Counted from the stretch's first letter, positions 1 through 64,000 are shown. The stretch: DNA of 64,000 nt from Thermoleophilia bacterium (GCA_017882605.1 JADGPE010000001.1:1-64000); one strand, 5' to 3'. A program made the numbers and translations. Notes: generated by a model not told the origin, from the letters alone.

Positions 1-49
1 CGCCGACGACTTTGATCACAGCTAGGTAGTTGCCGGAGCGATCTCTCAT
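1..49 (-). CDS. ftsZ: Cell division protein FtsZ, N-terminal fragment (truncated by window edge)
   Basis: Reverse complement from 49 reads ATG AGA GAT CGC TCC GGC AAC TAC CTA GCT GTG ATC AAA GTC GTC GGC = MRDRSGNYLAVIKVVG, matching the actinobacterial FtsZ N-terminus (NYLAVIKVVG); lies just downstream of ftsQ. Absent from the ORF track because of its length. Confidence 0.85.
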   Translation of the reverse strand, partial: MRDRSGNYLAVIKVVG

Positions 50-114
50 CTCGTGTGGGCTCGACCTCAAGCTCGAGTGCAGGGTGGGGCTGTCGAGCGA
101 CTCCTTCCTTCGGG

Positions 115-143
115 AGCGTACGGGTGGTTTCCTGCCCTGTCAA
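115..143 (-). promoter_or_regulatory. Candidate sigma-70-type promoter for ftsZ
   Basis: Minus strand TTGACA (138-143), 17-nt spacer, TACGCT (115-120), in the ftsQ-ftsZ gap about 65 nt upstream of the ftsZ ATG. Confidence 0.55.
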
Positions 144-182
144 CGCGCAAACGTTCAGTCTCGACCGACCTGACCCTCAACC

Positions 183-992
183 TCAACCTCCGACTTGAGA
201 GTTGAGGGAGAGCACGGTGCGCTCGGGGACGCTGACGTCGAGATAGCCTCCGCCGGTGCTCGCGGCGCCGGTCTGACGCAGGATCCGGCGCGCGATCGCG
301 AGCTTCAGGCGCAGATCGCCCCCGTCGCCGAGTCGCAACTGGAGCCCGCCTCCGAGCACGAGCGTCAGTTCCTTCGGGCCTGCTTGCACGACGCGCACGC
401 CGCCGGGCAGCGGGGCGCCGCGGAGCAACGAGAGGGCCGCCGCAGCCTCCGCGGGCGCAGCGCCGAGGCGCTCCCCGACCACGACGTGGACGTTCTTCGT
501 CACCCAGAGGCGAGGGAGGCTCGAGCGGCGGGAATGGGTCAGTGGACGAATCACCCGGCCGCTCGCCGCGACGAGGAACGCGTCGTTGCCCGGGACGCGG
601 CGCAGGACGAAGACGGGCTGCTCCTGGCGGATGGTGACGCGCAGCGTGTGCGGAAACGAGCGGTCGAACGAGAACGAGCGCACTCCCGGCAGCGGCGTCA
701 GCGCACGAGCGACCGTGTTGCCGTCGACCTTCAGCAGGCTCTCGCCGACCGCGGACGCGAGCGCCGCCCTCACCTGTGCTCGCAGCACGGGTGTGCCGCC
801 CTCGACCTCGACCGTCTGGAGCGCGAACACCGACGTCTCGCGCGCGACGAAGTAGCCGCCGGCAGCGAGCGCGAGCAGCGCGAGCCCGACGAGCACCGAG
901 CGGCCGGACGGCGCGATCCGCGTGAGATCCGGCACGGCGCGACGTGCGGGCAGCACCGCGGCGCGCTCGCTCGACCTCCTCCGGACAGCCAC
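183..992 (-). CDS. ftsQ: Cell division protein FtsQ/DivIB (POTRA)
   Basis: ORF 183..1094; single TM then POTRA-like VEVEGGTPVLRAQVRAAL and FPHTLRVTIRQEQPVFVLRR; position between murB and ftsZ. Start GTG at 992 (VAVRRRSSE) suggested. Confidence 0.85.
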   Translation of the reverse strand: MAVRRRSSERAAVLPARRAVPDLTRIAPSGRSVLVGLALLALAAGGYFVARETSVFALQTVEVEGGTPVLRAQVRAALASAVGESLLKVDGNTVARALTPLPGVRSFSFDRSFPHTLRVTIRQEQPVFVLRRVPGNDAFLVAASGRVIRPLTHSRRSSLPRLWVTKNVHVVVGERLGAAPAEAAAALSLLRGAPLPGGVRVVQAGPKELTLVLGGGLQLRLGDGGDLRLKLAIARRILRQTGAASTGGGYLDVSVPERTVLSLNSQVGG

Positions 993-1023
993 GCAGCCCT
1001 GTTCGCCGCGGCGCGAGGTTCCC

Positions 1024-1899
1024 CTACTCGGCCGGAAGCTCGAGCGGCCCGAGGAACTGCACCTCGTGCTGGAGCACGACGCCGAACCGGTCATGGACGC
1101 GCCGGCGTGCCTCGGCCATCAAGGCGATGCAGTCGGCGCTCGTCGCACCACCCGAGTTCTCGATGAAGTTCGCATGCCGGGGCGAGATCAGTGCGTCGCC
1201 GATGCAGTGCCCCTTGAGGCCGCAGTCCTCGATCATCCGCCCTGCGCCCCATTCACCCTCCGGGTTCTTGAAGACGCTCCCGAAGGTGCGCTTGTTCGTC
1301 GGCTGCGACGCCTTGCGCTGCCGGAGCAGCTCGGCTGAGCGAGACTTGACGGCCGCGCTCGAGCTCACGGTGAGCTGGAAGCGAACCTGCGCCACGACCT
1401 CGCCCGCCTTCAGCGCCGAGTGCCGGTACGAGAGACCGAGCTCGATCGGCGTGAGCGTGCGGACGTAGTCGGCGTCGACGACCACCGCATCGATCATCAC
1501 GTCCGTCCACTCGCGGCCGTATGCGCCGGCGTTCATGCGCACGCCGCCTCCCGCGGTGCCGGGGATCGCGGCCGCGAACTCGAGCCCACCGAGCCCCGCG
1601 TCACGGGCGCGATGCAGCGCGACCGCATTCGGCGCGCCGCCTCCGGCGACGAGCACGTCGCCCTGCACCTCGGTCGCGACCAGAGCGCCTGCGAGCTTGA
1701 GAACGAGCGCGTTCACCCCTTCGTCGTGCGCGAGCACATTCGAGCCCAGCCCGATCGTCTCGACGGGCACGTCGTGCTCCCTGGCCCACCGGAGCACGTC
1801 CTGGAGCTCTTCGATCGACTCGGGGCGCGCGAACCAGCGAGCGGGCCCACCGGTCCCGATCGTCGTGTAGCGCGCGAGCGGAACGCTTTCTTCCACGCC
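1024..1899 (-). CDS. murB: UDP-N-acetylenolpyruvoylglucosamine reductase MurB
   Basis: YTTIGTGGPARWFARP, GLGSNVLAHDEGV, GGLEFAAAIPGTAGGGVRMNAGAYG, GSVFKNPEG motifs; ORF 1024..1983, start trimmed by inference. Confidence 0.95.
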   Translation of the reverse strand, partial: GVEESVPLARYTTIGTGGPARWFARPESIEELQDVLRWAREHDVPVETIGLGSNVLAHDEGVNALVLKLAGALVATEVQGDVLVAGGGAPNAVALHRARDAGLGGLEFAAAIPGTAGGGVRMNAGAYGREWTDVMIDAVVVDADYVRTLTPIELGLSYRHSALKAGEVVAQVRFQLTVSSSAAVKSRSAELLRQRKASQPTNKRTFGSVFKNPEGEWGAGRMIEDCGLKGHCIGDALISPRHANFIENSGGATSADCIALMAEARRRVHDRFGVVLQHEVQFLGPLELPAE

Positions 1900-1906
1900 G
1901 GCCACG

Positions 1907-3052
1907 CTAGCGGCGAAGCAGGCCGACGGCCCGATCGACGTCGCCGGCGCCGACGACGAGCAGCACATCGCCCGGCCTTGCACGCCGCGCGAGCCGCGCG
2001 GCGCCTTGCTCGACGGTCGGCGTGTAGGCCGCGAGCACGCCGCGGTCGCTGAGCGCGTCGATCACGAGCTTGCCGCTCACCCCTGCGATCGGCTGCTCGC
2101 GCGCCGCATAGACGTCCGTCACGGTCACGTCGTCAGCGGCGGCGAGCGCCTCCGCCAGCTCCGTTGCCAGATGCCGGGTGCGCGAGTAGAGGTGTGGCTG
2201 GAAAAGCACACGCACGCGGGCGCCGGGAAACCGCTCGCGGGCCGCCGCGATCGTGACGGCGATCTCGGTCGGGTGGTGGCCGTAGTCGTCGACGATCGTC
2301 ACCTCGCCCTCGTGCACCTCGAACCGCCTCCCCGTGCCGCCGAAGCGCGCGACCGCGGCAGCGGCGGTGTCGCGCGGGACGCCTGCAAGCTCGAGCGCTG
2401 CGATCGCCGCGCCCGCGTTGCGACGGTTGTGCTCGCCCGGGATCTCGAGCGGGCCGGCGTACGGCGGAGCGTCGCGGACGACGTGGGCGACACCTGCAAG
2501 CCACCGTTCGAACTCTTGCTCGAGCTCGGTGACCGAGGCGTACTCGGTGTGGTGGTCGAGCTCGAGGTTCGTGAGGACTGCGATCTCCGCCGGGAGCGCG
2601 AAGACGGTGCGGTCGGACTCGTCGGCCTCCACGACCAGGTAGCCCGCGCCGAAGCCGGCGTTCGAGCCGAGCTGCGGTACCGGCGCGCCGATCAGCCAAG
2701 CGGGATCGTCGCCGGTCTCGCGCAGGGCGAACGCGATCATCGCCGCAGTCGTTCCCTTGCCGTGTGTGCCGCTGACGACGATCGACGGCCTGGCGGTGAC
2801 GAGCTCGCGCAGAAACTCCTTGCGCCTGAGACCCGGCACGTCGGGGTAGGCGGACGAGACGACGGCCTCCCAGCCGGCCGGAACGACCGGCTCCGGCGCG
2901 ATCTCGATCGGAACGCCGTCCAGCGCGTCGAGATACGGCGTGCGCACGCGGTCCCAGCCCCCGACCTCCGCGCCCCAGGCGCGGGCGAGCTGAGCATAGG
3001 CCGACAGCCCAGCGCCTCCGATTCCGACGAACCACAGGCGGCGGCCCTTCAT
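1907..3052 (-). CDS. murC: UDP-N-acetylmuramate--L-alanine ligase MurC
   Basis: GIGGAGLSAYAQLA, VSGTHGKGTTAAMI, EADESDRT, VDDYGHHPTEI Mur ligase motifs. Confidence 0.95.
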   Translation of the reverse strand: MKGRRLWFVGIGGAGLSAYAQLARAWGAEVGGWDRVRTPYLDALDGVPIEIAPEPVVPAGWEAVVSSAYPDVPGLRRKEFLRELVTARPSIVVSGTHGKGTTAAMIAFALRETGDDPAWLIGAPVPQLGSNAGFGAGYLVVEADESDRTVFALPAEIAVLTNLELDHHTEYASVTELEQEFERWLAGVAHVVRDAPPYAGPLEIPGEHNRRNAGAAIAALELAGVPRDTAAAAVARFGGTGRRFEVHEGEVTIVDDYGHHPTEIAVTIAAARERFPGARVRVLFQPHLYSRTRHLATELAEALAAADDVTVTDVYAAREQPIAGVSGKLVIDALSDRGVLAAYTPTVEQGAARLARRARPGDVLLVVGAGDVDRAVGLLRR

Positions 3053-4120
3053 CGGGCGGCCAGCGCGACGAGCTCGTCCGCGATCTCGCCGGCGGCGTTC
3101 GGCCGTGCCGCGCGCAGCATCGCGGCGCCCATGCGCGCGAGCCGCGGTGCGTCGTCGAGCAGCGAGCGGACGAGCTCGGGCACGTCGTCGAGCTCGAGCT
3201 CAGGCACCATGATCGCGCCGCCCGCCTCGACGAAGTGCCGCGCATTGAGCGCCTGGTGATCGCCGGTTGCGAACGGGTACGGGACGAGAATCGCCGGTTT
3301 GCCGGCCGCGGCGATCTCCCAGACGGTCGACCCCGAACGCGAGAGCACCAGGTCGCAGGCGGAAATCGCGGCGCCGAAGCGCTCCGTCTCGGCGAGCACG
3401 CGGTAGTCGTCGCGCGAAACGCGCCGCCGCACGAGCTCGAAGTCGCGCCGCCCCGTGAGGTGAAGGATTGCAGGCCCGTCCGCACCCCACGTGTCGACGA
3501 CGAACTCGTTCAGCGCCTTCGCGCCCGCGAGCGCCCCGAACACGCCGAGCACACGTCCGTCCCGCGGCAGCTCGAAGATCGCGCGTCCTTCCTCCTGAGA
3601 GACCGCGCGCGAGCGTTCGGGAATCGGCCGGCCGACGACGCGGGTCTTCGCGGCGTACCGAGTGGCAATCGGGTACGAGAGGAAGATGCGCTGCGCAAAC
3701 CGAGCGGCGAGCCGGTTTGCAAGGCCGAAGTGGGCATCGGACTCGGTCAGCGCCGCCGGGATGCGGAGCGTCGAAGCGGCGAAGACCATCGGACCGGCGA
3801 CGAAGCCCCCGCCGCCGAGCACGACATCCGGCCGCCGCTCGCGCAGGATGCGGCGGCACGCGCGCGGTGCCGAGGCGGCGACGAGCAGCGAGCGCACCAG
3901 CTCGATCGACGGCCGCCGGGGGAACCCGGCGATGCGAAACGTGTCGAGCTCGTAGCCGGCTTCAGGAACGAGCCGCGCTTCGACCCGATCCGGCGACCCG
4001 GCGAACGTCACGTGCACGCCGCGCTCGTTCAGCGCTTGCGCGATCGCGATCGCCGGCAGCACGTGTCCTGCCGTTCCCCCGGCTGCGATCAGGCACCGCA
4101 ACTGCCGCTGTTCCGCCACG
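3049..4120 (-). CDS. murG: UDP-GlcNAc:undecaprenyl-PP-MurNAc-pentapeptide GlcNAc transferase MurG
   Basis: LIAAGGTAGHVLPAIAIAQAL, VLGGGGFVAGP, LSRSGSTVWEIAAAGKPAILVPYPFATGDHQALNA; likely GTG start at 4120. Confidence 0.95.
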
Positions 4121-5266
4121 ATGAGCGATGTTAAGGAGAATCCCGACGCCGGCGAGGAGAACGACCAGGCTCGACCCTCCATACGAGAGGAAGGGAAGCG
4201 GAATCCCGGTCAGCGGCGCGCTTCCCATCACGGCCAGGATGTTGATCGAGGCCTGGCCGCAGACGAGCACGGTGAGCCCCGTTGCGAGGCGCTTCCCGAA
4301 CGGATCCTTGCAGCGCATCGCTATGTCGAGCCCCGCGTAGGCGAACAGCGCGTAGGCGGCGATCACGGCGGTGACGCCGATCAACCCGAGCTCCTCGCCG
4401 ATGTTCGCGAGCATCATGTCGGTGTGCGCTTCGGGCAGGTAGAAGATCTTCTGGACTCCCTGGCCGAGCCCGACGCCGAACAGATGGCCGGAGCCCATCC
4501 CGATCTGCGCCTGGAGGATCTGGTAGCCGGTGCCGGCGGCGTCGTGCGTCGGGTGCAGGAAGGCGAAGAAACGGGCGCGGCTGTACGGCTTCATCCAGAT
4601 CGCCGCGAACCCGGCTGCCGAAGCGAGCGCAAGCGCCACGCCGAGCACGCGCACCGGCGTCCCGGAGACGACGAGAATGCCCGCCAGCATCAGGATGAGG
4701 GCGATGGTCGTGCCGAGGTCCGGTTCGAGCACGAGCAGCGCGGCGAACACGCAGGTCGTCACACCGAGCGGGCGCCACAGCTCCTTCAGGGTTCGCGGCG
4801 CCTTCTTGCGAGCGAGATACGCCGCCGCCCAGATCGCCAGCGCGAGCTTGGCGAGCTCCGAGGGCTGGAAGACGGCCGGGCCGAACGAGATCCAGCGGCG
4901 CGCGCCGTTGATCGGCGGGCCGACCACGAGCACGGCGACGAGCAGCGCGAAGGAGACGACCAGGAGCACCGGCGCGAGCGCCCTCAGGCGGCGATAGTCC
5001 CAGCGCTGGGCCAGGATCATCAGCACGATGCCGAACGCGCCGTAGATCCCCTGGCGCTCGAGGTAGTAGTTGGGGTCGCGGCCGCCGACCGCCGCAGCCG
5101 CGGAGGTGGCGCTGTAGACCATCACGAGCCCGAACGCCACGAGCGCGAGGGTCACGAGGATCAGCAGTCTGGAGTCGAGCTCACGCCGCCTCATCCGTGC
5201 GATTTTCTGCGGCGCCTGCCCGACTCCTTGACGGCCGGCCGCCTGTCTCAGCGCCGCTCGGGCCAC
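3962..5266 (-). CDS. ftsW: Lipid II polymerase FtsW (SEDS family)
   Basis: Polytopic SEDS: GPPINGARRWISFGPAVFQPSELAKLAL, PDLGTTI, LPFLSYGGSSL; C-terminal tail extends about 158 nt past the murG start. Confidence 0.95.
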   Translation of the reverse strand: MARAALRQAAGRQGVGQAPQKIARMRRRELDSRLLILVTLALVAFGLVMVYSATSAAAAVGGRDPNYYLERQGIYGAFGIVLMILAQRWDYRRLRALAPVLLVVSFALLVAVLVVGPPINGARRWISFGPAVFQPSELAKLALAIWAAAYLARKKAPRTLKELWRPLGVTTCVFAALLVLEPDLGTTIALILMLAGILVVSGTPVRVLGVALALASAAGFAAIWMKPYSRARFFAFLHPTHDAAGTGYQILQAQIGMGSGHLFGVGLGQGVQKIFYLPEAHTDMMLANIGEELGLIGVTAVIAAYALFAYAGLDIAMRCKDPFGKRLATGLTVLVCGQASINILAVMGSAPLTGIPLPFLSYGGSSLVVLLAGVGILLNIAHRGGTAAVAVPDRSRGNGRTRAAGDRDRASAERARRARDVRRVAGSGRSAARS

Positions 5267-5317
5267 GAGTCGAGCCGCGTGCGACGCGACAGCCCGGCCC
5301 GGACCTGCGCCGCCGTC

Positions 5318-6442
5318 CTAGACGAGCCCCCGGAACGCGTCTCCGCGCTCCTCGAAGTTCGCGAACTGGTCGTAGCTCGCGCAGGCGGGGCTGAGCAGGA
5401 TCACGTCACCTGGTTCGGCGAGCCGGGCGGCGTGCGCCACTGCCGCCTCGAGGGTCTCGTCGCGCTCGCCGTCGATCACCGTGGCGAGCCGTCCGGCCTC
5501 GGCGCCGATCAGATGCACCGAGCGCACGTTGGGACCGATCGCCGCGGCGAGCGGTGCGAAGTCCTCGCCCTTGGGCGATCCGCCGAGGATCAGGTGCACG
5601 GGCTCGGCGGCATATGCGGCCAGGGCACGCAACGCCGCGGCCACGTTCGTCGCCTTCGAGTCGTTCACGTACCGCACGCCGTCCCGCTCCCCGACGAGCT
5701 CGAGCCTGTGTGGAACACCGGCAAAGGTGCTCAGCCCCTCGGCGATGTGGTCGTCGGCGATCCCTGCGGCGCGCGCCGCTGCGGTCGCCGCCGCGGCGTT
5801 CTCGCGGTTGTGCGCTCCCCGGAGCAGCGGTTCCGCGGGCAGCTCGTCGTCGGCCGCGAACTCGATCCCCTCGAGCCCGAGGCCCCGTGGCACGACCTTG
5901 ACTCGGGCGCGCTCGAAGATCCGGAGCTTCGCGTCGCGGTAGGCCTCGAAGGAACCGTGGCGGTCGAGGTGGTCGGGCTCGAGATTGAGCAGCACGGCGA
6001 CGTCGCAGGCGAGCTCATGCACGTCCTCGAGCTGGAACGAAGACAGCTCGCAGACGACCCAGTCGGCCGCGAGCACGGAGGACAGAGGCGTGCCGACGTT
6101 TCCCGCCACCGCAACATCACGGCCGGCCGCACGGAAGATCGCGCCGAGCAGCTCGGTGGTGGTTGTCTTGCCGTTGGTGCCGGTGACCCCGACGAACCGT
6201 GCGTCCGGCAGGAGCCGGTAGCCGAGCTCGACCTCCGACCAGACCGGTATCCCTCGCCGTCGCGCGGCCACCACGAGCGGTGCCTCAGCCGGCACGCCCG
6301 GTGACTTGACGACGACCTCGATGCCGTCGAGCAGCGACAGATCGTCTTCGTTTCCGAGCGAGCGGTCGACGACCACAGGGTCGTCGAGCCGCTCGATCGA
6401 AGCACGGCCAGAGCGCGCGAGACCGTAGACGAGCGCTCTCAA
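5318..6442 (-). CDS. murD: UDP-N-acetylmuramoylalanine--D-glutamate ligase MurD
   Basis: VGVTGTNGKTTTTELL, LEPDHLDRHGSFEAYRDAK, YVNDSKATN; TTG start overlaps the mraY stop. Confidence 0.95.
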   Translation of the reverse strand: MRALVYGLARSGRASIERLDDPVVVDRSLGNEDDLSLLDGIEVVVKSPGVPAEAPLVVAARRRGIPVWSEVELGYRLLPDARFVGVTGTNGKTTTTELLGAIFRAAGRDVAVAGNVGTPLSSVLAADWVVCELSSFQLEDVHELACDVAVLLNLEPDHLDRHGSFEAYRDAKLRIFERARVKVVPRGLGLEGIEFAADDELPAEPLLRGAHNRENAAAATAAARAAGIADDHIAEGLSTFAGVPHRLELVGERDGVRYVNDSKATNVAAALRALAAYAAEPVHLILGGSPKGEDFAPLAAAIGPNVRSVHLIGAEAGRLATVIDGERDETLEAAVAHAARLAEPGDVILLSPACASYDQFANFEERGDAFRGLV

Positions 6443-7458
6443 CTATGCGCCCGGAAGGGCAGGTAGTACTTGTAGAAGAGCGCGAACCCTGCGGCGCAGA
6501 AGATCGCCGTGACGATCCAGAAGCGCACCATGATCTTCGTCTCCGACCACGCCTTCATCTCGAAATGATGTTGCAGCGGCGCCATCAGGAAGATTCGTCG
6601 CCCCCAGTACTTGAAGCTGATCACCTGCAGCATCACCGACATCGCCACGATCGCGAAGATGCCGCCAACGAGGAGCAGCAGTAACTCGACCTTCATCATG
6701 ATCGCCATCGCCGCCATCGCGCCGCCGATCGCCATCGCCCCGGTGTCGCCCATGAAGACTTCCGCTGGGAATGCGTTGAACCAGAGGAAGCCGACCACGG
6801 CTCCGACGAGCGCGGCGCCGATGAAGGCGATGTCGAGCCGGTTCTCGATGCGGCCGTGCAACGGTGTCGCCGACCGGATGTAGATCGTCACCGCCATCGC
6901 AGTGAAGGTCGAGAGAGCGATGATGCTCGTCCCCGCTGCCAGCCCGTCCAGGCCGTCGGTCAGGTTCACGCCGTTCACCGCGCCGGCGATGATCAGGAAG
7001 AGCAGGACGTACCAGAACGGCCCGAGCGGCACCGCGCGGTCGACAATCGGGACGAAGACGGAATGACTGAGATGCTGATGCTGCGCGGCGAAGCCGACCG
7101 CGGCGGTGATCCCGGCGAGCATCAGGATCTTCCAGCGCCCGCGGAGCCCGAGCGAGCGCCGGTGGTGCAGCTTCATGTAGTCGTCGAGGAAGCCGATTGC
7201 GCCGCAGGCGAGCGTGGTGCCGAAGATCGTCAAGGCCGGCAGCGTGTAGTCCGAGATCGGCAGGAACGCGAGCGCCGCGGCACCGATGATCAGCAGCCCG
7301 CCCATCGTCGGCGTGCCCTGCTTGGCCGCGTGGTGCTCCGGGCCCTCCTCGCGGATGTGCTGGCCGATTTCGTTCCGGCGCAGGAAGGCGATGAACGCCG
7401 GGCCGCCGAGAATGGCGATGATCATGGCGACGAGCGCTGCGACGAGGACTCTGGCCAT
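6439..7458 (-). CDS. mraY: Phospho-N-acetylmuramoyl-pentapeptide-transferase MraY
   Basis: KQGTPTMGGLLI, GFLDDYMK, NLTDGLDGLAAGTS, MGDTGAMAIGG; true ATG at 7458 (upstream part of ORF 6439..8193 is antisense/shadow of murF). Confidence 0.97.
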   Translation of the reverse strand: MARVLVAALVAMIIAILGGPAFIAFLRRNEIGQHIREEGPEHHAAKQGTPTMGGLLIIGAAALAFLPISDYTLPALTIFGTTLACGAIGFLDDYMKLHHRRSLGLRGRWKILMLAGITAAVGFAAQHQHLSHSVFVPIVDRAVPLGPFWYVLLFLIIAGAVNGVNLTDGLDGLAAGTSIIALSTFTAMAVTIYIRSATPLHGRIENRLDIAFIGAALVGAVVGFLWFNAFPAEVFMGDTGAMAIGGAMAAMAIMMKVELLLLLVGGIFAIVAMSVMLQVISFKYWGRRIFLMAPLQHHFEMKAWSETKIMVRFWIVTAIFCAAGFALFYKYYLPFRAHS

Positions 7459-8627
7459 CAGTCGACCAAGTTCTCCGCGACCGCCTCGAGTCCCACCGAT
7501 CGCGAGCCCTTGACCAGCACGACGTCGCCGGGCCTCAGCACCGCGCGCAGCTCTGCGGTCGCCTCCTCGGCGCTCGCGACCCACGTGCCGCCGTAGTCGC
7601 GCGCCAGTGGGCCGACCGCGATCACGTCGGTAATGCCGAGCTCGCGTAGCAGCGCTCCGATCTCCCGGTGGTACGCAGGCGCCCCAGTCCCGAGCTCGGC
7701 CATCTCGCCGAGCACTGCGATGAGCCGTGCGCCCTGTCCGCGCTCGGCGAGATGGAGAAGCGCCGCACGCATCGACACCGGGTTCGCGTTGTAGCAGTCG
7801 TTCAGCAGCAGGCCCCCTCCGGGCAGCTCGCGTTCCTCCTCGCGCAGCTTCGAGAACTCGACGTCGAGCGACCTCTTCGGCAACGGCACGTCGAGCACCT
7901 CGGCGACCGCGATCGCGGTGCGCGTGTTCGAGAGTTGATGTGCCGAGGTGTAGTTCGTCCGAAACGGGATCGGCGCCGCGTCGTCGACGCGCCGGATGGA
8001 GATGTCCGTGCGGGTGAGGTAGGGCTCGAGCAGTCGCTCCTCCGGAACGACCGCGACGCCGCCGGCGGGCAGCGCTTCGAGCAGCTCCGCTTTCGCGCGC
8101 GCCACGTTCTCGATCGTCTGCACGAGCCCGAGGTGCACCGGCCCGACGTTCGTGATCACGCCCACATCCGGACGCACGAAGGAGGCAAGCCACGCGATCT
8201 GCCCGAGGCCGCGCATCCCGAGCTCACTGATGCAGAGCTCGGTGTCCTCATCGATCCTGCAGATCGTCAGCGGGACACCGATCTCCGTGTTGTAGTTGCC
8301 CTCGTTGGCGACCGTTCGGCGGTGCGGCGCACAGAGCGCGAACAGGATGTCCTTCGTCGAGGTCTTCCCGGTCGAGCCCGTGATCGCCACCACACGCGCT
8401 CGAGAACGCTCGCGCACCGCCGAGGCGACCGCCGCGAGTGCGGCGACCGCATCGGCCGGGACGAGCGCCGCCGAAGCCCCACGCGCCAGCGCGTGCTCGA
8501 CGAAGTCCTCTCCCTCTCCGATCGCGACGAACAGGTCACCCTCCTCGATCCGGCGCGAATCGACTTGCATCCCGGTGACGACGTCCGCCCACGGCCGCGC
8601 GATCAGGCGGCCGAGCGGTTCGATCAC
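7458..8627 (-). CDS. murF: UDP-N-acetylmuramoyl-tripeptide--D-alanyl-D-alanine ligase MurF
   Basis: AITGSTGKTSTKDIL, NEGNYNTEIGVPLT, NDCYNANPVSMRAAL; stop overlaps mraY start. Confidence 0.95.
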   Translation of the reverse strand: MIEPLGRLIARPWADVVTGMQVDSRRIEEGDLFVAIGEGEDFVEHALARGASAALVPADAVAALAAVASAVRERSRARVVAITGSTGKTSTKDILFALCAPHRRTVANEGNYNTEIGVPLTICRIDEDTELCISELGMRGLGQIAWLASFVRPDVGVITNVGPVHLGLVQTIENVARAKAELLEALPAGGVAVVPEERLLEPYLTRTDISIRRVDDAAPIPFRTNYTSAHQLSNTRTAIAVAEVLDVPLPKRSLDVEFSKLREEERELPGGGLLLNDCYNANPVSMRAALLHLAERGQGARLIAVLGEMAELGTGAPAYHREIGALLRELGITDVIAVGPLARDYGGTWVASAEEATAELRAVLRPGDVVLVKGSRSVGLEAVAENLVD

Positions 8628-8644
8628 GTCCAGCCCGAGCGGGA

Positions 8645-9964
8645 TCAGGACAGCGCCTCTCGGATCACGACGCGATCGTCGAAGGGAATCGTGCGCCCGG
8701 CGATCTCCATCTCCGAGTCGGCGCCCTTGCCGGCGATCACGACCACGTCGCCCGGCCGGGCATCCGACAGAGCGACCTCGATCGCGGCCCGCCGGTCGAG
8801 CACGATCTCGAGCTTGCCCTGGGCGACCTGCTCGGCGATCTCCGCGGGATCCTCCGACCGCGGATTGTCCGTGGTCACGATCGCACGGTCGGCAAGCTGT
8901 GCCGCGGCGCGGCCCATCAGCGGACGCTTCTCGCGGTCACGGTCGCCGCCGGCTCCGAACACGACGATCAGCCTGCCGCCGTCGAGGCCCCGTGCGGCCT
9001 CGAGCACGTTGACGAGCGAATCCGGCGTGTGCGCATAGTCGACGATCACCGTGAATGGCTGTCCGGCGTCGACCGACTCGAAGCGCCCCGGGACGCACGC
9101 GACCGCCGCGATCCCCGCGCGGATTGCGTCTTCGTCGATCCCGAGCTCCCGCGCCGCCCACACGGCGCCCAGCGCGTTGGCACGGTTGAAACGGCCGCGG
9201 AGCCTCAGGTCGAGGCCGTCGAGGTCATCGTCGGGCGTGAACGTCCGCGCATTCGGAAGCTCTTCGGCGAGACGCCTCCCCCACTCGTCGCCGACGTTGA
9301 CGACGGCGCGCGCGGCCTGGCCGAACAGTGCGCGCTTCGCGTCGAAGTAACTCTCCATCGTCCCGTGGAAATCGAGGTGGTCCTGGGTCAGGTTGGTGAA
9401 GACGAGGACGGCGAACCGCGTACCGGCGAGACGTCCCTTCGCGCCGGCGATCGAGGTCGCCTCCATTGCGCACGAACGGTCACCTGCATCGAGCATCGCG
9501 CGGAAGAGCCGCTGCAGGTCGATCGCCTCGGGTGTGTTGAGACCCGTCGGACGGGACTCGCCGCCGATGCGGCGCTCGATGTTCGTCAGCAATCCAGGAT
9601 GCCGGCCGGCCGACTCGAGGATCGAGTGGAGCAGGAACGCCGTCGTGGTCTTGCCGTTCGTCCCGGTGACCGCCGCGATCTCGAGCTCTCGGGAAGGGTC
9701 GCCGAAAAAGCGCGCGGCCGCAGGCCCCATCGTCGCGCGAACGCTCGCCACCACCACCTGCGGCGCGTCCACGTCGACCTGCCGCTCGACGACGAGCGCA
9801 ACCGCGCCGGCCGACACAGCGGCGCCCGCCAGATCGTGACCGTCGACGTTGGCGCCCTTGATGCAGAAGAAGAGCGAGCCACGGGTGACCGAGCGCGCGT
9901 CGTAGGCCAGGTCACGGATCTCGACGGAGGGCGCTCCGGGGATCCCGAGTCGAGTCAGATCCAT
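8645..9964 (-). CDS. murE: UDP-N-acetylmuramoyl-tripeptide synthetase MurE
   Basis: VTGTNGKTTTAFLL, NLTQDHLDFHGTMESYFDAKRALF, VIVDYAHTPDSL, DNPRSEDP. Confidence 0.95.
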   Translation of the reverse strand: MDLTRLGIPGAPSVEIRDLAYDARSVTRGSLFFCIKGANVDGHDLAGAAVSAGAVALVVERQVDVDAPQVVVASVRATMGPAAARFFGDPSRELEIAAVTGTNGKTTTAFLLHSILESAGRHPGLLTNIERRIGGESRPTGLNTPEAIDLQRLFRAMLDAGDRSCAMEATSIAGAKGRLAGTRFAVLVFTNLTQDHLDFHGTMESYFDAKRALFGQAARAVVNVGDEWGRRLAEELPNARTFTPDDDLDGLDLRLRGRFNRANALGAVWAARELGIDEDAIRAGIAAVACVPGRFESVDAGQPFTVIVDYAHTPDSLVNVLEAARGLDGGRLIVVFGAGGDRDREKRPLMGRAAAQLADRAIVTTDNPRSEDPAEIAEQVAQGKLEIVLDRRAAIEVALSDARPGDVVVIAGKGADSEMEIAGRTIPFDDRVVIREALS

Positions 9965-9995
9965 CGAAGGGTGAGCCTAGCTGGGGCTCAGCCCG

Positions 9996-11678
9996 TCAAT
10001 GCACCGGTGCGTCCGGCGGCACCGACAGGTATTGCAGATCGAACTTGGCGATCTGGGCGAAGGCGGGCGCCGCGACGATGCCCCCGTAGATCTGGCCGTG
10101 CGGCTGTTCGACGCTGACGAGCACGAGGAGGCGCGGCGATTTCACGGGCACCATGCCGAGGAACGAGGCGACGTACTTGCCGGTCGTGTACCCGTGCGGC
10201 CCGGGGATCTGGGCCGTGCCGGTCTTGCCTGCAACCGTGTAGCCGGCGATCTGCGCCTCGTTGCCGGTCGCGCCGTGCTCGTCGACCACACCGGTGAGCA
10301 TCGTCTTCAGCGCCCGGTCGACCGCGGGAGAGACCACTCTCCGGTGCTTGAAGCTGTGCAGCGTGCGACCGCCGACCCGCTCGACGAGATGCGGCTGGAT
10401 CCACACCCCGCCGTTTGCGATCGCGGCGTAGGCCGAGGCGATCTGGATCGGCGTTACCGCGATGCCCTGGCCGATCGGAACATTGCCGATCGTCGTGCCC
10501 GACCACTGATCCGGGAACGACGGGACGATCCCGCCGCTCTCCCCGGGGAAGTCGAGGCCGGTCGGCTTCCCGAAACCGAAGCGCTCGATCCACTTCACGA
10601 GGTCCGGCGCGCCGAGCTTCTCCGCGATCGTGATCGCCCCGACGTTCGACGAGTACGAGAGGATCTTCGCCACGGTCAACGTCTCGGTGCCGCGCAGCTC
10701 GGCGTCGTGGATGCACTTGTCCGCCACCTGGATGCACGGCGGCAACTTGAATGTCGACCGTGGCGTCACGAGCCCCTCCGTGAGTGCGCCGGCGACCGTG
10801 ACGAGCTTGAACACCGATCCAGGCTCGAACACGTCGGTGACGGCGTGGTTCGTGAGGTACGTCTGGGGCACCCGTGAAGAGTCGTTCGCGTTGTACCCCG
10901 GCGCCTGCGCCATCGCGAGCACGGCACCCGTATGGGGATCGAGCACGATCGCCGTCGCCGACCGCGCGTGCCACTTGGCGACCGTCTCGCGCAGCACCTC
11001 CTCGGCGTTCGCCTGGATCTTGTTGTCGATCGTCGAGAACACGTCGTGCCCCTGCCGTTCGGGCGTGGCGCTGACGACGTTGATCGTCTGGCCGAACGGG
11101 TCGCGCACGATCGTCTGCTTGCCAGGCTTGCCTTTGAGCTGCCGGTCGTACTCGATCTCCAGGCCGCCGAGGCCGCGGTTGTCGGTGCCTGCGAAGCCGA
11201 TGACTTGCGAGGCGACGCTCCCCTGCGGATAGGTGCGCTTCTCCTCCGGATAGTCGTTGACGCCGGTGAACTTCTTCTGCATGAACGCCGCCGCCTTCAG
11301 CGGGTCCGCGAAGCGCTTGACATAGACAAACGCCGTCTTGCGGTTCAGAAGCTGCGGGTAGAGCTGATTCGCGTCGACGCCGAGGATGCGGTGGGCCGCA
11401 ACCGCGACCGCCCGCGGATCGGCGAGCTGGCGAGGATCGGCGTAGATCGTCTTCGTCTGCTCGCCGATCGCGAGTTGCACGCCGTTGGTGTCGAAGATCG
11501 TCCCTCGACCGGCGGGGACGACGACCGTCTCGCGATGTTGCCGCTCGGCCATGCGTCCGAGCGTGGCCGCGCGAACACCCTGGAGCCATACTGCACGCGC
11601 AAGCGTCGCTGCGAAGACGAGCGCGAAGATCACGAGCAACAGGCGGATGCGCCGATTTGCCTGCTTGTCGCGCATCAC
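9996..11678 (-). CDS. ftsI: Peptidoglycan transpeptidase FtsI/PBP3 (class B PBP)
   Basis: RGTIFDTNGVQLA, EPGSVFKLVT (SxxK), SYSSNVG (SxN), AGKTGTAQI (KTG). Confidence 0.95.
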   Translation of the reverse strand: MMRDKQANRRIRLLLVIFALVFAATLARAVWLQGVRAATLGRMAERQHRETVVVPAGRGTIFDTNGVQLAIGEQTKTIYADPRQLADPRAVAVAAHRILGVDANQLYPQLLNRKTAFVYVKRFADPLKAAAFMQKKFTGVNDYPEEKRTYPQGSVASQVIGFAGTDNRGLGGLEIEYDRQLKGKPGKQTIVRDPFGQTINVVSATPERQGHDVFSTIDNKIQANAEEVLRETVAKWHARSATAIVLDPHTGAVLAMAQAPGYNANDSSRVPQTYLTNHAVTDVFEPGSVFKLVTVAGALTEGLVTPRSTFKLPPCIQVADKCIHDAELRGTETLTVAKILSYSSNVGAITIAEKLGAPDLVKWIERFGFGKPTGLDFPGESGGIVPSFPDQWSGTTIGNVPIGQGIAVTPIQIASAYAAIANGGVWIQPHLVERVGGRTLHSFKHRRVVSPAVDRALKTMLTGVVDEHGATGNEAQIAGYTVAGKTGTAQIPGPHGYTTGKYVASFLGMVPVKSPRLLVLVSVEQPHGQIYGGIVAAPAFAQIAKFDLQYLSVPPDAPVH

Positions 11679-12034
11679 TTCGCGACGTTCACGTACCCGT
11701 ACGGATCCTGGTAGACGAGGCCAAACTGCTTGACGGCCTCTTCTTTGATCGCCCGCGAGGCGACCAGCGACGAATACTGCGACTGCAGGGCGGCGTTGTC
11801 GGCAAGCAGCTTCGACCGCTCGGTGTTCGTCTTGTCGAGTGACAAGTTGAGCTGCAGCACGGCCACGTTCACGAATACGACACCTGCCAGCAGAATCCCG
11901 CTGACGGCGATCCAGAGAATGCCGCCGCGGGTCCTCGCCTGGGCGCGCTTGCGCGAGCGCGGCTTCGACCGGGGCCGCGGGCGAACACCGGGCTCGGCGA
12001 TCGTCGATGCCTGAGCGTGCGTCAAGCTGGCCAC
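11675..12034 (-). CDS. ftsL: FtsL-like cell division membrane protein
   Basis: Short, one TM (GGILWIAVSGILLAGVVFVNVAVL) followed by coiled coil, between rsmH and ftsI; GTG start at 12034 suggested. Confidence 0.75.
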   Translation of the reverse strand: MASLTHAQASTIAEPGVRPRPRSKPRSRKRAQARTRGGILWIAVSGILLAGVVFVNVAVLQLNLSLDKTNTERSKLLADNAALQSQYSSLVASRAIKEEAVKQFGLVYQDPYGYVNVAK

Positions 12035-12038
12035 GGCG

Positions 12039-12992
12039 CTAGACCCTCGTTCCGACGCGGAGGCGCGCGGACTGCGCACGCGGGTTGCGTGCGACCTCGG
12101 CCGCGCTCGGACGCACCGCCCGGCGCGGCGTCGCGCGCATCGTCGCCTCGGATCCGCAGACGCAGACCGGGAAGTCGGGGGGGCACGTGCAACCGTGCTC
12201 CTGCTTGCGAAGGAACTGCTTGACGATCCGATCCTCGAGCGAGTGGAACGAGATCACCCCGAGTCGCCCGCCGGGCCGCAGCATCTCGAGCGCCGCCGGC
12301 AGCGCACGCTCGAGCGCACCGAGCTCGTCGTTGACCTCGATCCGCAGCGCCTGAAAGACACGCTTCGCAGGGTGCCCTTCACCGAATCTGGCCGGCGCGG
12401 GAATCGCCGCCTTGATCACCTCCACCAGGTCGGAGGTGCGCTCGAACGGCTGCGACGCGCGACGCCTGACGATCGCCCGCGCGATCTGACGGGCGTACCG
12501 CTCTTCGCCGTAGCGCTTGAAGATGTCCGCGAGGTCGCGCTCGTCTGCCTCGCCGACGAGGTCGCGGGCGGAGAACGACGCGCTTGGATCCATGCGCATG
12601 TCGAGCGGCGCGTCGACCGCATACGAGAAGCCGCGGTCGGGCCGGTCGAGCTGCATCGAGGAGACGCCGAGGTCGAGCAGGATCGCGTCGGCCTTGACGC
12701 CGTTGTCCGCGAGGTGCTGGAGAACGGTCGAGAACTCGCCGTGGTGGAGCCGAGCCTTGACGCCGGTCTCACGTCGGAAACGCTCGAAGAACGGCGCCAC
12801 CGTCGGGTCGCGGTCGATCGCGATCAGCTTCCCGTCGCCGCGCAGGCGCGACGCGAGGACCAGCGAGTGGCCGCCGGCTCCGAAGGTGCCGTCGACGATC
12901 GTCTCCCCCGGGCGCGGGTCGAGAAGTGAGACGACCTCCTCGGCGAGGACCGGGACGTGATCGGACTCAGTTGGCAAGACGCTCGGCAACAT
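12039..12992 (-). CDS. rsmH: 16S rRNA (cytosine1402-N4)-methyltransferase RsmH (MraW)
   Basis: HVPVLAEEVVSLLDPRPGETIVDGTFGAGGHS, LLDLGVSSMQLD, RVFQALRIEVNDEL, SFHSLEDRIVK; ATG at 12992. Confidence 0.97.
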   Translation of the reverse strand: MLPSVLPTESDHVPVLAEEVVSLLDPRPGETIVDGTFGAGGHSLVLASRLRGDGKLIAIDRDPTVAPFFERFRRETGVKARLHHGEFSTVLQHLADNGVKADAILLDLGVSSMQLDRPDRGFSYAVDAPLDMRMDPSASFSARDLVGEADERDLADIFKRYGEERYARQIARAIVRRRASQPFERTSDLVEVIKAAIPAPARFGEGHPAKRVFQALRIEVNDELGALERALPAALEMLRPGGRLGVISFHSLEDRIVKQFLRKQEHGCTCPPDFPVCVCGSEATMRATPRRAVRPSAAEVARNPRAQSARLRVGTRV

Positions 12993-13395
12993 CTTCTGCG
13001 CTCCCTTCGACTTCGTGCAGCTGCTGACGCCACTTCGCTCGATCCCAGATCTCCACGTGGTCGAAGACGCCGGCCACCGTGACCTCGCGTCCAAGCCCGG
13101 CGTGGTCGATCAGGCCCGACGGGATGACCACGCGCCCCTGCTTGTCCAGTTCGCCCTGCGCAGCACCGGAGAAGAAGTGCCGCTGCATCACGCGCGATCC
13201 CTCGGCGAGCGGGTCGAGGCTGCGGATCCGCTCGGCGAGCTGCTCCCAGGCGAGGCGGGGGTACGCGTAGAGGCACCCGTCGAGACCGCGGGTGACGACG
13301 ACGCCGTCCTCGAACGCCGCCCGGTGCTTGGACGGCAGGGTGAGGCGGTTCTTCTCGTCGAGGGAATGTTCATGCTCACCAAGAAGGTGGTCCAC
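12967..13395 (-). CDS. mraZ: Transcriptional regulator MraZ
   Basis: LLGEHEHSLDEKNRLTLPSKHR and second AbrB-like half (GELDKQGRVVIPSGLIDHAGLGREVTVAGVFDHVEIWD); GTG start at 13395. Confidence 0.95.
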   Translation of the reverse strand: MDHLLGEHEHSLDEKNRLTLPSKHRAAFEDGVVVTRGLDGCLYAYPRLAWEQLAERIRSLDPLAEGSRVMQRHFFSGAAQGELDKQGRVVIPSGLIDHAGLGREVTVAGVFDHVEIWDRAKWRQQLHEVEGSAEDVAERLAN

Positions 13396-13425
13396 TGCTC
13401 CCCACTTTACCCCACTTTCCCCCAC
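13391..13425 (-). promoter_or_regulatory. MraZ-box array (GTGGG repeats, 10-bp period)
   Basis: Minus strand GTGGGGGAAA-GTGGGGTAAA-GTGGGGAGCA-GTGGA immediately upstream of mraZ; cccac on the plus strand at 13401, 13411 and 13421. Confidence 0.85.
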
Positions 13426-13475
13426 CTGTAAAGCCCTGCGGGTCCAGGCGGCGGCCAGGCCAGTCCCGGGAGGGA

Positions 13476-14252
13476 CTAGGTCGGAAGGCTTTGGACGCGG
13501 TCGCCGACCCTGACCCGGCCGGGCGCGGCGACGGCGGCATGCACTCCGAACGGCAGCGGCTCGGTCGTCTCGAGCCGGCCGCGGTAGGCAGCGAGGGCCT
13601 TGAGCGTGTCGAGGTCGGTGCGTCCGGTGTCCGGGCTCTGGTTCGTGACGACGCACCGGCCGACGTTGCCCTGCGGCACCACGACGGCCTCGCCGACCGC
13701 GATCCTCCTCCCGAGCCAGGCGTCTTCCTCATGGGCGCCGAGGCCCTCGATCCCGAAGTTCATGCGAAAGCGACGCCCGTCGACGGCTTCGACGCCGAGC
13801 GCATCCGCGAGCGCCTCCAGAGACGACGTGCCGAGGAGGGTCACCGCGCCGCCGCGACCGCGGTCGGCGGCACCGTGCGCGGGCTCGACCAGCCGCACCC
13901 GTTCACCGATGAGCACCGAGACGGCCTCCGCCCACGGTCCACGGACGAGCCGGGCCGTACGCGGCCGCGAGTGGAACCGGGTCTCGATCTCCTCCCCACG
14001 CTCGACGGAGGCGCTGACCACCGTGCCGTCCTCGAACCGCAGCGCGAGCGTGTCGGCCGGCTCGTCATAGTCGGCGCGCACGAGCTGCAGTGACCCGGAA
14101 TCCTTGTTGTTGAGCAGCCGTCCCGTGTCGGTGACGAAGTAGAACCGGCGATCCCCCTTCGGCCCGCTCTCCAGCAACTCGACCTCGTCCACGAGCTGCA
14201 GAGCCGTCGCCTTGACGGGCGCCAGCGAGATCCACGCGACCCGGCCGCTCAT
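13476..14252 (-). CDS. MOSC domain-containing protein
   Basis: N-terminal beta-barrel-like region plus GRRFRMNFGIEGLGAHEEDAWLGRRIAVGEAVVVPQGNVGRCVVTNQSPDTGRTDLDTLKAL. Confidence 0.85.
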   Translation of the reverse strand: MSGRVAWISLAPVKATALQLVDEVELLESGPKGDRRFYFVTDTGRLLNNKDSGSLQLVRADYDEPADTLALRFEDGTVVSASVERGEEIETRFHSRPRTARLVRGPWAEAVSVLIGERVRLVEPAHGAADRGRGGAVTLLGTSSLEALADALGVEAVDGRRFRMNFGIEGLGAHEEDAWLGRRIAVGEAVVVPQGNVGRCVVTNQSPDTGRTDLDTLKALAAYRGRLETTEPLPFGVHAAVAAPGRVRVGDRVQSLPT

Positions 14253-14261
14253 CGTTTCACG

Positions 14262-15038
14262 CTACCCGGCCAGCTGCGACGCGTACGGTCCCGGACCGCC
14301 CAACACGGCCGAGCCGGCGCGCGCGGCGAGCGCGAGCGCGTCGTCGAGCGCGTCGCCCCGCGCCAGCGCGAAGGCAAGCGCTGCCGAGAACGAGTCGCCG
14401 GCGCCGTAGGTGTCGACGATCGTTTCGGCAGGAACCGCCGCAAAGCGAGAACCGTTCGCCGTGCCGCCGTTCACGCCGTCGGTGAGCACCACCGTCTGCA
14501 CCTCGAGCGAGCCGTCGTAGCGTTCGCCCGCATCGTTCGAGCTGCCGACGAGCAGGTCGATCGTCACCGGCGCGGCGCGAAGCGTCGGCAGCTCGCGTGC
14601 CGTCGCCGCGAGGAACCGTGCCGCGCGCGCCTCGCGCAGAACCTCCGGGAGGCCCGAGACGAAGAACACGAGGTCGTACCCGTGCAGCGGAAGCGGCCCG
14701 TGGGGCAACAGCTTGTCGCCAAGCACGGTGATCGTCCGCTCCCCGTCAGCGTCGACATGCGTCCACGCGCGGCGTGTCTCGCCGCCCCACTGGACGTGAA
14801 CGTCGATGCCGAGGCTCGCAAGCCGGCGCTCTGACGCGCGACCGAGCTCGTCGCGGCCCAGAGCCGTGAAGAGCTCGCATCTGCCTGCTAGCAGGGCGAG
14901 CTGGCGCGCAACGACCGCACCGCCCCCGGCCGGTTCGGCGCTCGTCGAGCTCGCGTGGACGATCGACCCTGGAGCCGGGACGCGGGGCACGCGCGCAAAC
15001 TCGACCCACTCGACGTGACCGACGACTGCGCATCTCAC
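14262..15038 (-). CDS. PfkB/ribokinase-family carbohydrate kinase
   Basis: AEPAGGGAVVARQLALLAG and C-terminal VDTYGAGDSFSAALAFALA (PfkB signature 2); ORF 14262..15086. Confidence 0.85.
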   Translation of the reverse strand: MRCAVVGHVEWVEFARVPRVPAPGSIVHASSTSAEPAGGGAVVARQLALLAGRCELFTALGRDELGRASERRLASLGIDVHVQWGGETRRAWTHVDADGERTITVLGDKLLPHGPLPLHGYDLVFFVSGLPEVLREARAARFLAATARELPTLRAAPVTIDLLVGSSNDAGERYDGSLEVQTVVLTDGVNGGTANGSRFAAVPAETIVDTYGAGDSFSAALAFALARGDALDDALALAARAGSAVLGGPGPYASQLAG

Positions 15039-15066
15039 GATTTCGCACCCTGCCACGTTTGCTTCG

Positions 15067-15555
15067 ATGATGGGGAGCGTGTCCACCGCCGATCCGATCC
15101 CGCCGTTCGAGCGCTTCTACCTCGCGCACCGCGACGAGGTGCTCGGCTACCTGCGGCGCCTCCTCGGCCAGCGGGCCGACGACGCGTGGCAGGAGACCTT
15201 CCTGCGTGCGCTGCGTGCGTACGACCGGCTCCAGCACGGAAAGCACCTCCGCGCGTGGGTGTTCACGATCGCGACGAACGTGGCGATGGACGACCTGCGC
15301 CGTGCGCAGACGACGGACACGCTCGAGGAAGGCGACGTGCCTCCCGTCGAGCTGCGCCGGGACGCGTTCCGCGAGCTCGAGCACCTGACCGGCGGCCTGC
15401 CGCCGACCGAGCGCGCAGCTGTCGTGCTTCGCTACGGCTACGACCTCCCCTACGCCCAGATCGCCACAGCCCTCGGCTCATCCGAGGACGCTGCGCGCGC
15501 CGCAGCCTCGTCCGGTGTCCGCAGACTGAGGAGGACCCATGAACGTCACGCCTGA
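15067..15555 (+). CDS. ECF-type RNA polymerase sigma factor
   Basis: Region 2 (DDAWQETFLRALRAYDRL...LRAWVFTIATNVAMDDLRR) and region 4 (LPPTERAAVVLRYGYDLPYAQIATALGSSEDAARAAASSGVRRLR). Confidence 0.85.
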   Translation: MMGSVSTADPIPPFERFYLAHRDEVLGYLRRLLGQRADDAWQETFLRALRAYDRLQHGKHLRAWVFTIATNVAMDDLRRAQTTDTLEEGDVPPVELRRDAFRELEHLTGGLPPTERAAVVLRYGYDLPYAQIATALGSSEDAARAAASSGVRRLRRTHERHA

Positions 15556-16087
15556 CCTCGACGCCCGCTTCCGCCAGACCGCCCTCGGCGAAGGCCTCGT
15601 CGATGTGCGCTTCGACACTTTCGACTCTCCGGTCGGCGAGCTCTTCGTCGCGGCGACCAACCGGGGCCTCGCCCGGATCTCGTACCGGCCGGAGGGCATG
15701 GAGGAATCGCTCGCGCGCACGTTCGGCGTCCGCGTGCTGCGCTCGCCGCTCGACGACGTCCGCAGGGAGCTCGACGAGTACTTCGCGGGCAAGCGCCACG
15801 AGTTCGACCTGCCGCTCGACCTGCGCGTGGCGCCCTTCCACGCCGAGGTGCTCCGCCAACTGGCGCTCGTCCCGTATGGGCGCACCGACACGTACGGGTC
15901 GCTCGCTGCCAAGGTGGGTCGCCCGCGGGCGGCTCGTGCCGTCGGGACGGTCATGAATCGCAACCCGATCCCGATCGTGCTCCCGTGCCACCGCATCGTG
16001 GGCGCGAACGGGTCGCTGACCGGCTATGCCGGCGGGCTCGACGTCAAGCTGCGCCTGCTGCAGCTCGAAGGAGCGATGCTGCCCTAG
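15539..16087 (+). CDS. ogt: Methylated-DNA--protein-cysteine methyltransferase (Ogt/MGMT family)
   Basis: VPYGRTDTYGSLAAKVGRPRAARAVGTVMNRNPIPIVLPCHRIVG: active-site PCHR motif. Confidence 0.93.
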   Translation: MNVTPDLDARFRQTALGEGLVDVRFDTFDSPVGELFVAATNRGLARISYRPEGMEESLARTFGVRVLRSPLDDVRRELDEYFAGKRHEFDLPLDLRVAPFHAEVLRQLALVPYGRTDTYGSLAAKVGRPRAARAVGTVMNRNPIPIVLPCHRIVGANGSLTGYAGGLDVKLRLLQLEGAMLP

Positions 16088-17347
16088 ATGGCCGAGCGCA
16101 TCGTCGTTGTCGGTGGAGGCTTCGGAGGGCTGCTCGCGGTCCGGGGCCTCCGCCGCGCCAACGTCGAGGTGACGCTCGTCGACCGGCAGAACTTCTATCT
16201 CTTCCAGCCGCTCGCCTACCAGGTCGCGACCGGATCGCTGTCGTCGGTCGAGGTTGCGGTGCCCTTGCGGCAGATCCTGCGACGCCAGCGAAACGCGCGC
16301 GTCATCCTCGGCGAGGTCGCCGGCTTCGACCTGGAGGCGCGGCACGTCTTCGTGACGAGCCTCCCCAACGGCGGGACGCTGACGCTCGACTACGACACCC
16401 TCGTCGTAGCCGGCGGCGCGCGCTACTCGTACTTCGGACACGACGACTGGGCGCCCTACGCGCCCGAGCTGAAATCGCTCGAGGGTGCGCTCGACCTACG
16501 AGATCGCATCCTGCGTGCGTTCGAGGCCGCGGAGGTGGAGCAGGACGAGGCGGCGCGTGCGGAATGGCTCACCTTCGTCGTGGTCGGCGCCGGGCCGACC
16601 GGCGTCGAGATGGCCGGCCAGATCGCCGAGCTCGGCAAGGACGTCCTGCACAGCGAATACCGCGCGATGGACACGCGGCAGACCCGGGTGCTGCTCATCG
16701 AGGCGACGGGCCGCGTGCTCGGCGCCTTTCCGCCCTCCCTCTCTGCGAGCGGCGAACGGCAGCTGCGTTCGCTCGGCGTCACGCCTCTGCTCGAGACGAC
16801 CGTGGTCGGGATCGACGCCAGCTCGGTGGAGGTGGAGACCTCCGACGGTGCGCGCTCGCGCATTCCCGCGCGCACGGTGATCTGGGCCGCGGGCGTCACC
16901 GCCTCACCGCTCGCGGGGCTGCTGGCCGCCGCGGTGGGCGCCGAGACCGACCGCGCAGGCCGCCTGACCGTCGAGCCAGATCTGACCCTGGCCGGGCATC
17001 CCGAGGTGTTCGCGCTCGGCGACATGGTCACCGTGCGCGGCCTGCAGCTCCACGGCGTCGCGCCCGTCGCGATGCAACAGGGCCGGCATGCCGCCCGCTC
17101 GATCCGAGGCAGCTCCCGGATGCCGTTCCGCTACCGCGACAAGGGCGAGCTCGCGACGATCGGGCGCTCACGCGCGGTCGGGGTCGTCAAGGGCACTCGC
17201 CTGAGCGGGTTCGTCGCCTGGCTGATGTGGCTCGCAATCCACATCGTCTATCTCGTCGGCTTCCAAAACCGGCTGCTCGTCCTGACCCGATGGACGTTCA
17301 GCTACCTGACGCGCGGCCGCGGCGCGCGCGTGATCCACCGCACCTAA
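16088..17347 (+). CDS. ndh: Type II NADH dehydrogenase / FAD-dependent pyridine nucleotide-disulfide oxidoreductase
   Basis: VVVGGGFGGLLAVRGLR, TFVVVGAGPTGVEMAGQIAEL, FALGDMVTVRG, C-terminal membrane helix. Confidence 0.9.
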   Translation: MAERIVVVGGGFGGLLAVRGLRRANVEVTLVDRQNFYLFQPLAYQVATGSLSSVEVAVPLRQILRRQRNARVILGEVAGFDLEARHVFVTSLPNGGTLTLDYDTLVVAGGARYSYFGHDDWAPYAPELKSLEGALDLRDRILRAFEAAEVEQDEAARAEWLTFVVVGAGPTGVEMAGQIAELGKDVLHSEYRAMDTRQTRVLLIEATGRVLGAFPPSLSASGERQLRSLGVTPLLETTVVGIDASSVEVETSDGARSRIPARTVIWAAGVTASPLAGLLAAAVGAETDRAGRLTVEPDLTLAGHPEVFALGDMVTVRGLQLHGVAPVAMQQGRHAARSIRGSSRMPFRYRDKGELATIGRSRAVGVVKGTRLSGFVAWLMWLAIHIVYLVGFQNRLLVLTRWTFSYLTRGRGARVIHRT

Positions 17348-18060
17348 CGAAGAGCCTCCGCGACCGTGCGCACCGCCGCGTCGTAGGCGACGGCTGCGAG
17401 CCCTCCGCCCCACGTCAGGCGAGCGACGCCGAGCTCCTGCAGGTCGGCGGGCTCGGGCACGCCCCGGTCGACGATCACGTTCATCGGACCATCGATGCGG
17501 CGGGCGAGCTCCGGGATCGAGACGGGCGGACAGAGGATCGGGTACGTGCAGTCGGCGCCCGCGGCGAGGTACGCGTTTGCCCGGTCGACGGCCTCGTCGA
17601 CGTCGCCGCCGATGCGCAGGAACACGTCGATGCGGGCGTTCACGACGAGGTCCGGGACCGCCTCGCGGATCGCACCGATCGCCGCCACCTGCTCGTCGAG
17701 CGGCACGAGCCCGGCACGAGTCGAGTCCTCGAAGTTGATCCCGACGAGACCCGCGTCCCAGGCCGCGCGGGCAGTGCCGGCCGGGTCGCCGTAGCCGCGC
17801 TCGAGATCCGCGGTCACGGGCACGTCGACCGCCGCAGCGATCCGTCGTGCGGTCTCGACCATCTCGTCCCGCGGGGCCCGCTCGCCGTCCTCCCAGCCGA
17901 GCGCCCGCGCGACGGCCGAACTCGTCGTCGCGAGCGCACGGCAACCCTTGAGCCCGGCGAGAGCCTTCGCGCTCGCGACGTCCCAGGCGTTCGGCAGCAC
18001 GAGGAGCGGCGGCTCGAAGTGCATGCGCCGAAACGCCACGGCCTTGGCGTGCTGGTCCAT
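17344..18060 (-). CDS. Isocitrate lyase/PEP mutase family protein
   Basis: LVLPNAWDVASAKAL, VPVTADLERGYGDP, GLVGINFEDS, VVNARIDVFL. Confidence 0.9.
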   Translation of the reverse strand: MDQHAKAVAFRRMHFEPPLLVLPNAWDVASAKALAGLKGCRALATTSSAVARALGWEDGERAPRDEMVETARRIAAAVDVPVTADLERGYGDPAGTARAAWDAGLVGINFEDSTRAGLVPLDEQVAAIGAIREAVPDLVVNARIDVFLRIGGDVDEAVDRANAYLAAGADCTYPILCPPVSIPELARRIDGPMNVIVDRGVPEPADLQELGVARLTWGGGLAAVAYDAAVRTVAEALR

Positions 18061-18078
18061 CTCAGCCGATTGCGAACG

Positions 18079-18627
18079 TCACCCGCCGCAGTTCTGCTTG
18101 CCCCACGCGCTCAGATGCTGCTCCGCGGCCTGGAGCTTCGGATCGGAGAACGCCTTCGCCGCCGACGTGAGCGCTGACAGCTGTGATGCCGTCGGAGCCT
18201 TTCCGGGCGTATAGCCGGCCTTCTGGATGGCCTTGACATAGCTCCCGAACGCCGACGCGATCGTTTCGAAGTCGGACCGGATCGCCGAGGGGGCCGCTTT
18301 CGCGAGCGCCTCGTACGCGTCGGCAACGGTGTTCAGATTCGACTTTCCGGAGCCGCTCGCCGCAGCCATCGCCTGCGAGAACTTCTTACCGACGCTCGCG
18401 AGCTGCACGCAGTTCTTCGCCGAGGCGAACGAGGCCGACCCGCTGCCGGTCGAGGTGACCGTGGTCGTCCCGCTCTTTGTCGCGGACGTCGTGGTCGTCG
18501 TCGTCGTCGTGGTCGTCGTGGTGGCGATCGAGCTCGTCGTCTCGGTGGCCGACTTCTTGCTGCCGCAGCCCACAGCCACGACGACGAGCACGAGCACGAG
18601 CACGATCCGGACCAACGTGAATCTCAT
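18079..18627 (-). CDS. Putative lipoprotein with poly-threonine linker
   Basis: MRFTLVRIVLVLVLVVVAVGCGSKKS (signal peptide/lipobox VAVGC) then T12 tract; ATG at 18627. Confidence 0.75.
   Translation of the reverse strand: MRFTLVRIVLVLVLVVVAVGCGSKKSATETTSSIATTTTTTTTTTTTSATKSGTTTVTSTGSGSASFASAKNCVQLASVGKKFSQAMAAASGSGKSNLNTVADAYEALAKAAPSAIRSDFETIASAFGSYVKAIQKAGYTPGKAPTASQLSALTSAAKAFSDPKLQAAEQHLSAWGKQNCGG
18487..18522 (-). repeat. Trinucleotide (ACG/ACC)12 tract encoding Thr12
   Basis: Plus strand cgtcgtggtcgtcgtcgtcgtcgtggtcgtcgtggt, in frame in the lipoprotein. Confidence 0.9.
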
Positions 18628-18713
18628 CTCCGACCTTCCCCTCTCGGTTGGCGCGTCACGATCCCGACCGATCGTAGGCACAACGAGCTCGAGCTTCAAC
18701 TCGCGACCGACGG

Positions 18714-19346
18714 CTATTCCGTGCTCAGCACGCCGACCAGACGGTAGCCCACCCCCCAAACGTTCTCGACCAGAGGCGTCTCGGCCCCCGACTCGCGCAG
18801 CTTACGGCGCAGCCTCGACGCGTGCGAGTCGAGCGTGCGGGTGCGCCCGGCGACGCGGTAGTTCCACACATCGCGCAGGAGCTCGCCCTTTGTGAACACA
18901 CGCTCGGGCTCGCGGGCGAGACAGAGGAGCAATTCGTACTCCTTCTGCGCGAGCTGGACACGCCTGCCGTCGACCCGGACATCGCGTGTCCGCGTGTCGA
19001 TGCGCACCGGCGGTGCCTCGACGACATCGTCGAGCCGGGGGCGGACGCGGCGCAGCACCGCGCGAATCCGCTCGACCAGCTCCTGGTACTCGAACGGGCG
19101 TGCGACGTAGTCGTCGCAACCGCTTCGAAAAGCATGGATGCGGTCGACCGCATCGGCCTGTTCGCGTCCGAGCACGATCACCGGAGCGCGCTTGACCCAC
19201 CGGTCGAGCCGCTCGACGTCGCCCGCCAGCACGAGATCGAACTGCCCGTGATCCGGCACGAGCTCGAAGCCGTCCCGCGGGAGGTGACGCTCGAGGAACC
19301 CGCGCGTTTCGGGCTCGGCATCGGTGAGGAGCAGCGCGGCGACCAT
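18714..19346 (-). CDS. Orphan OmpR-family response regulator with atypical receiver
   Basis: C-terminal winged helix (QLAQKEYELLLCLAREPERVFTKGELLRDVW...VENVWGVGYRLVG); receiver-like N-terminus with FDLVLAGD and ARPF in place of canonical D and TKPF. Confidence 0.85.
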   Translation of the reverse strand: MVAALLLTDAEPETRGFLERHLPRDGFELVPDHGQFDLVLAGDVERLDRWVKRAPVIVLGREQADAVDRIHAFRSGCDDYVARPFEYQELVERIRAVLRRVRPRLDDVVEAPPVRIDTRTRDVRVDGRRVQLAQKEYELLLCLAREPERVFTKGELLRDVWNYRVAGRTRTLDSHASRLRRKLRESGAETPLVENVWGVGYRLVGVLSTE

Positions 19347-19386
19347 TGAAGCGACGGTAGCCCCGGCCGGCCGCCCTCACCAGTTG

Positions 19387-19442
19387 TCCATTCGCACGAT
19401 TCTGTGCCGATCGATCCTCAGGCGGCGAACGCGGCCATGTCG
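19387..19442. repeat. Direct repeat copy 1 (56 bp) flanking methyltransferase cassette
   Basis: tccaTtcgcacgattcTgtgccgatcgatcctcaggcggcgaacgcggccatgtcg; 54/56 identical by eye to 20433..20488. Confidence 0.95.
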
Positions 19443-19494
19443 AGACGATCGAACGTGGACCGGGCGGTTCAGGCACCTCGGCTAGATTCCCGCA

Positions 19495-20430
19495 ATGCGT
19501 TGGCTGGCGAAGGCAACGATTCAGAAGGCGATGAGCGTGCTTCCTCAGCCGGACCGGTGGAACTACGTCCTGCAACGGCATGTGACGAAGCGGCTGCCCC
19601 GCCCCGACAATGACGTCACCGACAAGATCCGGTTGGCAATTCGACACCTGGAAGCGCTGCAACGCGTCAGTCCGGAACTCGATGTGACATCCACGCGGTT
19701 CTTCGAATTTGGGGCCGGCTGGGACCTGATCGTTCCGCTCGCGTTTGCGACACTTGGCGTTCGGGACCAGACTCTGGTGGACATCCGGCCCAACGCTCGG
19801 CTTGAACTGGTCAACGACGCAATCGCGCGGATAGGACCGCTGCTCGGGCGAACGGGCCGCAGCACTTCCCGCGATCTTGATCCAGCGCCGATCGCGTCGT
19901 TCGACGAGCTTCGAGAGCGTTTCGGTATCCGGTACGTCGCTCCGCTGGACGCGGCGGCGACCGGCTTCAGCGACGACACGTTCGACGTGATGACGAGCAC
20001 GTTGGCGCTCGAGCATATTCCGGCTCCTGACATCGAGGCGATCCTGCGGGAGGCGGTGCGCATCCTTCGCCCTGGCGGTCTATTCAGTGCGATCATCGAT
20101 ATGCAGGATCACTATTCGTTCATGGATCGCAACGTGAGCGTCTACAACTACCTCCGCTACGGCGACCGCACGTGGGGCTTGGTCAATTCCAAGCTCCACT
20201 ACCAGAACCGTCTGCGGAACTCCGACTACCTTGCTCTCGCGCGGGCCTCCGGCCTGGATCTCATGTTCGAGCAACCGACCGGGCCAACCGCCAAGGAGTT
20301 GGAGGCGTTGCAGTCGCTCCCGCTGGCGCCGCGCTTTCGCCACTACGAGAGGGACGACCTCGCGATCACCGACAGCCTGGTCGTGCTGCGCAAGCCGAGC
20401 CGCCGCAGCAGCGCCGCTGCAACGCCGTAG
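19495..20430 (+). CDS. Class I SAM-dependent methyltransferase
   Basis: FFEFGAGWDLIVPLAF, TFDVMTSTLALEHIPAPDIEAILREAVRILRPGGLFSAIIDMQDHYSFMD: methyltransferase type 11/12-like. Confidence 0.85.
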   Translation: MRWLAKATIQKAMSVLPQPDRWNYVLQRHVTKRLPRPDNDVTDKIRLAIRHLEALQRVSPELDVTSTRFFEFGAGWDLIVPLAFATLGVRDQTLVDIRPNARLELVNDAIARIGPLLGRTGRSTSRDLDPAPIASFDELRERFGIRYVAPLDAAATGFSDDTFDVMTSTLALEHIPAPDIEAILREAVRILRPGGLFSAIIDMQDHYSFMDRNVSVYNYLRYGDRTWGLVNSKLHYQNRLRNSDYLALARASGLDLMFEQPTGPTAKELEALQSLPLAPRFRHYERDDLAITDSLVVLRKPSRRSSAAATP

Positions 20431-20432
20431 CC

Positions 20433-20488
20433 TCCAGTCGCACGATTCGGTGCCGATCGATCCTCAGGCGGCGAACGCGGCCATGTCG
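20433..20488. repeat. Direct repeat copy 2 (56 bp) flanking methyltransferase cassette
   Basis: tccaGtcgcacgattcGgtgccgatcgatcctcaggcggcgaacgcggccatgtcg; same orientation as 19387..19442. Confidence 0.95.
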
Positions 20489-20496
20489 CGGCAAGG

Positions 20497-22134
20497 TCAG
20501 AGGCGGCCGGAGCGGATGACGCCCCAGAGCAGCCAGACGCCCAGCACCGCGGAGAGCAGGAAGCCGAACACCGACACGACGTGCAGCCCGAGCACATGGG
20601 GGCCGCTCTTGGCGAAGATGCCGATCAGGCTCGAGCCGATCAGGCCGCCGGTGACGACGAGCGCGATCACCAGCCGGTTGAAGAGCGTGTCGAGCTTCGC
20701 CATCAGATCGTCCAGGCCCTTGTGCACGAAGCCGACCTCGATCTGACCGTCGCGCACCTGTTCGAGCGTCTCGTGGATCTGGTACGGCAGCTCCGTCGCC
20801 ATCTGGGTCAGCTTCCACCCCTCCCGCCGAGCACGCAGAGCGATCCGCCGAGGAGTGAAACGCTCCAGCATCAGGTCACGCGCGTAGGGCTGCGCGACCT
20901 CGAACACGTTGAAATCCGGGTAGAGCTCGATGCCCACCGAGCCCAGCGTCGCGATCGCCTTGTCGAGCATCACGAATCGCGTCGGGAGGCGCAGGTTCAT
21001 CGAATAGATCAGTCCGAACGCCTCACGGATCACCTGGATCGGATCGATCTCGCGCAAGCTCGCGCCGTAGTAGCGGTAGTACAGCTCGCGCAGCGCTGCA
21101 ACGAACTCCTCCTCGCGCTCCTTCGGGTAGCGCACGCCGAGGTCGGAAAGGCGCTTCGGGAGCAACTCGATGTTCTCCGAGGCAGCGTCGATGAAGAGTC
21201 GCGTCAGCTTCGTCATGTCGTCGTCGGTCAGCTTCCCGGTGAGCCCGAAGTCGACGAGCCCGATGCGCTCAGGCGAGAGGACGAGGATGTTCGCCGGATG
21301 CGGATCGGCATGGAAGAAACCATTTCGGAAGATCATCGTCATCCACGTTTCGGTGATCCGGTAGGCGAGATGCCGGCGCTGTTCGAGCGGCCACGCGTCG
21401 AGCTCGAGGTCGGCGAGCTGCACTCCGTCGAGGTACTCGAGCGTGAGCACGCGCGACCGTGTGTAGGTCCAGTAGACGCGCGGCACCGCGACGTGCGGGT
21501 GCCCGGCGAAATCCTTGTGGAACGCATCCGCGTTCCGTGCCTCGAGTCGGTAGTCGAGCTCCTGCCGGATCGAGCGCGCGAACTCGTCGACGAGCTCATT
21601 GGCGTCGATGAAGTCCAGCGCGCGAATCCGCTCCTTCACGAGCCGGGCCGCCTGGTACATGAGGACGAGGTCCGCCTCGATCTGCCGCGGCGCGTTCGGC
21701 CGCTGCACCTTGACGACGACGCGGCGGCCGTTCGGAAGCGTCGCGCGGTGCACCTGCCCGATCGACGCGGCGGCGAGCGGCTGCGGGTCGAACTCGGTGA
21801 ACAGCCGCTCGACCGGCTGTCCGAGTTCTTCCACGATCGTCCGTTCGACGTCCTCGTAGGCGAATGGACGTACGTCGTCCTGCAGGCCGCGCAGCTCCGC
21901 GATGATGTCGGGTGGGACGACGTCCGGCCGCGTCGACAGCAGCTGGCCGAACTTGACGAACGTGGGGCCGAGCTCGTCGAGCATCTCGCGCAGATGCCGG
22001 CCGCGCGCCGTACCCTCGACCGTCGGATCGATTGCCCTGCGGCCCTCGAGCGCATAACCGAAGCCGTGCCGGACCGCAACCTGGGCGATCTCGCTCAGGC
22101 GGCCCAGGCTGCGCTGCTTCGGGCGGGCTGCCAA
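20497..22134 (-). CDS. ABC1/AarF/UbiB atypical kinase family protein
   Basis: LDELGPTFVKFGQLLSTRPDVVPPDIIAEL, PLAAASIGQVHRATL, GFFHADPHPANILVLSPERIGLVDFGLTG; two C-terminal TM helices. Confidence 0.95.
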   Translation of the reverse strand: MAARPKQRSLGRLSEIAQVAVRHGFGYALEGRRAIDPTVEGTARGRHLREMLDELGPTFVKFGQLLSTRPDVVPPDIIAELRGLQDDVRPFAYEDVERTIVEELGQPVERLFTEFDPQPLAAASIGQVHRATLPNGRRVVVKVQRPNAPRQIEADLVLMYQAARLVKERIRALDFIDANELVDEFARSIRQELDYRLEARNADAFHKDFAGHPHVAVPRVYWTYTRSRVLTLEYLDGVQLADLELDAWPLEQRRHLAYRITETWMTMIFRNGFFHADPHPANILVLSPERIGLVDFGLTGKLTDDDMTKLTRLFIDAASENIELLPKRLSDLGVRYPKEREEEFVAALRELYYRYYGASLREIDPIQVIREAFGLIYSMNLRLPTRFVMLDKAIATLGSVGIELYPDFNVFEVAQPYARDLMLERFTPRRIALRARREGWKLTQMATELPYQIHETLEQVRDGQIEVGFVHKGLDDLMAKLDTLFNRLVIALVVTGGLIGSSLIGIFAKSGPHVLGLHVVSVFGFLLSAVLGVWLLWGVIRSGRL

Positions 22135-22187
22135 GGCGAAAGTGTTGCACGAAGCTCGAGCATCGCCTGGGAGCGGGGCTCGGCCGA

Positions 22188-22637
22188 TCAGTGAATCCGC
22201 TGGATCGTCGCCTTCCAGGAGCCCTTGGGCGCCTGGACATCGACGCTCTCACCGAGCTTCTTGCCGAGCAGCGCCGATCCGAGCGGGGAGGTCGGCGAGA
22301 CCGTTCCCGCGCCGCCGACGGCGCTGATCTCGACGGTCATGGCCTGTCCGCCGTCGCCGGCGATGTCGACCACCGAACCGACGCCGACCTCGCCGGCGCC
22401 GGCGTCCTCGACGATCTGGGCACCGTCGAGCCGGGCCCGCAGCGTGCGAATGCGCGCCTCGAGCAGGCCCTGTTCGTTCTTCGCGGCGTGATACTCGAAG
22501 TTCTCCGAGAGGTCGCCGAACTCGCGAGCCTTCTTGATCGCGGCGATCACATCAGTGCGGCGCGCGCCTTCGAGGCCCGCGAGTTCCTCGCGCAACGCAG
22601 CCGCTTGCTTCTCGGTGAGCCTCTCCCCCTCTACCAC
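22188..22637 (-). CDS. greA: Transcription elongation factor GreA/GreB family
   Basis: RRTDVIAAIKKAREFGDLSENFEYHAAKNEQGLLEARIRTL and C-terminal SPLGSALLGKKLGE. Confidence 0.92.
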   Translation of the reverse strand: MVEGERLTEKQAAALREELAGLEGARRTDVIAAIKKAREFGDLSENFEYHAAKNEQGLLEARIRTLRARLDGAQIVEDAGAGEVGVGSVVDIAGDGGQAMTVEISAVGGAGTVSPTSPLGSALLGKKLGESVDVQAPKGSWKATIQRIH

Positions 22638-23809
22638 TTGGAGCGGCCTCCTCGCCGGCGCGACGTATAGACGACCCGTGGCTTCGCGACCTGCATGCCG
22701 GTCTCCTGGAACTTCTCCACGTGACCCTGCAACCGTGCGACGCGCGACACGTCGGCCTGCTGTTCCGGAAGCACGAGCGTGATGCCGACGCCGCCCTTGC
22801 CGGCGCGGCCGGTCCGGCCCACGCGATGGGTATAGACGTCGGGCTCTTCGGGCGGATCGAAGTTGATCACGTGGGTGATGTCGTCGACGTCGAGGCCGCG
22901 CGCGGCGACGTCCGTCGCAACGAGGGTCTTCACCTTGCCTGTGTCGAAATGGGAGAGCGCCTGTTCGCGCTGCGCCTGGCCCTTGTCTCCGTGAATCGCG
23001 ATCGCGTCGACATCGTGGCGGCGCAGCTTCTCGACGAGGCGGTCCGCGCCGGCCTTCGTGCGAACGAAGACGAGCACGAGCCCTCGCTCGGCATCGTTCA
23101 GCAGCTCGACGAGGGTCGAGACCTTGGTGTCGTTGGTGACCGACACGAAGCGATGATCGATCTCGCCGCTGCGCCGTTCGGCCGGCAGCTCACCCTCGAA
23201 CCGGGCCGGGAAGTGCGTATAGCGGCGGGCCAGCTCGCCGACCTCGCCGTCGAGCGTCGCCGAGAAGAACATCGTCTGGCGGTCCTCGCGCAGCTTCCGG
23301 ACGAGTCGGTCGACCTGCGGTTTGAAGCCCATGTCGAGCATCCGGTCGGCTTCGTCGAGCACGAGCACCTGAACGGCGTCGAGCGAGACGAGCCCGCGGT
23401 CGACGAGATCCTGCAGCCGGCCGGGCGTGGCGACAATCACGTGCGCGGCCTTGGCCTCGTTCGCCTGCGCCTTCAGCGGCACACCGCCGTAGACCGACGC
23501 GACCTTGATCTTGTCGCCGCTGATCAATGCGAACTCCTCCGTCACCTGCACGCAGAGCTCACGCGTCGGGACGAGCACGAGGGCAGCGGGACGCGGCTGG
23601 GTCGGGTCGACGCGCTCGAGGATCGGAATCGCGAACGCGAGCGTCTTGCCCGAGCCGGTCGGGCTCTTGGCCAGGATGTCGCCGCCACGGAGAGCCTCCG
23701 GGATCACGAGCGTCTGGATCTGGAACGGGGACTCGATCCCGCGCGCGGCCAACAACCGGCACACGGCCTCGGACACCCCGAGGGGACGAAAATCTGTCAC
23801 TTGTCTCAA
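22631..23809 (-). CDS. DEAD-box RNA helicase
   Basis: AKSPTGSGKTLAF, PTRELCVQV, VLDEADRMLDMGF, FFSATLD, VATDVAARGLDVDDITHVINFD, HRVGRTGRAG. Confidence 0.95.
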   Translation of the reverse strand: MRQVTDFRPLGVSEAVCRLLAARGIESPFQIQTLVIPEALRGGDILAKSPTGSGKTLAFAIPILERVDPTQPRPAALVLVPTRELCVQVTEEFALISGDKIKVASVYGGVPLKAQANEAKAAHVIVATPGRLQDLVDRGLVSLDAVQVLVLDEADRMLDMGFKPQVDRLVRKLREDRQTMFFSATLDGEVGELARRYTHFPARFEGELPAERRSGEIDHRFVSVTNDTKVSTLVELLNDAERGLVLVFVRTKAGADRLVEKLRRHDVDAIAIHGDKGQAQREQALSHFDTGKVKTLVATDVAARGLDVDDITHVINFDPPEEPDVYTHRVGRTGRAGKGGVGITLVLPEQQADVSRVARLQGHVEKFQETGMQVAKPRVVYTSRRRGGRSKW

Positions 23810-23918
23810 CTCCTTCGGACATCGAGATCGTGTGTCCGAGAAGGAGACGCGATCTCACGGGAATGCGGCCTATCCGCATTCCGTAGACATCACGGTAGCA
23901 GCGGAAGCGGCGCGTGGC

Positions 23919-24179
23919 TCAGTCGCTGCCCGAGGAGCGGTCTTCGACGAGGCGCAGGCGGTGCTCGAGCTGGGCGACTCGAAGCTCGAGCTCGTCCCAT
24001 TCGTCGCGCGTCACGAGCCCGACCTCGCGGGCGAGCTCCTGGATGCGACGCTTCGAGCCCTCCCCGGCGCGGATCGCGTCGCCGCGCCAGCGTTGGCTCA
24101 GATCGTCGAACAGCGAGCGAAACTCGTCGAGCCTTGGCCCGAGCACGGCGATCAGCCGGTCGAGATCGCTATCTGGCAC
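23919..24179 (-). CDS. Small coiled-coil protein, BMFP/UbiK (YqiC)-like
   Basis: LAREVGLVTRDEWDELELRVAQLEHRLRLVE resembles the YqiC/BMFP LVTREEF... helix; 86 aa. Confidence 0.45.
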   Translation of the reverse strand: MPDSDLDRLIAVLGPRLDEFRSLFDDLSQRWRGDAIRAGEGSKRRIQELAREVGLVTRDEWDELELRVAQLEHRLRLVEDRSSGSD

Positions 24180-27009
24180 GGCCGTGCGGACGCGACTTGC
24201 GCCGTTGCCGGCGGCGTTCGCGCTTGGCGTCGGTGTCGCCGTCGGTGATTGCCGCCTCGATCACGTCGATCGGCGTCTCCGGGCTCGGCTCGTCGGCAGC
24301 GGCCTGCTCCGCCTCGATCAGCAGGCGGTCGGCCTTCGCCCCCTCGGGCATTTCCTGCCCCTTGCGCCGCGCGTAATCCGGCTCGCGCTCTTTCCAGAGG
24401 TTCAGCAGCGGCGCGGCGATGAAGATCGACGAGTAGGCACCGGAGGTGACGCCGACGAGCAGCGCAAACGCGAAGTCCTTCAGCGTCGGCCCCCCGAAGA
24501 AGAACAACGCGGCGACCGGGAGCAGAGTGATGAACGTCGTGGCCAGCGAGCGGCGAATCGTCTCCCACAGCGAGACGTTCGTGATCGTCGCGAACGACGC
24601 ACGGCGCATGATCGGCACGTTCTCGCGGATGCGGTCGAAGATGATGATCGTGTCGTAGATCGAGTAACCGAGCACCGTGAGCACCGCCGCCACCGTCGAT
24701 TCGGTCACCTCGCGTCCGGTCACCGAGTACACGCCGACGGTGATCAGGACGTCATGCAGCATCGCTGCGATCACCGGGATGGCGAATGCGAGCCCTCGGA
24801 AGCGAATCGTGATGTAGAGCGTGATGATCAGCAGGGAGAAGAAGATCGCGAGCAGCGCCGACCGTGCGATCTGCCGCCCGAAGCTCGACGACACGTTCTT
24901 CGTCCCTCTCCCGATCGCCTTCACGTTCTGGGTGAGTGCCGACTCGAGTTTGTTCTGCTGGAGCGCGCTCAACTTCTTCAGCCTGATCTGGAAGCTCTTG
25001 TAGCTCTCGCTGCCGAAGGCCTTGCCACGGCCCTGCACGACTGCGTCGCCCCGGCCGGTCGCCTGCTTCGTCTGGCTGCGCACTGTTGAGATCGGCGTCG
25101 GCTGCACGGTCCGGAAGGTCACCTGTACGCCGCCCTTGAAATCGATGCCGAGGTTCAGTCCGCGCACGGCGAGCGAGCCCATGCTGACGACGAGGATCGC
25201 GCCGGAGATCGAGAACCAGAGGAGCGTTCGCTTCATGAAGTCGATCTGCAGCCAGCGGCCGCGCTGCGAGTGGTGCGCGCCCATGAACTTCGGGTTCTCG
25301 AACCAGCGGAAGCCGGCGAGCAGGCCGAGCATCGCGCGCGTCGCGGCGACGGCCGTGATCAGCGAGACCGCGGTTCCGATCAGCAGCATCAGCGCGAAGC
25401 CCTTGACACCCGCCGTCGCGACGGCGAACAGGATCAACGCGGTGATCGCGGTGACGACGTTCGCGTCGATGATCGTGTGGAAGCCCTTCTGGTAGCCGGC
25501 GGCGATCGCGGCACGCACGGACTTGCCCGCACGTGACTCCTCCTTGATGCGTTCGAACACGACCACGTTCGCATCGGCCGCGACGCCGATGGTCAGGATC
25601 AAGCCGGCAAAGCCGGGCAGCGTCAACGTGACGCCCAGGAGGAGGATGGCGCCGTACATCAAGGCGGCGTAGATGGCGAGGCCGATCACGGCGACGAGGC
25701 CGAGGAAGCGATAGAGCAGGAGCAGGAAGATGGCGACCGCGATCAGACCGCCGATTGCCGCGTTCTGCGCTTGCTTCAGCGAGTCCTTGCCGAGCGTCGC
25801 CGAGACGTCGGTGCGCTCGAGCGGCACGAACTTGACCGGCAGTGCACCCGTCTGCAGGACGAGCGCGAGGTTCTGCGCCTCCTTGAGGCTCGACATGCCT
25901 GTGATCTGCGCGCCCGTGCCCGTCGGGTCGATCCCGTTCGGGTACTGGCTGTAGTCGATCTGCGGCCACGAGCGGATCTCGTTGTCGAGCACGATCGCGA
26001 AGTGTTGTGGTCGCTTCTGGATCGAGCCGCGTACCGCCTCGTTCTTTGTCACCTGGGCGAATGCCTTATTGCCCTTGCCCTTGAACGAGAGCAGCACGAT
26101 CGGATTGCCGCTCGTCGGGTCGAAGTCCTGCCGCGTCCCGGAGAGGTTCAGCTCCGCGCCGGTGATGTTCGGGTACTTCCCGTCGGTCGAGTAGCGGTCG
26201 TTCGGATAGCTGCCGTTCTTGAACAGGTAGTAGTCCGTCGAGCCCGTCGGAGGCACGCCATTCGCACTGCTGTCGCCGGGACAGACGACCGAGCCCGGGG
26301 TCGAGCAGCTGACGACGACCGTTCGCGCCGGCACGGGCAGCACCTTGTCGCCGGTCGGGATCTTGCCCCTGTACGGGTCGAGGAGGCCCGCGTTCCCGGT
26401 CGACGGGTCGCGATGGAGCGTTGCGATCGGGCCGGCAGCCCTGACCCAGACGATGGTCGTCTTCGTCTTCTTGTTCTTGAGGATGCCGATCGTCGACTTG
26501 ACCTTGACCGGCTTGAAGAGCACGTAGCCGGTCGGCGTGCCGACCTTGGCCGTCGCCTGGACACGGGAGAGCAGGGCGAAGAGGTTGCGCGTCGCGACCG
26601 GCTGGCCGCCGCTCGCGGTCACAGACGGCGGCACGAGGGCTGTCTCGAGGTCGTAGAGCTCGAGCTGTGCCGTCGTCCCGATGATCGCCGCGGCCTGCGC
26701 CGGGTCGTGGACGCCGGCCAGCTGGATGACGATCTGGTCGGTGCCCTGCTTGCGGATCTCCGGCGAGGCAACGCCGAGCTTGTCGACACGGCTGCGCATG
26801 ATCGAAACCGAACGGTCGAGGTCGGCGGAGGTGAGCTTGTGGCCCTTCGGCGGCTGGGCCTTCAGCACCACTTCCAGCCCACCCTGCAAGTCGAGCCCCT
26901 TCTTGACGCCGCGATGCCCCGGGGAGCCCGGGACGGCCAGATATGCCACACCGACGAGGGCGAGCATGATCAGGCCGACGAGAATCAGGTTGGAACGCCG
27001 AGACGACAC
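24169..27009 (-). CDS. secDF: Protein translocase subunit SecDF (fused SecD-SecF)
   Basis: KGLDLQGGLEVVL, GVAADANVVVFERIKEE (SecD) followed in frame by GLNLGIDFKGGVQV, SIYDTIIIFDRIREN (SecF). Confidence 0.95.
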   Translation of the reverse strand: MSSRRSNLILVGLIMLALVGVAYLAVPGSPGHRGVKKGLDLQGGLEVVLKAQPPKGHKLTSADLDRSVSIMRSRVDKLGVASPEIRKQGTDQIVIQLAGVHDPAQAAAIIGTTAQLELYDLETALVPPSVTASGGQPVATRNLFALLSRVQATAKVGTPTGYVLFKPVKVKSTIGILKNKKTKTTIVWVRAAGPIATLHRDPSTGNAGLLDPYRGKIPTGDKVLPVPARTVVVSCSTPGSVVCPGDSSANGVPPTGSTDYYLFKNGSYPNDRYSTDGKYPNITGAELNLSGTRQDFDPTSGNPIVLLSFKGKGNKAFAQVTKNEAVRGSIQKRPQHFAIVLDNEIRSWPQIDYSQYPNGIDPTGTGAQITGMSSLKEAQNLALVLQTGALPVKFVPLERTDVSATLGKDSLKQAQNAAIGGLIAVAIFLLLLYRFLGLVAVIGLAIYAALMYGAILLLGVTLTLPGFAGLILTIGVAADANVVVFERIKEESRAGKSVRAAIAAGYQKGFHTIIDANVVTAITALILFAVATAGVKGFALMLLIGTAVSLITAVAATRAMLGLLAGFRWFENPKFMGAHHSQRGRWLQIDFMKRTLLWFSISGAILVVSMGSLAVRGLNLGIDFKGGVQVTFRTVQPTPISTVRSQTKQATGRGDAVVQGRGKAFGSESYKSFQIRLKKLSALQQNKLESALTQNVKAIGRGTKNVSSSFGRQIARSALLAIFFSLLIITLYITIRFRGLAFAIPVIAAMLHDVLITVGVYSVTGREVTESTVAAVLTVLGYSIYDTIIIFDRIRENVPIMRRASFATITNVSLWETIRRSLATTFITLLPVAALFFFGGPTLKDFAFALLVGVTSGAYSSIFIAAPLLNLWKEREPDYARRKGQEMPEGAKADRLLIEAEQAAADEPSPETPIDVIEAAITDGDTDAKRERRRQRRKSRPHGRAR

Positions 27010-27021
27010 GCGCGGGGAAGG

Positions 27022-28472
<1,451 letters not shown>

Positions 28473-28626
28473 CTAGCCACGTCTCGTGGTCAGACCAAAC
28501 ATGACGGAAGGGAAAGATTCTCCCCACAGGCCGTTGAGCAGGGAGCTTCGTCCGCGAGACGTGGCCTTAGCTGACCAGACCCTTGGTCAGACCACGGTGA
28601 CGAGACGCGCGCGTTCGATCCACAGG
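28473..28626 (-). promoter_or_regulatory. Structured queA-tgt intergenic region / tgt leader with nested inverted repeats
   Basis: Perfect 11-bp IR gccacgtctcg (28476-28486)/cgagacgtggc (28555-28565); two copies of palindromic tggtcagacca (28487-28497, 28584-28594); hairpin ctgacca-gaccct-tggtcag (28571-28590). Confidence 0.6.
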
Positions 28627-29553
28627 TCACAGGATCAGCATCGCATCGCCGAAGGAATAGAAGCGGTAGCGCTCCTCGATCGCCAGGGCATACAGGCGCC
28701 GGGTCTCCTCCACCCCCGCGAACGCCATCACGAGAGCGAGCAGCGTGGAGCGCGGAAGATGGAAGTTCGTCAGGAGCTGGTCGACGCGGCGGAACGTGAA
28801 GCCGGGCGTGATGAAGAGGTCCGTGCGGCCGGCGGGCGGCGCGCCGCCCGCAAGCGACTCGAGGACACGCACGGTGGTCGTGCCGACTGCGAGCACGCGC
28901 GGCGCCGCGCGGATCCGCTCCCACGCCGAGGGCTCGACCGAGTAGCGCTCGCCGTGCATGCGGTGCGTCTCGACGAGCACCTCCTGCAACGGCCGGAACG
29001 TGTCGAGACCGACGTGGAGCGTCACCCGCTCGACATCGAGTCGCGCGAGAACGACCGGCGTGAAGTGCAGCCCAGCCGTCGGCGCAGCGGCCGAGCCGCG
29101 GTTGCGCGCATAGACGGTCTGATACCGCTCCGCGTCGTCGAGCGGCTCGGTGATGTACGGCGGCAGCGGCACGTCACCGTGCGGCTCGCCCTCCAGCCGT
29201 ACACGCCAGCGTCCCTCGCCGAGATGCTCGAGCAGTTCCACCGCGCCGTGACGGTCGCCCGGGCGCAGCTTTCGCGTGGGGCGCGCGAGCGCCTCCCACA
29301 CGTCCCCGTCGACCTGTTCGAGGAGGAGCACCTCCCCGCGCGGCCGCTCGATCGGGATGCGCGCCGGGACGACACGGGTGTCGTTCACAACGGCGAGAGC
29401 ATCGACCAGATCCGGCAGATCACGGAATACGTGGTGCGTGACGTCACCTGTCGAGCGGCGGTAGACGAGCAGACGCGACTGGTCGCGTTCAGCCGCCGGA
29501 TGCTGAGCGATCAGCTCCTGCGGCAGGTCGTAGTCCAGCTCACGGGCCTCCAT
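28627..29553 (-). CDS. queA: S-adenosylmethionine:tRNA ribosyltransferase-isomerase QueA
   Basis: LDYDLPQELIAQHPAAERDQSRLLVYRR, RNRGSAAAPTAGLHFT, VGLDTFRPL; ATG at 29553 within ORF 28627..29706. Confidence 0.95.
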   Translation of the reverse strand: MEARELDYDLPQELIAQHPAAERDQSRLLVYRRSTGDVTHHVFRDLPDLVDALAVVNDTRVVPARIPIERPRGEVLLLEQVDGDVWEALARPTRKLRPGDRHGAVELLEHLGEGRWRVRLEGEPHGDVPLPPYITEPLDDAERYQTVYARNRGSAAAPTAGLHFTPVVLARLDVERVTLHVGLDTFRPLQEVLVETHRMHGERYSVEPSAWERIRAAPRVLAVGTTTVRVLESLAGGAPPAGRTDLFITPGFTFRRVDQLLTNFHLPRSTLLALVMAFAGVEETRRLYALAIEERYRFYSFGDAMLIL

Positions 29554-29580
29554 CCGGTGCGGACGGTAGCTTCGCCTCCC

Positions 29581-29865
29581 ATGGAACAGATCCGTGAAGC
29601 ACTCCGCGACGGGCTCCGTGAGGAGGCAGCGCCGATCGCGCGCCGCCTCGCCGAGGTGAAGGGCCTGTCGAACAACGTGATCCACAGGCTCGAGAAGCTC
29701 GAGCACACGATCGATGCCGAGCGCGACGCGCGGGTCGACGATCTCGCCTTGCTCGTCGACCTGCTCACCGAAGGATGGCGGGGACTGAACGCGCGACTCG
29801 ACCGGATCGAAGCGGCGCTCGAGCCTGCGAAGACGAACGTCGTGAAGCTCCGCGAGAGCGCCTAG
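29581..29865 (+). CDS. Small coiled-coil protein of unknown function
   Basis: MEQIREALRDGLREEAAPIARRLAEVKGLSNNVIHRLEKLEHTIDAERDARVDDLALLVDLLTEGWRGLNARLDRIEAALEP..., heptad-like; ATG at 29581, divergent from queA. Confidence 0.6.
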   Translation: MEQIREALRDGLREEAAPIARRLAEVKGLSNNVIHRLEKLEHTIDAERDARVDDLALLVDLLTEGWRGLNARLDRIEAALEPAKTNVVKLRESA

Positions 29866-29868
29866 CTT

Positions 29869-31251
29869 CTACGCGGGCAGGACGAGCTCGAAGCGAGAGC
29901 CTCTGCCGACGTGCGACTCGAGCTCGATGCGTCCGCCGAGCGCGGTCGACAGCTCCTTCGCAATCGCCAGGCCAAGGCCTGTCCCGCCGCTCACGTTCGA
30001 GACGAACGGCCGGAAGAGCCGCTCCCGCGCCTCGGGCGGTATGCCCGGCCCGGTGTCCTCGACCGCAACGTGCACGGTCCCGTTCCGCTGAGCGAGCTCG
30101 AGCGTGATTCGGCCGCCGTTCGGGGTCGCATGGAACGCGTTCGAGAGCAGATTGCCGACGACTTGGAGCACGCGGTCACCGTCGGAGACGATCACCGGCC
30201 GAGCGTCGAGCTTCTGCCGGTAGTCGATCGAGCGGCGCTGTGCCTCGTCGCGATACCGCTCGAATACCTGTTCGATGAGCGTCGCCATGTCGACCTCTTC
30301 CGTCGTGACCGTGAACCGCTTCGTGTCGAGTCTTGCGAGATCGAGGATGTCGCCGACGAGGCGCTCGAGGCGTTGCGTCTCCGCCTCCACCGTCTCGAGC
30401 GAGCTGTGCCTGAGCTCCGGATCCTCGATCACACCCTCGAGCAGTGCCGCAACGTGACCTCGGATCGCGGTGAGCGGAGTGCGCAGCTCATGCGAGACCG
30501 ACATCAGGAAGTTCCGCTCCATCTGCTCGACCTCGCCGAGCCGGTGCGCCATCTCGCCGACACGGGCGCTGAGATGACCGAGCTCACCCGCAGCGTTCGG
30601 CGGTACGTCGACAGCGTAATTGCCCCCGGCAACCTCGTCGACGGCGTCCGACAGCTGCAGGATCGGCCGGACGATGCGCCGCGACAGGTACCACGCCAGG
30701 AGCGCGGCGATCAGCAGGCCGAGCACACCGGCGATCGCGAGCCGGCCGATCAGCGAGACGACCTGCTGGCGAATGTCGGCTTTCGGGGTGGCAACGACGA
30801 TCGCGCCGATCGTGGTGCCCGACGACGCGATCGGGTTGGCGACGGCGAGCCAACGCCGGTGCTGCCCGGGCGGTGTGAAGTCGAAGGTGACCGATTTCCC
30901 GATGTGCCAGTCGATCGGCTCCTGCGGCAACGGGCGCAGGCCGGTGATCTGGCCGGGAAAGAGGCCGAGCCGTGGGCCGAGCAGGTAGATCCGGTCGCCG
31001 GTCGCTTTCTCGAGTGTCTTCCCGGCGAACCTCGGCGCCTTCTGGTCACCGTTCTTGTTCCCATAGCCCGCGTTGACTGCCGTCGAATAGAGCTCGGCGA
31101 TCCCGTGCGCCTCGCGGTTCAGCTTCGACAACGTCTGATTCTCGGTGAACTGCTGGAACAGCCGGACCGAGATCGCCGTCGTGATCACGCCCGCGAGGAC
31201 GATCCCCGCGAGGAAGACGAGCGGCAGCCGGACGCGTAGCGATCCGAGCAT
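29869..31251 (-). CDS. HAMP-domain sensor histidine kinase
   Basis: HAMP (WYLSRRIVRPILQLSDAVDEVAGGNY), H-box MSVSHELRTPLTAIRGH, N/G boxes GNLLSNAFHATPNGG, DTGPGIPPE, GGTGLGLAI. Confidence 0.95.
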   Translation of the reverse strand: MLGSLRVRLPLVFLAGIVLAGVITTAISVRLFQQFTENQTLSKLNREAHGIAELYSTAVNAGYGNKNGDQKAPRFAGKTLEKATGDRIYLLGPRLGLFPGQITGLRPLPQEPIDWHIGKSVTFDFTPPGQHRRWLAVANPIASSGTTIGAIVVATPKADIRQQVVSLIGRLAIAGVLGLLIAALLAWYLSRRIVRPILQLSDAVDEVAGGNYAVDVPPNAAGELGHLSARVGEMAHRLGEVEQMERNFLMSVSHELRTPLTAIRGHVAALLEGVIEDPELRHSSLETVEAETQRLERLVGDILDLARLDTKRFTVTTEEVDMATLIEQVFERYRDEAQRRSIDYRQKLDARPVIVSDGDRVLQVVGNLLSNAFHATPNGGRITLELAQRNGTVHVAVEDTGPGIPPEARERLFRPFVSNVSGGTGLGLAIAKELSTALGGRIELESHVGRGSRFELVLPA

Positions 31252-31260
31252 CTGGTCAGC

Positions 31261-31977
31261 CTACGAGGTTGCGGGGTCTTTCTTCGCGTCCTTGGCCGGC
31301 GACACCTTGTAGCCGACCCCCCAGACCGTGACGATCGGCGACGCGTCGCCCAGCTTGCGCCTCAGCTGGCGGACGTGCACGTCGACGGTTCGCGTGTCGC
31401 CCGCGAAGGTGTAGCCCCAGACACGCTCGAGCAGCTGATCGCGGGTGAGCACGAGACCCCGGTGGTCGAGCAGCTCCCAGAGCAGGTCGAACTCCTTCGG
31501 GGCGAGCTGGATCTCCTCCTCGCCGACACGAACCTCGCGCCGTCCCGCATCGATGTGCAGATCGCCGTGGTCCATCGTCTCGCTCTCACGCTCGCGCCGC
31601 TCGGGGGTGGCACGACGCAAGATCGACTTGACGCGCGCGACGAGCTCGCGTGGATTGAACGGCTTCGTCAGGTAGTCGTCGGCGCCGACCTCGAGGCCGA
31701 TGATCTTGTCGACGTCCTCGTCACGCGCCGTCAGCATCAGGATCGGCACGTCGCTCGTCTGGCGGATGCGACGTGTCACCTCGATGCCGTCGATGTCCGG
31801 CAGCATCAGGTCGAGGACGATCAGGCCGGGCATCTCGTGCGCAACCTGTGCGAGCGCATCGGTGCCGTTGGACGCAGTCCGGACCCCGTAGCCGGCGTTC
31901 TTCAGATACAGCGAGACGAAACTGGCGATCGAGCTCTCATCCTCGACCACCAAGATGTTCGGGCTCGGCGTGGTCAC
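31261..31977 (-). CDS. OmpR/PhoB-family response regulator
   Basis: ILVVEDESSIASFVSLYLKNAGYGV, IVLDLMLPDIDG, YLTKPFNPREL, winged helix to C-terminus; GTG start at 31977. Confidence 0.95.
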   Translation of the reverse strand: MTTPSPNILVVEDESSIASFVSLYLKNAGYGVRTASNGTDALAQVAHEMPGLIVLDLMLPDIDGIEVTRRIRQTSDVPILMLTARDEDVDKIIGLEVGADDYLTKPFNPRELVARVKSILRRATPERRERESETMDHGDLHIDAGRREVRVGEEEIQLAPKEFDLLWELLDHRGLVLTRDQLLERVWGYTFAGDTRTVDVHVRQLRRKLGDASPIVTVWGVGYKVSPAKDAKKDPATS

Positions 31978-31978
31978 G

Positions 31979-32500
31979 CTACGGGCTGGACGACGGGCCG
32001 CCCACCGCCGTGGGCTGGACGCCGAACTGGACGAGCCGCGACGCCGGGAAGAACGGCACCGGGATCCATTTGCCGCTGTCGAGCGCGTAGTCGCCGGTGT
32101 CGAGGGCGAACAGGTCGCCGGAGAGCTGAGCCGCGCCGACACCGACGGCGGTCAGGTCGATGCCGCTGCCCTTCAGGCTCAACCGGTAGCGGCCGCCGGT
32201 GACACGGAAGCGCACGTCGGTGCCGCTGTAGACGGTCGTCCCGTCGATCACCCCGGGCTTGGGTTTGGAGTCGAAGCCGCTGACGAGGACCTGGCCGTCG
32301 CCGACGATCGGATCGCTGACGATGAGCTTGCCCTTGTCCATCTGCCCCCAGAGCGTGCCACGAGTCCCGGACACGACGACCGTGCCGTCGACCTTCCGCA
32401 GCTCGAGCACACCGTCACCGGTCGCGCGCACTGCGGCCAGTGCCGCCGGGGCGGCGATGGCTACAAGACCACAGAGCAGGATGAGGCAGAGCCGGCGCAT
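31979..32500 (-). CDS. Predicted secreted protein of unknown function
   Basis: Signal peptide MRRLCLILLCGLVAIAAPAALA then beta-rich sequence; adjacent to the two-component system. Confidence 0.65.
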   Translation of the reverse strand: MRRLCLILLCGLVAIAAPAALAAVRATGDGVLELRKVDGTVVVSGTRGTLWGQMDKGKLIVSDPIVGDGQVLVSGFDSKPKPGVIDGTTVYSGTDVRFRVTGGRYRLSLKGSGIDLTAVGVGAAQLSGDLFALDTGDYALDSGKWIPVPFFPASRLVQFGVQPTAVGGPSSSP

Positions 32501-32589
32501 CGACCTACACAGTCTTTCCTGCCGAATTATGCCTCGAATGAGGGGTATGTAAGGAGTTTTGTGCGGGTCAGTCTTGTACCGTCGGCTCG

Positions 32590-33777
32590 GTGCACGACCT
32601 CACGAGCTTCGGCCTCACCATTCTGCTCGTCGCAGGTGCTCTCACGGCCGCCTTGCTGGCCTCGAAGGTCAGCGCACGCACGTCGATCCCGTCGGCCGCC
32701 CTGTTCCTCGCCGCCGCCGCCTTGGCCTCCGATCTCTACCCGTCCCTCGTGCTCTCGATCTCCACGGTCGAACGAATCGCCACCGTCGCGCTGATCGTGA
32801 TCCTCCTGGACGGCGGCTCGTCGATCGGGTGGCGGCGCTTCCGCGCAGCCGCGGTGCCGATCGCATCGCTCGGCGTCTTCGGCACCTTCGCGACCGCCGG
32901 CCTCGTCGCGGGGTTCGCGCACTGGGCGCTCGGGCTGGCCTGGGTGACTTCGGGGCTCCTCGGCGCGGCAATCGCGCCGACCGACCCGGCGGTGATGTTC
33001 TCCGTGCTCGGAGAGCGCGAGATCAAGGGTCGCACCGGCACGATCCTCGAAGGCGAGTCGGGTACGAACGACCCGGTCGGCATCGCGCTGATGCTCGGCA
33101 TGATCGAGTTGGCGACACACGCCGACGCCTCGTTCTGGATCGTGGTCCGCGTCTTCGCGGAGCAGATGTCGATCGGGCTCGCGATCGGTGTCGGCGGCGG
33201 GCTGCTCGAGCGTGTTCTCATGCAGCGAGTGGCGCTCCCGTCCGCGGGGCTCTACACGTTGCGGACGCTCGCGCTCGCCGGCCTCGTCTACGGCGTCGCG
33301 ACGGTGGCGCACGGATCGGGTTTTCTCGCCGTGTTCGTGACGGGGCTGATCGTCGGAGACCTGCGCGCGCCCTTCACGGCGGAGATCCGTGTGTTCCAGG
33401 ACGGGCTCGCTGCGCTGGCGGAGATCGTCGTCTTCGTTGCGTTCGGCCTGACGATCGACCTGTCGGGGCTCACGTCCGGCCGCTGGGTGGACGGCCTCCT
33501 CCTGGCCGCGTTCGCTGCTCTGATCGCCCGCCCACTGGCGATCGGGGCCCTGCTCGCCCCGGCCCGGCTCCGCGCCGGAGAACGCCTCTTCGTGATCTGG
33601 GGCGGGCTCAAGGGCGCGGTGCCGATTCTCCTCGCCGCCTTCGCACTCGCACGACCTGTCGACGACGCGCGGCGCATCTACGAGACCGTCTTCGTCGTCG
33701 TCCTCGCCTCGGTGCTCGTGCAAGGCGGGACGATTGGCATCGCCGCCCGCCGGCTCGGCGTCGAGGCGACTGCCTAG
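32590..33777 (+). CDS. Cation:proton antiporter (CPA1/NhaP-like)
   Basis: Polytopic; LLGAAIAPTDPAVMFSVLG, GTILEGESGTNDPVGIALML, VWGGLKGAVPILLAAF; GTG start. Confidence 0.9.
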   Translation: MHDLTSFGLTILLVAGALTAALLASKVSARTSIPSAALFLAAAALASDLYPSLVLSISTVERIATVALIVILLDGGSSIGWRRFRAAAVPIASLGVFGTFATAGLVAGFAHWALGLAWVTSGLLGAAIAPTDPAVMFSVLGEREIKGRTGTILEGESGTNDPVGIALMLGMIELATHADASFWIVVRVFAEQMSIGLAIGVGGGLLERVLMQRVALPSAGLYTLRTLALAGLVYGVATVAHGSGFLAVFVTGLIVGDLRAPFTAEIRVFQDGLAALAEIVVFVAFGLTIDLSGLTSGRWVDGLLLAAFAALIARPLAIGALLAPARLRAGERLFVIWGGLKGAVPILLAAFALARPVDDARRIYETVFVVVLASVLVQGGTIGIAARRLGVEATA

Positions 33778-33971
33778 GCGACGCGACGAACGGTCTGCGT
33801 GAGACCGGTCGCCCGCACGCTCTCGTAGGCATCCACGACGCGCACCGCGCCGGCCTCCTCGGCCAGCGGCTCGCAGACGACGCAGATGGTCTGGTCGCGC
33901 CGCTCCCAATGCCACATGCGGTAGCGCTCACCGGCAAGCAGCGTACGGCGGCAGACCTGGCACATCGCCAT
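33774..33971 (-). CDS. Small two-CxxC zinc-binding protein
   Basis: MAMCQVCRRTLLAGERYRMWHWERRDQTICVVCEPLAEEAG..., 65 aa with two CxxC pairs. Confidence 0.6.
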   Translation of the reverse strand: MAMCQVCRRTLLAGERYRMWHWERRDQTICVVCEPLAEEAGAVRVVDAYESVRATGLTQTVRRVA

Positions 33972-34014
33972 CTACCCATTCAAGGTAGGCCGGGCGCCGG
34001 ACGGCACCCGGTCG

Positions 34015-34854
34015 CTAGTACGTGTAGAACCCCTCGCCGCTCTTGCGGCCCAGCTTGCCCGCGAGCGCCAGGCGAACGAGGCGCGGCGGCGGCGCCATCC
34101 GTGGCTCGCGCAGCTTCTCGTACAGCGCCTCGCTCGCGTGGACGTGCACGTCGAGGCCGACGAGGTCGAGCAGGGCACACGGCCCCATCGGCCAGCCTGC
34201 ACCATGCTGCATGCCGGCGTCGAGCGCCTCCGGTGTCACGCCCGCCTCGTCGAGCACGCGCACGCAGTCGTTCAGCAGTGGGATCAGCACACGGTTGACG
34301 ACGAATCCCGGTGTGTCCAGGCACCGGATCGGTGTCTTGCCGAGCTGTGTGCCAAGGTCGAACGCGACGTCGCACACGGCCTCCGAGGTTCGTTCGGCCC
34401 GGACGATCTCGACGAGCGGCATCAGCGGCGCGGGGTTGAAGAAGTGCATGCCGACCGCACGCTCGGGCCGCGCGAGCACGGACGCGATCTCCGTGACCGA
34501 GAGCGCCGAGGTGTTCGTCGCCAGCACCGCGTCGTCGCGTACGACATCCTCGAGCGCGCGAAAGAGCTCGTGCTTGACCGCGAGATCCTCGAACGCGGCC
34601 TCGATCACGACGTCGCAGTCCGCGAGGCTGTCGAGCTCGGTGGTCAACGCGAGCCGCGAGAGCGCACCGTCGCACCGATCCTGCTCGAGCTGCCCCTTCT
34701 CGACCTTGCGGGTGAGGAAGTGCGCGATCGTGTCACGCGCAGACTCCGCACGCGCGAGGTCGACCTCACGACCGACCGTCTCGAAACCGGCCTCGATCGC
34801 GAGCTGCGCGATGCCCGAGCCCATCGAGCCCAGGCCGACCACCCCCACCTTCAC
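34015..34854 (-). CDS. 3-hydroxyacyl-CoA (3-hydroxybutyryl-CoA) dehydrogenase
   Basis: VGVVGLGSMGSGIAQLAIEAGF, NTSALSVTEIA, MHFFNPAPLMPLVEI, TPGFVVNRVL; GTG start at 34854. Confidence 0.93.
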   Translation of the reverse strand: MKVGVVGLGSMGSGIAQLAIEAGFETVGREVDLARAESARDTIAHFLTRKVEKGQLEQDRCDGALSRLALTTELDSLADCDVVIEAAFEDLAVKHELFRALEDVVRDDAVLATNTSALSVTEIASVLARPERAVGMHFFNPAPLMPLVEIVRAERTSEAVCDVAFDLGTQLGKTPIRCLDTPGFVVNRVLIPLLNDCVRVLDEAGVTPEALDAGMQHGAGWPMGPCALLDLVGLDVHVHASEALYEKLREPRMAPPPRLVRLALAGKLGRKSGEGFYTY

Positions 34855-36056
34855 AGGCGCTCGACCACTCCTGCGATCGCCATGCCGAAGCCGACGCACA
34901 TCGACGCGATGCCGTACCGCGCGTTGCGGCGCTCGAGCTCCGGGAGCAATGTCGCCGTGATCCGCGCCCCAGTCGCGCCGAGGGGATGGCCGAGCGAGAT
35001 GCCGCCGCCGTTCGGGTTGACGTCGTCCATCCGCTCCTCGAGGTGGAGATCCTGCACTGTCTGCAGCACGACGGAGGCGAACGCCTCGTTCACCTCGATC
35101 ACCGCCATGTCGTCCATGGTCAGGCCGGCCTTCGCCACGGCCTTCTCCATCGCCTGCGGGTTCCCGTGCAGCATCCGGGTCGGATCGACGCCGGCTATGC
35201 CGAACGACACGAAGCGTGCACGCGGCGCGAGGTCGAGGCGCTTGACGGCCCGCTCGCTCGCGATCAGCACGGCTGCCGAGCCGTCGACGATCTGCGACGA
35301 GTTGCCCGCTGTTACGACCCCGTCCGGGCGAAACGCGGGCTTGAGGGCCGCGAGCGCCTCGGCCGAGGTCTCGCGGCGCGGCGCCTCGTCGATCGCGAAG
35401 ACGGCGGGAGCAGCGACGGCCCCGCCACCCGCTTGTAACAGACTGTTGCCTGTGTCCTCCGGGGCCGGCGTCTCCGGCAGTTCGATGGGGATGATCTCGC
35501 GCTCGAACCTGCCGCCGTCGGAGGCGGCCAGCGCGCGCCGGTGCGATTCGAGCGAGTACGCATCGAGTGCTTCGCGTGACAGCTTCCACTCGTCGGCGAG
35601 CAGTTCGGCCGACGTCCCTTGCATCACGATCTCGTGCCGCTCGAGGACGCGCTCCGAGATCGAGCCGCCGTTCGAGCCCATGGGTACGCGCGACATCATC
35701 TCGACACCCGCAGAGACGACGAGATCGAGCTGCCCGGCCATCACCGCCGCCGCAGCGTTGAAATTGGTCTGCATCGACGAACCGCACTGCCTGTCGACGG
35801 TCGTTGCCGAGACGGAGACCGGCCAGCCGGCCGCGAGCACCGCCATCCGGCCGACGTTCCACCCCTGCTCGCCGATCTGCGTGACGCAGCCCATTTGCAC
35901 GTCCTCGATCTCGGCCGGATCGAGATCGTGGCGCGTAACGAGCCCGTTCAAGACCTGGGCTGCAAGATCGTCCCCGCGAAGCACCGACAACGTGCCGTTC
36001 TTGCGACCGATCGGCGCGCGAACCGCATCGACGATGTAGCTGACCATCTCCATCAC
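34851..36056 (-). CDS. Thiolase (acetyl-CoA acyltransferase)
   Basis: VDRQCGSSMQTNFNAAAAVMAG, NEAFASV, NPNGGGISLGHPLGATGARI, ASMCVGFGMA. Confidence 0.94.
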   Translation of the reverse strand: MMEMVSYIVDAVRAPIGRKNGTLSVLRGDDLAAQVLNGLVTRHDLDPAEIEDVQMGCVTQIGEQGWNVGRMAVLAAGWPVSVSATTVDRQCGSSMQTNFNAAAAVMAGQLDLVVSAGVEMMSRVPMGSNGGSISERVLERHEIVMQGTSAELLADEWKLSREALDAYSLESHRRALAASDGGRFEREIIPIELPETPAPEDTGNSLLQAGGGAVAAPAVFAIDEAPRRETSAEALAALKPAFRPDGVVTAGNSSQIVDGSAAVLIASERAVKRLDLAPRARFVSFGIAGVDPTRMLHGNPQAMEKAVAKAGLTMDDMAVIEVNEAFASVVLQTVQDLHLEERMDDVNPNGGGISLGHPLGATGARITATLLPELERRNARYGIASMCVGFGMAIAGVVERL

Positions 36057-36078
36057 TCTAGCCCGCCCCGAACAGCGT

Positions 36079-36999
36079 TCAATCCGCGAACGCAGGCTCG
36101 AGCGCCGTCACGCGCCGCGCGTGGTACTCGAAGGCCAGGTTGACCGCTGCAAACGTTGCCACGGCATAGACCCAACCGGCGACGCAGTCGACGACGTAGT
36201 GCTCGCCCGAGTACACGAGCGAGAACGCCATCGCCGGTGGATAGAGCGCCAGGAGAAACCGGGGCCAGCGCGGCACGAGGCGCCAGACGTAGAGCACGAT
36301 CAGGAGGGCGAAGGCGGCATGCAACGATGGCATGGCCGCCACGTTGTTCGCGTACGTCTGCCCCTTCTCGAACAGCGACCCGAAGTGCGCAATCGGGATG
36401 TGGTGCCAGGTGATGCCGATTGTCCGGTTCGCTTCGCCGACCGAGCCGTGCCGCGCGGCGAGCCACGGCGGCACAGCCGGAAACAGCACATACGTCGCGA
36501 ATCCTGCGAGCGAAAGGACGCACACCATGGTCGCGAACCGAACGAAGCGGTCGTGCGCCCACCGCCACAGGATCGCCGCGACGACGAGCGTGGCGAAAAA
36601 GTGAGTGAGGTAGACGAACCACGTGGCGTAGTCCCACCACTGCAGGTGGTTGCCGCCGTGCCAGAGGTGCGTCTGTAGCCACACCGTCGGGATCGGTTTC
36701 CCGAAGAGGGCCGCCTCCAGCTTGATCTGCGGCAGTTCCCGTGCGTGGAAGACGAGCCCGTCCGCATACCCGCGCAGGCGGTCGTAGACGAACAACACCG
36801 CGATGAACGGAGACCATTCGATCGCGAGACGCGACGTTCGCCGCCTCACATCGGTCACCGAGAAGGCGATCATCCCGAGGGCGAACCAGAAGAACACGAG
36901 GTCATGCGACGTCGGCACGCCGACGCTCACGATCATCGCGATCGACGCGAGGCCCCAGCAAACGGGCGCGCCGACTTGAAGAGCCCTCCGAAGGTCCAC
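36079..36999 (-). CDS. PAP2-superfamily / inositolphosphotransferase (Aur1/Ipt1-like) membrane protein
   Basis: AMPSLHAAFALLIVLYV and VYSGEHYVVDCVAGWVYA phosphatase motifs; polytopic. Confidence 0.85.
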   Translation of the reverse strand: MDLRRALQVGAPVCWGLASIAMIVSVGVPTSHDLVFFWFALGMIAFSVTDVRRRTSRLAIEWSPFIAVLFVYDRLRGYADGLVFHARELPQIKLEAALFGKPIPTVWLQTHLWHGGNHLQWWDYATWFVYLTHFFATLVVAAILWRWAHDRFVRFATMVCVLSLAGFATYVLFPAVPPWLAARHGSVGEANRTIGITWHHIPIAHFGSLFEKGQTYANNVAAMPSLHAAFALLIVLYVWRLVPRWPRFLLALYPPAMAFSLVYSGEHYVVDCVAGWVYAVATFAAVNLAFEYHARRVTALEPAFAD

Positions 37000-37024
37000 A
37001 AGAGAAGATTAGAGTGGTCGCGCC

Positions 37025-38443
37025 ATGGCGACCGCAGCTTCGGACCATCCACTCCTGATCGGCGGCGCTTCGGTCGAGACCGGTGAGTGGTCCGACGTGC
37101 GGTCGCCATACTCCGGCACCACCGTCGGTCGCATCGCAAAAGGCGGTGCCGCCGAGGCACGGAGCGCCCTCGACGCAGCCGAGCACGCCATGCGCGAGCC
37201 GTTGCCGGCGCACGAGCGGGCGCGCATCCTGGACGCCACCGCCCGGCTCCTCGAGGGGCGCCTCGAGGAGGCAGCGCAGATCATCTCCGCGGAAGCGGGC
37301 AAGCCGCTCAAGGCCGCCCGCGTCGAGGCACAGCGCGCAGTCTCCACGTATACGTTCGCGGCCGTCGAGGCACGCAAGCTCGGCGGCGAAATGGTGCCGA
37401 TGGATGCGTCGCCGGCAGGCGCCGGAAAGCTCGCATTCACGCTGCGCCTGCCGATTGGGATCGTGGGTGCGATCTCGCCGTTCAACTTTCCTCTCAACCT
37501 GGTCGCGCACAAGATCGCCCCTGCGCTCGCCGCCGGCTGCGCCGTCGTCCTCAAGCCGGCCTCCACCACGCCGCTGTCGGCGCTCTTCCTTGCGCGACTC
37601 GAGGAGGAAGCCGGGCTCCCGGCCGGCTGGATCAACGTCGTCTCCGGCTCCGCCGGGGCGATCGGCGACGTGCTCGTCGAGGACGAACGCGTGAAGCTGA
37701 TCACGTTCACCGGCTCCGGCGACGTCGGCTGGGGCATCGCAGAGCGGGCGCACCGCAAGCGCGTCAAGCTGGAGCTCGGCAACGCGACGCCCGCGATCGT
37801 CTGTTCAGACGCCCCACCCGGCACCGCGGCCAAGCTCGCCGCGAACGCGTTCTCGTTCGCAGGTCAGAGCTGCATCTCCGTGCAACGCATCTTTGTCGTG
37901 CACGACGCCTGGGAGGAATTCGTCGCCGAGTTCTTGCCCGCGGTCCAGGCGCTCCGGGTCGGCGACCCGGCCGATCCCGACACCGACGTCGGCCCGGTGA
38001 TCGCCGAGAGCGAGCGTGACCGCATCCTGGAGTGGGTCCGCACCTCGGAGGGTGAGGTGCTGACCGGCGGCGAACTGACCGCTGACGGTGTGATCCGGCC
38101 GACCGTGATCGCACGCCCGGCACCGACCGACCGTGTGCAGTGCGAAGAGGTGTTCGGTCCCGTGGTGACGCTGACGGGCGTTGCGAACCTCGGCGAGGCG
38201 ATCGCGGGGGCAAATGCGACGCGTTACGGGCTGCAGGCGGCGATCTTCAGCCGTGACCTGCCGACCTGTCTGCGCGCCGCGCAAGAGCTCGAGTTCGGCG
38301 GCGTCACCGTCAACGAAGTCCCGACGTTTCGCGCCGACCAGATGCCGTACGGCGGAGTCAAAGCCTCCGGCAACACCAAGGAAGGCCCTGCGTGGGCCGT
38401 GCGCGAAATGACCGAGGAACGTCTCGTGGTCTTGCAGCTCTGA
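37025..38443 (+). CDS. Aldehyde dehydrogenase family protein
   Basis: GAISPFNFPLNLVAHKIAPALAAGCAVVLKPAS, LELGNATPAIVC, FSFAGQSCISVQRIFV, TVNEVPTFRADQMPYGGVKASG. Confidence 0.93.
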   Translation: MATAASDHPLLIGGASVETGEWSDVRSPYSGTTVGRIAKGGAAEARSALDAAEHAMREPLPAHERARILDATARLLEGRLEEAAQIISAEAGKPLKAARVEAQRAVSTYTFAAVEARKLGGEMVPMDASPAGAGKLAFTLRLPIGIVGAISPFNFPLNLVAHKIAPALAAGCAVVLKPASTTPLSALFLARLEEEAGLPAGWINVVSGSAGAIGDVLVEDERVKLITFTGSGDVGWGIAERAHRKRVKLELGNATPAIVCSDAPPGTAAKLAANAFSFAGQSCISVQRIFVVHDAWEEFVAEFLPAVQALRVGDPADPDTDVGPVIAESERDRILEWVRTSEGEVLTGGELTADGVIRPTVIARPAPTDRVQCEEVFGPVVTLTGVANLGEAIAGANATRYGLQAAIFSRDLPTCLRAAQELEFGGVTVNEVPTFRADQMPYGGVKASGNTKEGPAWAVREMTEERLVVLQL

Positions 38444-38829
38444 TGGCTGCGTTGTTTCGCCGACGCCCGAACGACGCGGAGGGGATCGCTCCGCGCCGGC
38501 CGCAGCCGGGCGTGTTGCGCCGCGAGCGCCGCGCGCTGCTCAAGGCACGCGAGGAGGCGCTGCGAGATCTCGGTGGATTGCTGGTCGAGATGTACCGGCG
38601 GGGCGGCTTCCGCGACGATCTCCTCTCGGAGCGGGCAGCCGCGGTGATCGGGATCGACGCACGGCTGGCCGAGATCGAGGAGCTCCTGCACGTCCACCGT
38701 CGCGTACCGCGGTGCGAGTGCGGTGCTCCCGTGCTCCGTGGGTCGCGCTTCTGCCCGAATTGCGGTCGTCCGCTCGGAGGCGAGGCGGCTTCCGAGGAGA
38801 CGATCATCGAGGCGTCCCCCGACAGCTGA
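38443..38829 (+). CDS. Zinc-ribbon protein of unknown function
   Basis: CECGAPVLRGSRFCPNCGRPL at C-terminus after helical region; ATG overlaps aldehyde dehydrogenase stop (TGATG). Confidence 0.7.
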   Translation: MAALFRRRPNDAEGIAPRRPQPGVLRRERRALLKAREEALRDLGGLLVEMYRRGGFRDDLLSERAAAVIGIDARLAEIEELLHVHRRVPRCECGAPVLRGSRFCPNCGRPLGGEAASEETIIEASPDS

Positions 38830-39533
38830 TGGCCGACCAGGCAACCGAGCGCGAGAACGCGATCACGGCGGCCGAGGAGACCTGTCCGCGCTGCGGCGCG
38901 CGGCGTGCGCCCGACCAGCGCTACTGCCTCGACTGCGGCCTCCGGCTCCCGGCCGTGACCGGCCGCCTGCCGTCGCTGCGCCGCCGCTGGATCCATCGTT
39001 TCGGCTGGTATCCCGGCGATTGGATCTGGGTCGCGCTGCTGACGCTCGTGGTCGCCGTCGCCGGTGCCGGAGCGGCGATCGCGCTCACGGTCTCGGACGC
39101 GAGCGCGAACGGGCCGGCGTACGTCGCCACGTCGCCCGTCACGGTCATGCAGCCTGCAGCGGTGCCGACCGCGACGACGCCGGCCAACACCGCAACGCTG
39201 CCCACGGCGCCCGAGCCACAGACGAAGGCGGGCCGCGGCTCGCGGAACGGCCGTTTCAACTGGCCGAAGACCGAGGACGGCTGGACGATCGTGCTCGTCT
39301 CGTACCCGAGGACGAACGGCACGGCAGCGGCACGCCGGACGGCCACCCAGGCAGCCAAAGCAGGCCTCCCCCGGGTCGGTGTGCTCGACTCCTCGGGCTA
39401 CGCGAGCCTGCAGCCCGGATACCTCGTGGTTTTCACCGGGATCTACGCCTCGCAGGCCGATGCCGACGCTGCCGTCTCGACCGCCCGCCAGGCGGGCTTC
39501 GGAGGCGCCTACTCCCGCCAGATCGCCCGCTGA
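38829..39533 (+). CDS. Zinc-ribbon, single-TM protein with SPOR-like C-terminal domain
   Basis: CPRCGARRAPDQRYCLDCGLRL, TM VALLTLVVAVAGAGAAIALTV, C-terminal GWTIVLVSYPR...LQPGYLVVFTGIYASQADADAAVSTARQAGFGGAYSRQI; ATGA overlap with preceding gene. Confidence 0.75.
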   Translation: MADQATERENAITAAEETCPRCGARRAPDQRYCLDCGLRLPAVTGRLPSLRRRWIHRFGWYPGDWIWVALLTLVVAVAGAGAAIALTVSDASANGPAYVATSPVTVMQPAAVPTATTPANTATLPTAPEPQTKAGRGSRNGRFNWPKTEDGWTIVLVSYPRTNGTAAARRTATQAAKAGLPRVGVLDSSGYASLQPGYLVVFTGIYASQADADAAVSTARQAGFGGAYSRQIAR

Positions 39534-39621
39534 CCCGGGGAAGCACACCAGGTGTAGAGCAGGGCCGAGAGGGGTAACGGGACTCCTACGACCCGAGCAA
39601 CGTTTACTCAATTGAAAACAT

Positions 39622-39650
39622 TTGTAACAACCCCTGGGAGCATGTAGAGT
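39622..39650 (+). promoter_or_regulatory. Candidate promoter upstream of the 39727 ORF
   Basis: TTGTAA-17 nt-TAGAGT within an unusually AT-rich stretch (tttactcaattgaaaacatttgtaac). Confidence 0.5.
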
Positions 39651-39726
39651 CGGCTGCGGGTCGCGTCGGCAACGAGGATTTACCGCTTCTTAAAGGGCTG
39701 GCGGCTAAAGTCGAGGAGAGTCAGAC

Positions 39727-40182
39727 GTGGTGATGGACGAACGCATCCTGCATATTCAGCACTGCATGTATCAGTACTCGCGAGCGATCTACCGCTCGAT
39801 CAAGGACCTCATCGACCCCTACGTAGACGATGAGACCCAACTCGAGTACCGCCGAGAGGTGCTCCAGGCGTGCGAAGGGACGATGCAGCGGCTCGCACAG
39901 GATCCGCACTACTTCGCAAAACCCGACCGGGCGCTGTTTCAGGACATCCGGCGTTACTTCCCGATCAACGTGCAGGCTCAGGTCGCCTGGGCGGTCAACC
40001 ATGGCGTCGACGCCGCAGTCGGCTTCGTCGAGGACCAGATCGAGGCCGGCGCGTTCGACGGTGGTGTCGCCCGTTGCCGGGCGACGACGCGCAAGGGCAA
40101 GGCGTGTCAGCGCACCCCGCTGCCGGATCGCGACTACTGCCCCTCACATCAGCATCTCGAGCGCAGCAAAGCTGCTGCGTAG
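39727..40182 (+). CDS. Conserved-looking protein with C-terminal Cys/His zinc-binding motif
   Basis: C-terminus CRATTRKGKACQRTPLPDRDYCPSHQHLE; SD gaggagag upstream. Confidence 0.7.
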   Translation: MVMDERILHIQHCMYQYSRAIYRSIKDLIDPYVDDETQLEYRREVLQACEGTMQRLAQDPHYFAKPDRALFQDIRRYFPINVQAQVAWAVNHGVDAAVGFVEDQIEAGAFDGGVARCRATTRKGKACQRTPLPDRDYCPSHQHLERSKAAA

Positions 40183-40239
40183 ATCGTCGGATAAGCTCGC
40201 CTCTTCGGCTTAGGCTCGACGGAGCCACTGAGGAGACAG

Positions 40240-42255
40240 TTGAGCCACGACACCGACAAGCTCATTCGCCAGCTCTCGCTGGTTGCATTCCTGATGGCGG
40301 AGCGCCGCCCATTGACCGCGCGCGACATCAAGTCGAACGTCGAGGGCTACCAGGAGATGAGCGACGAGGCATTCGCTCGGCGCTTCTACTCCGACCGCGC
40401 CGAGCTCGTCTCACTCGGCGTGCCACTCGACTCGCAACGCGACGAGTTCACCGGCGAGGAGCTGTACACGCTGCGATCGGAGCGGTACTTCCTGCCCGAG
40501 CTCGAGCTCGACGACGAGGAGCTCGCGGCGCTGCAGACCTGCTTCTTCCTCCTCGAGGGACGCTTTGCGTATGCCGAGCCGCTGCGGCTCGCGCTCCAGA
40601 ACCTTGCACTCGGCCGCTCGGCAGGCGCGCTGGCCGCCGCGCCGACCGGCACCGCGTCGCGGGTCGAGGTGCGCGATCCCGACTATTCCCCAGAACTGCA
40701 GGGCCGGCTGGGCAAGCTCGAAGGCGCGATCTCGAAGCAGCGCACGGTCAAGTTCCGGTACTGGTCGATCTACCGGGACGAGGAGGAGGAGCGGACGCTC
40801 AATCCGTTTGCGCTCCTGCCGGAGAACGGCTCGTGGTACGTGATCGGACACGACCTGGAGCGCGACGACATCCGCACGTTCCGCGTCTCGCGCATCCGCT
40901 CCGACATCCGTTTCGCCACCCGCCGGGAACGCGACTTCCGGCTCCCGCCCGAGTTCGATGTCGAGAACTATCGCGGCCGGGCCGAATGGCAGTTCGGCGA
41001 GATCGTCGGCGAGGCGAAGATCGAGGTTGCGCCCGACACCGCCTGGTGGGTCAAGCGCGCGTACGGGGGCGCGCGCAACAATGTCGAGGGCGACACATTC
41101 GTCACGCAATACGCGTCTTCCAACCTCCTCGCACGCTGGATCCTCCGGCAGGACGGCCGGGCCGTGCCGCTCGAGCCGTCGGAGCTTCGCCGCCTCGTCG
41201 TCGAGGGAGCCCGGGCGGCGCGCACCGCGCACGAAGGCCCTCCGCCGACACCGGCCGCAGAGGTCGTCGCCGGCGTGTCGGATGTCGTCGAGCGCTTCGC
41301 CGGGCCGGTGGCGCCGGAGCGCTTCGGCGTGCTGCAGTCGCTGCTCGCCTACCTACTTGCCGCCTGCGGCGATGAACGCGAGGGGATCATCCCGGCGCAC
41401 GAGCTCGTGAACCGATTCTCGATCCCGGCGGAGCAGCTCGAAGAGCACCTCTCGCTGCTGAACCTCGTCAACTTCGGCGGCGGCTGTTACGCCGTCTACG
41501 CGGAGCTCCACGGAGACGAGGTGCACGTCGACAAGGAGCTCTTCGGAGACACCTTCCGCCGCGCTCCCCGCCTGACGCCGCTCGAGGCGCGGGCGATTCG
41601 CCTCGCGCTCGAATTCGTCGGCCCGATGGTCGCGGCCGGCACTCACTCACCGCTCGACCGCGTGCGCGCGAAGCTCGAGGAGACGTTCGGCGCGTTCGAG
41701 TTGACGCAGACGCCGGAGCCCCACGTCGGCGAAGAGGAGGGACTGGTCGACACGCTCACCCATGCGATCGACGACCACAAGCTCGTCGAGCTCGAGTATC
41801 TCAAGCGGGAAGAGCAGGAAGTGGTGACGCGAACCGTCGAGCCGTACTCGATCGAGCGCCGCCTCCCCCACTGGTACGTCCACACGTGGGATGTCGACCG
41901 CGACCAGCCGCGCTCCTACCGTCTCGACCGCATGCGCAGTGCGCGAGTGCTGCGCAAGGGCTTCACGCCGCGCGAGGGCTTCGATCCGTCGGAGCTCCAC
42001 ACGGCGACGACCGCACGCATCTGGTACTCGCCGACCGTCGCCCGCTGGGAGGTCGAGAAGGGCGCACGGCCGCTGGTCGACGGTGCGGCGCTCGCGGACA
42101 AGTCGGTCGGCAGCGCCGAGTGGCTCGTCGGCGAGGTCGTCTCCTACCGAGGTGAGGCGATCGTGCTCGAGCCGGCGGAGCTGCGCGCCCAGGTCGCGCT
42201 CCGGGCGCGAGCGCTCGGAGCGGAGCTGCGGCCCAAACGGGCAGCGTCAGCCTGA
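40240..42255 (+). CDS. Tandem WYL-domain transcriptional regulator (fused PafB-PafC-like)
   Basis: N-terminal HTH, first WYL (KFRYWSIYRDEEEERTLNPFALLPENGSWYVIGHDLERDDIRTFRVSRI), second WYL (VELEYLKREEQEVVTRTVEPYSIERRLPHWYVHTWDVDRDQPRSYRLDRM); TTG start after gaggaga. Confidence 0.85.
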   Translation: MSHDTDKLIRQLSLVAFLMAERRPLTARDIKSNVEGYQEMSDEAFARRFYSDRAELVSLGVPLDSQRDEFTGEELYTLRSERYFLPELELDDEELAALQTCFFLLEGRFAYAEPLRLALQNLALGRSAGALAAAPTGTASRVEVRDPDYSPELQGRLGKLEGAISKQRTVKFRYWSIYRDEEEERTLNPFALLPENGSWYVIGHDLERDDIRTFRVSRIRSDIRFATRRERDFRLPPEFDVENYRGRAEWQFGEIVGEAKIEVAPDTAWWVKRAYGGARNNVEGDTFVTQYASSNLLARWILRQDGRAVPLEPSELRRLVVEGARAARTAHEGPPPTPAAEVVAGVSDVVERFAGPVAPERFGVLQSLLAYLLAACGDEREGIIPAHELVNRFSIPAEQLEEHLSLLNLVNFGGGCYAVYAELHGDEVHVDKELFGDTFRRAPRLTPLEARAIRLALEFVGPMVAAGTHSPLDRVRAKLEETFGAFELTQTPEPHVGEEEGLVDTLTHAIDDHKLVELEYLKREEQEVVTRTVEPYSIERRLPHWYVHTWDVDRDQPRSYRLDRMRSARVLRKGFTPREGFDPSELHTATTARIWYSPTVARWEVEKGARPLVDGAALADKSVGSAEWLVGEVVSYRGEAIVLEPAELRAQVALRARALGAELRPKRAASA

Positions 42256-43239
42256 CGGCCGGCTGTCGATCGTCCGCTCCCGCAGCCGGTCGAGCGCCCA
42301 GCGGGCGTGCTCGTCGTCCGCCTGCTGCTCGAGCACGGCGATGTGCTCCGTCCCGCCGACGTTGCCGAGCGCGATGAGAGCATTCCGGCGCAGGAAGCGC
42401 GCATCGTTTCGCGGGACGTAAAGCCGGTCGAAGTCGTCCACCAGCGTGTCCGACTCGAGCCAGCCGACGAGGTCGACATGGCCGGCGTGGCTCGCCCGGT
42501 TGTCGGCGCGGCGCTTCTGAACGCCGCGGTTCCACGGGCACACGTCCTGGCAGATGTCGCAGCCGTACACCTGCGCGCCGAGCTCAGACCGGTACTGCTC
42601 GGGAATCGGCGTCGGCGCCTGCGTCCAGTACGAGAGGCACTTGGTCGCGTCGAGGGTGCCCGGCTCGTCGAGCGCGCCGGTCGGGCACGCGTCGATGCAC
42701 AGCCTGCAGTCCCCGCAATCCGTGTCGAGCGGAGGCGTCGTCTCCAGTTCGCGGTCGCTGACGAGCGTCCCGAGCACGACCCACGAGCCGTGGGTGCGGG
42801 TGATCAGCATCGTGTTCTTTCCGTAGAACCCGACACCGCTTCGTGCAGCCGCCTCCCGATCGACGTGCTGGTTCGCGTCGACGAGCACGCGATACGCGCC
42901 GCCGATCGCCCGGCCGAGCACGTCGAGTTGTTCGCGCAACTCTGCATAGGCATCCGCCCACGTGTACCGCGCGAGGCGCCCCTCTCCCGGCTCGAGCGGC
43001 GCCTCGGGCTCCCAGTAGCAGAGCGCCGCCGAGACGACACTGCGGGCGCCCGGCAAGAGCGACTCGGGATGACACGAGCGCTCGGGCTGGGCCATCGTGA
43101 ACTTCATCTCCGCGAAGAGGCCTCGCGCGCGCCGTTCCATGATGTGCCGCTCGGTCTCCGAATACGCCGCGGCACGCGTCACGCCCACCGCATCGAGACC
43201 GAGGCCCGTCGCCAACCGGCGGATGTCGTCGGCGGTCAT
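42247..43239 (-). CDS. queG: Epoxyqueuosine reductase QueG
   Basis: GDCRLCIDACPTGALDEPGTLDATKCLSYWTQ, YGCDICQDVCPWN: two 4Fe-4S motifs; ATG at 43239. Confidence 0.94.
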   Translation of the reverse strand: MTADDIRRLATGLGLDAVGVTRAAAYSETERHIMERRARGLFAEMKFTMAQPERSCHPESLLPGARSVVSAALCYWEPEAPLEPGEGRLARYTWADAYAELREQLDVLGRAIGGAYRVLVDANQHVDREAAARSGVGFYGKNTMLITRTHGSWVVLGTLVSDRELETTPPLDTDCGDCRLCIDACPTGALDEPGTLDATKCLSYWTQAPTPIPEQYRSELGAQVYGCDICQDVCPWNRGVQKRRADNRASHAGHVDLVGWLESDTLVDDFDRLYVPRNDARFLRRNALIALGNVGGTEHIAVLEQQADDEHARWALDRLRERTIDSRPSG

Positions 43240-43256
43240 GCGAGGATTGTGCCCGC

Positions 43257-44216
43257 ATGAAGGCAATTCGCATCCACGAGGACGGCGGGCCGGAGGTTCT
43301 CCGCTACGAGGACGTGCCGGACCCGGTAGCGCGCGAAGGCGAGGTGCTCGTCGAACTGCGCGCAGCCTCGCTCAATCACTTGGACGTGTGGATCCGCAAG
43401 GGGCTGCCGTCCGTTCCCAAGCCGCGCATCCTCGGCGCCGACGGCGCCGGCGTGATTTCCGGGACGGACGAGCGCGTCGTCATCAATCCCGGGATCCTGC
43501 GCGACGGGAAGGTGCACATCGTCGGTGAGACGATGGACGGGACCCATGCCGAGCTGATCGCGCTCCCGCGGGACTGCGTCCACCCCATCCCGAACGGCCT
43601 TTCGTTCGAGGAGGCGGCGGCATTTCCGCTCGTCTTCTTGACGGCGTACCGGATGCTCTCGACGCGAGCGCAGCTACAGAAGGGCGAATGGGTGTTGATC
43701 TGGGGCATCGGCGGCGGGGTCGCGACCGCTGCACTCGTGATAGCGAAGGCGCTCGGCGCACAGGTCGTCGTCACCTCGTCGAGCGATGAGAAACTCAGCC
43801 GTGCACGGGAGCTCGGCGCCGACGTCGCGGTCAACCACGAGACGGACGACGTCGTGGCGGCGGCCAAGGAGGCGACCGGCGGCGGCGCGCACGTGATCGT
43901 CGACGACGTGGGCGAGGCGACGTGGAAGCGGACACTCGAAGCCGCTCGAGCGGAGGCGCGGATCGTCGTGTGCGGCGCGACGACCGGCCCGAATCCCCCG
44001 GCGGGGCTGCATCGCCTCTGGTGGAAGCAGCTTTCGGTTCTCGGCTCGTCGATGGGCACTCCTGACGATTTCCAGGGCGTCTACGACCTGGTCGCGGCCG
44101 GCAAGGCGCGGCCCGTCGTCGACCGGGTGTTCCCGCTCGCCGACGCGCGGGCCGCACACGAGCGCCTGGAGGCCGGCGAACAGTTCGGCAAGATCGTCCT
44201 CTCGATTCCGGCCTAG
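43257..44216 (+). CDS. Medium-chain (quinone oxidoreductase-type) alcohol dehydrogenase
   Basis: MKAIRIHEDGGPEVLRYEDVPDP, RAASLNHLDVWIRKG, GADGAGVI, cofactor-binding region with VTSSSDEKLSRARELGADVAVNH. Confidence 0.92.
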   Translation: MKAIRIHEDGGPEVLRYEDVPDPVAREGEVLVELRAASLNHLDVWIRKGLPSVPKPRILGADGAGVISGTDERVVINPGILRDGKVHIVGETMDGTHAELIALPRDCVHPIPNGLSFEEAAAFPLVFLTAYRMLSTRAQLQKGEWVLIWGIGGGVATAALVIAKALGAQVVVTSSSDEKLSRARELGADVAVNHETDDVVAAAKEATGGGAHVIVDDVGEATWKRTLEAARAEARIVVCGATTGPNPPAGLHRLWWKQLSVLGSSMGTPDDFQGVYDLVAAGKARPVVDRVFPLADARAAHERLEAGEQFGKIVLSIPA

Positions 44217-44270
44217 CCCATTTCGAACGGAGGTGGTGTGAAGGGCGGCGCTGCACGCGCGGGCCTTTCT

Positions 44271-44795
44271 CTACGGAGCGGCGTCGAAGACGCGCGCGTA
44301 GAGCGTCTCCCAGTTCGCCGCGATCCCGCGCTGGACGGCGCGCAGCGACAACTGCCCAGCGCAGACCAGCCGGTGCAACCGGTTCTCGAGCCGGTCCTTG
44401 TCGTGGTAGTTGGCCCCGCCCGACCCGGGCTCCGGAAACAGGTTCGCAATGTCGTTCGAGCCGCCGAGCTCGAGCGAGACGATGTGATCGATCTCGATCG
44501 AGCGGCCGTACGAGCCGGCGGGCATCCCGTACTCGCGCTCGACGGCGTGCTTCTCGGACTGTGGAACGTGCCGGACCGTGCTCGTCCTGAAGCTCGCCGA
44601 GCAGATGACCGCCGCCGTCAGGCTCGTGGCGTAAGCGCCCGGAGAACAACGGCGGTCGGGCAGCGACCCTCGCACACACGCGCTCGACCGCGAACGCACG
44701 GCAAGGCGAACGCTGCCGCCGACGGGCGACGGCGCCGACGGAGCTGCACTCCCGAAGAACGCGAGCAGGACCACGCCGAGGAGGCGCCACCGCAT
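44271..44795 (-). CDS. Predicted secreted HNH-family nuclease
   Basis: Signal peptide MRWRLLGVVLLAFFGSAAPS; IEIDHIVSLELGGSNDIANLFPEPGSGGANYHDKDRLENRLHRLVC HNH-like core. Confidence 0.7.
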   Translation of the reverse strand: MRWRLLGVVLLAFFGSAAPSAPSPVGGSVRLAVRSRSSACVRGSLPDRRCSPGAYATSLTAAVICSASFRTSTVRHVPQSEKHAVEREYGMPAGSYGRSIEIDHIVSLELGGSNDIANLFPEPGSGGANYHDKDRLENRLHRLVCAGQLSLRAVQRGIAANWETLYARVFDAAP

Positions 44796-44885
44796 GCCCT
44801 CGGTCTATCAGACGTGTCCGACGGAGACATGTGCGGATAGGCCCGGGGGAAAACCACAACGCCGCCGGGGCGACCGCGTGCGACC

Positions 44886-45950
44886 ATGATGACCGGCATG
44901 GCCGCGCCCGTCCCGGAACTGCAGACGTGCACGGACAGCGCCTCGCTCGAGCGCGTGGCGCCGGACTGGGACGGGCTCGCGAGCTCGCTCCCGAGCCCGA
45001 TGCAGCAGCGCGCTTGGCTGCGCGCCGCGCTCGAGCTGCCGGGCTTCCGGCTGCACGTTCTCGCGCTCGAGGACGGTTCCGCGGTCGCCCCACTCGAGCG
45101 GCGACAGGGCAGGCTGGAGAGCGCAACCGTGAGCCGGCTGTACGAACCGCTCGACCTGCTGTGGGAGAGCGAGGACGCGCTCGGGAGGCTCGGGGACGAG
45201 CTGGCGCGACTCGGCAGGCCGCTCCTGCTTCGCCGTGTGCCGGCGGGCTCCCCGTCGCTGCCCGCGCTCGAGGGGGCATTCGGGCACAGGGCGATCATCG
45301 CCATCCGAGGCTCCGCGGCGTTGCCCGTGCTCGATCTCGATGAGCACGGGCAGGACGCCGAGGCGATCCTGAACAGCGGCCGCCGTTCCGATCTGCGGCG
45401 CGCGCGACGCCTCGCCGAAGAGCAGGGCGAGGTCGGGGTCGACTTCTGCTCACCCTCGACGGCGGAGGTCGGGAACCTGCTCTCGGTGGCGCTCGGCGTC
45501 GAGGTCAACAGCTGGAAGGGCCGCTCGGGCACTGCGCTCGCGCAGGACACGATGCGACTCCCCTTCTACACCCGGTACGCCTTCGACCAGGCGCGCACCG
45601 GTGCACTCCGAATCGCGTTCCTGCGGATCGCCGGCCGGCCGGTCGCGATGCAGCTCGCGGTCGAGCGGGCCAACAGGCTGTGGCTGTTGAAGATCGGCTA
45701 CGACGAAGGCTTCGCACGCTGCTCCCCGGGCCAGCTGCTGATGCTCGAGGTCGTGCGGCACGCTGCGCGAGACGGCCTGGCCGCGATCGAGTTCCTGGGC
45801 GCCGACGCGCCGTGGACGCGAGCGTGGGCCCATCACGAACGTCCCTGCGTGGCGGCTGCGTTCTACCCGCGGCGAGCCCGCTCGGCGCTGCCGCTCGCCC
45901 GCGACGCGGGCCGGCTCATCGGCAGGAAGCTCACGAAGAGGTCGCGGTGA
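44886..45950 (+). CDS. CelD/BcsL-type GNAT acetyltransferase
   Basis: PDWDGLASSLPSPMQQRAWLRAALE, WKGRSGTALAQD, ALRIAFLRIAGRPVAMQLAVERANRLWLLKIGYDEGFARCSPGQLLMLEVVRHAARDGLAAIEFLGADAPWTRAWA. Confidence 0.8.
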   Translation: MMTGMAAPVPELQTCTDSASLERVAPDWDGLASSLPSPMQQRAWLRAALELPGFRLHVLALEDGSAVAPLERRQGRLESATVSRLYEPLDLLWESEDALGRLGDELARLGRPLLLRRVPAGSPSLPALEGAFGHRAIIAIRGSAALPVLDLDEHGQDAEAILNSGRRSDLRRARRLAEEQGEVGVDFCSPSTAEVGNLLSVALGVEVNSWKGRSGTALAQDTMRLPFYTRYAFDQARTGALRIAFLRIAGRPVAMQLAVERANRLWLLKIGYDEGFARCSPGQLLMLEVVRHAARDGLAAIEFLGADAPWTRAWAHHERPCVAAAFYPRRARSALPLARDAGRLIGRKLTKRSR

Positions 45951-46735
45951 CGACCCGCGAGCGTCTCGTCCGCCGTGCCGCCCATCGTTATGTCGCCGGG
46001 CCTCGGCTGGACGATGCACTGGCCGTCGCGCAGGCCCTGGAGCATCCGACCACGCTCGGTTTCTGGGACGCTCCCGGCGACACGCCTGCCGCGGTTGCCG
46101 CGGCCCACGAGCATGCGTTCGCGGCGATCGTTGCGGGCCGGCTCGATGCGTATCCCTCGGTAAAGCTGCCGGCGCTCGGCGACGACCGGCGCGCGACCGA
46201 GGCGGTCGCCGCTGCAGCCGCCGAGTCCGGTGTGTTGTTGCACTTCGACTCGCTTGCCGAGAGCGAGGCGGATCGCACGCTTGCGCTCGCCTGCCGGCTC
46301 GCCGAGCGCGGCCTCGACGTCGGTGCGACGCTGCCGGGTTGTTGGTCTCGGAGCGTTCGAGACGCGGAGGCACTCGCCGCAGCAGGTGTCCGGGCCCGGA
46401 TCGTCAAGGGGCAGTGGCCGGGGGACCGCGACCCGAGCGCCGGTTTTCTCGCGGTCGTCGACGCCGTCCAACGAGCGAACGGGCGAGCTGCGATCGCGAC
46501 GCACGACGCACGGCTTGCGCGTGAATCCCTCCAGCGTGTGCCCGGCGCCGAGCTGGAGCTCCTGTTCGGCCTGCCGGCGGCAGTGGCGGCGCGACAAGCC
46601 GCCGAGCTCGGCGTGGCGGTGCGGGTCTACGTCCCGTACGGGCGCGGGTATCTGCCGTACGCGGTGCGTCGCGCCGTCACCAAGCCGATCATGCTCTGGT
46701 GGCTCGCACGCGACCTCGCGCTCCACCGGCGCTGA
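45947..46735 (+). CDS. Proline dehydrogenase (PRODH) family protein
   Basis: VSVKLPALG-like core (YPSVKLPALGDD), RIVKGQWPG, AIATHDARL, ELLFGLP, VRVYVPYGRGYLPYAVRRAVTKP; GTGA overlap with preceding gene. Confidence 0.85.
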   Translation: MTTRERLVRRAAHRYVAGPRLDDALAVAQALEHPTTLGFWDAPGDTPAAVAAAHEHAFAAIVAGRLDAYPSVKLPALGDDRRATEAVAAAAAESGVLLHFDSLAESEADRTLALACRLAERGLDVGATLPGCWSRSVRDAEALAAAGVRARIVKGQWPGDRDPSAGFLAVVDAVQRANGRAAIATHDARLARESLQRVPGAELELLFGLPAAVAARQAAELGVAVRVYVPYGRGYLPYAVRRAVTKPIMLWWLARDLALHRR

Positions 46736-46742
46736 CGGTCGA

Positions 46743-47063
46743 CTACCAGCCGTACGTCGCCGGCTCCGCAACAGCCGGCGCGGCGGCCGGTTCGCGCATC
46801 GGGCGCCGGGCCTGCTGGGGCCGCTTCGGCGACCGGACCGACCGGGGAGGCGACGCGACCCGGCCGTGAAGCTCCCGGCGCACGGCGTCGCGCGTAACGA
46901 CGATGCCGCTCAATCCGCCGCGTTCGCGCAGACGGACGACCCCGTAGCCGAGGCCGGCAGCAACGGCGCATGCCACCGCCGCTGTGACCCCTGTCGTCAC
47001 CCAAACTGCTGCGAACGCAAATCCGAACGTTGCGCCGATAGCGCGTTGTGGTCCCACTGACAT
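46743..47063 (-). CDS. Small membrane protein of unknown function
   Basis: MSVGPQRAIGATFGFAFAAVWVTTGVTAAVACAVAAGLGYGVVRLRERGG... within ORF 46743..47141. Confidence 0.5.
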   Translation of the reverse strand: MSVGPQRAIGATFGFAFAAVWVTTGVTAAVACAVAAGLGYGVVRLRERGGLSGIVVTRDAVRRELHGRVASPPRSVRSPKRPQQARRPMREPAAAPAVAEPATYGW

Positions 47064-47246
47064 CGTCGCTGCCTCCTGCTCGTGCTGCCGATTACGGGAA
47101 CGGGAAACCCGGTTTCGCCCTGCGGGGGCGGCCTCCTCCACCCCCGGTGTCTCTGCGCGCCACCGACGGCCAGTCAGAACCGGCGGCTAGTCAGGACCAG
47201 CCTGACGGCCAGCAACAGGCCCGGCTCCCCGGTTCACGATGAAGAC

Positions 47247-48641
47247 ATGAGGATTCTCGGCGGCCGACGGCCGGTGCTCGTCATTCTCCTGCTCGTCGTC
47301 GGCTTGGCCGTTGTGGCCGGCGTCGCCTACGCGACGAACGGCGCCGGCAGTGCTGGAACGACGGTCATCCGCGCCTGCCGGAGCAAGAGCACCGGACTGC
47401 TGCGCGTCGTCAACCCGGGGAGCACCTGCCGTGCGAGCGAGACGCTGCTCACTTGGAACGTTCAAGGCCCCGCCGGCCCCACTGGGCCTTCAGGGCCGAA
47501 GGGTGACGGCGGGGCGACCGGAGCCACGGGAGCAACCGGCGCGGCCGGCCCGCAGGGAGGTGGCGGCCCCGCCGGGCCCGCCGGCCTGCCGGGGGCGGTC
47601 GGACCGTCCGGAGCGCCCGGCCTGGACGGGGCACCGGGCGGGTCGGTCTATGCGGTGCAGCCGGGGAACCGCTGCACGACGCACGGATTCGACATCTACC
47701 AGGACAGCGCGCTGATCGGCGCCGTCTGCGACGGGGCGACCGGCGCGGCCGGGCCGACCGGGCCTCGCGGCGCTCAAGGCAGTCCGGGCACGCCGGGCGC
47801 CCAGGGCGCGCCGGGCCTCCAAGGCACGGCAGGCCCTCAAGGCGCGGCCGGCCCTCAAGGCGCGGGCGGCCCTCAAGGCGCGGCCGGCCCTCAAGGTGCA
47901 CCAGGCCCTCAAGGTGCAACGGGTGCCGGCGGCCCGGCCGGTAGCGCCGGCTCCAACGGCGCGAACGGCACATCCGTCTATGCCGTGACCTCGAGTTTCT
48001 GCACGAGCGGCTTCGACCTCTACGAGACCGGCGGCCCGTCCGACACGCTGCTCGGGTCGGTGTGTGGCGGGGCCGCAGGCGCCCACGGCGCCGACGGGCC
48101 GCAGGGCGCTCCGGGTGCACAAGGCCCCCAGGGTGTCCCAGGCCCGCAGGGCGAGACCGGTGCTGCAGGCCCCGCAGGCCCCGCCGGCCCAGCAGGCCCA
48201 GCAGGCGCGCAAGGGCCGAAGGGCGACGCAGGGACGGGCATTCAGGTCACAGCGTTCGGGACGGCGAGCGTCGGGCCCGGCGAAAGCGCATCGCTGCTCG
48301 TGGTCCCGAACCGTCTGACCGTCAACATCTCGGACTGCTCCCTCGAGCCGGACGGCTCGTACTCGAGCGACATCTCGTTCACGAACACCGGCGCCGGGGA
48401 CCTCTGGGCGCCGGGCGGATTGCTTGCGGCCGGCGACACTTCGAGTGGCCCGCTCAACCTGGCGATCTCGGACAACGACACGACAACCCTGCAACCGGTC
48501 CATGCGCAGCGCGACTTCGTCGACTGGGACACGCGGGCGACGATTTCGGTCTACCTCGCCGACGAGCTGCACACGGGCTCGAGCGGCGACAACTCGCTGG
48601 CCTGCGGGGCCAAGGCATTCGCCGTCATCACCTCCCCGTAG
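47247..48641 (+). CDS. Secreted collagen-like (Gly-X-Y) repeat protein
   Basis: Signal/TM VLVILLLVVGLAVVAGVAYA, then G-X-Y segments (GPAGPTGPSGPKGDGG..., GPQGAAGPQGAGGPQG...) separated by Cys-paired modules, and a non-collagen C-terminal beta domain. Confidence 0.85.
   Translation: MRILGGRRPVLVILLLVVGLAVVAGVAYATNGAGSAGTTVIRACRSKSTGLLRVVNPGSTCRASETLLTWNVQGPAGPTGPSGPKGDGGATGATGATGAAGPQGGGGPAGPAGLPGAVGPSGAPGLDGAPGGSVYAVQPGNRCTTHGFDIYQDSALIGAVCDGATGAAGPTGPRGAQGSPGTPGAQGAPGLQGTAGPQGAAGPQGAGGPQGAAGPQGAPGPQGATGAGGPAGSAGSNGANGTSVYAVTSSFCTSGFDLYETGGPSDTLLGSVCGGAAGAHGADGPQGAPGAQGPQGVPGPQGETGAAGPAGPAGPAGPAGAQGPKGDAGTGIQVTAFGTASVGPGESASLLVVPNRLTVNISDCSLEPDGSYSSDISFTNTGAGDLWAPGGLLAAGDTSSGPLNLAISDNDTTTLQPVHAQRDFVDWDTRATISVYLADELHTGSSGDNSLACGAKAFAVITSP
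47814..47921 (+). repeat. 18-bp in-frame tandem repeat (six units)
   Basis: ggccctcaaggcgcggcc-type units at 47814, 47832, 47850, 47868, 47886, 47904 encoding GPQGA[AG]-like hexapeptides. Confidence 0.9.
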
Positions 48642-48676
48642 ACGAACAGGGGACGTGCTGGGCGACCGGGCTCGGC

Positions 48677-48976
48677 TCAGCCGAAGCCGAGAATGAACTT
48701 GGCGTCGTCGGACATCTTCTCCGGCGACCAGGGCGGCTCGAAGGTGAGCTCGCTCGAAACATCCTCGACGCCCGGGATCTCGCGGACGACCCGCTCGATG
48801 TCTTCCTGGATCATGGCGCCGGCCGGGCAGCCCATCGACGTGAGCGTGTACTGCACCTTCACGTTCGGCCCCTCGATCTCCGCGTCGTAGAAGAGTCCGA
48901 GCTCGACGATGTCCATCCCGAGCTCCGGGTCCTCGACCTGGCGGAGCGCCTCCACCACTTCTTCTTTGCTCGGCAT
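48677..48976 (-). CDS. MIP18/DUF59-family (PaaD/SufT-like) metal-sulfur cluster assembly factor
   Basis: VVEALRQVEDPELGMDIVELGLFYDAEIEG...YTLTSMGCPAGAMIQEDIERVVREIPGVEDV. Confidence 0.88.
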   Translation of the reverse strand: MPSKEEVVEALRQVEDPELGMDIVELGLFYDAEIEGPNVKVQYTLTSMGCPAGAMIQEDIERVVREIPGVEDVSSELTFEPPWSPEKMSDDAKFILGFG

Positions 48977-49014
48977 GCCCCGAGGGTAGTCGATCGTGCC
49001 CACCGGCCGCCCGT

Positions 49015-49998
49015 CTAGTTGAGGCGGACCTCTTCGCGGCGGTCGCGAGCGAAGAAGTGGATCCCGTCGACGAAGCGCACCCAGTTGCAACGCGTGCACA
49101 TGACGAGCGAGTGCGTCCGCGCGGAGTCGGCGAGGAAACGGACGCCCCGGAGCAGATCGCCGTTCGAGACGCCGGTGGCCGCGACGATCACCTCTTGCGG
49201 CGCGAGATCGTCGATCGTGAAGATCTGGTCGACGTCCTCGATGCCGTGCTCCAGGGCTTCGGCGATCTCGGCGCGGCGCGTGGGCCAGAGCTGCGCCTGC
49301 AGCTCCCCCCCGAGGCAGCGCAACGCTGCGGCTGCGAGCACCGCCTGGCGCGTCCCGCCGATGCCGATCGCCAGGTGATCGTTCGTCCCGCGCACAGCTG
49401 CGCTGATCGACGCAGTCACGTCGCCGTCCTGAATCAGCTTGATGCGCGCGCCCGACGCACGGATCTCCTCGATCAGGTCGTGGTGGCGCGGCCGGTCGAG
49501 CACGATTGCCGTGACGTCGTTGACCATGCGGTCGAATGCTTCGGCGATCGCCCGGATGTTGTCGCCCACCGGGCTCGAGAGCGAGATCTTGCCGAGGGCA
49601 CGCGGGCCGACCGCCATCTTGCGCATGTACATGTCGGGGAGCGAGGGCATCGAGCCGCGCGGCGCTGCAGCGATCATCGAGATCGCATTCGTCCCGCCGC
49701 GCGCAACCACCGAACGCCCCTCGAGCGGGTCGAGCGCGAGGTCGTATTCCTCACCCCCCAAGCCGATGCTGGTGCCGGCGGCGAGCTGCTCGGCGTCCTC
49801 GTGGCCCCCGATCACGACGTGACCGCTGATCGGCATTCGCTCGAGCGCCAGGCGCGCGCCGGAAAACGCGGCGTCCTCTGCAGCCTGCATGTCTGCACGA
49901 CCGAGCCAGCGCGCGCCGGCGAGGGCTGCCCGCTCCGTCACGCGCGCGAACGACTCGCACTGACAGGGGGCCCGTGTGTCGTCGGTGGGCTGTGTCAC
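49015..49998 (-). CDS. glpX: Class II fructose-1,6-bisphosphatase GlpX
   Basis: ARWLGRADMQAAEDAAFSGAR, LALDPLEGRSVVARG, MYMRKMAVGP, ISAAVRGTNDHLAIGIGGTRQAVLAAAALRCLGGELQAQL. Confidence 0.93.
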   Translation of the reverse strand: MTQPTDDTRAPCQCESFARVTERAALAGARWLGRADMQAAEDAAFSGARLALERMPISGHVVIGGHEDAEQLAAGTSIGLGGEEYDLALDPLEGRSVVARGGTNAISMIAAAPRGSMPSLPDMYMRKMAVGPRALGKISLSSPVGDNIRAIAEAFDRMVNDVTAIVLDRPRHHDLIEEIRASGARIKLIQDGDVTASISAAVRGTNDHLAIGIGGTRQAVLAAAALRCLGGELQAQLWPTRRAEIAEALEHGIEDVDQIFTIDDLAPQEVIVAATGVSNGDLLRGVRFLADSARTHSLVMCTRCNWVRFVDGIHFFARDRREEVRLN

Positions 49999-50900
49999 GC
50001 GATCTGTCGCGTCCGCTCGGCGGCCTGCATGACGAGCTCGATCACCTGGTCGATCGTCCGCTCCACGTTTGCATTCTCGATCACGGTCACACCGTCACGC
50101 CGGGCACGGCTGACGATGTAGCTCTGGACGCGGCGAATGGCATCGAGCCGCGCAAGGTACTTGTCCATCGCCCGGACGCCGCCGGTCGATGAGTCCCGCA
50201 CGTGGAAATGGAGCTGGTGCACTTCCTCGTCCGCGATCTCGATCACGACGTGGACGAGGAGCGCGCCTTCGAGCTCGGCCGGGAGCAGGCCCGGCACGAG
50301 GTGCACCCCTTCGAGCACCATCGACCAGCCTTCGGTGATCGCGCGGCGGAGGGCCGCCTCGACGCCGACGCACACGTGACTGCACTGGTCGACGAAGCCG
50401 ACGATCGTGGGATCGCCCGTCACTTCCTTGTCGAGAGCCTCTCCCGCCTCGAAGCTCGAGAAGTGGATCGTCGGCATGAACTCCGGCGAGAAGAATGCGC
50501 GCATCGTCTGCCGAATGAAATCGGTGGACGCGACCCGTGTGATGCCGAGCCGATGCGCGACCTCGGCCGCGACGGTCGATTTGCCCGTGCCGGTGGAGCC
50601 ACCGATCAACAGGACGATGGGCACGTCGAGCGACTGGAGGTCGGCGAGCCGGCGCAGCCGGCCGATCGCCCGTTCCGCCTCCTCGTCACCAAGCACCTCT
50701 CGCGCGAGCTCGTCGAGCCGGTCCACCTCGATCGCCGAGATCCCGCGCTCGGCGAGATCGAGCTCGATCCTCCGGGCCAGTTGGTAGGCGTGGTCGGCCA
50801 GGACTCCGGCGGCAATCAGCGCGCGCGCCATCAGCCCCTTCGAATACGGGAGACCATCGTCCCCGAGCGGCAGCGGCTCCCCGTGCCTGCGTTGGGTCAT
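49995..50900 (-). CDS. 2-phosphoglycerate kinase-like protein
   Basis: IVLLIGGSTGTGKSTVAAEVAHRLGITRVASTDFIRQTMRAFFSPEFMPTIHFSSFEA...VGVEAALRRAITEGWSMVLEGVHLVPG: architecture of the archaeal 2PGK family with ATP-cone-like N-terminus. Confidence 0.8.
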   Translation of the reverse strand: MTQRRHGEPLPLGDDGLPYSKGLMARALIAAGVLADHAYQLARRIELDLAERGISAIEVDRLDELAREVLGDEEAERAIGRLRRLADLQSLDVPIVLLIGGSTGTGKSTVAAEVAHRLGITRVASTDFIRQTMRAFFSPEFMPTIHFSSFEAGEALDKEVTGDPTIVGFVDQCSHVCVGVEAALRRAITEGWSMVLEGVHLVPGLLPAELEGALLVHVVIEIADEEVHQLHFHVRDSSTGGVRAMDKYLARLDAIRRVQSYIVSRARRDGVTVIENANVERTIDQVIELVMQAAERTRQIA

Positions 50901-51997
50901 GCCACGACCGGCATCAGTCCGAGGAGCTGTTCGTCGAGGCCGGGCGCGACGACCTCATTGTGGGCGAGCGCAACCCTCACCCCGTGTGCGAGTGCATGCT
51001 CGACGACCACGTCGATCGCCGCAGCCTTCAGCTCGACCAGATAGGTGTCGGCAGCCACGAGGTCGCCGCGCAGCGCCTCGCGATCCGCGAGATTGGTCGA
51101 GACATGAACGACGTCCGCATCGAGATGCGAAACGTCGCGTGCGCCCGCGGTGAAGACGGCGACACGACCAGCGAGCGGCACGGTGCACCCGAGTCGCAGC
51201 TCGAAGTCCTCGATCACGACGTCGGAGATCAGCCGGCGGTAGGTGTTCAGGTAATCGTCGCCGGATTGGCCGCGGCCGACGACCAGAATTCGGCGATCGA
51301 CGTCGATCGGCGGGATTGCGGCACCGCTGCCGTCGAAGACGACGACGTCGGGGCCTCGCTGAGCGGCGAGCGCGGCGCCTGCCGCGACGTTCGAGACGAA
51401 CACCGCGCCGGCCAGTCCGCCACCCGCACGCCGGCACCCGATCGTGGGCACGCCGGCGAGAGCCGCGATCTCGAGATGGTCGGACGCCGCGTGTCGTCCC
51501 GCGCGCGAGCGCGCGACGAGATCCGCGAGCGACGGCGCGGAGTCGACGACCTCGGGATCCGGCGGGCCGCCGCGCCCCATCGCGACCACAACGACGCTCC
51601 GGTCGCGGGCCAGGAGCCGAGCCAGATGCGTCGTGACCGCAGTCTTCCCCACGCGCTTGCCCGTCCCGATCACCGCGATCGACGGCAGCTCGAACGGCTC
51701 GAGGACCGGCGGATCGAAACGGAAATCTGCACCGACATACGGAAGTCCCGCTGCCAGCGCGCGCGAGGCCCAGCGCATTCGCTCGGCCGGCCCGAGGACC
51801 GGCTCGTCGGAAAGGTCGACCACAACGTCGGCGCCGGCGAAGTCGTCGATGAGCGGCACGCCGTAGTCCTCGCTGCCACGCAGCTTCTCGGTGCCTCCGA
51901 CCAGGATCGCGCCGACCCATTCATACGGGAGCGCCCGCAATGCGTCGCGCACCACCGGGGCGTAGTGCTCGCCGTCGATCAGTGCAACGGCCCTCAC
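50897..51997 (-). CDS. Cyclic 2,3-diphosphoglycerate synthetase-like protein
   Basis: N-terminal VALIDGEHYAPVVRDAL, P-loop IAVIGTGKRVGKTAVTTHLARLLA; directly upstream of the 2PGK-like gene with a 4-nt overlap. Confidence 0.75.
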   Translation of the reverse strand: MRAVALIDGEHYAPVVRDALRALPYEWVGAILVGGTEKLRGSEDYGVPLIDDFAGADVVVDLSDEPVLGPAERMRWASRALAAGLPYVGADFRFDPPVLEPFELPSIAVIGTGKRVGKTAVTTHLARLLARDRSVVVVAMGRGGPPDPEVVDSAPSLADLVARSRAGRHAASDHLEIAALAGVPTIGCRRAGGGLAGAVFVSNVAAGAALAAQRGPDVVVFDGSGAAIPPIDVDRRILVVGRGQSGDDYLNTYRRLISDVVIEDFELRLGCTVPLAGRVAVFTAGARDVSHLDADVVHVSTNLADREALRGDLVAADTYLVELKAAAIDVVVEHALAHGVRVALAHNEVVAPGLDEQLLGLMPVVA

Positions 51998-52785
51998 CGG
52001 CGCGCCGTCACCTCGCGTTCGATTCTGCCGGTGTACTTCTCGTATTCACCGCTGACCAGGTCGAACTGGATGATCCGCTCCTGCCCGTGGAACGGGTACC
52101 GCCGCCAGACCGTGGCGTGACTGCCCGAGACCTCGACGACGTTGTAACAGGGCCGGGTGTTGCCGCGCAGCCGCAGGGTGGAGACGGTTCCCGTGTTGAC
52201 CACGAAGAGACTCTCCAGCTTCCACGCGTACGGCACGTGCTTGTGGCCGGAGAGCACGAGATGGACACCCGCGCGCTGCAGGCACTCGATCGCGTCACCG
52301 GCGTCGTAGACGACATTCCGCTCGCGTCCGGTGCCCGGGATCGGCAACAGATGGTGGTGCAGCACGAAGACGCGCAACTCGGACGGCTCGGCCGCGAATT
52401 GCTCCTCGATCCACCCGTAGCGGCCCCGCCCGATCTGTCCGTGGTCGAGATCCGGCTCGGTCGAATCGACGGCGACCACCGTCGCGCCCGCCTTCCGGAG
52501 CACCGAGCTTCTCTCCCCGATCAGCTCCTCGAAGTGCACGTAGCCGACGTTGCGAGAATCGTGATTGCCGGGAATCACGACGAGCGACTCGCACTCGATC
52601 CGGTCGAGATAGCGCTTCGCCTGGGCGAACTCCTCCTTGAAGCCGAAGGTCGTGAGGTCGCCGGAGCACACCACGATGTCGGGCTTCAGGTCGTTGATCT
52701 CGGCAATCGCTCTCTCCATCAGATCCGGCACGAAGTGCGGGTCTCCACAGTGGAGATCTGACAGATGAGCAATCGTCACACCCAT
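51994..52785 (-). CDS. Calcineurin-like metallophosphoesterase
   Basis: AHLSDLHCG, VVCSGDLTTFG, VIPGNHDSRN, VLHHHLLP, LSGHKHVPY. Confidence 0.92.
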   Translation of the reverse strand: MGVTIAHLSDLHCGDPHFVPDLMERAIAEINDLKPDIVVCSGDLTTFGFKEEFAQAKRYLDRIECESLVVIPGNHDSRNVGYVHFEELIGERSSVLRKAGATVVAVDSTEPDLDHGQIGRGRYGWIEEQFAAEPSELRVFVLHHHLLPIPGTGRERNVVYDAGDAIECLQRAGVHLVLSGHKHVPYAWKLESLFVVNTGTVSTLRLRGNTRPCYNVVEVSGSHATVWRRYPFHGQERIIQFDLVSGEYEKYTGRIEREVTARR

Positions 52786-52830
52786 TCGATTGAGTCTAGG
52801 GCATCCGAGGCCGCTGCTACCCTGGCCTCA

Positions 52831-53199
52831 GTGGTGCCGGAAACACCCGTTTTCCAGGCATATTGCGGCTCAGAGCCGCCGCGTTTCGCCAACCCCGCGG
52901 AGCTCGAGTATGCAAAAGTCCTCGACTGGTATGGCATTCCGTGGCAGTACGAGCCGACGACGTTCGTCCTGGAGCGCGACGACGAGGGGCGGGTCACCGA
53001 GGCGTTCTCGCCCGACTTCTACCTGCCCGACCAGGATCTGTATCTGGAGGTGACGGTGATGAAGCAGTCCCTCGTCACCCGCAAGAACCGGAAGTTGCGC
53101 AAGCTGCGAGCGCTCTACCCCGACGTCAAGTGCAAGCTGTTCTACGAGCGGGACTTCGAACGGCTCGCGGCCCGCTACGGGCTGCGGAAAGCGTCCTGA
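52831..53199 (+). CDS. PD-(D/E)XK nuclease-like / DUF559-type protein of unknown function
   Basis: ELEYAKVLDWYGIPWQYEPTTFVLERDDEGRVTEAFSPDFYLPDQDLYLEVTV...KNRKLRKLRALYPDVKCKLFYERDF; GTG at 52831 within ORF 52765..53199. Confidence 0.6.
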   Translation: MVPETPVFQAYCGSEPPRFANPAELEYAKVLDWYGIPWQYEPTTFVLERDDEGRVTEAFSPDFYLPDQDLYLEVTVMKQSLVTRKNRKLRKLRALYPDVKCKLFYERDFERLAARYGLRKAS

Positions 53200-53738
53200 G
53201 CGCGCTGGCACAGCTCGACGAACGGATCGGCGAGGTCTTCCTCGACGGCGGCGAGATCGGCGGCCGGGTGCGCGAGATCGGCGCCGAGCTGGCGGGCAAC
53301 TACCAGGGAAGCGAGCCGCTGCTCGTCGGCTCACTCAAGTCGTGCATCCCGTTCCTCTGCGATCTCTCGCGCGCGATCCGGATGCACCACCACCTCGACT
53401 TCATCGAGCTCGCCGGCTACGGCGAGGACGATGACGGCATCCGCTTCCTCAAGGACCTGAACACCGAGATCGAGGGACGCGACGTGGTGCTCGTCGATGC
53501 CGTGATCGACACTGGACTGACGATGCACTACCTCGTCCGGTCGATGAAGATCCGGAACCCGGCATCGCTTCACATCGCCACCCTGTTCGACCGCCCGTAC
53601 CGGCGGCTGGTCGACGACCTGCCGGTTCGGTATGTGGGGTTCACGATTCCGGACGAGTTCTTCGTCGGTTACGGCTTCGAACTGGAGGAGCGGTACCGCA
53701 ACCTGCCCGATCTGCGCCTCGTCCGCCGAGAAGTTTAG
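53196..53738 (+). CDS. hpt: Hypoxanthine phosphoribosyltransferase
   Basis: EPLLVGSLKSCIPFLCDLSRAI, DVVLVDAVIDTGLTMHYL (PRPP motif), ATLFDRPYRR, YVGFTIPDEFFVGYGFELEERYRNLPDL. No ATG/GTG/TTG at the domain start; CTG at 53196 overlaps the upstream stop. Confidence 0.85.
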   Translation: MSALAQLDERIGEVFLDGGEIGGRVREIGAELAGNYQGSEPLLVGSLKSCIPFLCDLSRAIRMHHHLDFIELAGYGEDDDGIRFLKDLNTEIEGRDVVLVDAVIDTGLTMHYLVRSMKIRNPASLHIATLFDRPYRRLVDDLPVRYVGFTIPDEFFVGYGFELEERYRNLPDLRLVRREV

Positions 53739-53749
53739 GTCCGGCTAAA
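53734..53749 (+). promoter_or_regulatory. DtxR/MntR-like operator upstream of Nramp transporter
   Basis: TTTAGGTCCGGCTAAA: TTTAG/CTAAA inverted repeat overlapping a TAAATT -10-like element 6 nt before the GTG start. Confidence 0.55.
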
Positions 53750-53757
53750 TTAACCGG

Positions 53758-55032
53758 GTGATCGCATCCCGGACCGGACTGCCGGAGGGCCTCCGCACCG
53801 TCGACGAGGCCATCCATCGCACGCGTTTTCGCATCCTTCCCTTCCTCGGGCCGGCCTTCATCGCGTGCGTCGCATACATCGACCCGGGCAACTTCGCGAC
53901 GAACATCGCCGGAGGCTCACGGTTCGGCTACCGGCTCGTCTGGGTGATCGTCGCCGCCAACCTGCTCGCGATGCTGATCCAGACACTCTCGGCGAAGCTC
54001 GGGATCGCGACCGGGCGCAACCTGCCCGAACTCTGCCGTGAGCGGTTCTCAAGCCGCATGACGCTGTTTCTGTGGCTGCAGGCGGAGGCGATCGCGATGG
54101 CCACCGACCTGGCCGAGTTTCTCGGGGCCGCGATCGGCTTCCACCTCCTGTTCGGGTGGGGGCTCTTTCCGTCCGCACTGGTCTCGGGCGTCGCGGCGTT
54201 CCTGATCCTCAGCCTGCAGCGTTTCGGCTTCCGGCCCTTCGAGGCTGTGATCGCAGTGCTCGTCGGTGTGATCGGGGCGTGCTACGTCGCCGAACTGACG
54301 TTCGCTCACGCGGACTACGGCGCCGTGTTCAAACATGCCGTCGAGCCGAGTTTCGGAGGCAGCGACGGGGTACTGCTGGCCGTCGGGATCCTCGGCGCCA
54401 CGGTGATGCCGCACGTGATCTACCTCCACTCCGCGCTCACGCAGGACCGCCTCGTGCCCGAGACGGACGAGGATGCGCAGACGCTCCTTCGCTACACGCG
54501 ACTCGACGTCGTGATCGCGATGACGATCGCGGGCGTGATCAACGTCTCGATGCTCGTGATGGCCGCCTCGACGTTCTTCAAGAGCGGTCTCCTGCACGTC
54601 GACTCGCTGGACGGCGCACACAAGACGCTCCAGCCGATTCTCGGCAGCGCCTCGAGCGCGCTGTTCGCGCTCGCACTCGTCGCCTCCGGACTTTCGAGCT
54701 CGGCGGTCGGGACACTGTCGGGCCAGGTGGTCATGCAGGGCTTCATCCAGCGGCAGATCCCCGTTGCCGTCCGCCGGCTCGTCACGATGGTCCCCGCCTT
54801 CGTGGTGATCGGCATCGGTGTCGATCCGTCGCGCACGCTCGTGATCTCCCAGGTCGTGCTCTCGTTCGGCATCCCCTTCGCGCTGATCCCGCTCGTCGTC
54901 TTCACCGCCCGGCGCGACGTGATGGGGCCGCTCGTCAATCGCCGCGTCACGACGATCGCGGCCTCTGCGATCGCAGCACTGATCGTGGCGCTGAACATCT
55001 TCCTGCTCCTACAGACCTTCGCTCTCCTCTAG
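53758..55032 (+). CDS. mntH: Nramp-family divalent metal transporter (MntH-like)
   Basis: LPFLGPAFIACVAYIDPGNFATNIAGG (DPGN), GATVMPHVIYLHSAL (MPH), polytopic. Confidence 0.95.
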   Translation: MIASRTGLPEGLRTVDEAIHRTRFRILPFLGPAFIACVAYIDPGNFATNIAGGSRFGYRLVWVIVAANLLAMLIQTLSAKLGIATGRNLPELCRERFSSRMTLFLWLQAEAIAMATDLAEFLGAAIGFHLLFGWGLFPSALVSGVAAFLILSLQRFGFRPFEAVIAVLVGVIGACYVAELTFAHADYGAVFKHAVEPSFGGSDGVLLAVGILGATVMPHVIYLHSALTQDRLVPETDEDAQTLLRYTRLDVVIAMTIAGVINVSMLVMAASTFFKSGLLHVDSLDGAHKTLQPILGSASSALFALALVASGLSSSAVGTLSGQVVMQGFIQRQIPVAVRRLVTMVPAFVVIGIGVDPSRTLVISQVVLSFGIPFALIPLVVFTARRDVMGPLVNRRVTTIAASAIAALIVALNIFLLLQTFALL

Positions 55033-55162
55033 CGGGCAGTTCCCCGAAGACGCTCGGGCCGACGACCGGTTGCCGGTCGTATTCGAACTCGCCCCGCAAC
55101 CGGATCCACCGTTTCTGCGTTTGGAAAGAAAACCTGCTCATTCGAAACAAGGAGACGACGAA

Positions 55163-55324
55163 TTGCCCGCACTATTGCTCGTTCTGCTGGTGATCCTGGT
55201 GTTGTTCGTGCTCGGCTTCGCGGTCGTGAAGTTCCTGATCTGGGTCGCGATCATCCTCGCGATCATCTGGCTGATCGGCTTCTTCGTCCGCGGCGCCGAA
55301 GGCGCGCGCTGGTATCGCTGGTAA
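55163..55324 (+). CDS. Small hydrophobic membrane protein (53 aa)
   Basis: TTG start after aaggagacgacgaa; LPALLLVLLVILVLFVLGFAVVKFLIWVAIILAIIWLIGFFVRGAEGARWYRW. Confidence 0.65.
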   Translation: MPALLLVLLVILVLFVLGFAVVKFLIWVAIILAIIWLIGFFVRGAEGARWYRW

Positions 55325-55327
55325 GGA

Positions 55328-55358
55328 ATGGGGGGAGCACCTTCGGTTCTCCCCCCAT
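55328..55358 (+). terminator. Strong GC-rich hairpin after small hydrophobic protein gene
   Basis: ATGGGGGGAG-(caccttcggtt)-CTCCCCCCAT, perfect 10-bp stem 4 nt past the stop codon; no clear T-tract. Confidence 0.6.
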
Positions 55359-55375
55359 GAACCCCCTCTCCGACA

Positions 55376-55429
55376 CGTTTCGACTGCGGGTGAGCGAGCA
55401 CGGGCAAAGCCCGCACTCGCGTCGAAACG
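55376..55429. other. Inverted repeat / stem-loop
   Basis: cgtttcgac (55376-55384) and gtcgaaacg (55421-55429), with inner gcgag...ctcgc and gggc-aaa-gccc pairing. Confidence 0.6.
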
Positions 55430-55467
55430 ATGTGCAGTTGCGCGGCCGCTTCACTGCAGCGTGATCC

Positions 55468-55500
55468 GACGCGAATGCCGGCTTGGCCGGCGTTCGCGTC
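55468..55500 (-). terminator. Hairpin downstream of M23 peptidase gene
   Basis: gacgcgaaTgccggc-ttg-gccggcGttcgcgtc: 15-nt arms with one T/G mismatch, 3-nt loop. Confidence 0.6.
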
Positions 55501-55512
55501 GCCCTCGTTTTC

Positions 55513-56688
55513 CTAGAGGTATCCCATCGGGTCGACGGGGTTGCCGTCGATTCGGACCTCGAAGTGGAGATGCGGGCCGGTGCAGTGGCCGGTGCAGCCG
55601 ACGTAGCCGATCACCTGGCCCTGCGCGACCTGCTCGCCGCAACTGACGGCGATCGAGCTTTGATGGCCGTACGCCGTCGCGAGGTTGCCACCGTGGTCGA
55701 TGACGGTGAGGTTGCCGTAGCCGGATTCCCAGCCGCAGTAGATGATCGTGCCCGCGGCGGCTGCCTTGATCGGCGTGCCCATCGGGACGCCGATGTCGAT
55801 GCCCTCGTGCATGCGGCCCCAGCGCCACCCGAACGGGCTCGTGATCGGCCCGCTCACCGGCCAGATCAGGCCGGACGCCGACGGTGTCGACGACGCGCCG
55901 CCGGAACGCTGCGCCTCAGCGGCCCGGATCCGGGCCGCGATGTCGTTCGAGGCCGCCTGGAGCGCGTCGATCTCGCTCGCCTCGGCCTGCTCCGCCGCCG
56001 TCAGCTTCGACAGGTCGGTGAGCTTGTTCTGCTTCGTCGACGACAGATCGCCGGCGGCACCGACGAGCTCGTTCTTCACATTGCGCGTCTGCGCCGTGCG
56101 CGCAGAGATGATCGCCGTCTCTCCCTGAACGGTCGCTCGTAGCCGCTTCGTCTTCGCGCGTGCAGCTCGGACCTGCAGCTTGGTGTAACCAACCTGCGCC
56201 GCGATGCGCCGATCCTGCTCACCGATCTCGTTCATGTACTGAACCTGGTCGAGGGCGTCCTGGATCGAACTCGAATCCAGAACAAGGTCGAGCGTCGAGG
56301 CCTGGTCGGACTCGTAGATGTCGACGAGCCGCTGGTTCAGATTGCCGACTGCGGTGGCGTACTGCTCCTTCAGGAAGCCGAACCTGTTCGTCTGGAGCCG
56401 GAAGAGCGCGTTGAGTGCCTCGAGCCGCCGCTGATGCAGCGCGAGATCGGCCTCGAGCGTCTGCAGCCGGAGCGACACGTCGCCGACCTTCGCCTCGAGC
56501 GCACGGATGCGGGCCGTGTACCCGGCGACCTGGTCGCGGAGCGCCTGCTCGTGCTGCTTCTGCGCGGCGAGCCGGTCCTGCAGCGAGGAGATCTGCGTGT
56601 CGATCTGATGCTTCCGCCCGATGTCCGACCCGAGCGCCGGTGTGACGCAAACGAGCCCGACGACGAGAGCGAGCGCGAACCGCCGCAT
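55513..56688 (-). CDS. M23-family peptidase with N-terminal coiled coil (EnvC/NlpD-like)
   Basis: SGPITSPFGWRWGRMHEGIDIGVPMGTPIKAAAAGTIIYCGWESGYGNLTVIDHGG...GYVGCTGHCTGPHLHFEVRIDGNPVDPMGYL; signal peptide and long coiled coil. Confidence 0.95.
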   Translation of the reverse strand: MRRFALALVVGLVCVTPALGSDIGRKHQIDTQISSLQDRLAAQKQHEQALRDQVAGYTARIRALEAKVGDVSLRLQTLEADLALHQRRLEALNALFRLQTNRFGFLKEQYATAVGNLNQRLVDIYESDQASTLDLVLDSSSIQDALDQVQYMNEIGEQDRRIAAQVGYTKLQVRAARAKTKRLRATVQGETAIISARTAQTRNVKNELVGAAGDLSSTKQNKLTDLSKLTAAEQAEASEIDALQAASNDIAARIRAAEAQRSGGASSTPSASGLIWPVSGPITSPFGWRWGRMHEGIDIGVPMGTPIKAAAAGTIIYCGWESGYGNLTVIDHGGNLATAYGHQSSIAVSCGEQVAQGQVIGYVGCTGHCTGPHLHFEVRIDGNPVDPMGYL

Positions 56689-56716
56689 AGACCGACGACT
56701 TCGCCGTCGCGGACGC

Positions 56717-57202
56717 CTACTCCTGCGGGAGCGTGGCCTCGTCGGGCGGCGGATACGGCTCGGGCACCGAAGCGGGCGCCGGCAGCGTGCCCTCGTCGGG
56801 CGGCGGATACGGCTCGGTGACGGGCTGCGGAACCGGTGGGCTGCCCTCGTCGGGCGGTGGCACCGGCTCGGCCGGCAGATCAGGTGTTTCGAACGCTGTC
56901 ATGTCCTGAACGTAGCGCCGATCGCGCTCGATCGCCCGCAGCGCTCCCGCAACGGCTTGGCGCAGCGGCCCGACGAGCTCCCGGTAGTCCTCGTCGCCGA
57001 TCTTGCCCGCCCGATGATCGAACTCGAGCTCCTTGAGCGCCGCGAGCGCCCGGTCGCGCTCCTCGACGAGACCGAGCCGCCGCACCTCGTCCTCCCCCGG
57101 CGCATCGAGCCGGTCGTCCTCGACGCTGGGCTCGCGCAGGAACGGCAGCGCGACGACCAGCACCACGAGAGCGGCCAGGAGGATCCCGAGGATGATGGTC
57201 AT
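56717..57202 (-). CDS. CcmI-like membrane protein with Pro-rich repeat tail
   Basis: TM IILGILLAALVVLVVALPFL, coiled coil RDRALAALKELEFDHRAGKIGDEDY, three PPPDE[G/A] repeats; ATGA coupling to the ccmF-like gene. Confidence 0.65.
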   Translation of the reverse strand: MTIILGILLAALVVLVVALPFLREPSVEDDRLDAPGEDEVRRLGLVEERDRALAALKELEFDHRAGKIGDEDYRELVGPLRQAVAGALRAIERDRRYVQDMTAFETPDLPAEPVPPPDEGSPPVPQPVTEPYPPPDEGTLPAPASVPEPYPPPDEATLPQE

Positions 57203-59151
57203 GCGCGCGCGGGCGCGAGCCGCGCGACCAGCCGCCGCTGCTCGCGCGCGTCGGGCCAGAGGGCAACGGCGGACCCGAGCAGGAACACGATGCCGGCGAT
57301 CCAGATCAGGTTGACGAGCGGCTTCACGAGGATCTTCGCGTACACGACTTTCGTCTTCAGATTCACGTCGTCGGCGATCACGTACAGATCCTCCGCGCGC
57401 AGCCAACTCGTCTTGATCCCCACCTCACGCGACGGCTCCGGTGGGAAGAAGTACTGGTTGTCTCCAGACGAGAGCGAACCGTGCCAGCGTCCGCTGACGT
57501 CGAAGACTGCGCGTGTCTCGATCGCGTTCGGCGTTGGCGTGCGCCGCACGTCACGCAGCGTCAACGTGTAGCCGCCAATCGACGTGCTCTGGCCGGGAAT
57601 CAGGCGAACCTCCTTCGAACGGCCGTACGCGCTCGACCCCGCGATGCCGATCGCGAGCAGGACGATCGCGGCGTGCACGATGTAGCCGCCGTAGCGGCGC
57701 CGGTTACGCGCGATCAGCGTGAACACCGAGCCGGTGACCCGTGTCCCGCGGACGAGCTCGAGCACGATCGACGCGAGCACGAAGGCAGAGAACGTGTAGG
57801 CGATCAGCCCGGGCTTCGACGAGCCGGCTCCCGCAAACGCCAGTGCGATCCCACAGGCGACGGTCACGACAAGCGGCCAGGCGAGCGTGCGCGCAAGCGC
57901 GCGGACGCTCGTCTTCCGCCACGCGATCAGCGGCCCGACTCCCATCAGGAGCAGGAGCGGCAATCCGAATGCCCGCAGGAAGAAATCGTAGTAGGGCCTT
58001 CCGATCGTTCGCGACTCGCCCTTCACGAGCTGCGTCACGATCGGGAACAGCACGCCCCAGAGCACGGTCAAGCAGAGGGCGACCAGCAGCAGGTTGTTGT
58101 AGAGAAACGCCGCCTCGCGCGAGAGCGCGGACTCGAGCTTCGTGCGCGCCTTCAGGAGCGGCAGGCGCCACATGATCAGCACCAGCGAGAAGATCGTCGA
58201 GAGGACGACAAATGCGAGGAACCACGACCCGATCGGGCTCTTCGCGAACGAGTGAATCGAGTTCACGACACCGGAGCGCGTCAGGAACGTCCCGAAGACC
58301 GAGAGCTCGAACGCCAGCGCGACGAGCACCATGTTCCAGACCTTCAGCATGCCCTTGCGCTCCTGGATCATCACGGAGTGCAGAAAGGCTGTCGCGGCGA
58401 GCCACGGCATCAGGGCAGCGTTCTCGACAGGATCCCAGGCGTAGTAGCCGCCCCAGCCGACCTCCACGTACGCCCAGTGCGCGCCGAGCAGCTGACCGAA
58501 GCCGAGGAAGGCCCACGCGGCCAACGTCCACCGGCGGGTCGCGACGATCCAGCGTTCGTCGGTGTGACCGGAAAGCATCGCGCCCGCTGCGAACGCGAAT
58601 GGGATCGACAGCCCGACGTACCCCAGGTAGAGCATCGGCGGATGCGCGACCATGTACGGGTTCTGGAGGCTCGGCGTCAGACCCGCGCCGTCGAGGGGCG
58701 CGGTCTGCGTGTCGAACGGGCTCGCAACGGCGACGAGCACGAACCCGAAGAACGCCGCGATCCCGCCCAGGACTGGGACGACCCAGGCTGTCAGGTCACG
58801 CATCAGCTTGCGGTTCAACGCGACGGCGAGAGCACCGTAGCCGGTGAGCACGAGGAGCCACAGGAGCAGCGACCCCTCCTGCCCTCCCCAGAATGCGCTC
58901 AAGGTGTAGGCGGTCGGCAGGGTCCGGTTGGTGTGCGCGGCGACATACGCGAACGAGAAGTCGTGGCGCACGAGTGCGGTCGCGAGCACGATCGCCGCGA
59001 TCAACGTGGAGCCGAAGCTGCAGTACAGCGCGTTGCGCGCGGACGCCGCAAGACGGCGTCGATTCGTCCGCGCGGACATCGTGCCGGCGACGAGCGCATA
59101 GACCGACAGCCCGAGACTGACCACCAGGGCCGCGCGGCCGAGGTCAGCCAT
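57199..59151 (-). CDS. ccmF: Cytochrome c biogenesis heme lyase CcmF
   Basis: TLSAFWGGQEGSLLLW (WWD-like region), GAHWAYVEVGWGGYYAWDPVENAALMPWL, NSIHSFAKSPIGSWFL. Confidence 0.95.
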   Translation of the reverse strand: MADLGRAALVVSLGLSVYALVAGTMSARTNRRRLAASARNALYCSFGSTLIAAIVLATALVRHDFSFAYVAAHTNRTLPTAYTLSAFWGGQEGSLLLWLLVLTGYGALAVALNRKLMRDLTAWVVPVLGGIAAFFGFVLVAVASPFDTQTAPLDGAGLTPSLQNPYMVAHPPMLYLGYVGLSIPFAFAAGAMLSGHTDERWIVATRRWTLAAWAFLGFGQLLGAHWAYVEVGWGGYYAWDPVENAALMPWLAATAFLHSVMIQERKGMLKVWNMVLVALAFELSVFGTFLTRSGVVNSIHSFAKSPIGSWFLAFVVLSTIFSLVLIMWRLPLLKARTKLESALSREAAFLYNNLLLVALCLTVLWGVLFPIVTQLVKGESRTIGRPYYDFFLRAFGLPLLLLMGVGPLIAWRKTSVRALARTLAWPLVVTVACGIALAFAGAGSSKPGLIAYTFSAFVLASIVLELVRGTRVTGSVFTLIARNRRRYGGYIVHAAIVLLAIGIAGSSAYGRSKEVRLIPGQSTSIGGYTLTLRDVRRTPTPNAIETRAVFDVSGRWHGSLSSGDNQYFFPPEPSREVGIKTSWLRAEDLYVIADDVNLKTKVVYAKILVKPLVNLIWIAGIVFLLGSAVALWPDAREQRRLVARLAPARA

Positions 59152-59550
59152 CTAGGACGGTGTGGTGGTTGCCGTGTACTTGGACGGGCACTTGGTGAGG
59201 ATGTCCGTCGCACTCAGTCGGCCGTTGGCGAAGCTGCCGCTCGCGACCACGCTGCGACCGACCTTGAAGAGCGGCGGCGGATCCGCGCCGTGATAGACGA
59301 CCGGGACGACCCCACTCTGGCCGTCGATGTTCTTGAGGCTGAAACGCAGGCCGCGCGTCGAGTGCGACTCGCCGCGGATCGGCCCGACGACGACTCCGAC
59401 AACCGCGAGCTTGCCGGTGTGACCGGCGATCTGGTGCGGCGTCAGCGTCGGGGTCGAGTTGCCGGCAACCGCGGTGTAGAGGAGAAAGACGGCGAGGACG
59501 GCCGCGACCGCCAGGGCGACGACGAGCCGCGCGGGGCTGCGCGTGGGCAC
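59152..59550 (-). CDS. ccmE: CcmE-type heme chaperone with CxxxY motif
   Basis: N-terminal TM, OB-fold-like GVVPVVYHGADPPPLFKVGRSVVASGSFANGRLSATDILTKCPSKYT; adjacent to ccmF. Confidence 0.85.
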   Translation of the reverse strand: MPTRSPARLVVALAVAAVLAVFLLYTAVAGNSTPTLTPHQIAGHTGKLAVVGVVVGPIRGESHSTRGLRFSLKNIDGQSGVVPVVYHGADPPPLFKVGRSVVASGSFANGRLSATDILTKCPSKYTATTTPS

Positions 59551-59563
59551 GGCCCGAGTCTAG

Positions 59564-59806
59564 CTAGACGTCGGCGTTCGCGGTCTGTCTGCGCGCCGGG
59601 ACCCGATAGCCGTGATCGGCACAGAGCGACCCGGGCAGATCCTCGGTGAGGGCGTCGCAGTAGCCCTTCCCGTACGCCGCACGCATGAACGCCGCGACGA
59701 CGTCCAGCGACCACTCGCTGATCCCCGCGGCTTCACGCCAGAGGTCGGCGAGCCGGAGGTCGATGTCGAGCTCGAGGAGATCGATCCGTGAGGGTCCCGT
59801 AGACAC
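59564..59806 (-). CDS. Small protein of unknown function
   Basis: 80 aa; DLLELDIDLRLADLWREAAGISEWSLDVVAAFMRAAYGKGYCDALTEDLPGSLCADHGYRVPARR; divergent from 59932. Confidence 0.6.
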   Translation of the reverse strand: MSTGPSRIDLLELDIDLRLADLWREAAGISEWSLDVVAAFMRAAYGKGYCDALTEDLPGSLCADHGYRVPARRQTANADV

Positions 59807-59824
59807 GCGCCTTCAGAGTAGGAA

Positions 59825-59839
59825 GTCCGTCGGACGGAC
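59825..59839. promoter_or_regulatory. Palindrome GTCCGTC-G-GACGGAC (candidate operator)
   Basis: Perfect 7-bp arms in the divergent intergenic region 59807-59931. Confidence 0.5.
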
Positions 59840-59877
59840 CTGTGAAAGCCGGGCGCAGGCTACGCGCCGCCGCACTT

Positions 59878-59891
59878 TGACACCAGTGTCA
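59878..59891. promoter_or_regulatory. Palindrome TGACAC-CA-GTGTCA (candidate operator)
   Basis: Perfect 6-bp arms in the same divergent intergenic region, overlapping a TTGACA. Confidence 0.5.
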
Positions 59892-59931
59892 CGAACTCGC
59901 TCGGGCCGGCGATACCCTTCTTACCGCGTCA

Positions 59932-60747
59932 ATGCCTCGTCGCATCCACTACGGACCTGCCCGCGTACCGTCCCGCGAATCTCCCGCGGCAGCGGTCGCC
60001 GCACTGCTCGAACAAGGCCACTCGGCCTGCGAGATCGACTTCGAGGGCCGCTTCTGGATGGATTACGACTTCGCAGCGGCTCTGGGCGAGCGTTGTGCGG
60101 CGAACGACATCGCGTTGTCCGTGCACGCGCCGATCGCCGGCTTCATGGGCCACGCCGAGCGGGGCAAGAAGCTGAACATGGCTGTCGGCATGCTCGACCA
60201 TTCGGCCGGCATCGCGAAGGCAGCGGGCGCCGAGCTGGTCGTGTTCCACCCGGGCTTCCTCCTCGGCCGAACGCGGGGGGACGCGATCGCCTCGGTCGTC
60301 GAACAGCTGGCCGAGCTGCGAGAGCGGCTCGAAGGAAAAGATCGCGCCGTGCCGTTCGGCATCGAGGTGATGGGCCGTGTGCGCGAGCTCGGCTCGATCG
60401 AGGATGTGTGCGAGATCGCCTCACAGCTCGACTGGGTTCGGCCCGTCATCGATTTCGCGCACATGCACGCGACCTCGGACGGCGCCTTCCTCTCGGTCGA
60501 GCCGTTCGTGGCGGCGCTCGCGCAGGCGGACGCGGTGCTCGAACCAGGTGCGCCCTTCCACATCCACTTCTCAGACATCAAGTTCGCGAATCGCAACGAG
60601 ACGAAGCACCTGCCCTACGGGGAGGGAACATTGCGCGCCGAGCCGCTACGCGACGCCCTGATGCAGTTCGAGCGTCCCGCAACGGTCATCTCCGAGTCTC
60701 CCACCCCCGAATCGACCGCTTCCATCAAGGAGATCCTCGGCGCATAG
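59932..60747 (+). CDS. TIM-barrel AP endonuclease 2 / xylose isomerase-like (endonuclease IV-like) protein
   Basis: MPRRIHYGPARVPSRESPAAAVAALLEQGHSACEIDFEGRFWMD, LSVHAPIAGFMGHAERGKKLNMAVGMLDHSAGIAKAAGAELVVFHPGFLLGR, VRPVIDFAHMHATSDG, FHIHFSDI. Confidence 0.85.
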   Translation: MPRRIHYGPARVPSRESPAAAVAALLEQGHSACEIDFEGRFWMDYDFAAALGERCAANDIALSVHAPIAGFMGHAERGKKLNMAVGMLDHSAGIAKAAGAELVVFHPGFLLGRTRGDAIASVVEQLAELRERLEGKDRAVPFGIEVMGRVRELGSIEDVCEIASQLDWVRPVIDFAHMHATSDGAFLSVEPFVAALAQADAVLEPGAPFHIHFSDIKFANRNETKHLPYGEGTLRAEPLRDALMQFERPATVISESPTPESTASIKEILGA

Positions 60748-60761
60748 CTAGTCTCCGGGCG

Positions 60762-62102
60762 GTGCTCGACCCGAAGGTCTTCAAGGCGTACGACGTCCGC
60801 GGGCTTCACCCGTCGGAGCTCGACGAGGCCGGCGCGTACGCGATCGGACGGGCCTTCGTCGACCAGTTCGAGCCGAGCTCGATCGCGGTCGGGCGAGACG
60901 TGCGCCTCTCCTCACCTTCGATGGCGGCAGCCGTGATCGAAGGGGCTGCGGATGCAGGCGCCGACGTGCTGGATCTCGGGATGGTCGGAACGGAGATGCT
61001 CTACTTCGCGGTCGGCGAGCTGGCCCTCGACGGCGGCGTGATGGTCACCGCATCGCACAACCCGAAGCAGTACACCGGGATGAAGATCGTGCGGCGGGGT
61101 GCGTTGCCCGTGGGCGGAGAGTCCGGATTGTTCGACGTGCGCGACCGTGCAATCGCGGCTGCCTGGCGTGACGCCTCCCGCGGCGAGGTTCGAGCGGAGG
61201 ACATCTGGGACCGGTTCGTCGACCGCGTGCTCTCGTTCGTCGATCTCGACGCGCTGCGCCCGTTGCGAATCGTGATCGATGCGGCGAACGGGATGGCCGG
61301 CGTCATGCTGCCACCCGTGCTTTCGCGGTTGCCGATGCTCGACATCGTGAGTTGTTACTTCGACCCGGACGGCACGTTCCCGAACCATGAGCCCAACCCG
61401 CTTCTCCCGGAGAACCGCGAATTCATCATCGGCAAGACGCGCAGCGAAGGCGCAGATTTCGGCGTTGCCTACGACGGTGATGCGGATCGGTGCTTCTTCG
61501 TCGACGACACCGGCGAGTTCGTCCCAGGGGACTTCGTCACCGCCCTCTTCGCGGAGACGATCCTCGCCCGCGAGCCCGGCGGAAAGGTGATCTATGACGT
61601 TCGCGCATCCCGCGCCGTGCCGGAGACCATCGAGCGAGCCGGCGGCATCCCACTGATCAATCGCGTCGGTCACGCTTTCATCAAGCAGCGAATGCGCGAG
61701 GTGGACGCGGTCTTCGCCGGTGAGGTTTCGGCGCACTACTACTTCCGCGACTTTTCCCAGGCCGACTCGGGCACTGTTCCGTTCCTTCTGATGTGCGAGC
61801 TCGTCTCACGCCGCGGCAAGCTGAGCGGCGCGCTCGCGCCCTTTCGCGCCAAGCACTTCATCACCGGAGAGATCAATACGCCCGTTGCGGATGTCCCGGC
61901 GAAGCTCGGGGAGCTCGAAGCTCGTTTCGGTGCCGAGGGCCGCGTCACCCACCTCGACGGGCTCTCGGTCGATTTCGACGACTGGCATTTCAACGTTCGC
62001 CCTTCGAACACGGAGCCGCTGCTGCGCCTGAATCTCGAAGCGAGCTCGCAGGAGCAGATGGACGAGAAGCGCGACGAGGTTCTCGGCGTGATCCGGGCGT
62101 GA
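60762..62102 (+). CDS. manB: Phosphomannomutase/phosphoglucomutase
   Basis: FKAYDVRGLHPSELDE, GGVMVTASHNPKQYTGMKIV, GVAYDGDADRCFFVDDTGEFV, GEVSAHYYFRDF, NVRPSNTEPLLRLNLEA; GTG at 60762. Confidence 0.95.
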   Translation: MLDPKVFKAYDVRGLHPSELDEAGAYAIGRAFVDQFEPSSIAVGRDVRLSSPSMAAAVIEGAADAGADVLDLGMVGTEMLYFAVGELALDGGVMVTASHNPKQYTGMKIVRRGALPVGGESGLFDVRDRAIAAAWRDASRGEVRAEDIWDRFVDRVLSFVDLDALRPLRIVIDAANGMAGVMLPPVLSRLPMLDIVSCYFDPDGTFPNHEPNPLLPENREFIIGKTRSEGADFGVAYDGDADRCFFVDDTGEFVPGDFVTALFAETILAREPGGKVIYDVRASRAVPETIERAGGIPLINRVGHAFIKQRMREVDAVFAGEVSAHYYFRDFSQADSGTVPFLLMCELVSRRGKLSGALAPFRAKHFITGEINTPVADVPAKLGELEARFGAEGRVTHLDGLSVDFDDWHFNVRPSNTEPLLRLNLEASSQEQMDEKRDEVLGVIRA

Positions 62103-62545
62103 TCGAGCTCGGCCACCTGACCGACCGGAAGCCGCCGTATCGTTACGCGGCCTACCAGCGCGTCGGATTCTCCGAGACCGACGCACAGGGCGTCGTCTAC
62201 TACGGCCGCTACATGCCGTACTTCGACGTCGCCCGCACGGAGTTTCACCGCCACCTCGGGCGTGTGCACCTCGGTGGCGTCGACTTCGCGATGCGCGCGG
62301 TCACGGTCGAGTACGTCGCAGGCGCCCGGTTCGACGATCTGCTCGAGATCTTCGTGCGCATCGAGCGCATCGGGACGACGAGCATCACCTACGACCACGC
62401 GGCCTACCGCGCGGACGACGACGGCGACACACTGATGGCGACGGCGAAGGCGACGGTCGTCTGCATCGCTCTCGACGAGCGCAAGGCGGTTCCGGTGCCC
62501 GAAGCATTCCGCGAGCAGATCGCCGCGTTCGAAGCTTCGCGCTAA
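62099..62545 (+). CDS. Acyl-CoA thioesterase (4HBT family)
   Basis: QRVGFSETDAQGVVYYGRYMPYFDVARTEFHR; GTGA overlap with the phosphohexomutase stop. Confidence 0.92.
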   Translation: MIELGHLTDRKPPYRYAAYQRVGFSETDAQGVVYYGRYMPYFDVARTEFHRHLGRVHLGGVDFAMRAVTVEYVAGARFDDLLEIFVRIERIGTTSITYDHAAYRADDDGDTLMATAKATVVCIALDERKAVPVPEAFREQIAAFEASR

Positions 62546-62741
62546 CGTGGCCTCTCGGCGACCGACCGGCTATCCCCCGGACGAGGTACCCCGCGCGCCG
62601 TCGTCTTGATCACTCGAACGAGGGAACGCGTACACCTCGGTGCGGTAGCGAAACGAAAACGGATCGGTGAGTCCGCCTGCGAGAGCACGCACCCGCGCAA
62701 GCAGCTCGCCACGCCGGCGGCCGCAACCGGATGAACCCGGT

Positions 62742-64000
62742 TCACGAGGGGGTGACGCGATACGCGTCGAACACGGCCTCAAGGTTGCGCAGCGCCGTGA
62801 GCAGGGTGCGAAGCCCCTTCACGTCGCCGACCTCGGCCGTGTACCAGTTCTTCGCCAGCTGGTCCTCGACGACACCGCCGTACCCGACGATGTTCGCGCC
62901 GTGCTCCGCGAACGTCCGTGCCACGTCCTCGAGGAGACGCGGGCGGTCCCACGAGTCGACCGCAATCTGGACACGGAAGCTCTTCGCCGAGGCTGCGCCG
63001 TCCCAGTCGACCTGCGTGAAGCGCTCGGGGCTCCGGCGAAGCGCCTTCACGTTCGGACAGTCGTCGCGGTGGATCGTGATCCCCTTGCCCATCGAGATGT
63101 AGCCGACGATCGGGTCACCCGGTACAGGGGTGCAGCACTTGGCGAGCCGGACGAGCACATCGGTGACGCCCGGTACCACGACGCCCATGTCGGAACCGGA
63201 GACCGGTTGCGTCTTCGGCGCCTTGGTGACGACGGGCGCCTCTTCGGCGACCTGCTCCGTCTTCAGCCGCTGAACCACCTTGTTGACGATTGCGCCGGGC
63301 TGCAGCTTGCCCGAGCCGAGCGCGAGGTAGAAGTCCTCCGCTTTCTTGAAGCCCGTCTCGCGGATCACCTGCGCAAGCGTCGCCGAGCCGCGCAGCTTCG
63401 CGTACGGCAGGTTCTGCGCCTTCAGCGCCTGCTCGAGCGCCTCCCGGCCCTTGTGCTCGGCGTCCTCACGCGTCTCGCGCGAGAACCACTGCCGAATCTT
63501 GTTGCGGGCACGCGAGCTCTTCGCAAGGGACATCCAGTCGCGTGACGGGCCTCGCCCCTGCTTCGACGTGAGGATCTCGACGAAGTCGCCGTTCTTCAGC
63601 GTGTAGTGCAACGGAACGATGCGTCCGTTGATCTTCGCCCCGACCGTACGGTGACCCACATCCGTGTGCACGGCGTAGGCGAAGTCGATCGGCGTCGCAC
63701 CGGCCGGCAGCGTCTTGACCTGGCCCTTCGGCGTGAACACGTGCACTTCTTCGTCGAAGAGGTCGGTCCGGAACGTCTTCATGAACTCGCGGGGATCCGC
63801 TTCGTCGGTCGTCCCCTCGTCCATCAACTGCTTGACCCAGGCCACCCACTCGGCGTCCTTGTCCTTCTTGCCGCGCTTGTAGAGCCAGTGCGCCGCGACG
63901 CCGAATTCGGCCGTCTCGTGCATCTCCCGAGTGCGCACCTGGATCTCGAGCGGCCGGCCCTGCGGTCCGATCACCGTCGTGTGCAGCGCCCGGTAGCCGT
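62742..64000 (-). CDS. relA: RelA/SpoT-family (p)ppGpp synthetase/hydrolase, C-terminal part (truncated by window edge)
   Basis: PLEIQVRTREMHETAEFGVAAHWLYK, TGS domain VFTPKGQVKTLPAGATPIDFAYAVHTDVGHRTVGAKINGRIVPL, ACT-like C-terminus. Confidence 0.96.
   Translation of the reverse strand, partial: GYRALHTTVIGPQGRPLEIQVRTREMHETAEFGVAAHWLYKRGKKDKDAEWVAWVKQLMDEGTTDEADPREFMKTFRTDLFDEEVHVFTPKGQVKTLPAGATPIDFAYAVHTDVGHRTVGAKINGRIVPLHYTLKNGDFVEILTSKQGRGPSRDWMSLAKSSRARNKIRQWFSRETREDAEHKGREALEQALKAQNLPYAKLRGSATLAQVIRETGFKKAEDFYLALGSGKLQPGAIVNKVVQRLKTEQVAEEAPVVTKAPKTQPVSGSDMGVVVPGVTDVLVRLAKCCTPVPGDPIVGYISMGKGITIHRDDCPNVKALRRSPERFTQVDWDGAASAKSFRVQIAVDSWDRPRLLEDVARTFAEHGANIVGYGGVVEDQLAKNWYTAEVGDVKGLRTLLTALRNLEAVFDAYRVTPS

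Follow-up and report, generated by a model that had tools for sequence, protein, structure and literature searches.

The window, a stretch of 64,000 nucleotides of DNA from a Thermoleophilia bacterium, contains four minus-strand genes which probably encode a bacterial cycle of cyclic 2,3-diphosphoglycerate (cDPG). In this cycle 2-phosphoglycerate would be converted through 2,3-bisphosphoglycerate (2,3-BPG) to cDPG, with a metallophosphoesterase (MPE) as the hydrolase. The synthesis of cDPG, which had been proposed in the initial annotation, was well supported by the sequence, the active-site residues, the predicted structure and the co-inheritance of the synthetase (cPGS) and kinase (2PGK) genes. 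The gene order, homology, catalytic residues, fold and co-inheritance of the operon are demonstrated below.

Organization of the operon

Recomputation of the coordinates showed that the four open reading frames are chained by 4-nt overlaps (51994-51997, 50897-50900 and 49995-49998), exactly as initially annotated. They encode MPE, a calcineurin-like metallophosphoesterase (positions 51994-52785, 263 aa, start ATG); cPGS, a cyclic 2,3-diphosphoglycerate synthetase homologue (50897-51997, 366 aa, start GTG); a 2-phosphoglycerate kinase (2PGK) homologue (49995-50900, 301 aa, start ATG); and GlpX, a class II fructose-1,6-bisphosphatase (49015-49998, 327 aa, start GTG), all on the minus strand. The GC content by codon position indicated that all four are coding, and they are conserved in dozens of genomes, so that chance open reading frames were ruled out. 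The motifs quoted earlier (IDGEHYAPVVRDAL, GTGKRVGKTA, GGSTGTGKST and VLEGVHLVPG) were all found, and the four domain assignments hold, with PF00149 for MPE, PF03320 for GlpX, NF003259 for the kinase and the match of cPGS to PDB 8oru. The assembly of the window is 2.1 Mb in size and 83% complete, and cPGS is single-copy there. An estimate of the thermal habit by the IVYWREL index (65 °C) was discarded, because this index is inflated in high-GC genomes.

The cDPG synthetase homologue

By phmmer, cPGS matched the solved cDPG synthetase of Methanothermus fervidus (8oru/8ork) in three blocks with E = 1.3e-62, the homology covering the N-terminal domain and the P-loop domain. A second solved cDPG synthetase, 9sxb, matched at 4e-57, and no model in Pfam or NCBIfam scored above threshold. 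The AlphaFold2 model of cPGS (pLDDT 94.2) had 2,3-DPG-bound 8oru as its top Foldseek match (E = 4e-31, TMq 0.87), followed by LpxK with E of about 1e-6.

The roles of individual residues were taken from the M. fervidus structure paper (PMC10690619). E45, K46, K145 and R146 of the M. fervidus 2,3-DPG site correspond to E37, K38, K114 and R115 of the window cPGS, and K149, T150, D208, E404 and K406, which serve Mg, nucleotide and phosphate binding, correspond to K118, T119, D173, E322 and K324. The initial annotation had held that the absence of substrate-binding residues would count against cDPG; all nine contact residues checked are present, and they were found to be invariant in 31/31 aligned cPGS proteins from bacteria and archaea. 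E37 and K38, whose M. fervidus counterparts are located close to the 2,3-DPG site (PMC10690619), belong to a GGTEK motif (51884-51898, minus strand), and K114, R115, K118 and T119 form part of the Walker A motif GTGKRVGKT (51641-51667, minus strand). The assignment of cPGS as a cDPG synthetase homologue, with a predicted cDPG-forming activity, is strongly supported by homology.

The window cPGS is short: it has 366 aa, whereas the archaeal proteins and those of most of the class have 436-460 aa. This feature went unmentioned in the earlier annotation. In the alignments, the short loop with the M. fervidus adenosine contact E305 is deleted in the window cPGS and its close relatives, which form their own sub-lineage; the site of the missing loop is at 51209-51214 on the minus strand (CEEP in relatives). 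The glutamate is also absent from Thermococcales cPGS, and E305 is therefore not family-defining. Nevertheless, judged from the sequence, a reduced or altered nucleotide use of the window protein is conceivable. Taken further, the short form and the loop loss common to close relatives could mean that this cPGS is decaying and maybe inactive or altered, with 2PGK supplying only 2,3-BPG; its profile score is also low compared with most full-length matches in the phylum sample. However, the catalytic and substrate residues and the reading frame are intact, the high-confidence model fits the substrate-bound structure, and several genera of the window's family combine a short form with an intact operon. 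Considering also the Thermococcales proteins without the glutamate, decay is unlikely.

The 2-phosphoglycerate kinase homologue

The kinase has an N-terminal domain and a P-loop. Its best NCBIfam models were 2-phosphoglycerate kinases, at 273 bits (NF003259, E = 2.8e-81) and 270 bits, while the mevalonate-3-phosphate 5-kinase model scored far lower (80 bits). Because 273 bits is below the NF003259 curated cut-off of 343 bits, which a Thermococcus neighbour kinase clears with 381 bits, the protein is named here a 2PGK homologue and not a proven family member. A bacterial COG2074 kinase is not new as such, since one common to Thermus and Deinococcus was reported (PMC1274311).

Co-inheritance in the class and phylum

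Among 199 genomes of the class, cPGS was found in 94 and 2PGK in 92, and 2PGK never occurred without cPGS (0/199). Both genomes with cPGS but without 2PGK had their cPGS matches in fragmented assemblies. The operon-type MPE was present in 90 of the 94 cPGS-positive genomes, compared with about 1 of the 105 others; Fisher tests of such co-occurrence ignore phylogeny and serve as a guide only. Several relatives in the window's family, one of the same genus, were found without MPE, cPGS and 2PGK, which suggests joint loss. MPE and cPGS adjoined each other in 38 of 40 class loci sampled across families, nearly all of which continued with 2PGK in the same order, and the start and stop codons in these loci often overlapped.

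At the phylum level, cPGS was detected in 166/299 Actinomycetota genomes. Around 20 phylum cPGS loci, MPE was nearby in 15, 2PGK in 17 and fructose-6-phosphate aldolase in 14, and three loci (L222, L223 and L225) had the arrangement MPE-cPGS-GlpX with 2PGK not adjacent. No cPGS match was found in plasmid records.

Distribution beyond Actinomycetota

In a scan of 85,488 species, 525 cPGS loci were confirmed. The 80 that came highest in a ranking by their similarity to an archaeal query included Thermococci, Methanobrevibacter, Methanopyri, Altiarchaeota, Bacillota, Cloacimonadota, Acetothermia and Borrarchaeum. The MPE family adjoins cPGS-2PGK in Thermococcales (12 loci), Cloacimonadota (one locus) and Borrarchaeum (two loci), where complete copies span about 500 aa as a tandem duplication whose second half has lost metal ligands in Thermococcales and Cloacimonadota. 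The coupling of the phosphoesterase to the pair, initially noted in the window, was thus recovered with the same MPE family in Actinomycetota, Thermococcales, Cloacimonadota and Borrarchaeum. In the Thermococci group (101 genomes), MPE was found in 78/79 cPGS-positive versus 10/22 cPGS-negative genomes.

Members of Methanobacteria accumulate cDPG, among them Methanobrevibacter smithii, which a 2005 review names as a producer (PMC1224877). In 80 Methanobacteria genomes, cPGS was present in 72, 2PGK in 73 and MPE in 71; the MPE genes are unlinked and fall outside the operon clade, six genomes had cPGS but not MPE, and the exceptions for the three genes mostly do not coincide. Because all three genes are near-universal but unlinked, these genomes neither support nor refute the MPE link, and their co-occurrence was discarded as evidence for giving no discrimination.

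In Bacillota and Acetothermia, cPGS occurs alone, without 2PGK or MPE of the operon family. Such orphan cPGS genes would fit a scheme in which the bacterial cPGS and kinase use a different phosphorylated metabolite, the product being another cyclic pyrophosphate or related compound instead of cDPG. This scheme would also agree with the score of the kinase under the 2PGK cut-off, and the literature searched contained no report of bacterial cDPG. On the other hand, the 2,3-DPG contacts are invariant between the bacterial group and archaea of cDPG-making groups, 2PGK is co-inherited with cPGS, and the archaeal genes of Thermococcales have the same set of partners. A different product is accordingly considered unlikely, and cDPG is retained as the expected product.

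The metallophosphoesterase

MPE scored 69.5 bits against PF00149 (cut-off 21.5), and its metal motifs DxH, GD, GNHD, H and GHxH were invariant in the family alignment. Beyond these motifs the family has the invariant set HHH..P.PGTGRERN...DAGD. The alignment of 18-19 bacterial and archaeal sequences defined a family signature, HHHLLPIPGTGRERN, at residues 143-157 (52315-52359, minus strand), in which H143-H145, P150, G153, R154, E155 and R156 are invariant or nearly so. The AlphaFold2 model (pLDDT 90.5) is globular with a compact alpha/beta fold, and the nearest folds were those of Rv0805 and GpdQ, both of which are phosphodiesterases; purple acid phosphatases were also among the fold matches.

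Paralogues of MPE with the same GRER signature were found in four class genomes without cPGS and 2PGK (G012, G030, G103 and G118), where their neighbours, such as rhodanese and CpsB/CapC, indicated no common function. The GRER signature alone therefore does not imply cDPG, and its use as a cDPG marker was discarded. It follows that the operon clade is tied to the cDPG genes, and the wider MPE family is not.

Opening of the cyclic pyrophosphate of cDPG would be a chemically sensible reaction for MPE in view of its gene context, and MPE is a good candidate for the cDPG-degrading enzyme. Alternatively, the pathway would make cDPG and MPE would be a 2,3-BPG phosphatase, or act on both compounds, so that it drains or tunes the intermediate while cDPG is opened by reversed cPGS or by another enzyme. 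MPE is tied to 2PGK as tightly as to cPGS, many monoesterases are known among calcineurin-like enzymes besides the purple acid phosphatases matched here, and reversal of the M. fervidus cDPG synthetase was reported (PMC1224877). Nevertheless, the phosphodiesterase activity of the closest solved relatives speaks against a phosphatase, as does the company of MPE with cPGS and GlpX, away from 2PGK, in the three phylum loci mentioned above. We regard the phosphatase function as unlikely and ring opening as the preferred assignment.

The fourth gene and phosphate genes

GlpX scored 353.6 bits with PF03320 and passed the TIGR00330 cut-off (269.8 versus 259.3 bits). The proposal that GlpX connects the operon with gluconeogenesis stood in part: GlpX is the fourth gene in some lineages (families f1, f3 and f6), but fructose-6-phosphate aldolase takes this place in many others. 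The fourth gene is therefore usually a fructose-phosphate enzyme, and GlpX, being only sometimes present, gives a soft link.

At four related loci, one of which lies in the window's assembly on a short contig, a Pit phosphate transporter (PitA, PF01384) and a DUF47 protein (PF01865) are encoded directly upstream of MPE. In Methanothermobacter thermautotrophicus, cDPG behaves as a phosphorus-rich pool (PMC1224877, PMC4302986). Together these observations favour a reserve function, and the role of cDPG in operon carriers is probably that of a phosphate/carbon reserve; a thermoprotectant role in the window organism is possible.

Proposed cDPG cycle

The following reactions and the physiological function of cDPG are inferred, most notably the step assigned to MPE. 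The 2PGK homologue would phosphorylate 2-phosphoglycerate with ATP to 2,3-BPG, and cPGS would cyclize this product to cDPG at the cost of another ATP, by the mechanism described for the M. fervidus enzyme. MPE, with its two-metal fold, would hydrolyse the cyclic pyrophosphate and release 2,3-BPG, through which both phosphate and carbon would flow back into gluconeogenesis, the pathway served by GlpX or, in relatives, by fructose-6-phosphate aldolase. In the cell, cDPG would probably serve as a phosphate/carbon reserve and counter-ion.

The cycle is supported by the homology of cPGS, its conserved contacts, the fold match to 8oru and the 2PGK equivalog as best kinase match, and further by the co-inheritance, the shared losses, the MPE counts in Thermococci and the PitA/DUF47 context. 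It is weakened by the lone cPGS of Bacillota and Acetothermia, the lost E305 loop and the 2PGK score under the cut-off, and the hydrolase function of MPE in particular by the paralogues in cPGS-free genomes, the unlinked MPE of Methanobacteria and the membrane-bound nature of the reported hydrolase. A broader generalization, that the MPE family is the cDPG hydrolase of bacteria and archaea and that cDPG commonly serves as a phosphate/carbon reserve in much of Actinomycetota, is put forward tentatively, as we find it somewhat doubtful.

The cDPG synthetase was described as restricted to hyperthermophilic methanogens in 2023 (PMC10690619), and cDPG as uniquely reported from them in 2025 (PMC12136491), although genome papers mention cDPG genes in Thermococcales and ammonia oxidisers. 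No bacterial cDPG pathway or phosphoesterase link was found in the literature searched, within which the bacterial spread of the operon and the hydrolase candidate appear to be unpublished. Should this reading of the operon be correct, cDPG metabolism would be common among bacteria and present in over half of the Actinomycetota species sampled, and the missing enzyme of cDPG degradation would gain a testable gene. The phosphate transporter link would recast cDPG from a heat protectant to a phosphate/carbon store, and the bacterial enzymes could aid biotechnological cDPG production.

Comparison with known systems

A cDPG hydrolase of M. thermautotrophicus is known biochemically as a membrane-bound enzyme inhibited by K+ and phosphate (PMC1224877), for which no gene was named in the literature searched. 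MPE resembles it in the proposed reaction, and Methanobacteria carry a member of the MPE family, but the MPE model looks soluble and globular. With the glycerophosphodiesterase GpdQ and the cyclic nucleotide phosphodiesterase Rv0805, MPE shares the two-metal calcineurin-like fold and the metal ligands; it differs from them in its low identity (about 18-20%), its own HHH..P.PGTGRERN signature and its linkage to cPGS.

The 2PGK homologue is similar to archaeal 2-phosphoglycerate kinase (NF003259) in the N-terminal domain, the P-loop and the conserved arginines and acidic residues, differing in its score under the curated cut-off. Likewise, cPGS agrees with the M. fervidus cDPG synthetase (8ORK, 8ORU) in the N-terminal and P-loop domains, the 2,3-DPG and Mg contacts and the fold. 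In contrast to the M. fervidus enzyme, the window cPGS is 94 aa shorter, has lost the E305 loop, belongs to a bacterial host and is encoded in an operon together with a kinase and a phosphoesterase.

cDPG synthetase homologue loci with incomplete partner sets

It was found that the cDPG synthetase homologue (cPGS) of Bacillota and Acetothermia occurred as an orphan at nine loci (L093–L097, L100, L102, L104 and L106), in genomes without the 2-phosphoglycerate kinase homologue (2PGK) or an operon-type metallophosphoesterase (MPE). Every residue contacting 2,3-DPG in the Methanothermus fervidus enzyme was retained in both orphan proteins examined (L093 and L104). At three loci from family f22 of the phylum sample (L222, L223 and L225), the gene order was MPE-cPGS-GlpX, with no 2PGK adjoining.

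Duplicated and paralogous metallophosphoesterases

Tandemly duplicated MPE was observed in Thermococcales, Cloacimonadota and Borrarchaeum (L073, 4610–6166; L085, 10161–11705; L110, 10661–12160; L126, 10316–11887). In the first two groups metal ligands were missing from the second domain, which is thus pseudoenzyme-like. A second MPE, closely related to that of the operon, lay at one end of contig C102 of the window's assembly (L195, 47–2508), immediately downstream of PitA and DUF47; the locus may belong to another copy of the operon, or else to a related organism contaminating the assembly. MPE paralogues that share the GRER signature were also present (L190–L193), adjoined by a rhodanese gene at L190 and L193 (genomes G012 and G018) and by CpsB/CapC at L191; their host genomes included both cPGS-bearing and cPGS-free ones.

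Neighbouring genes and a second kinase

Divergent from the operon, a small conserved protein without Pfam match (52765–53199, plus strand) contained a PD-(D/E)xK-like stretch, SPDFYLPDQDLYLEVTVMK; its gene adjoined a phosphoribosyltransferase gene and kept its position beside the operon across the window's family. A collagen-like repeat protein (PF01391) was encoded at 47082–48641 (plus strand). Methanobacteria and Methanopyri genomes (L184–L189) each carried one extra, more distant 2PGK-like kinase (about 160–190 bits), possibly another small-molecule kinase from the same superfamily.
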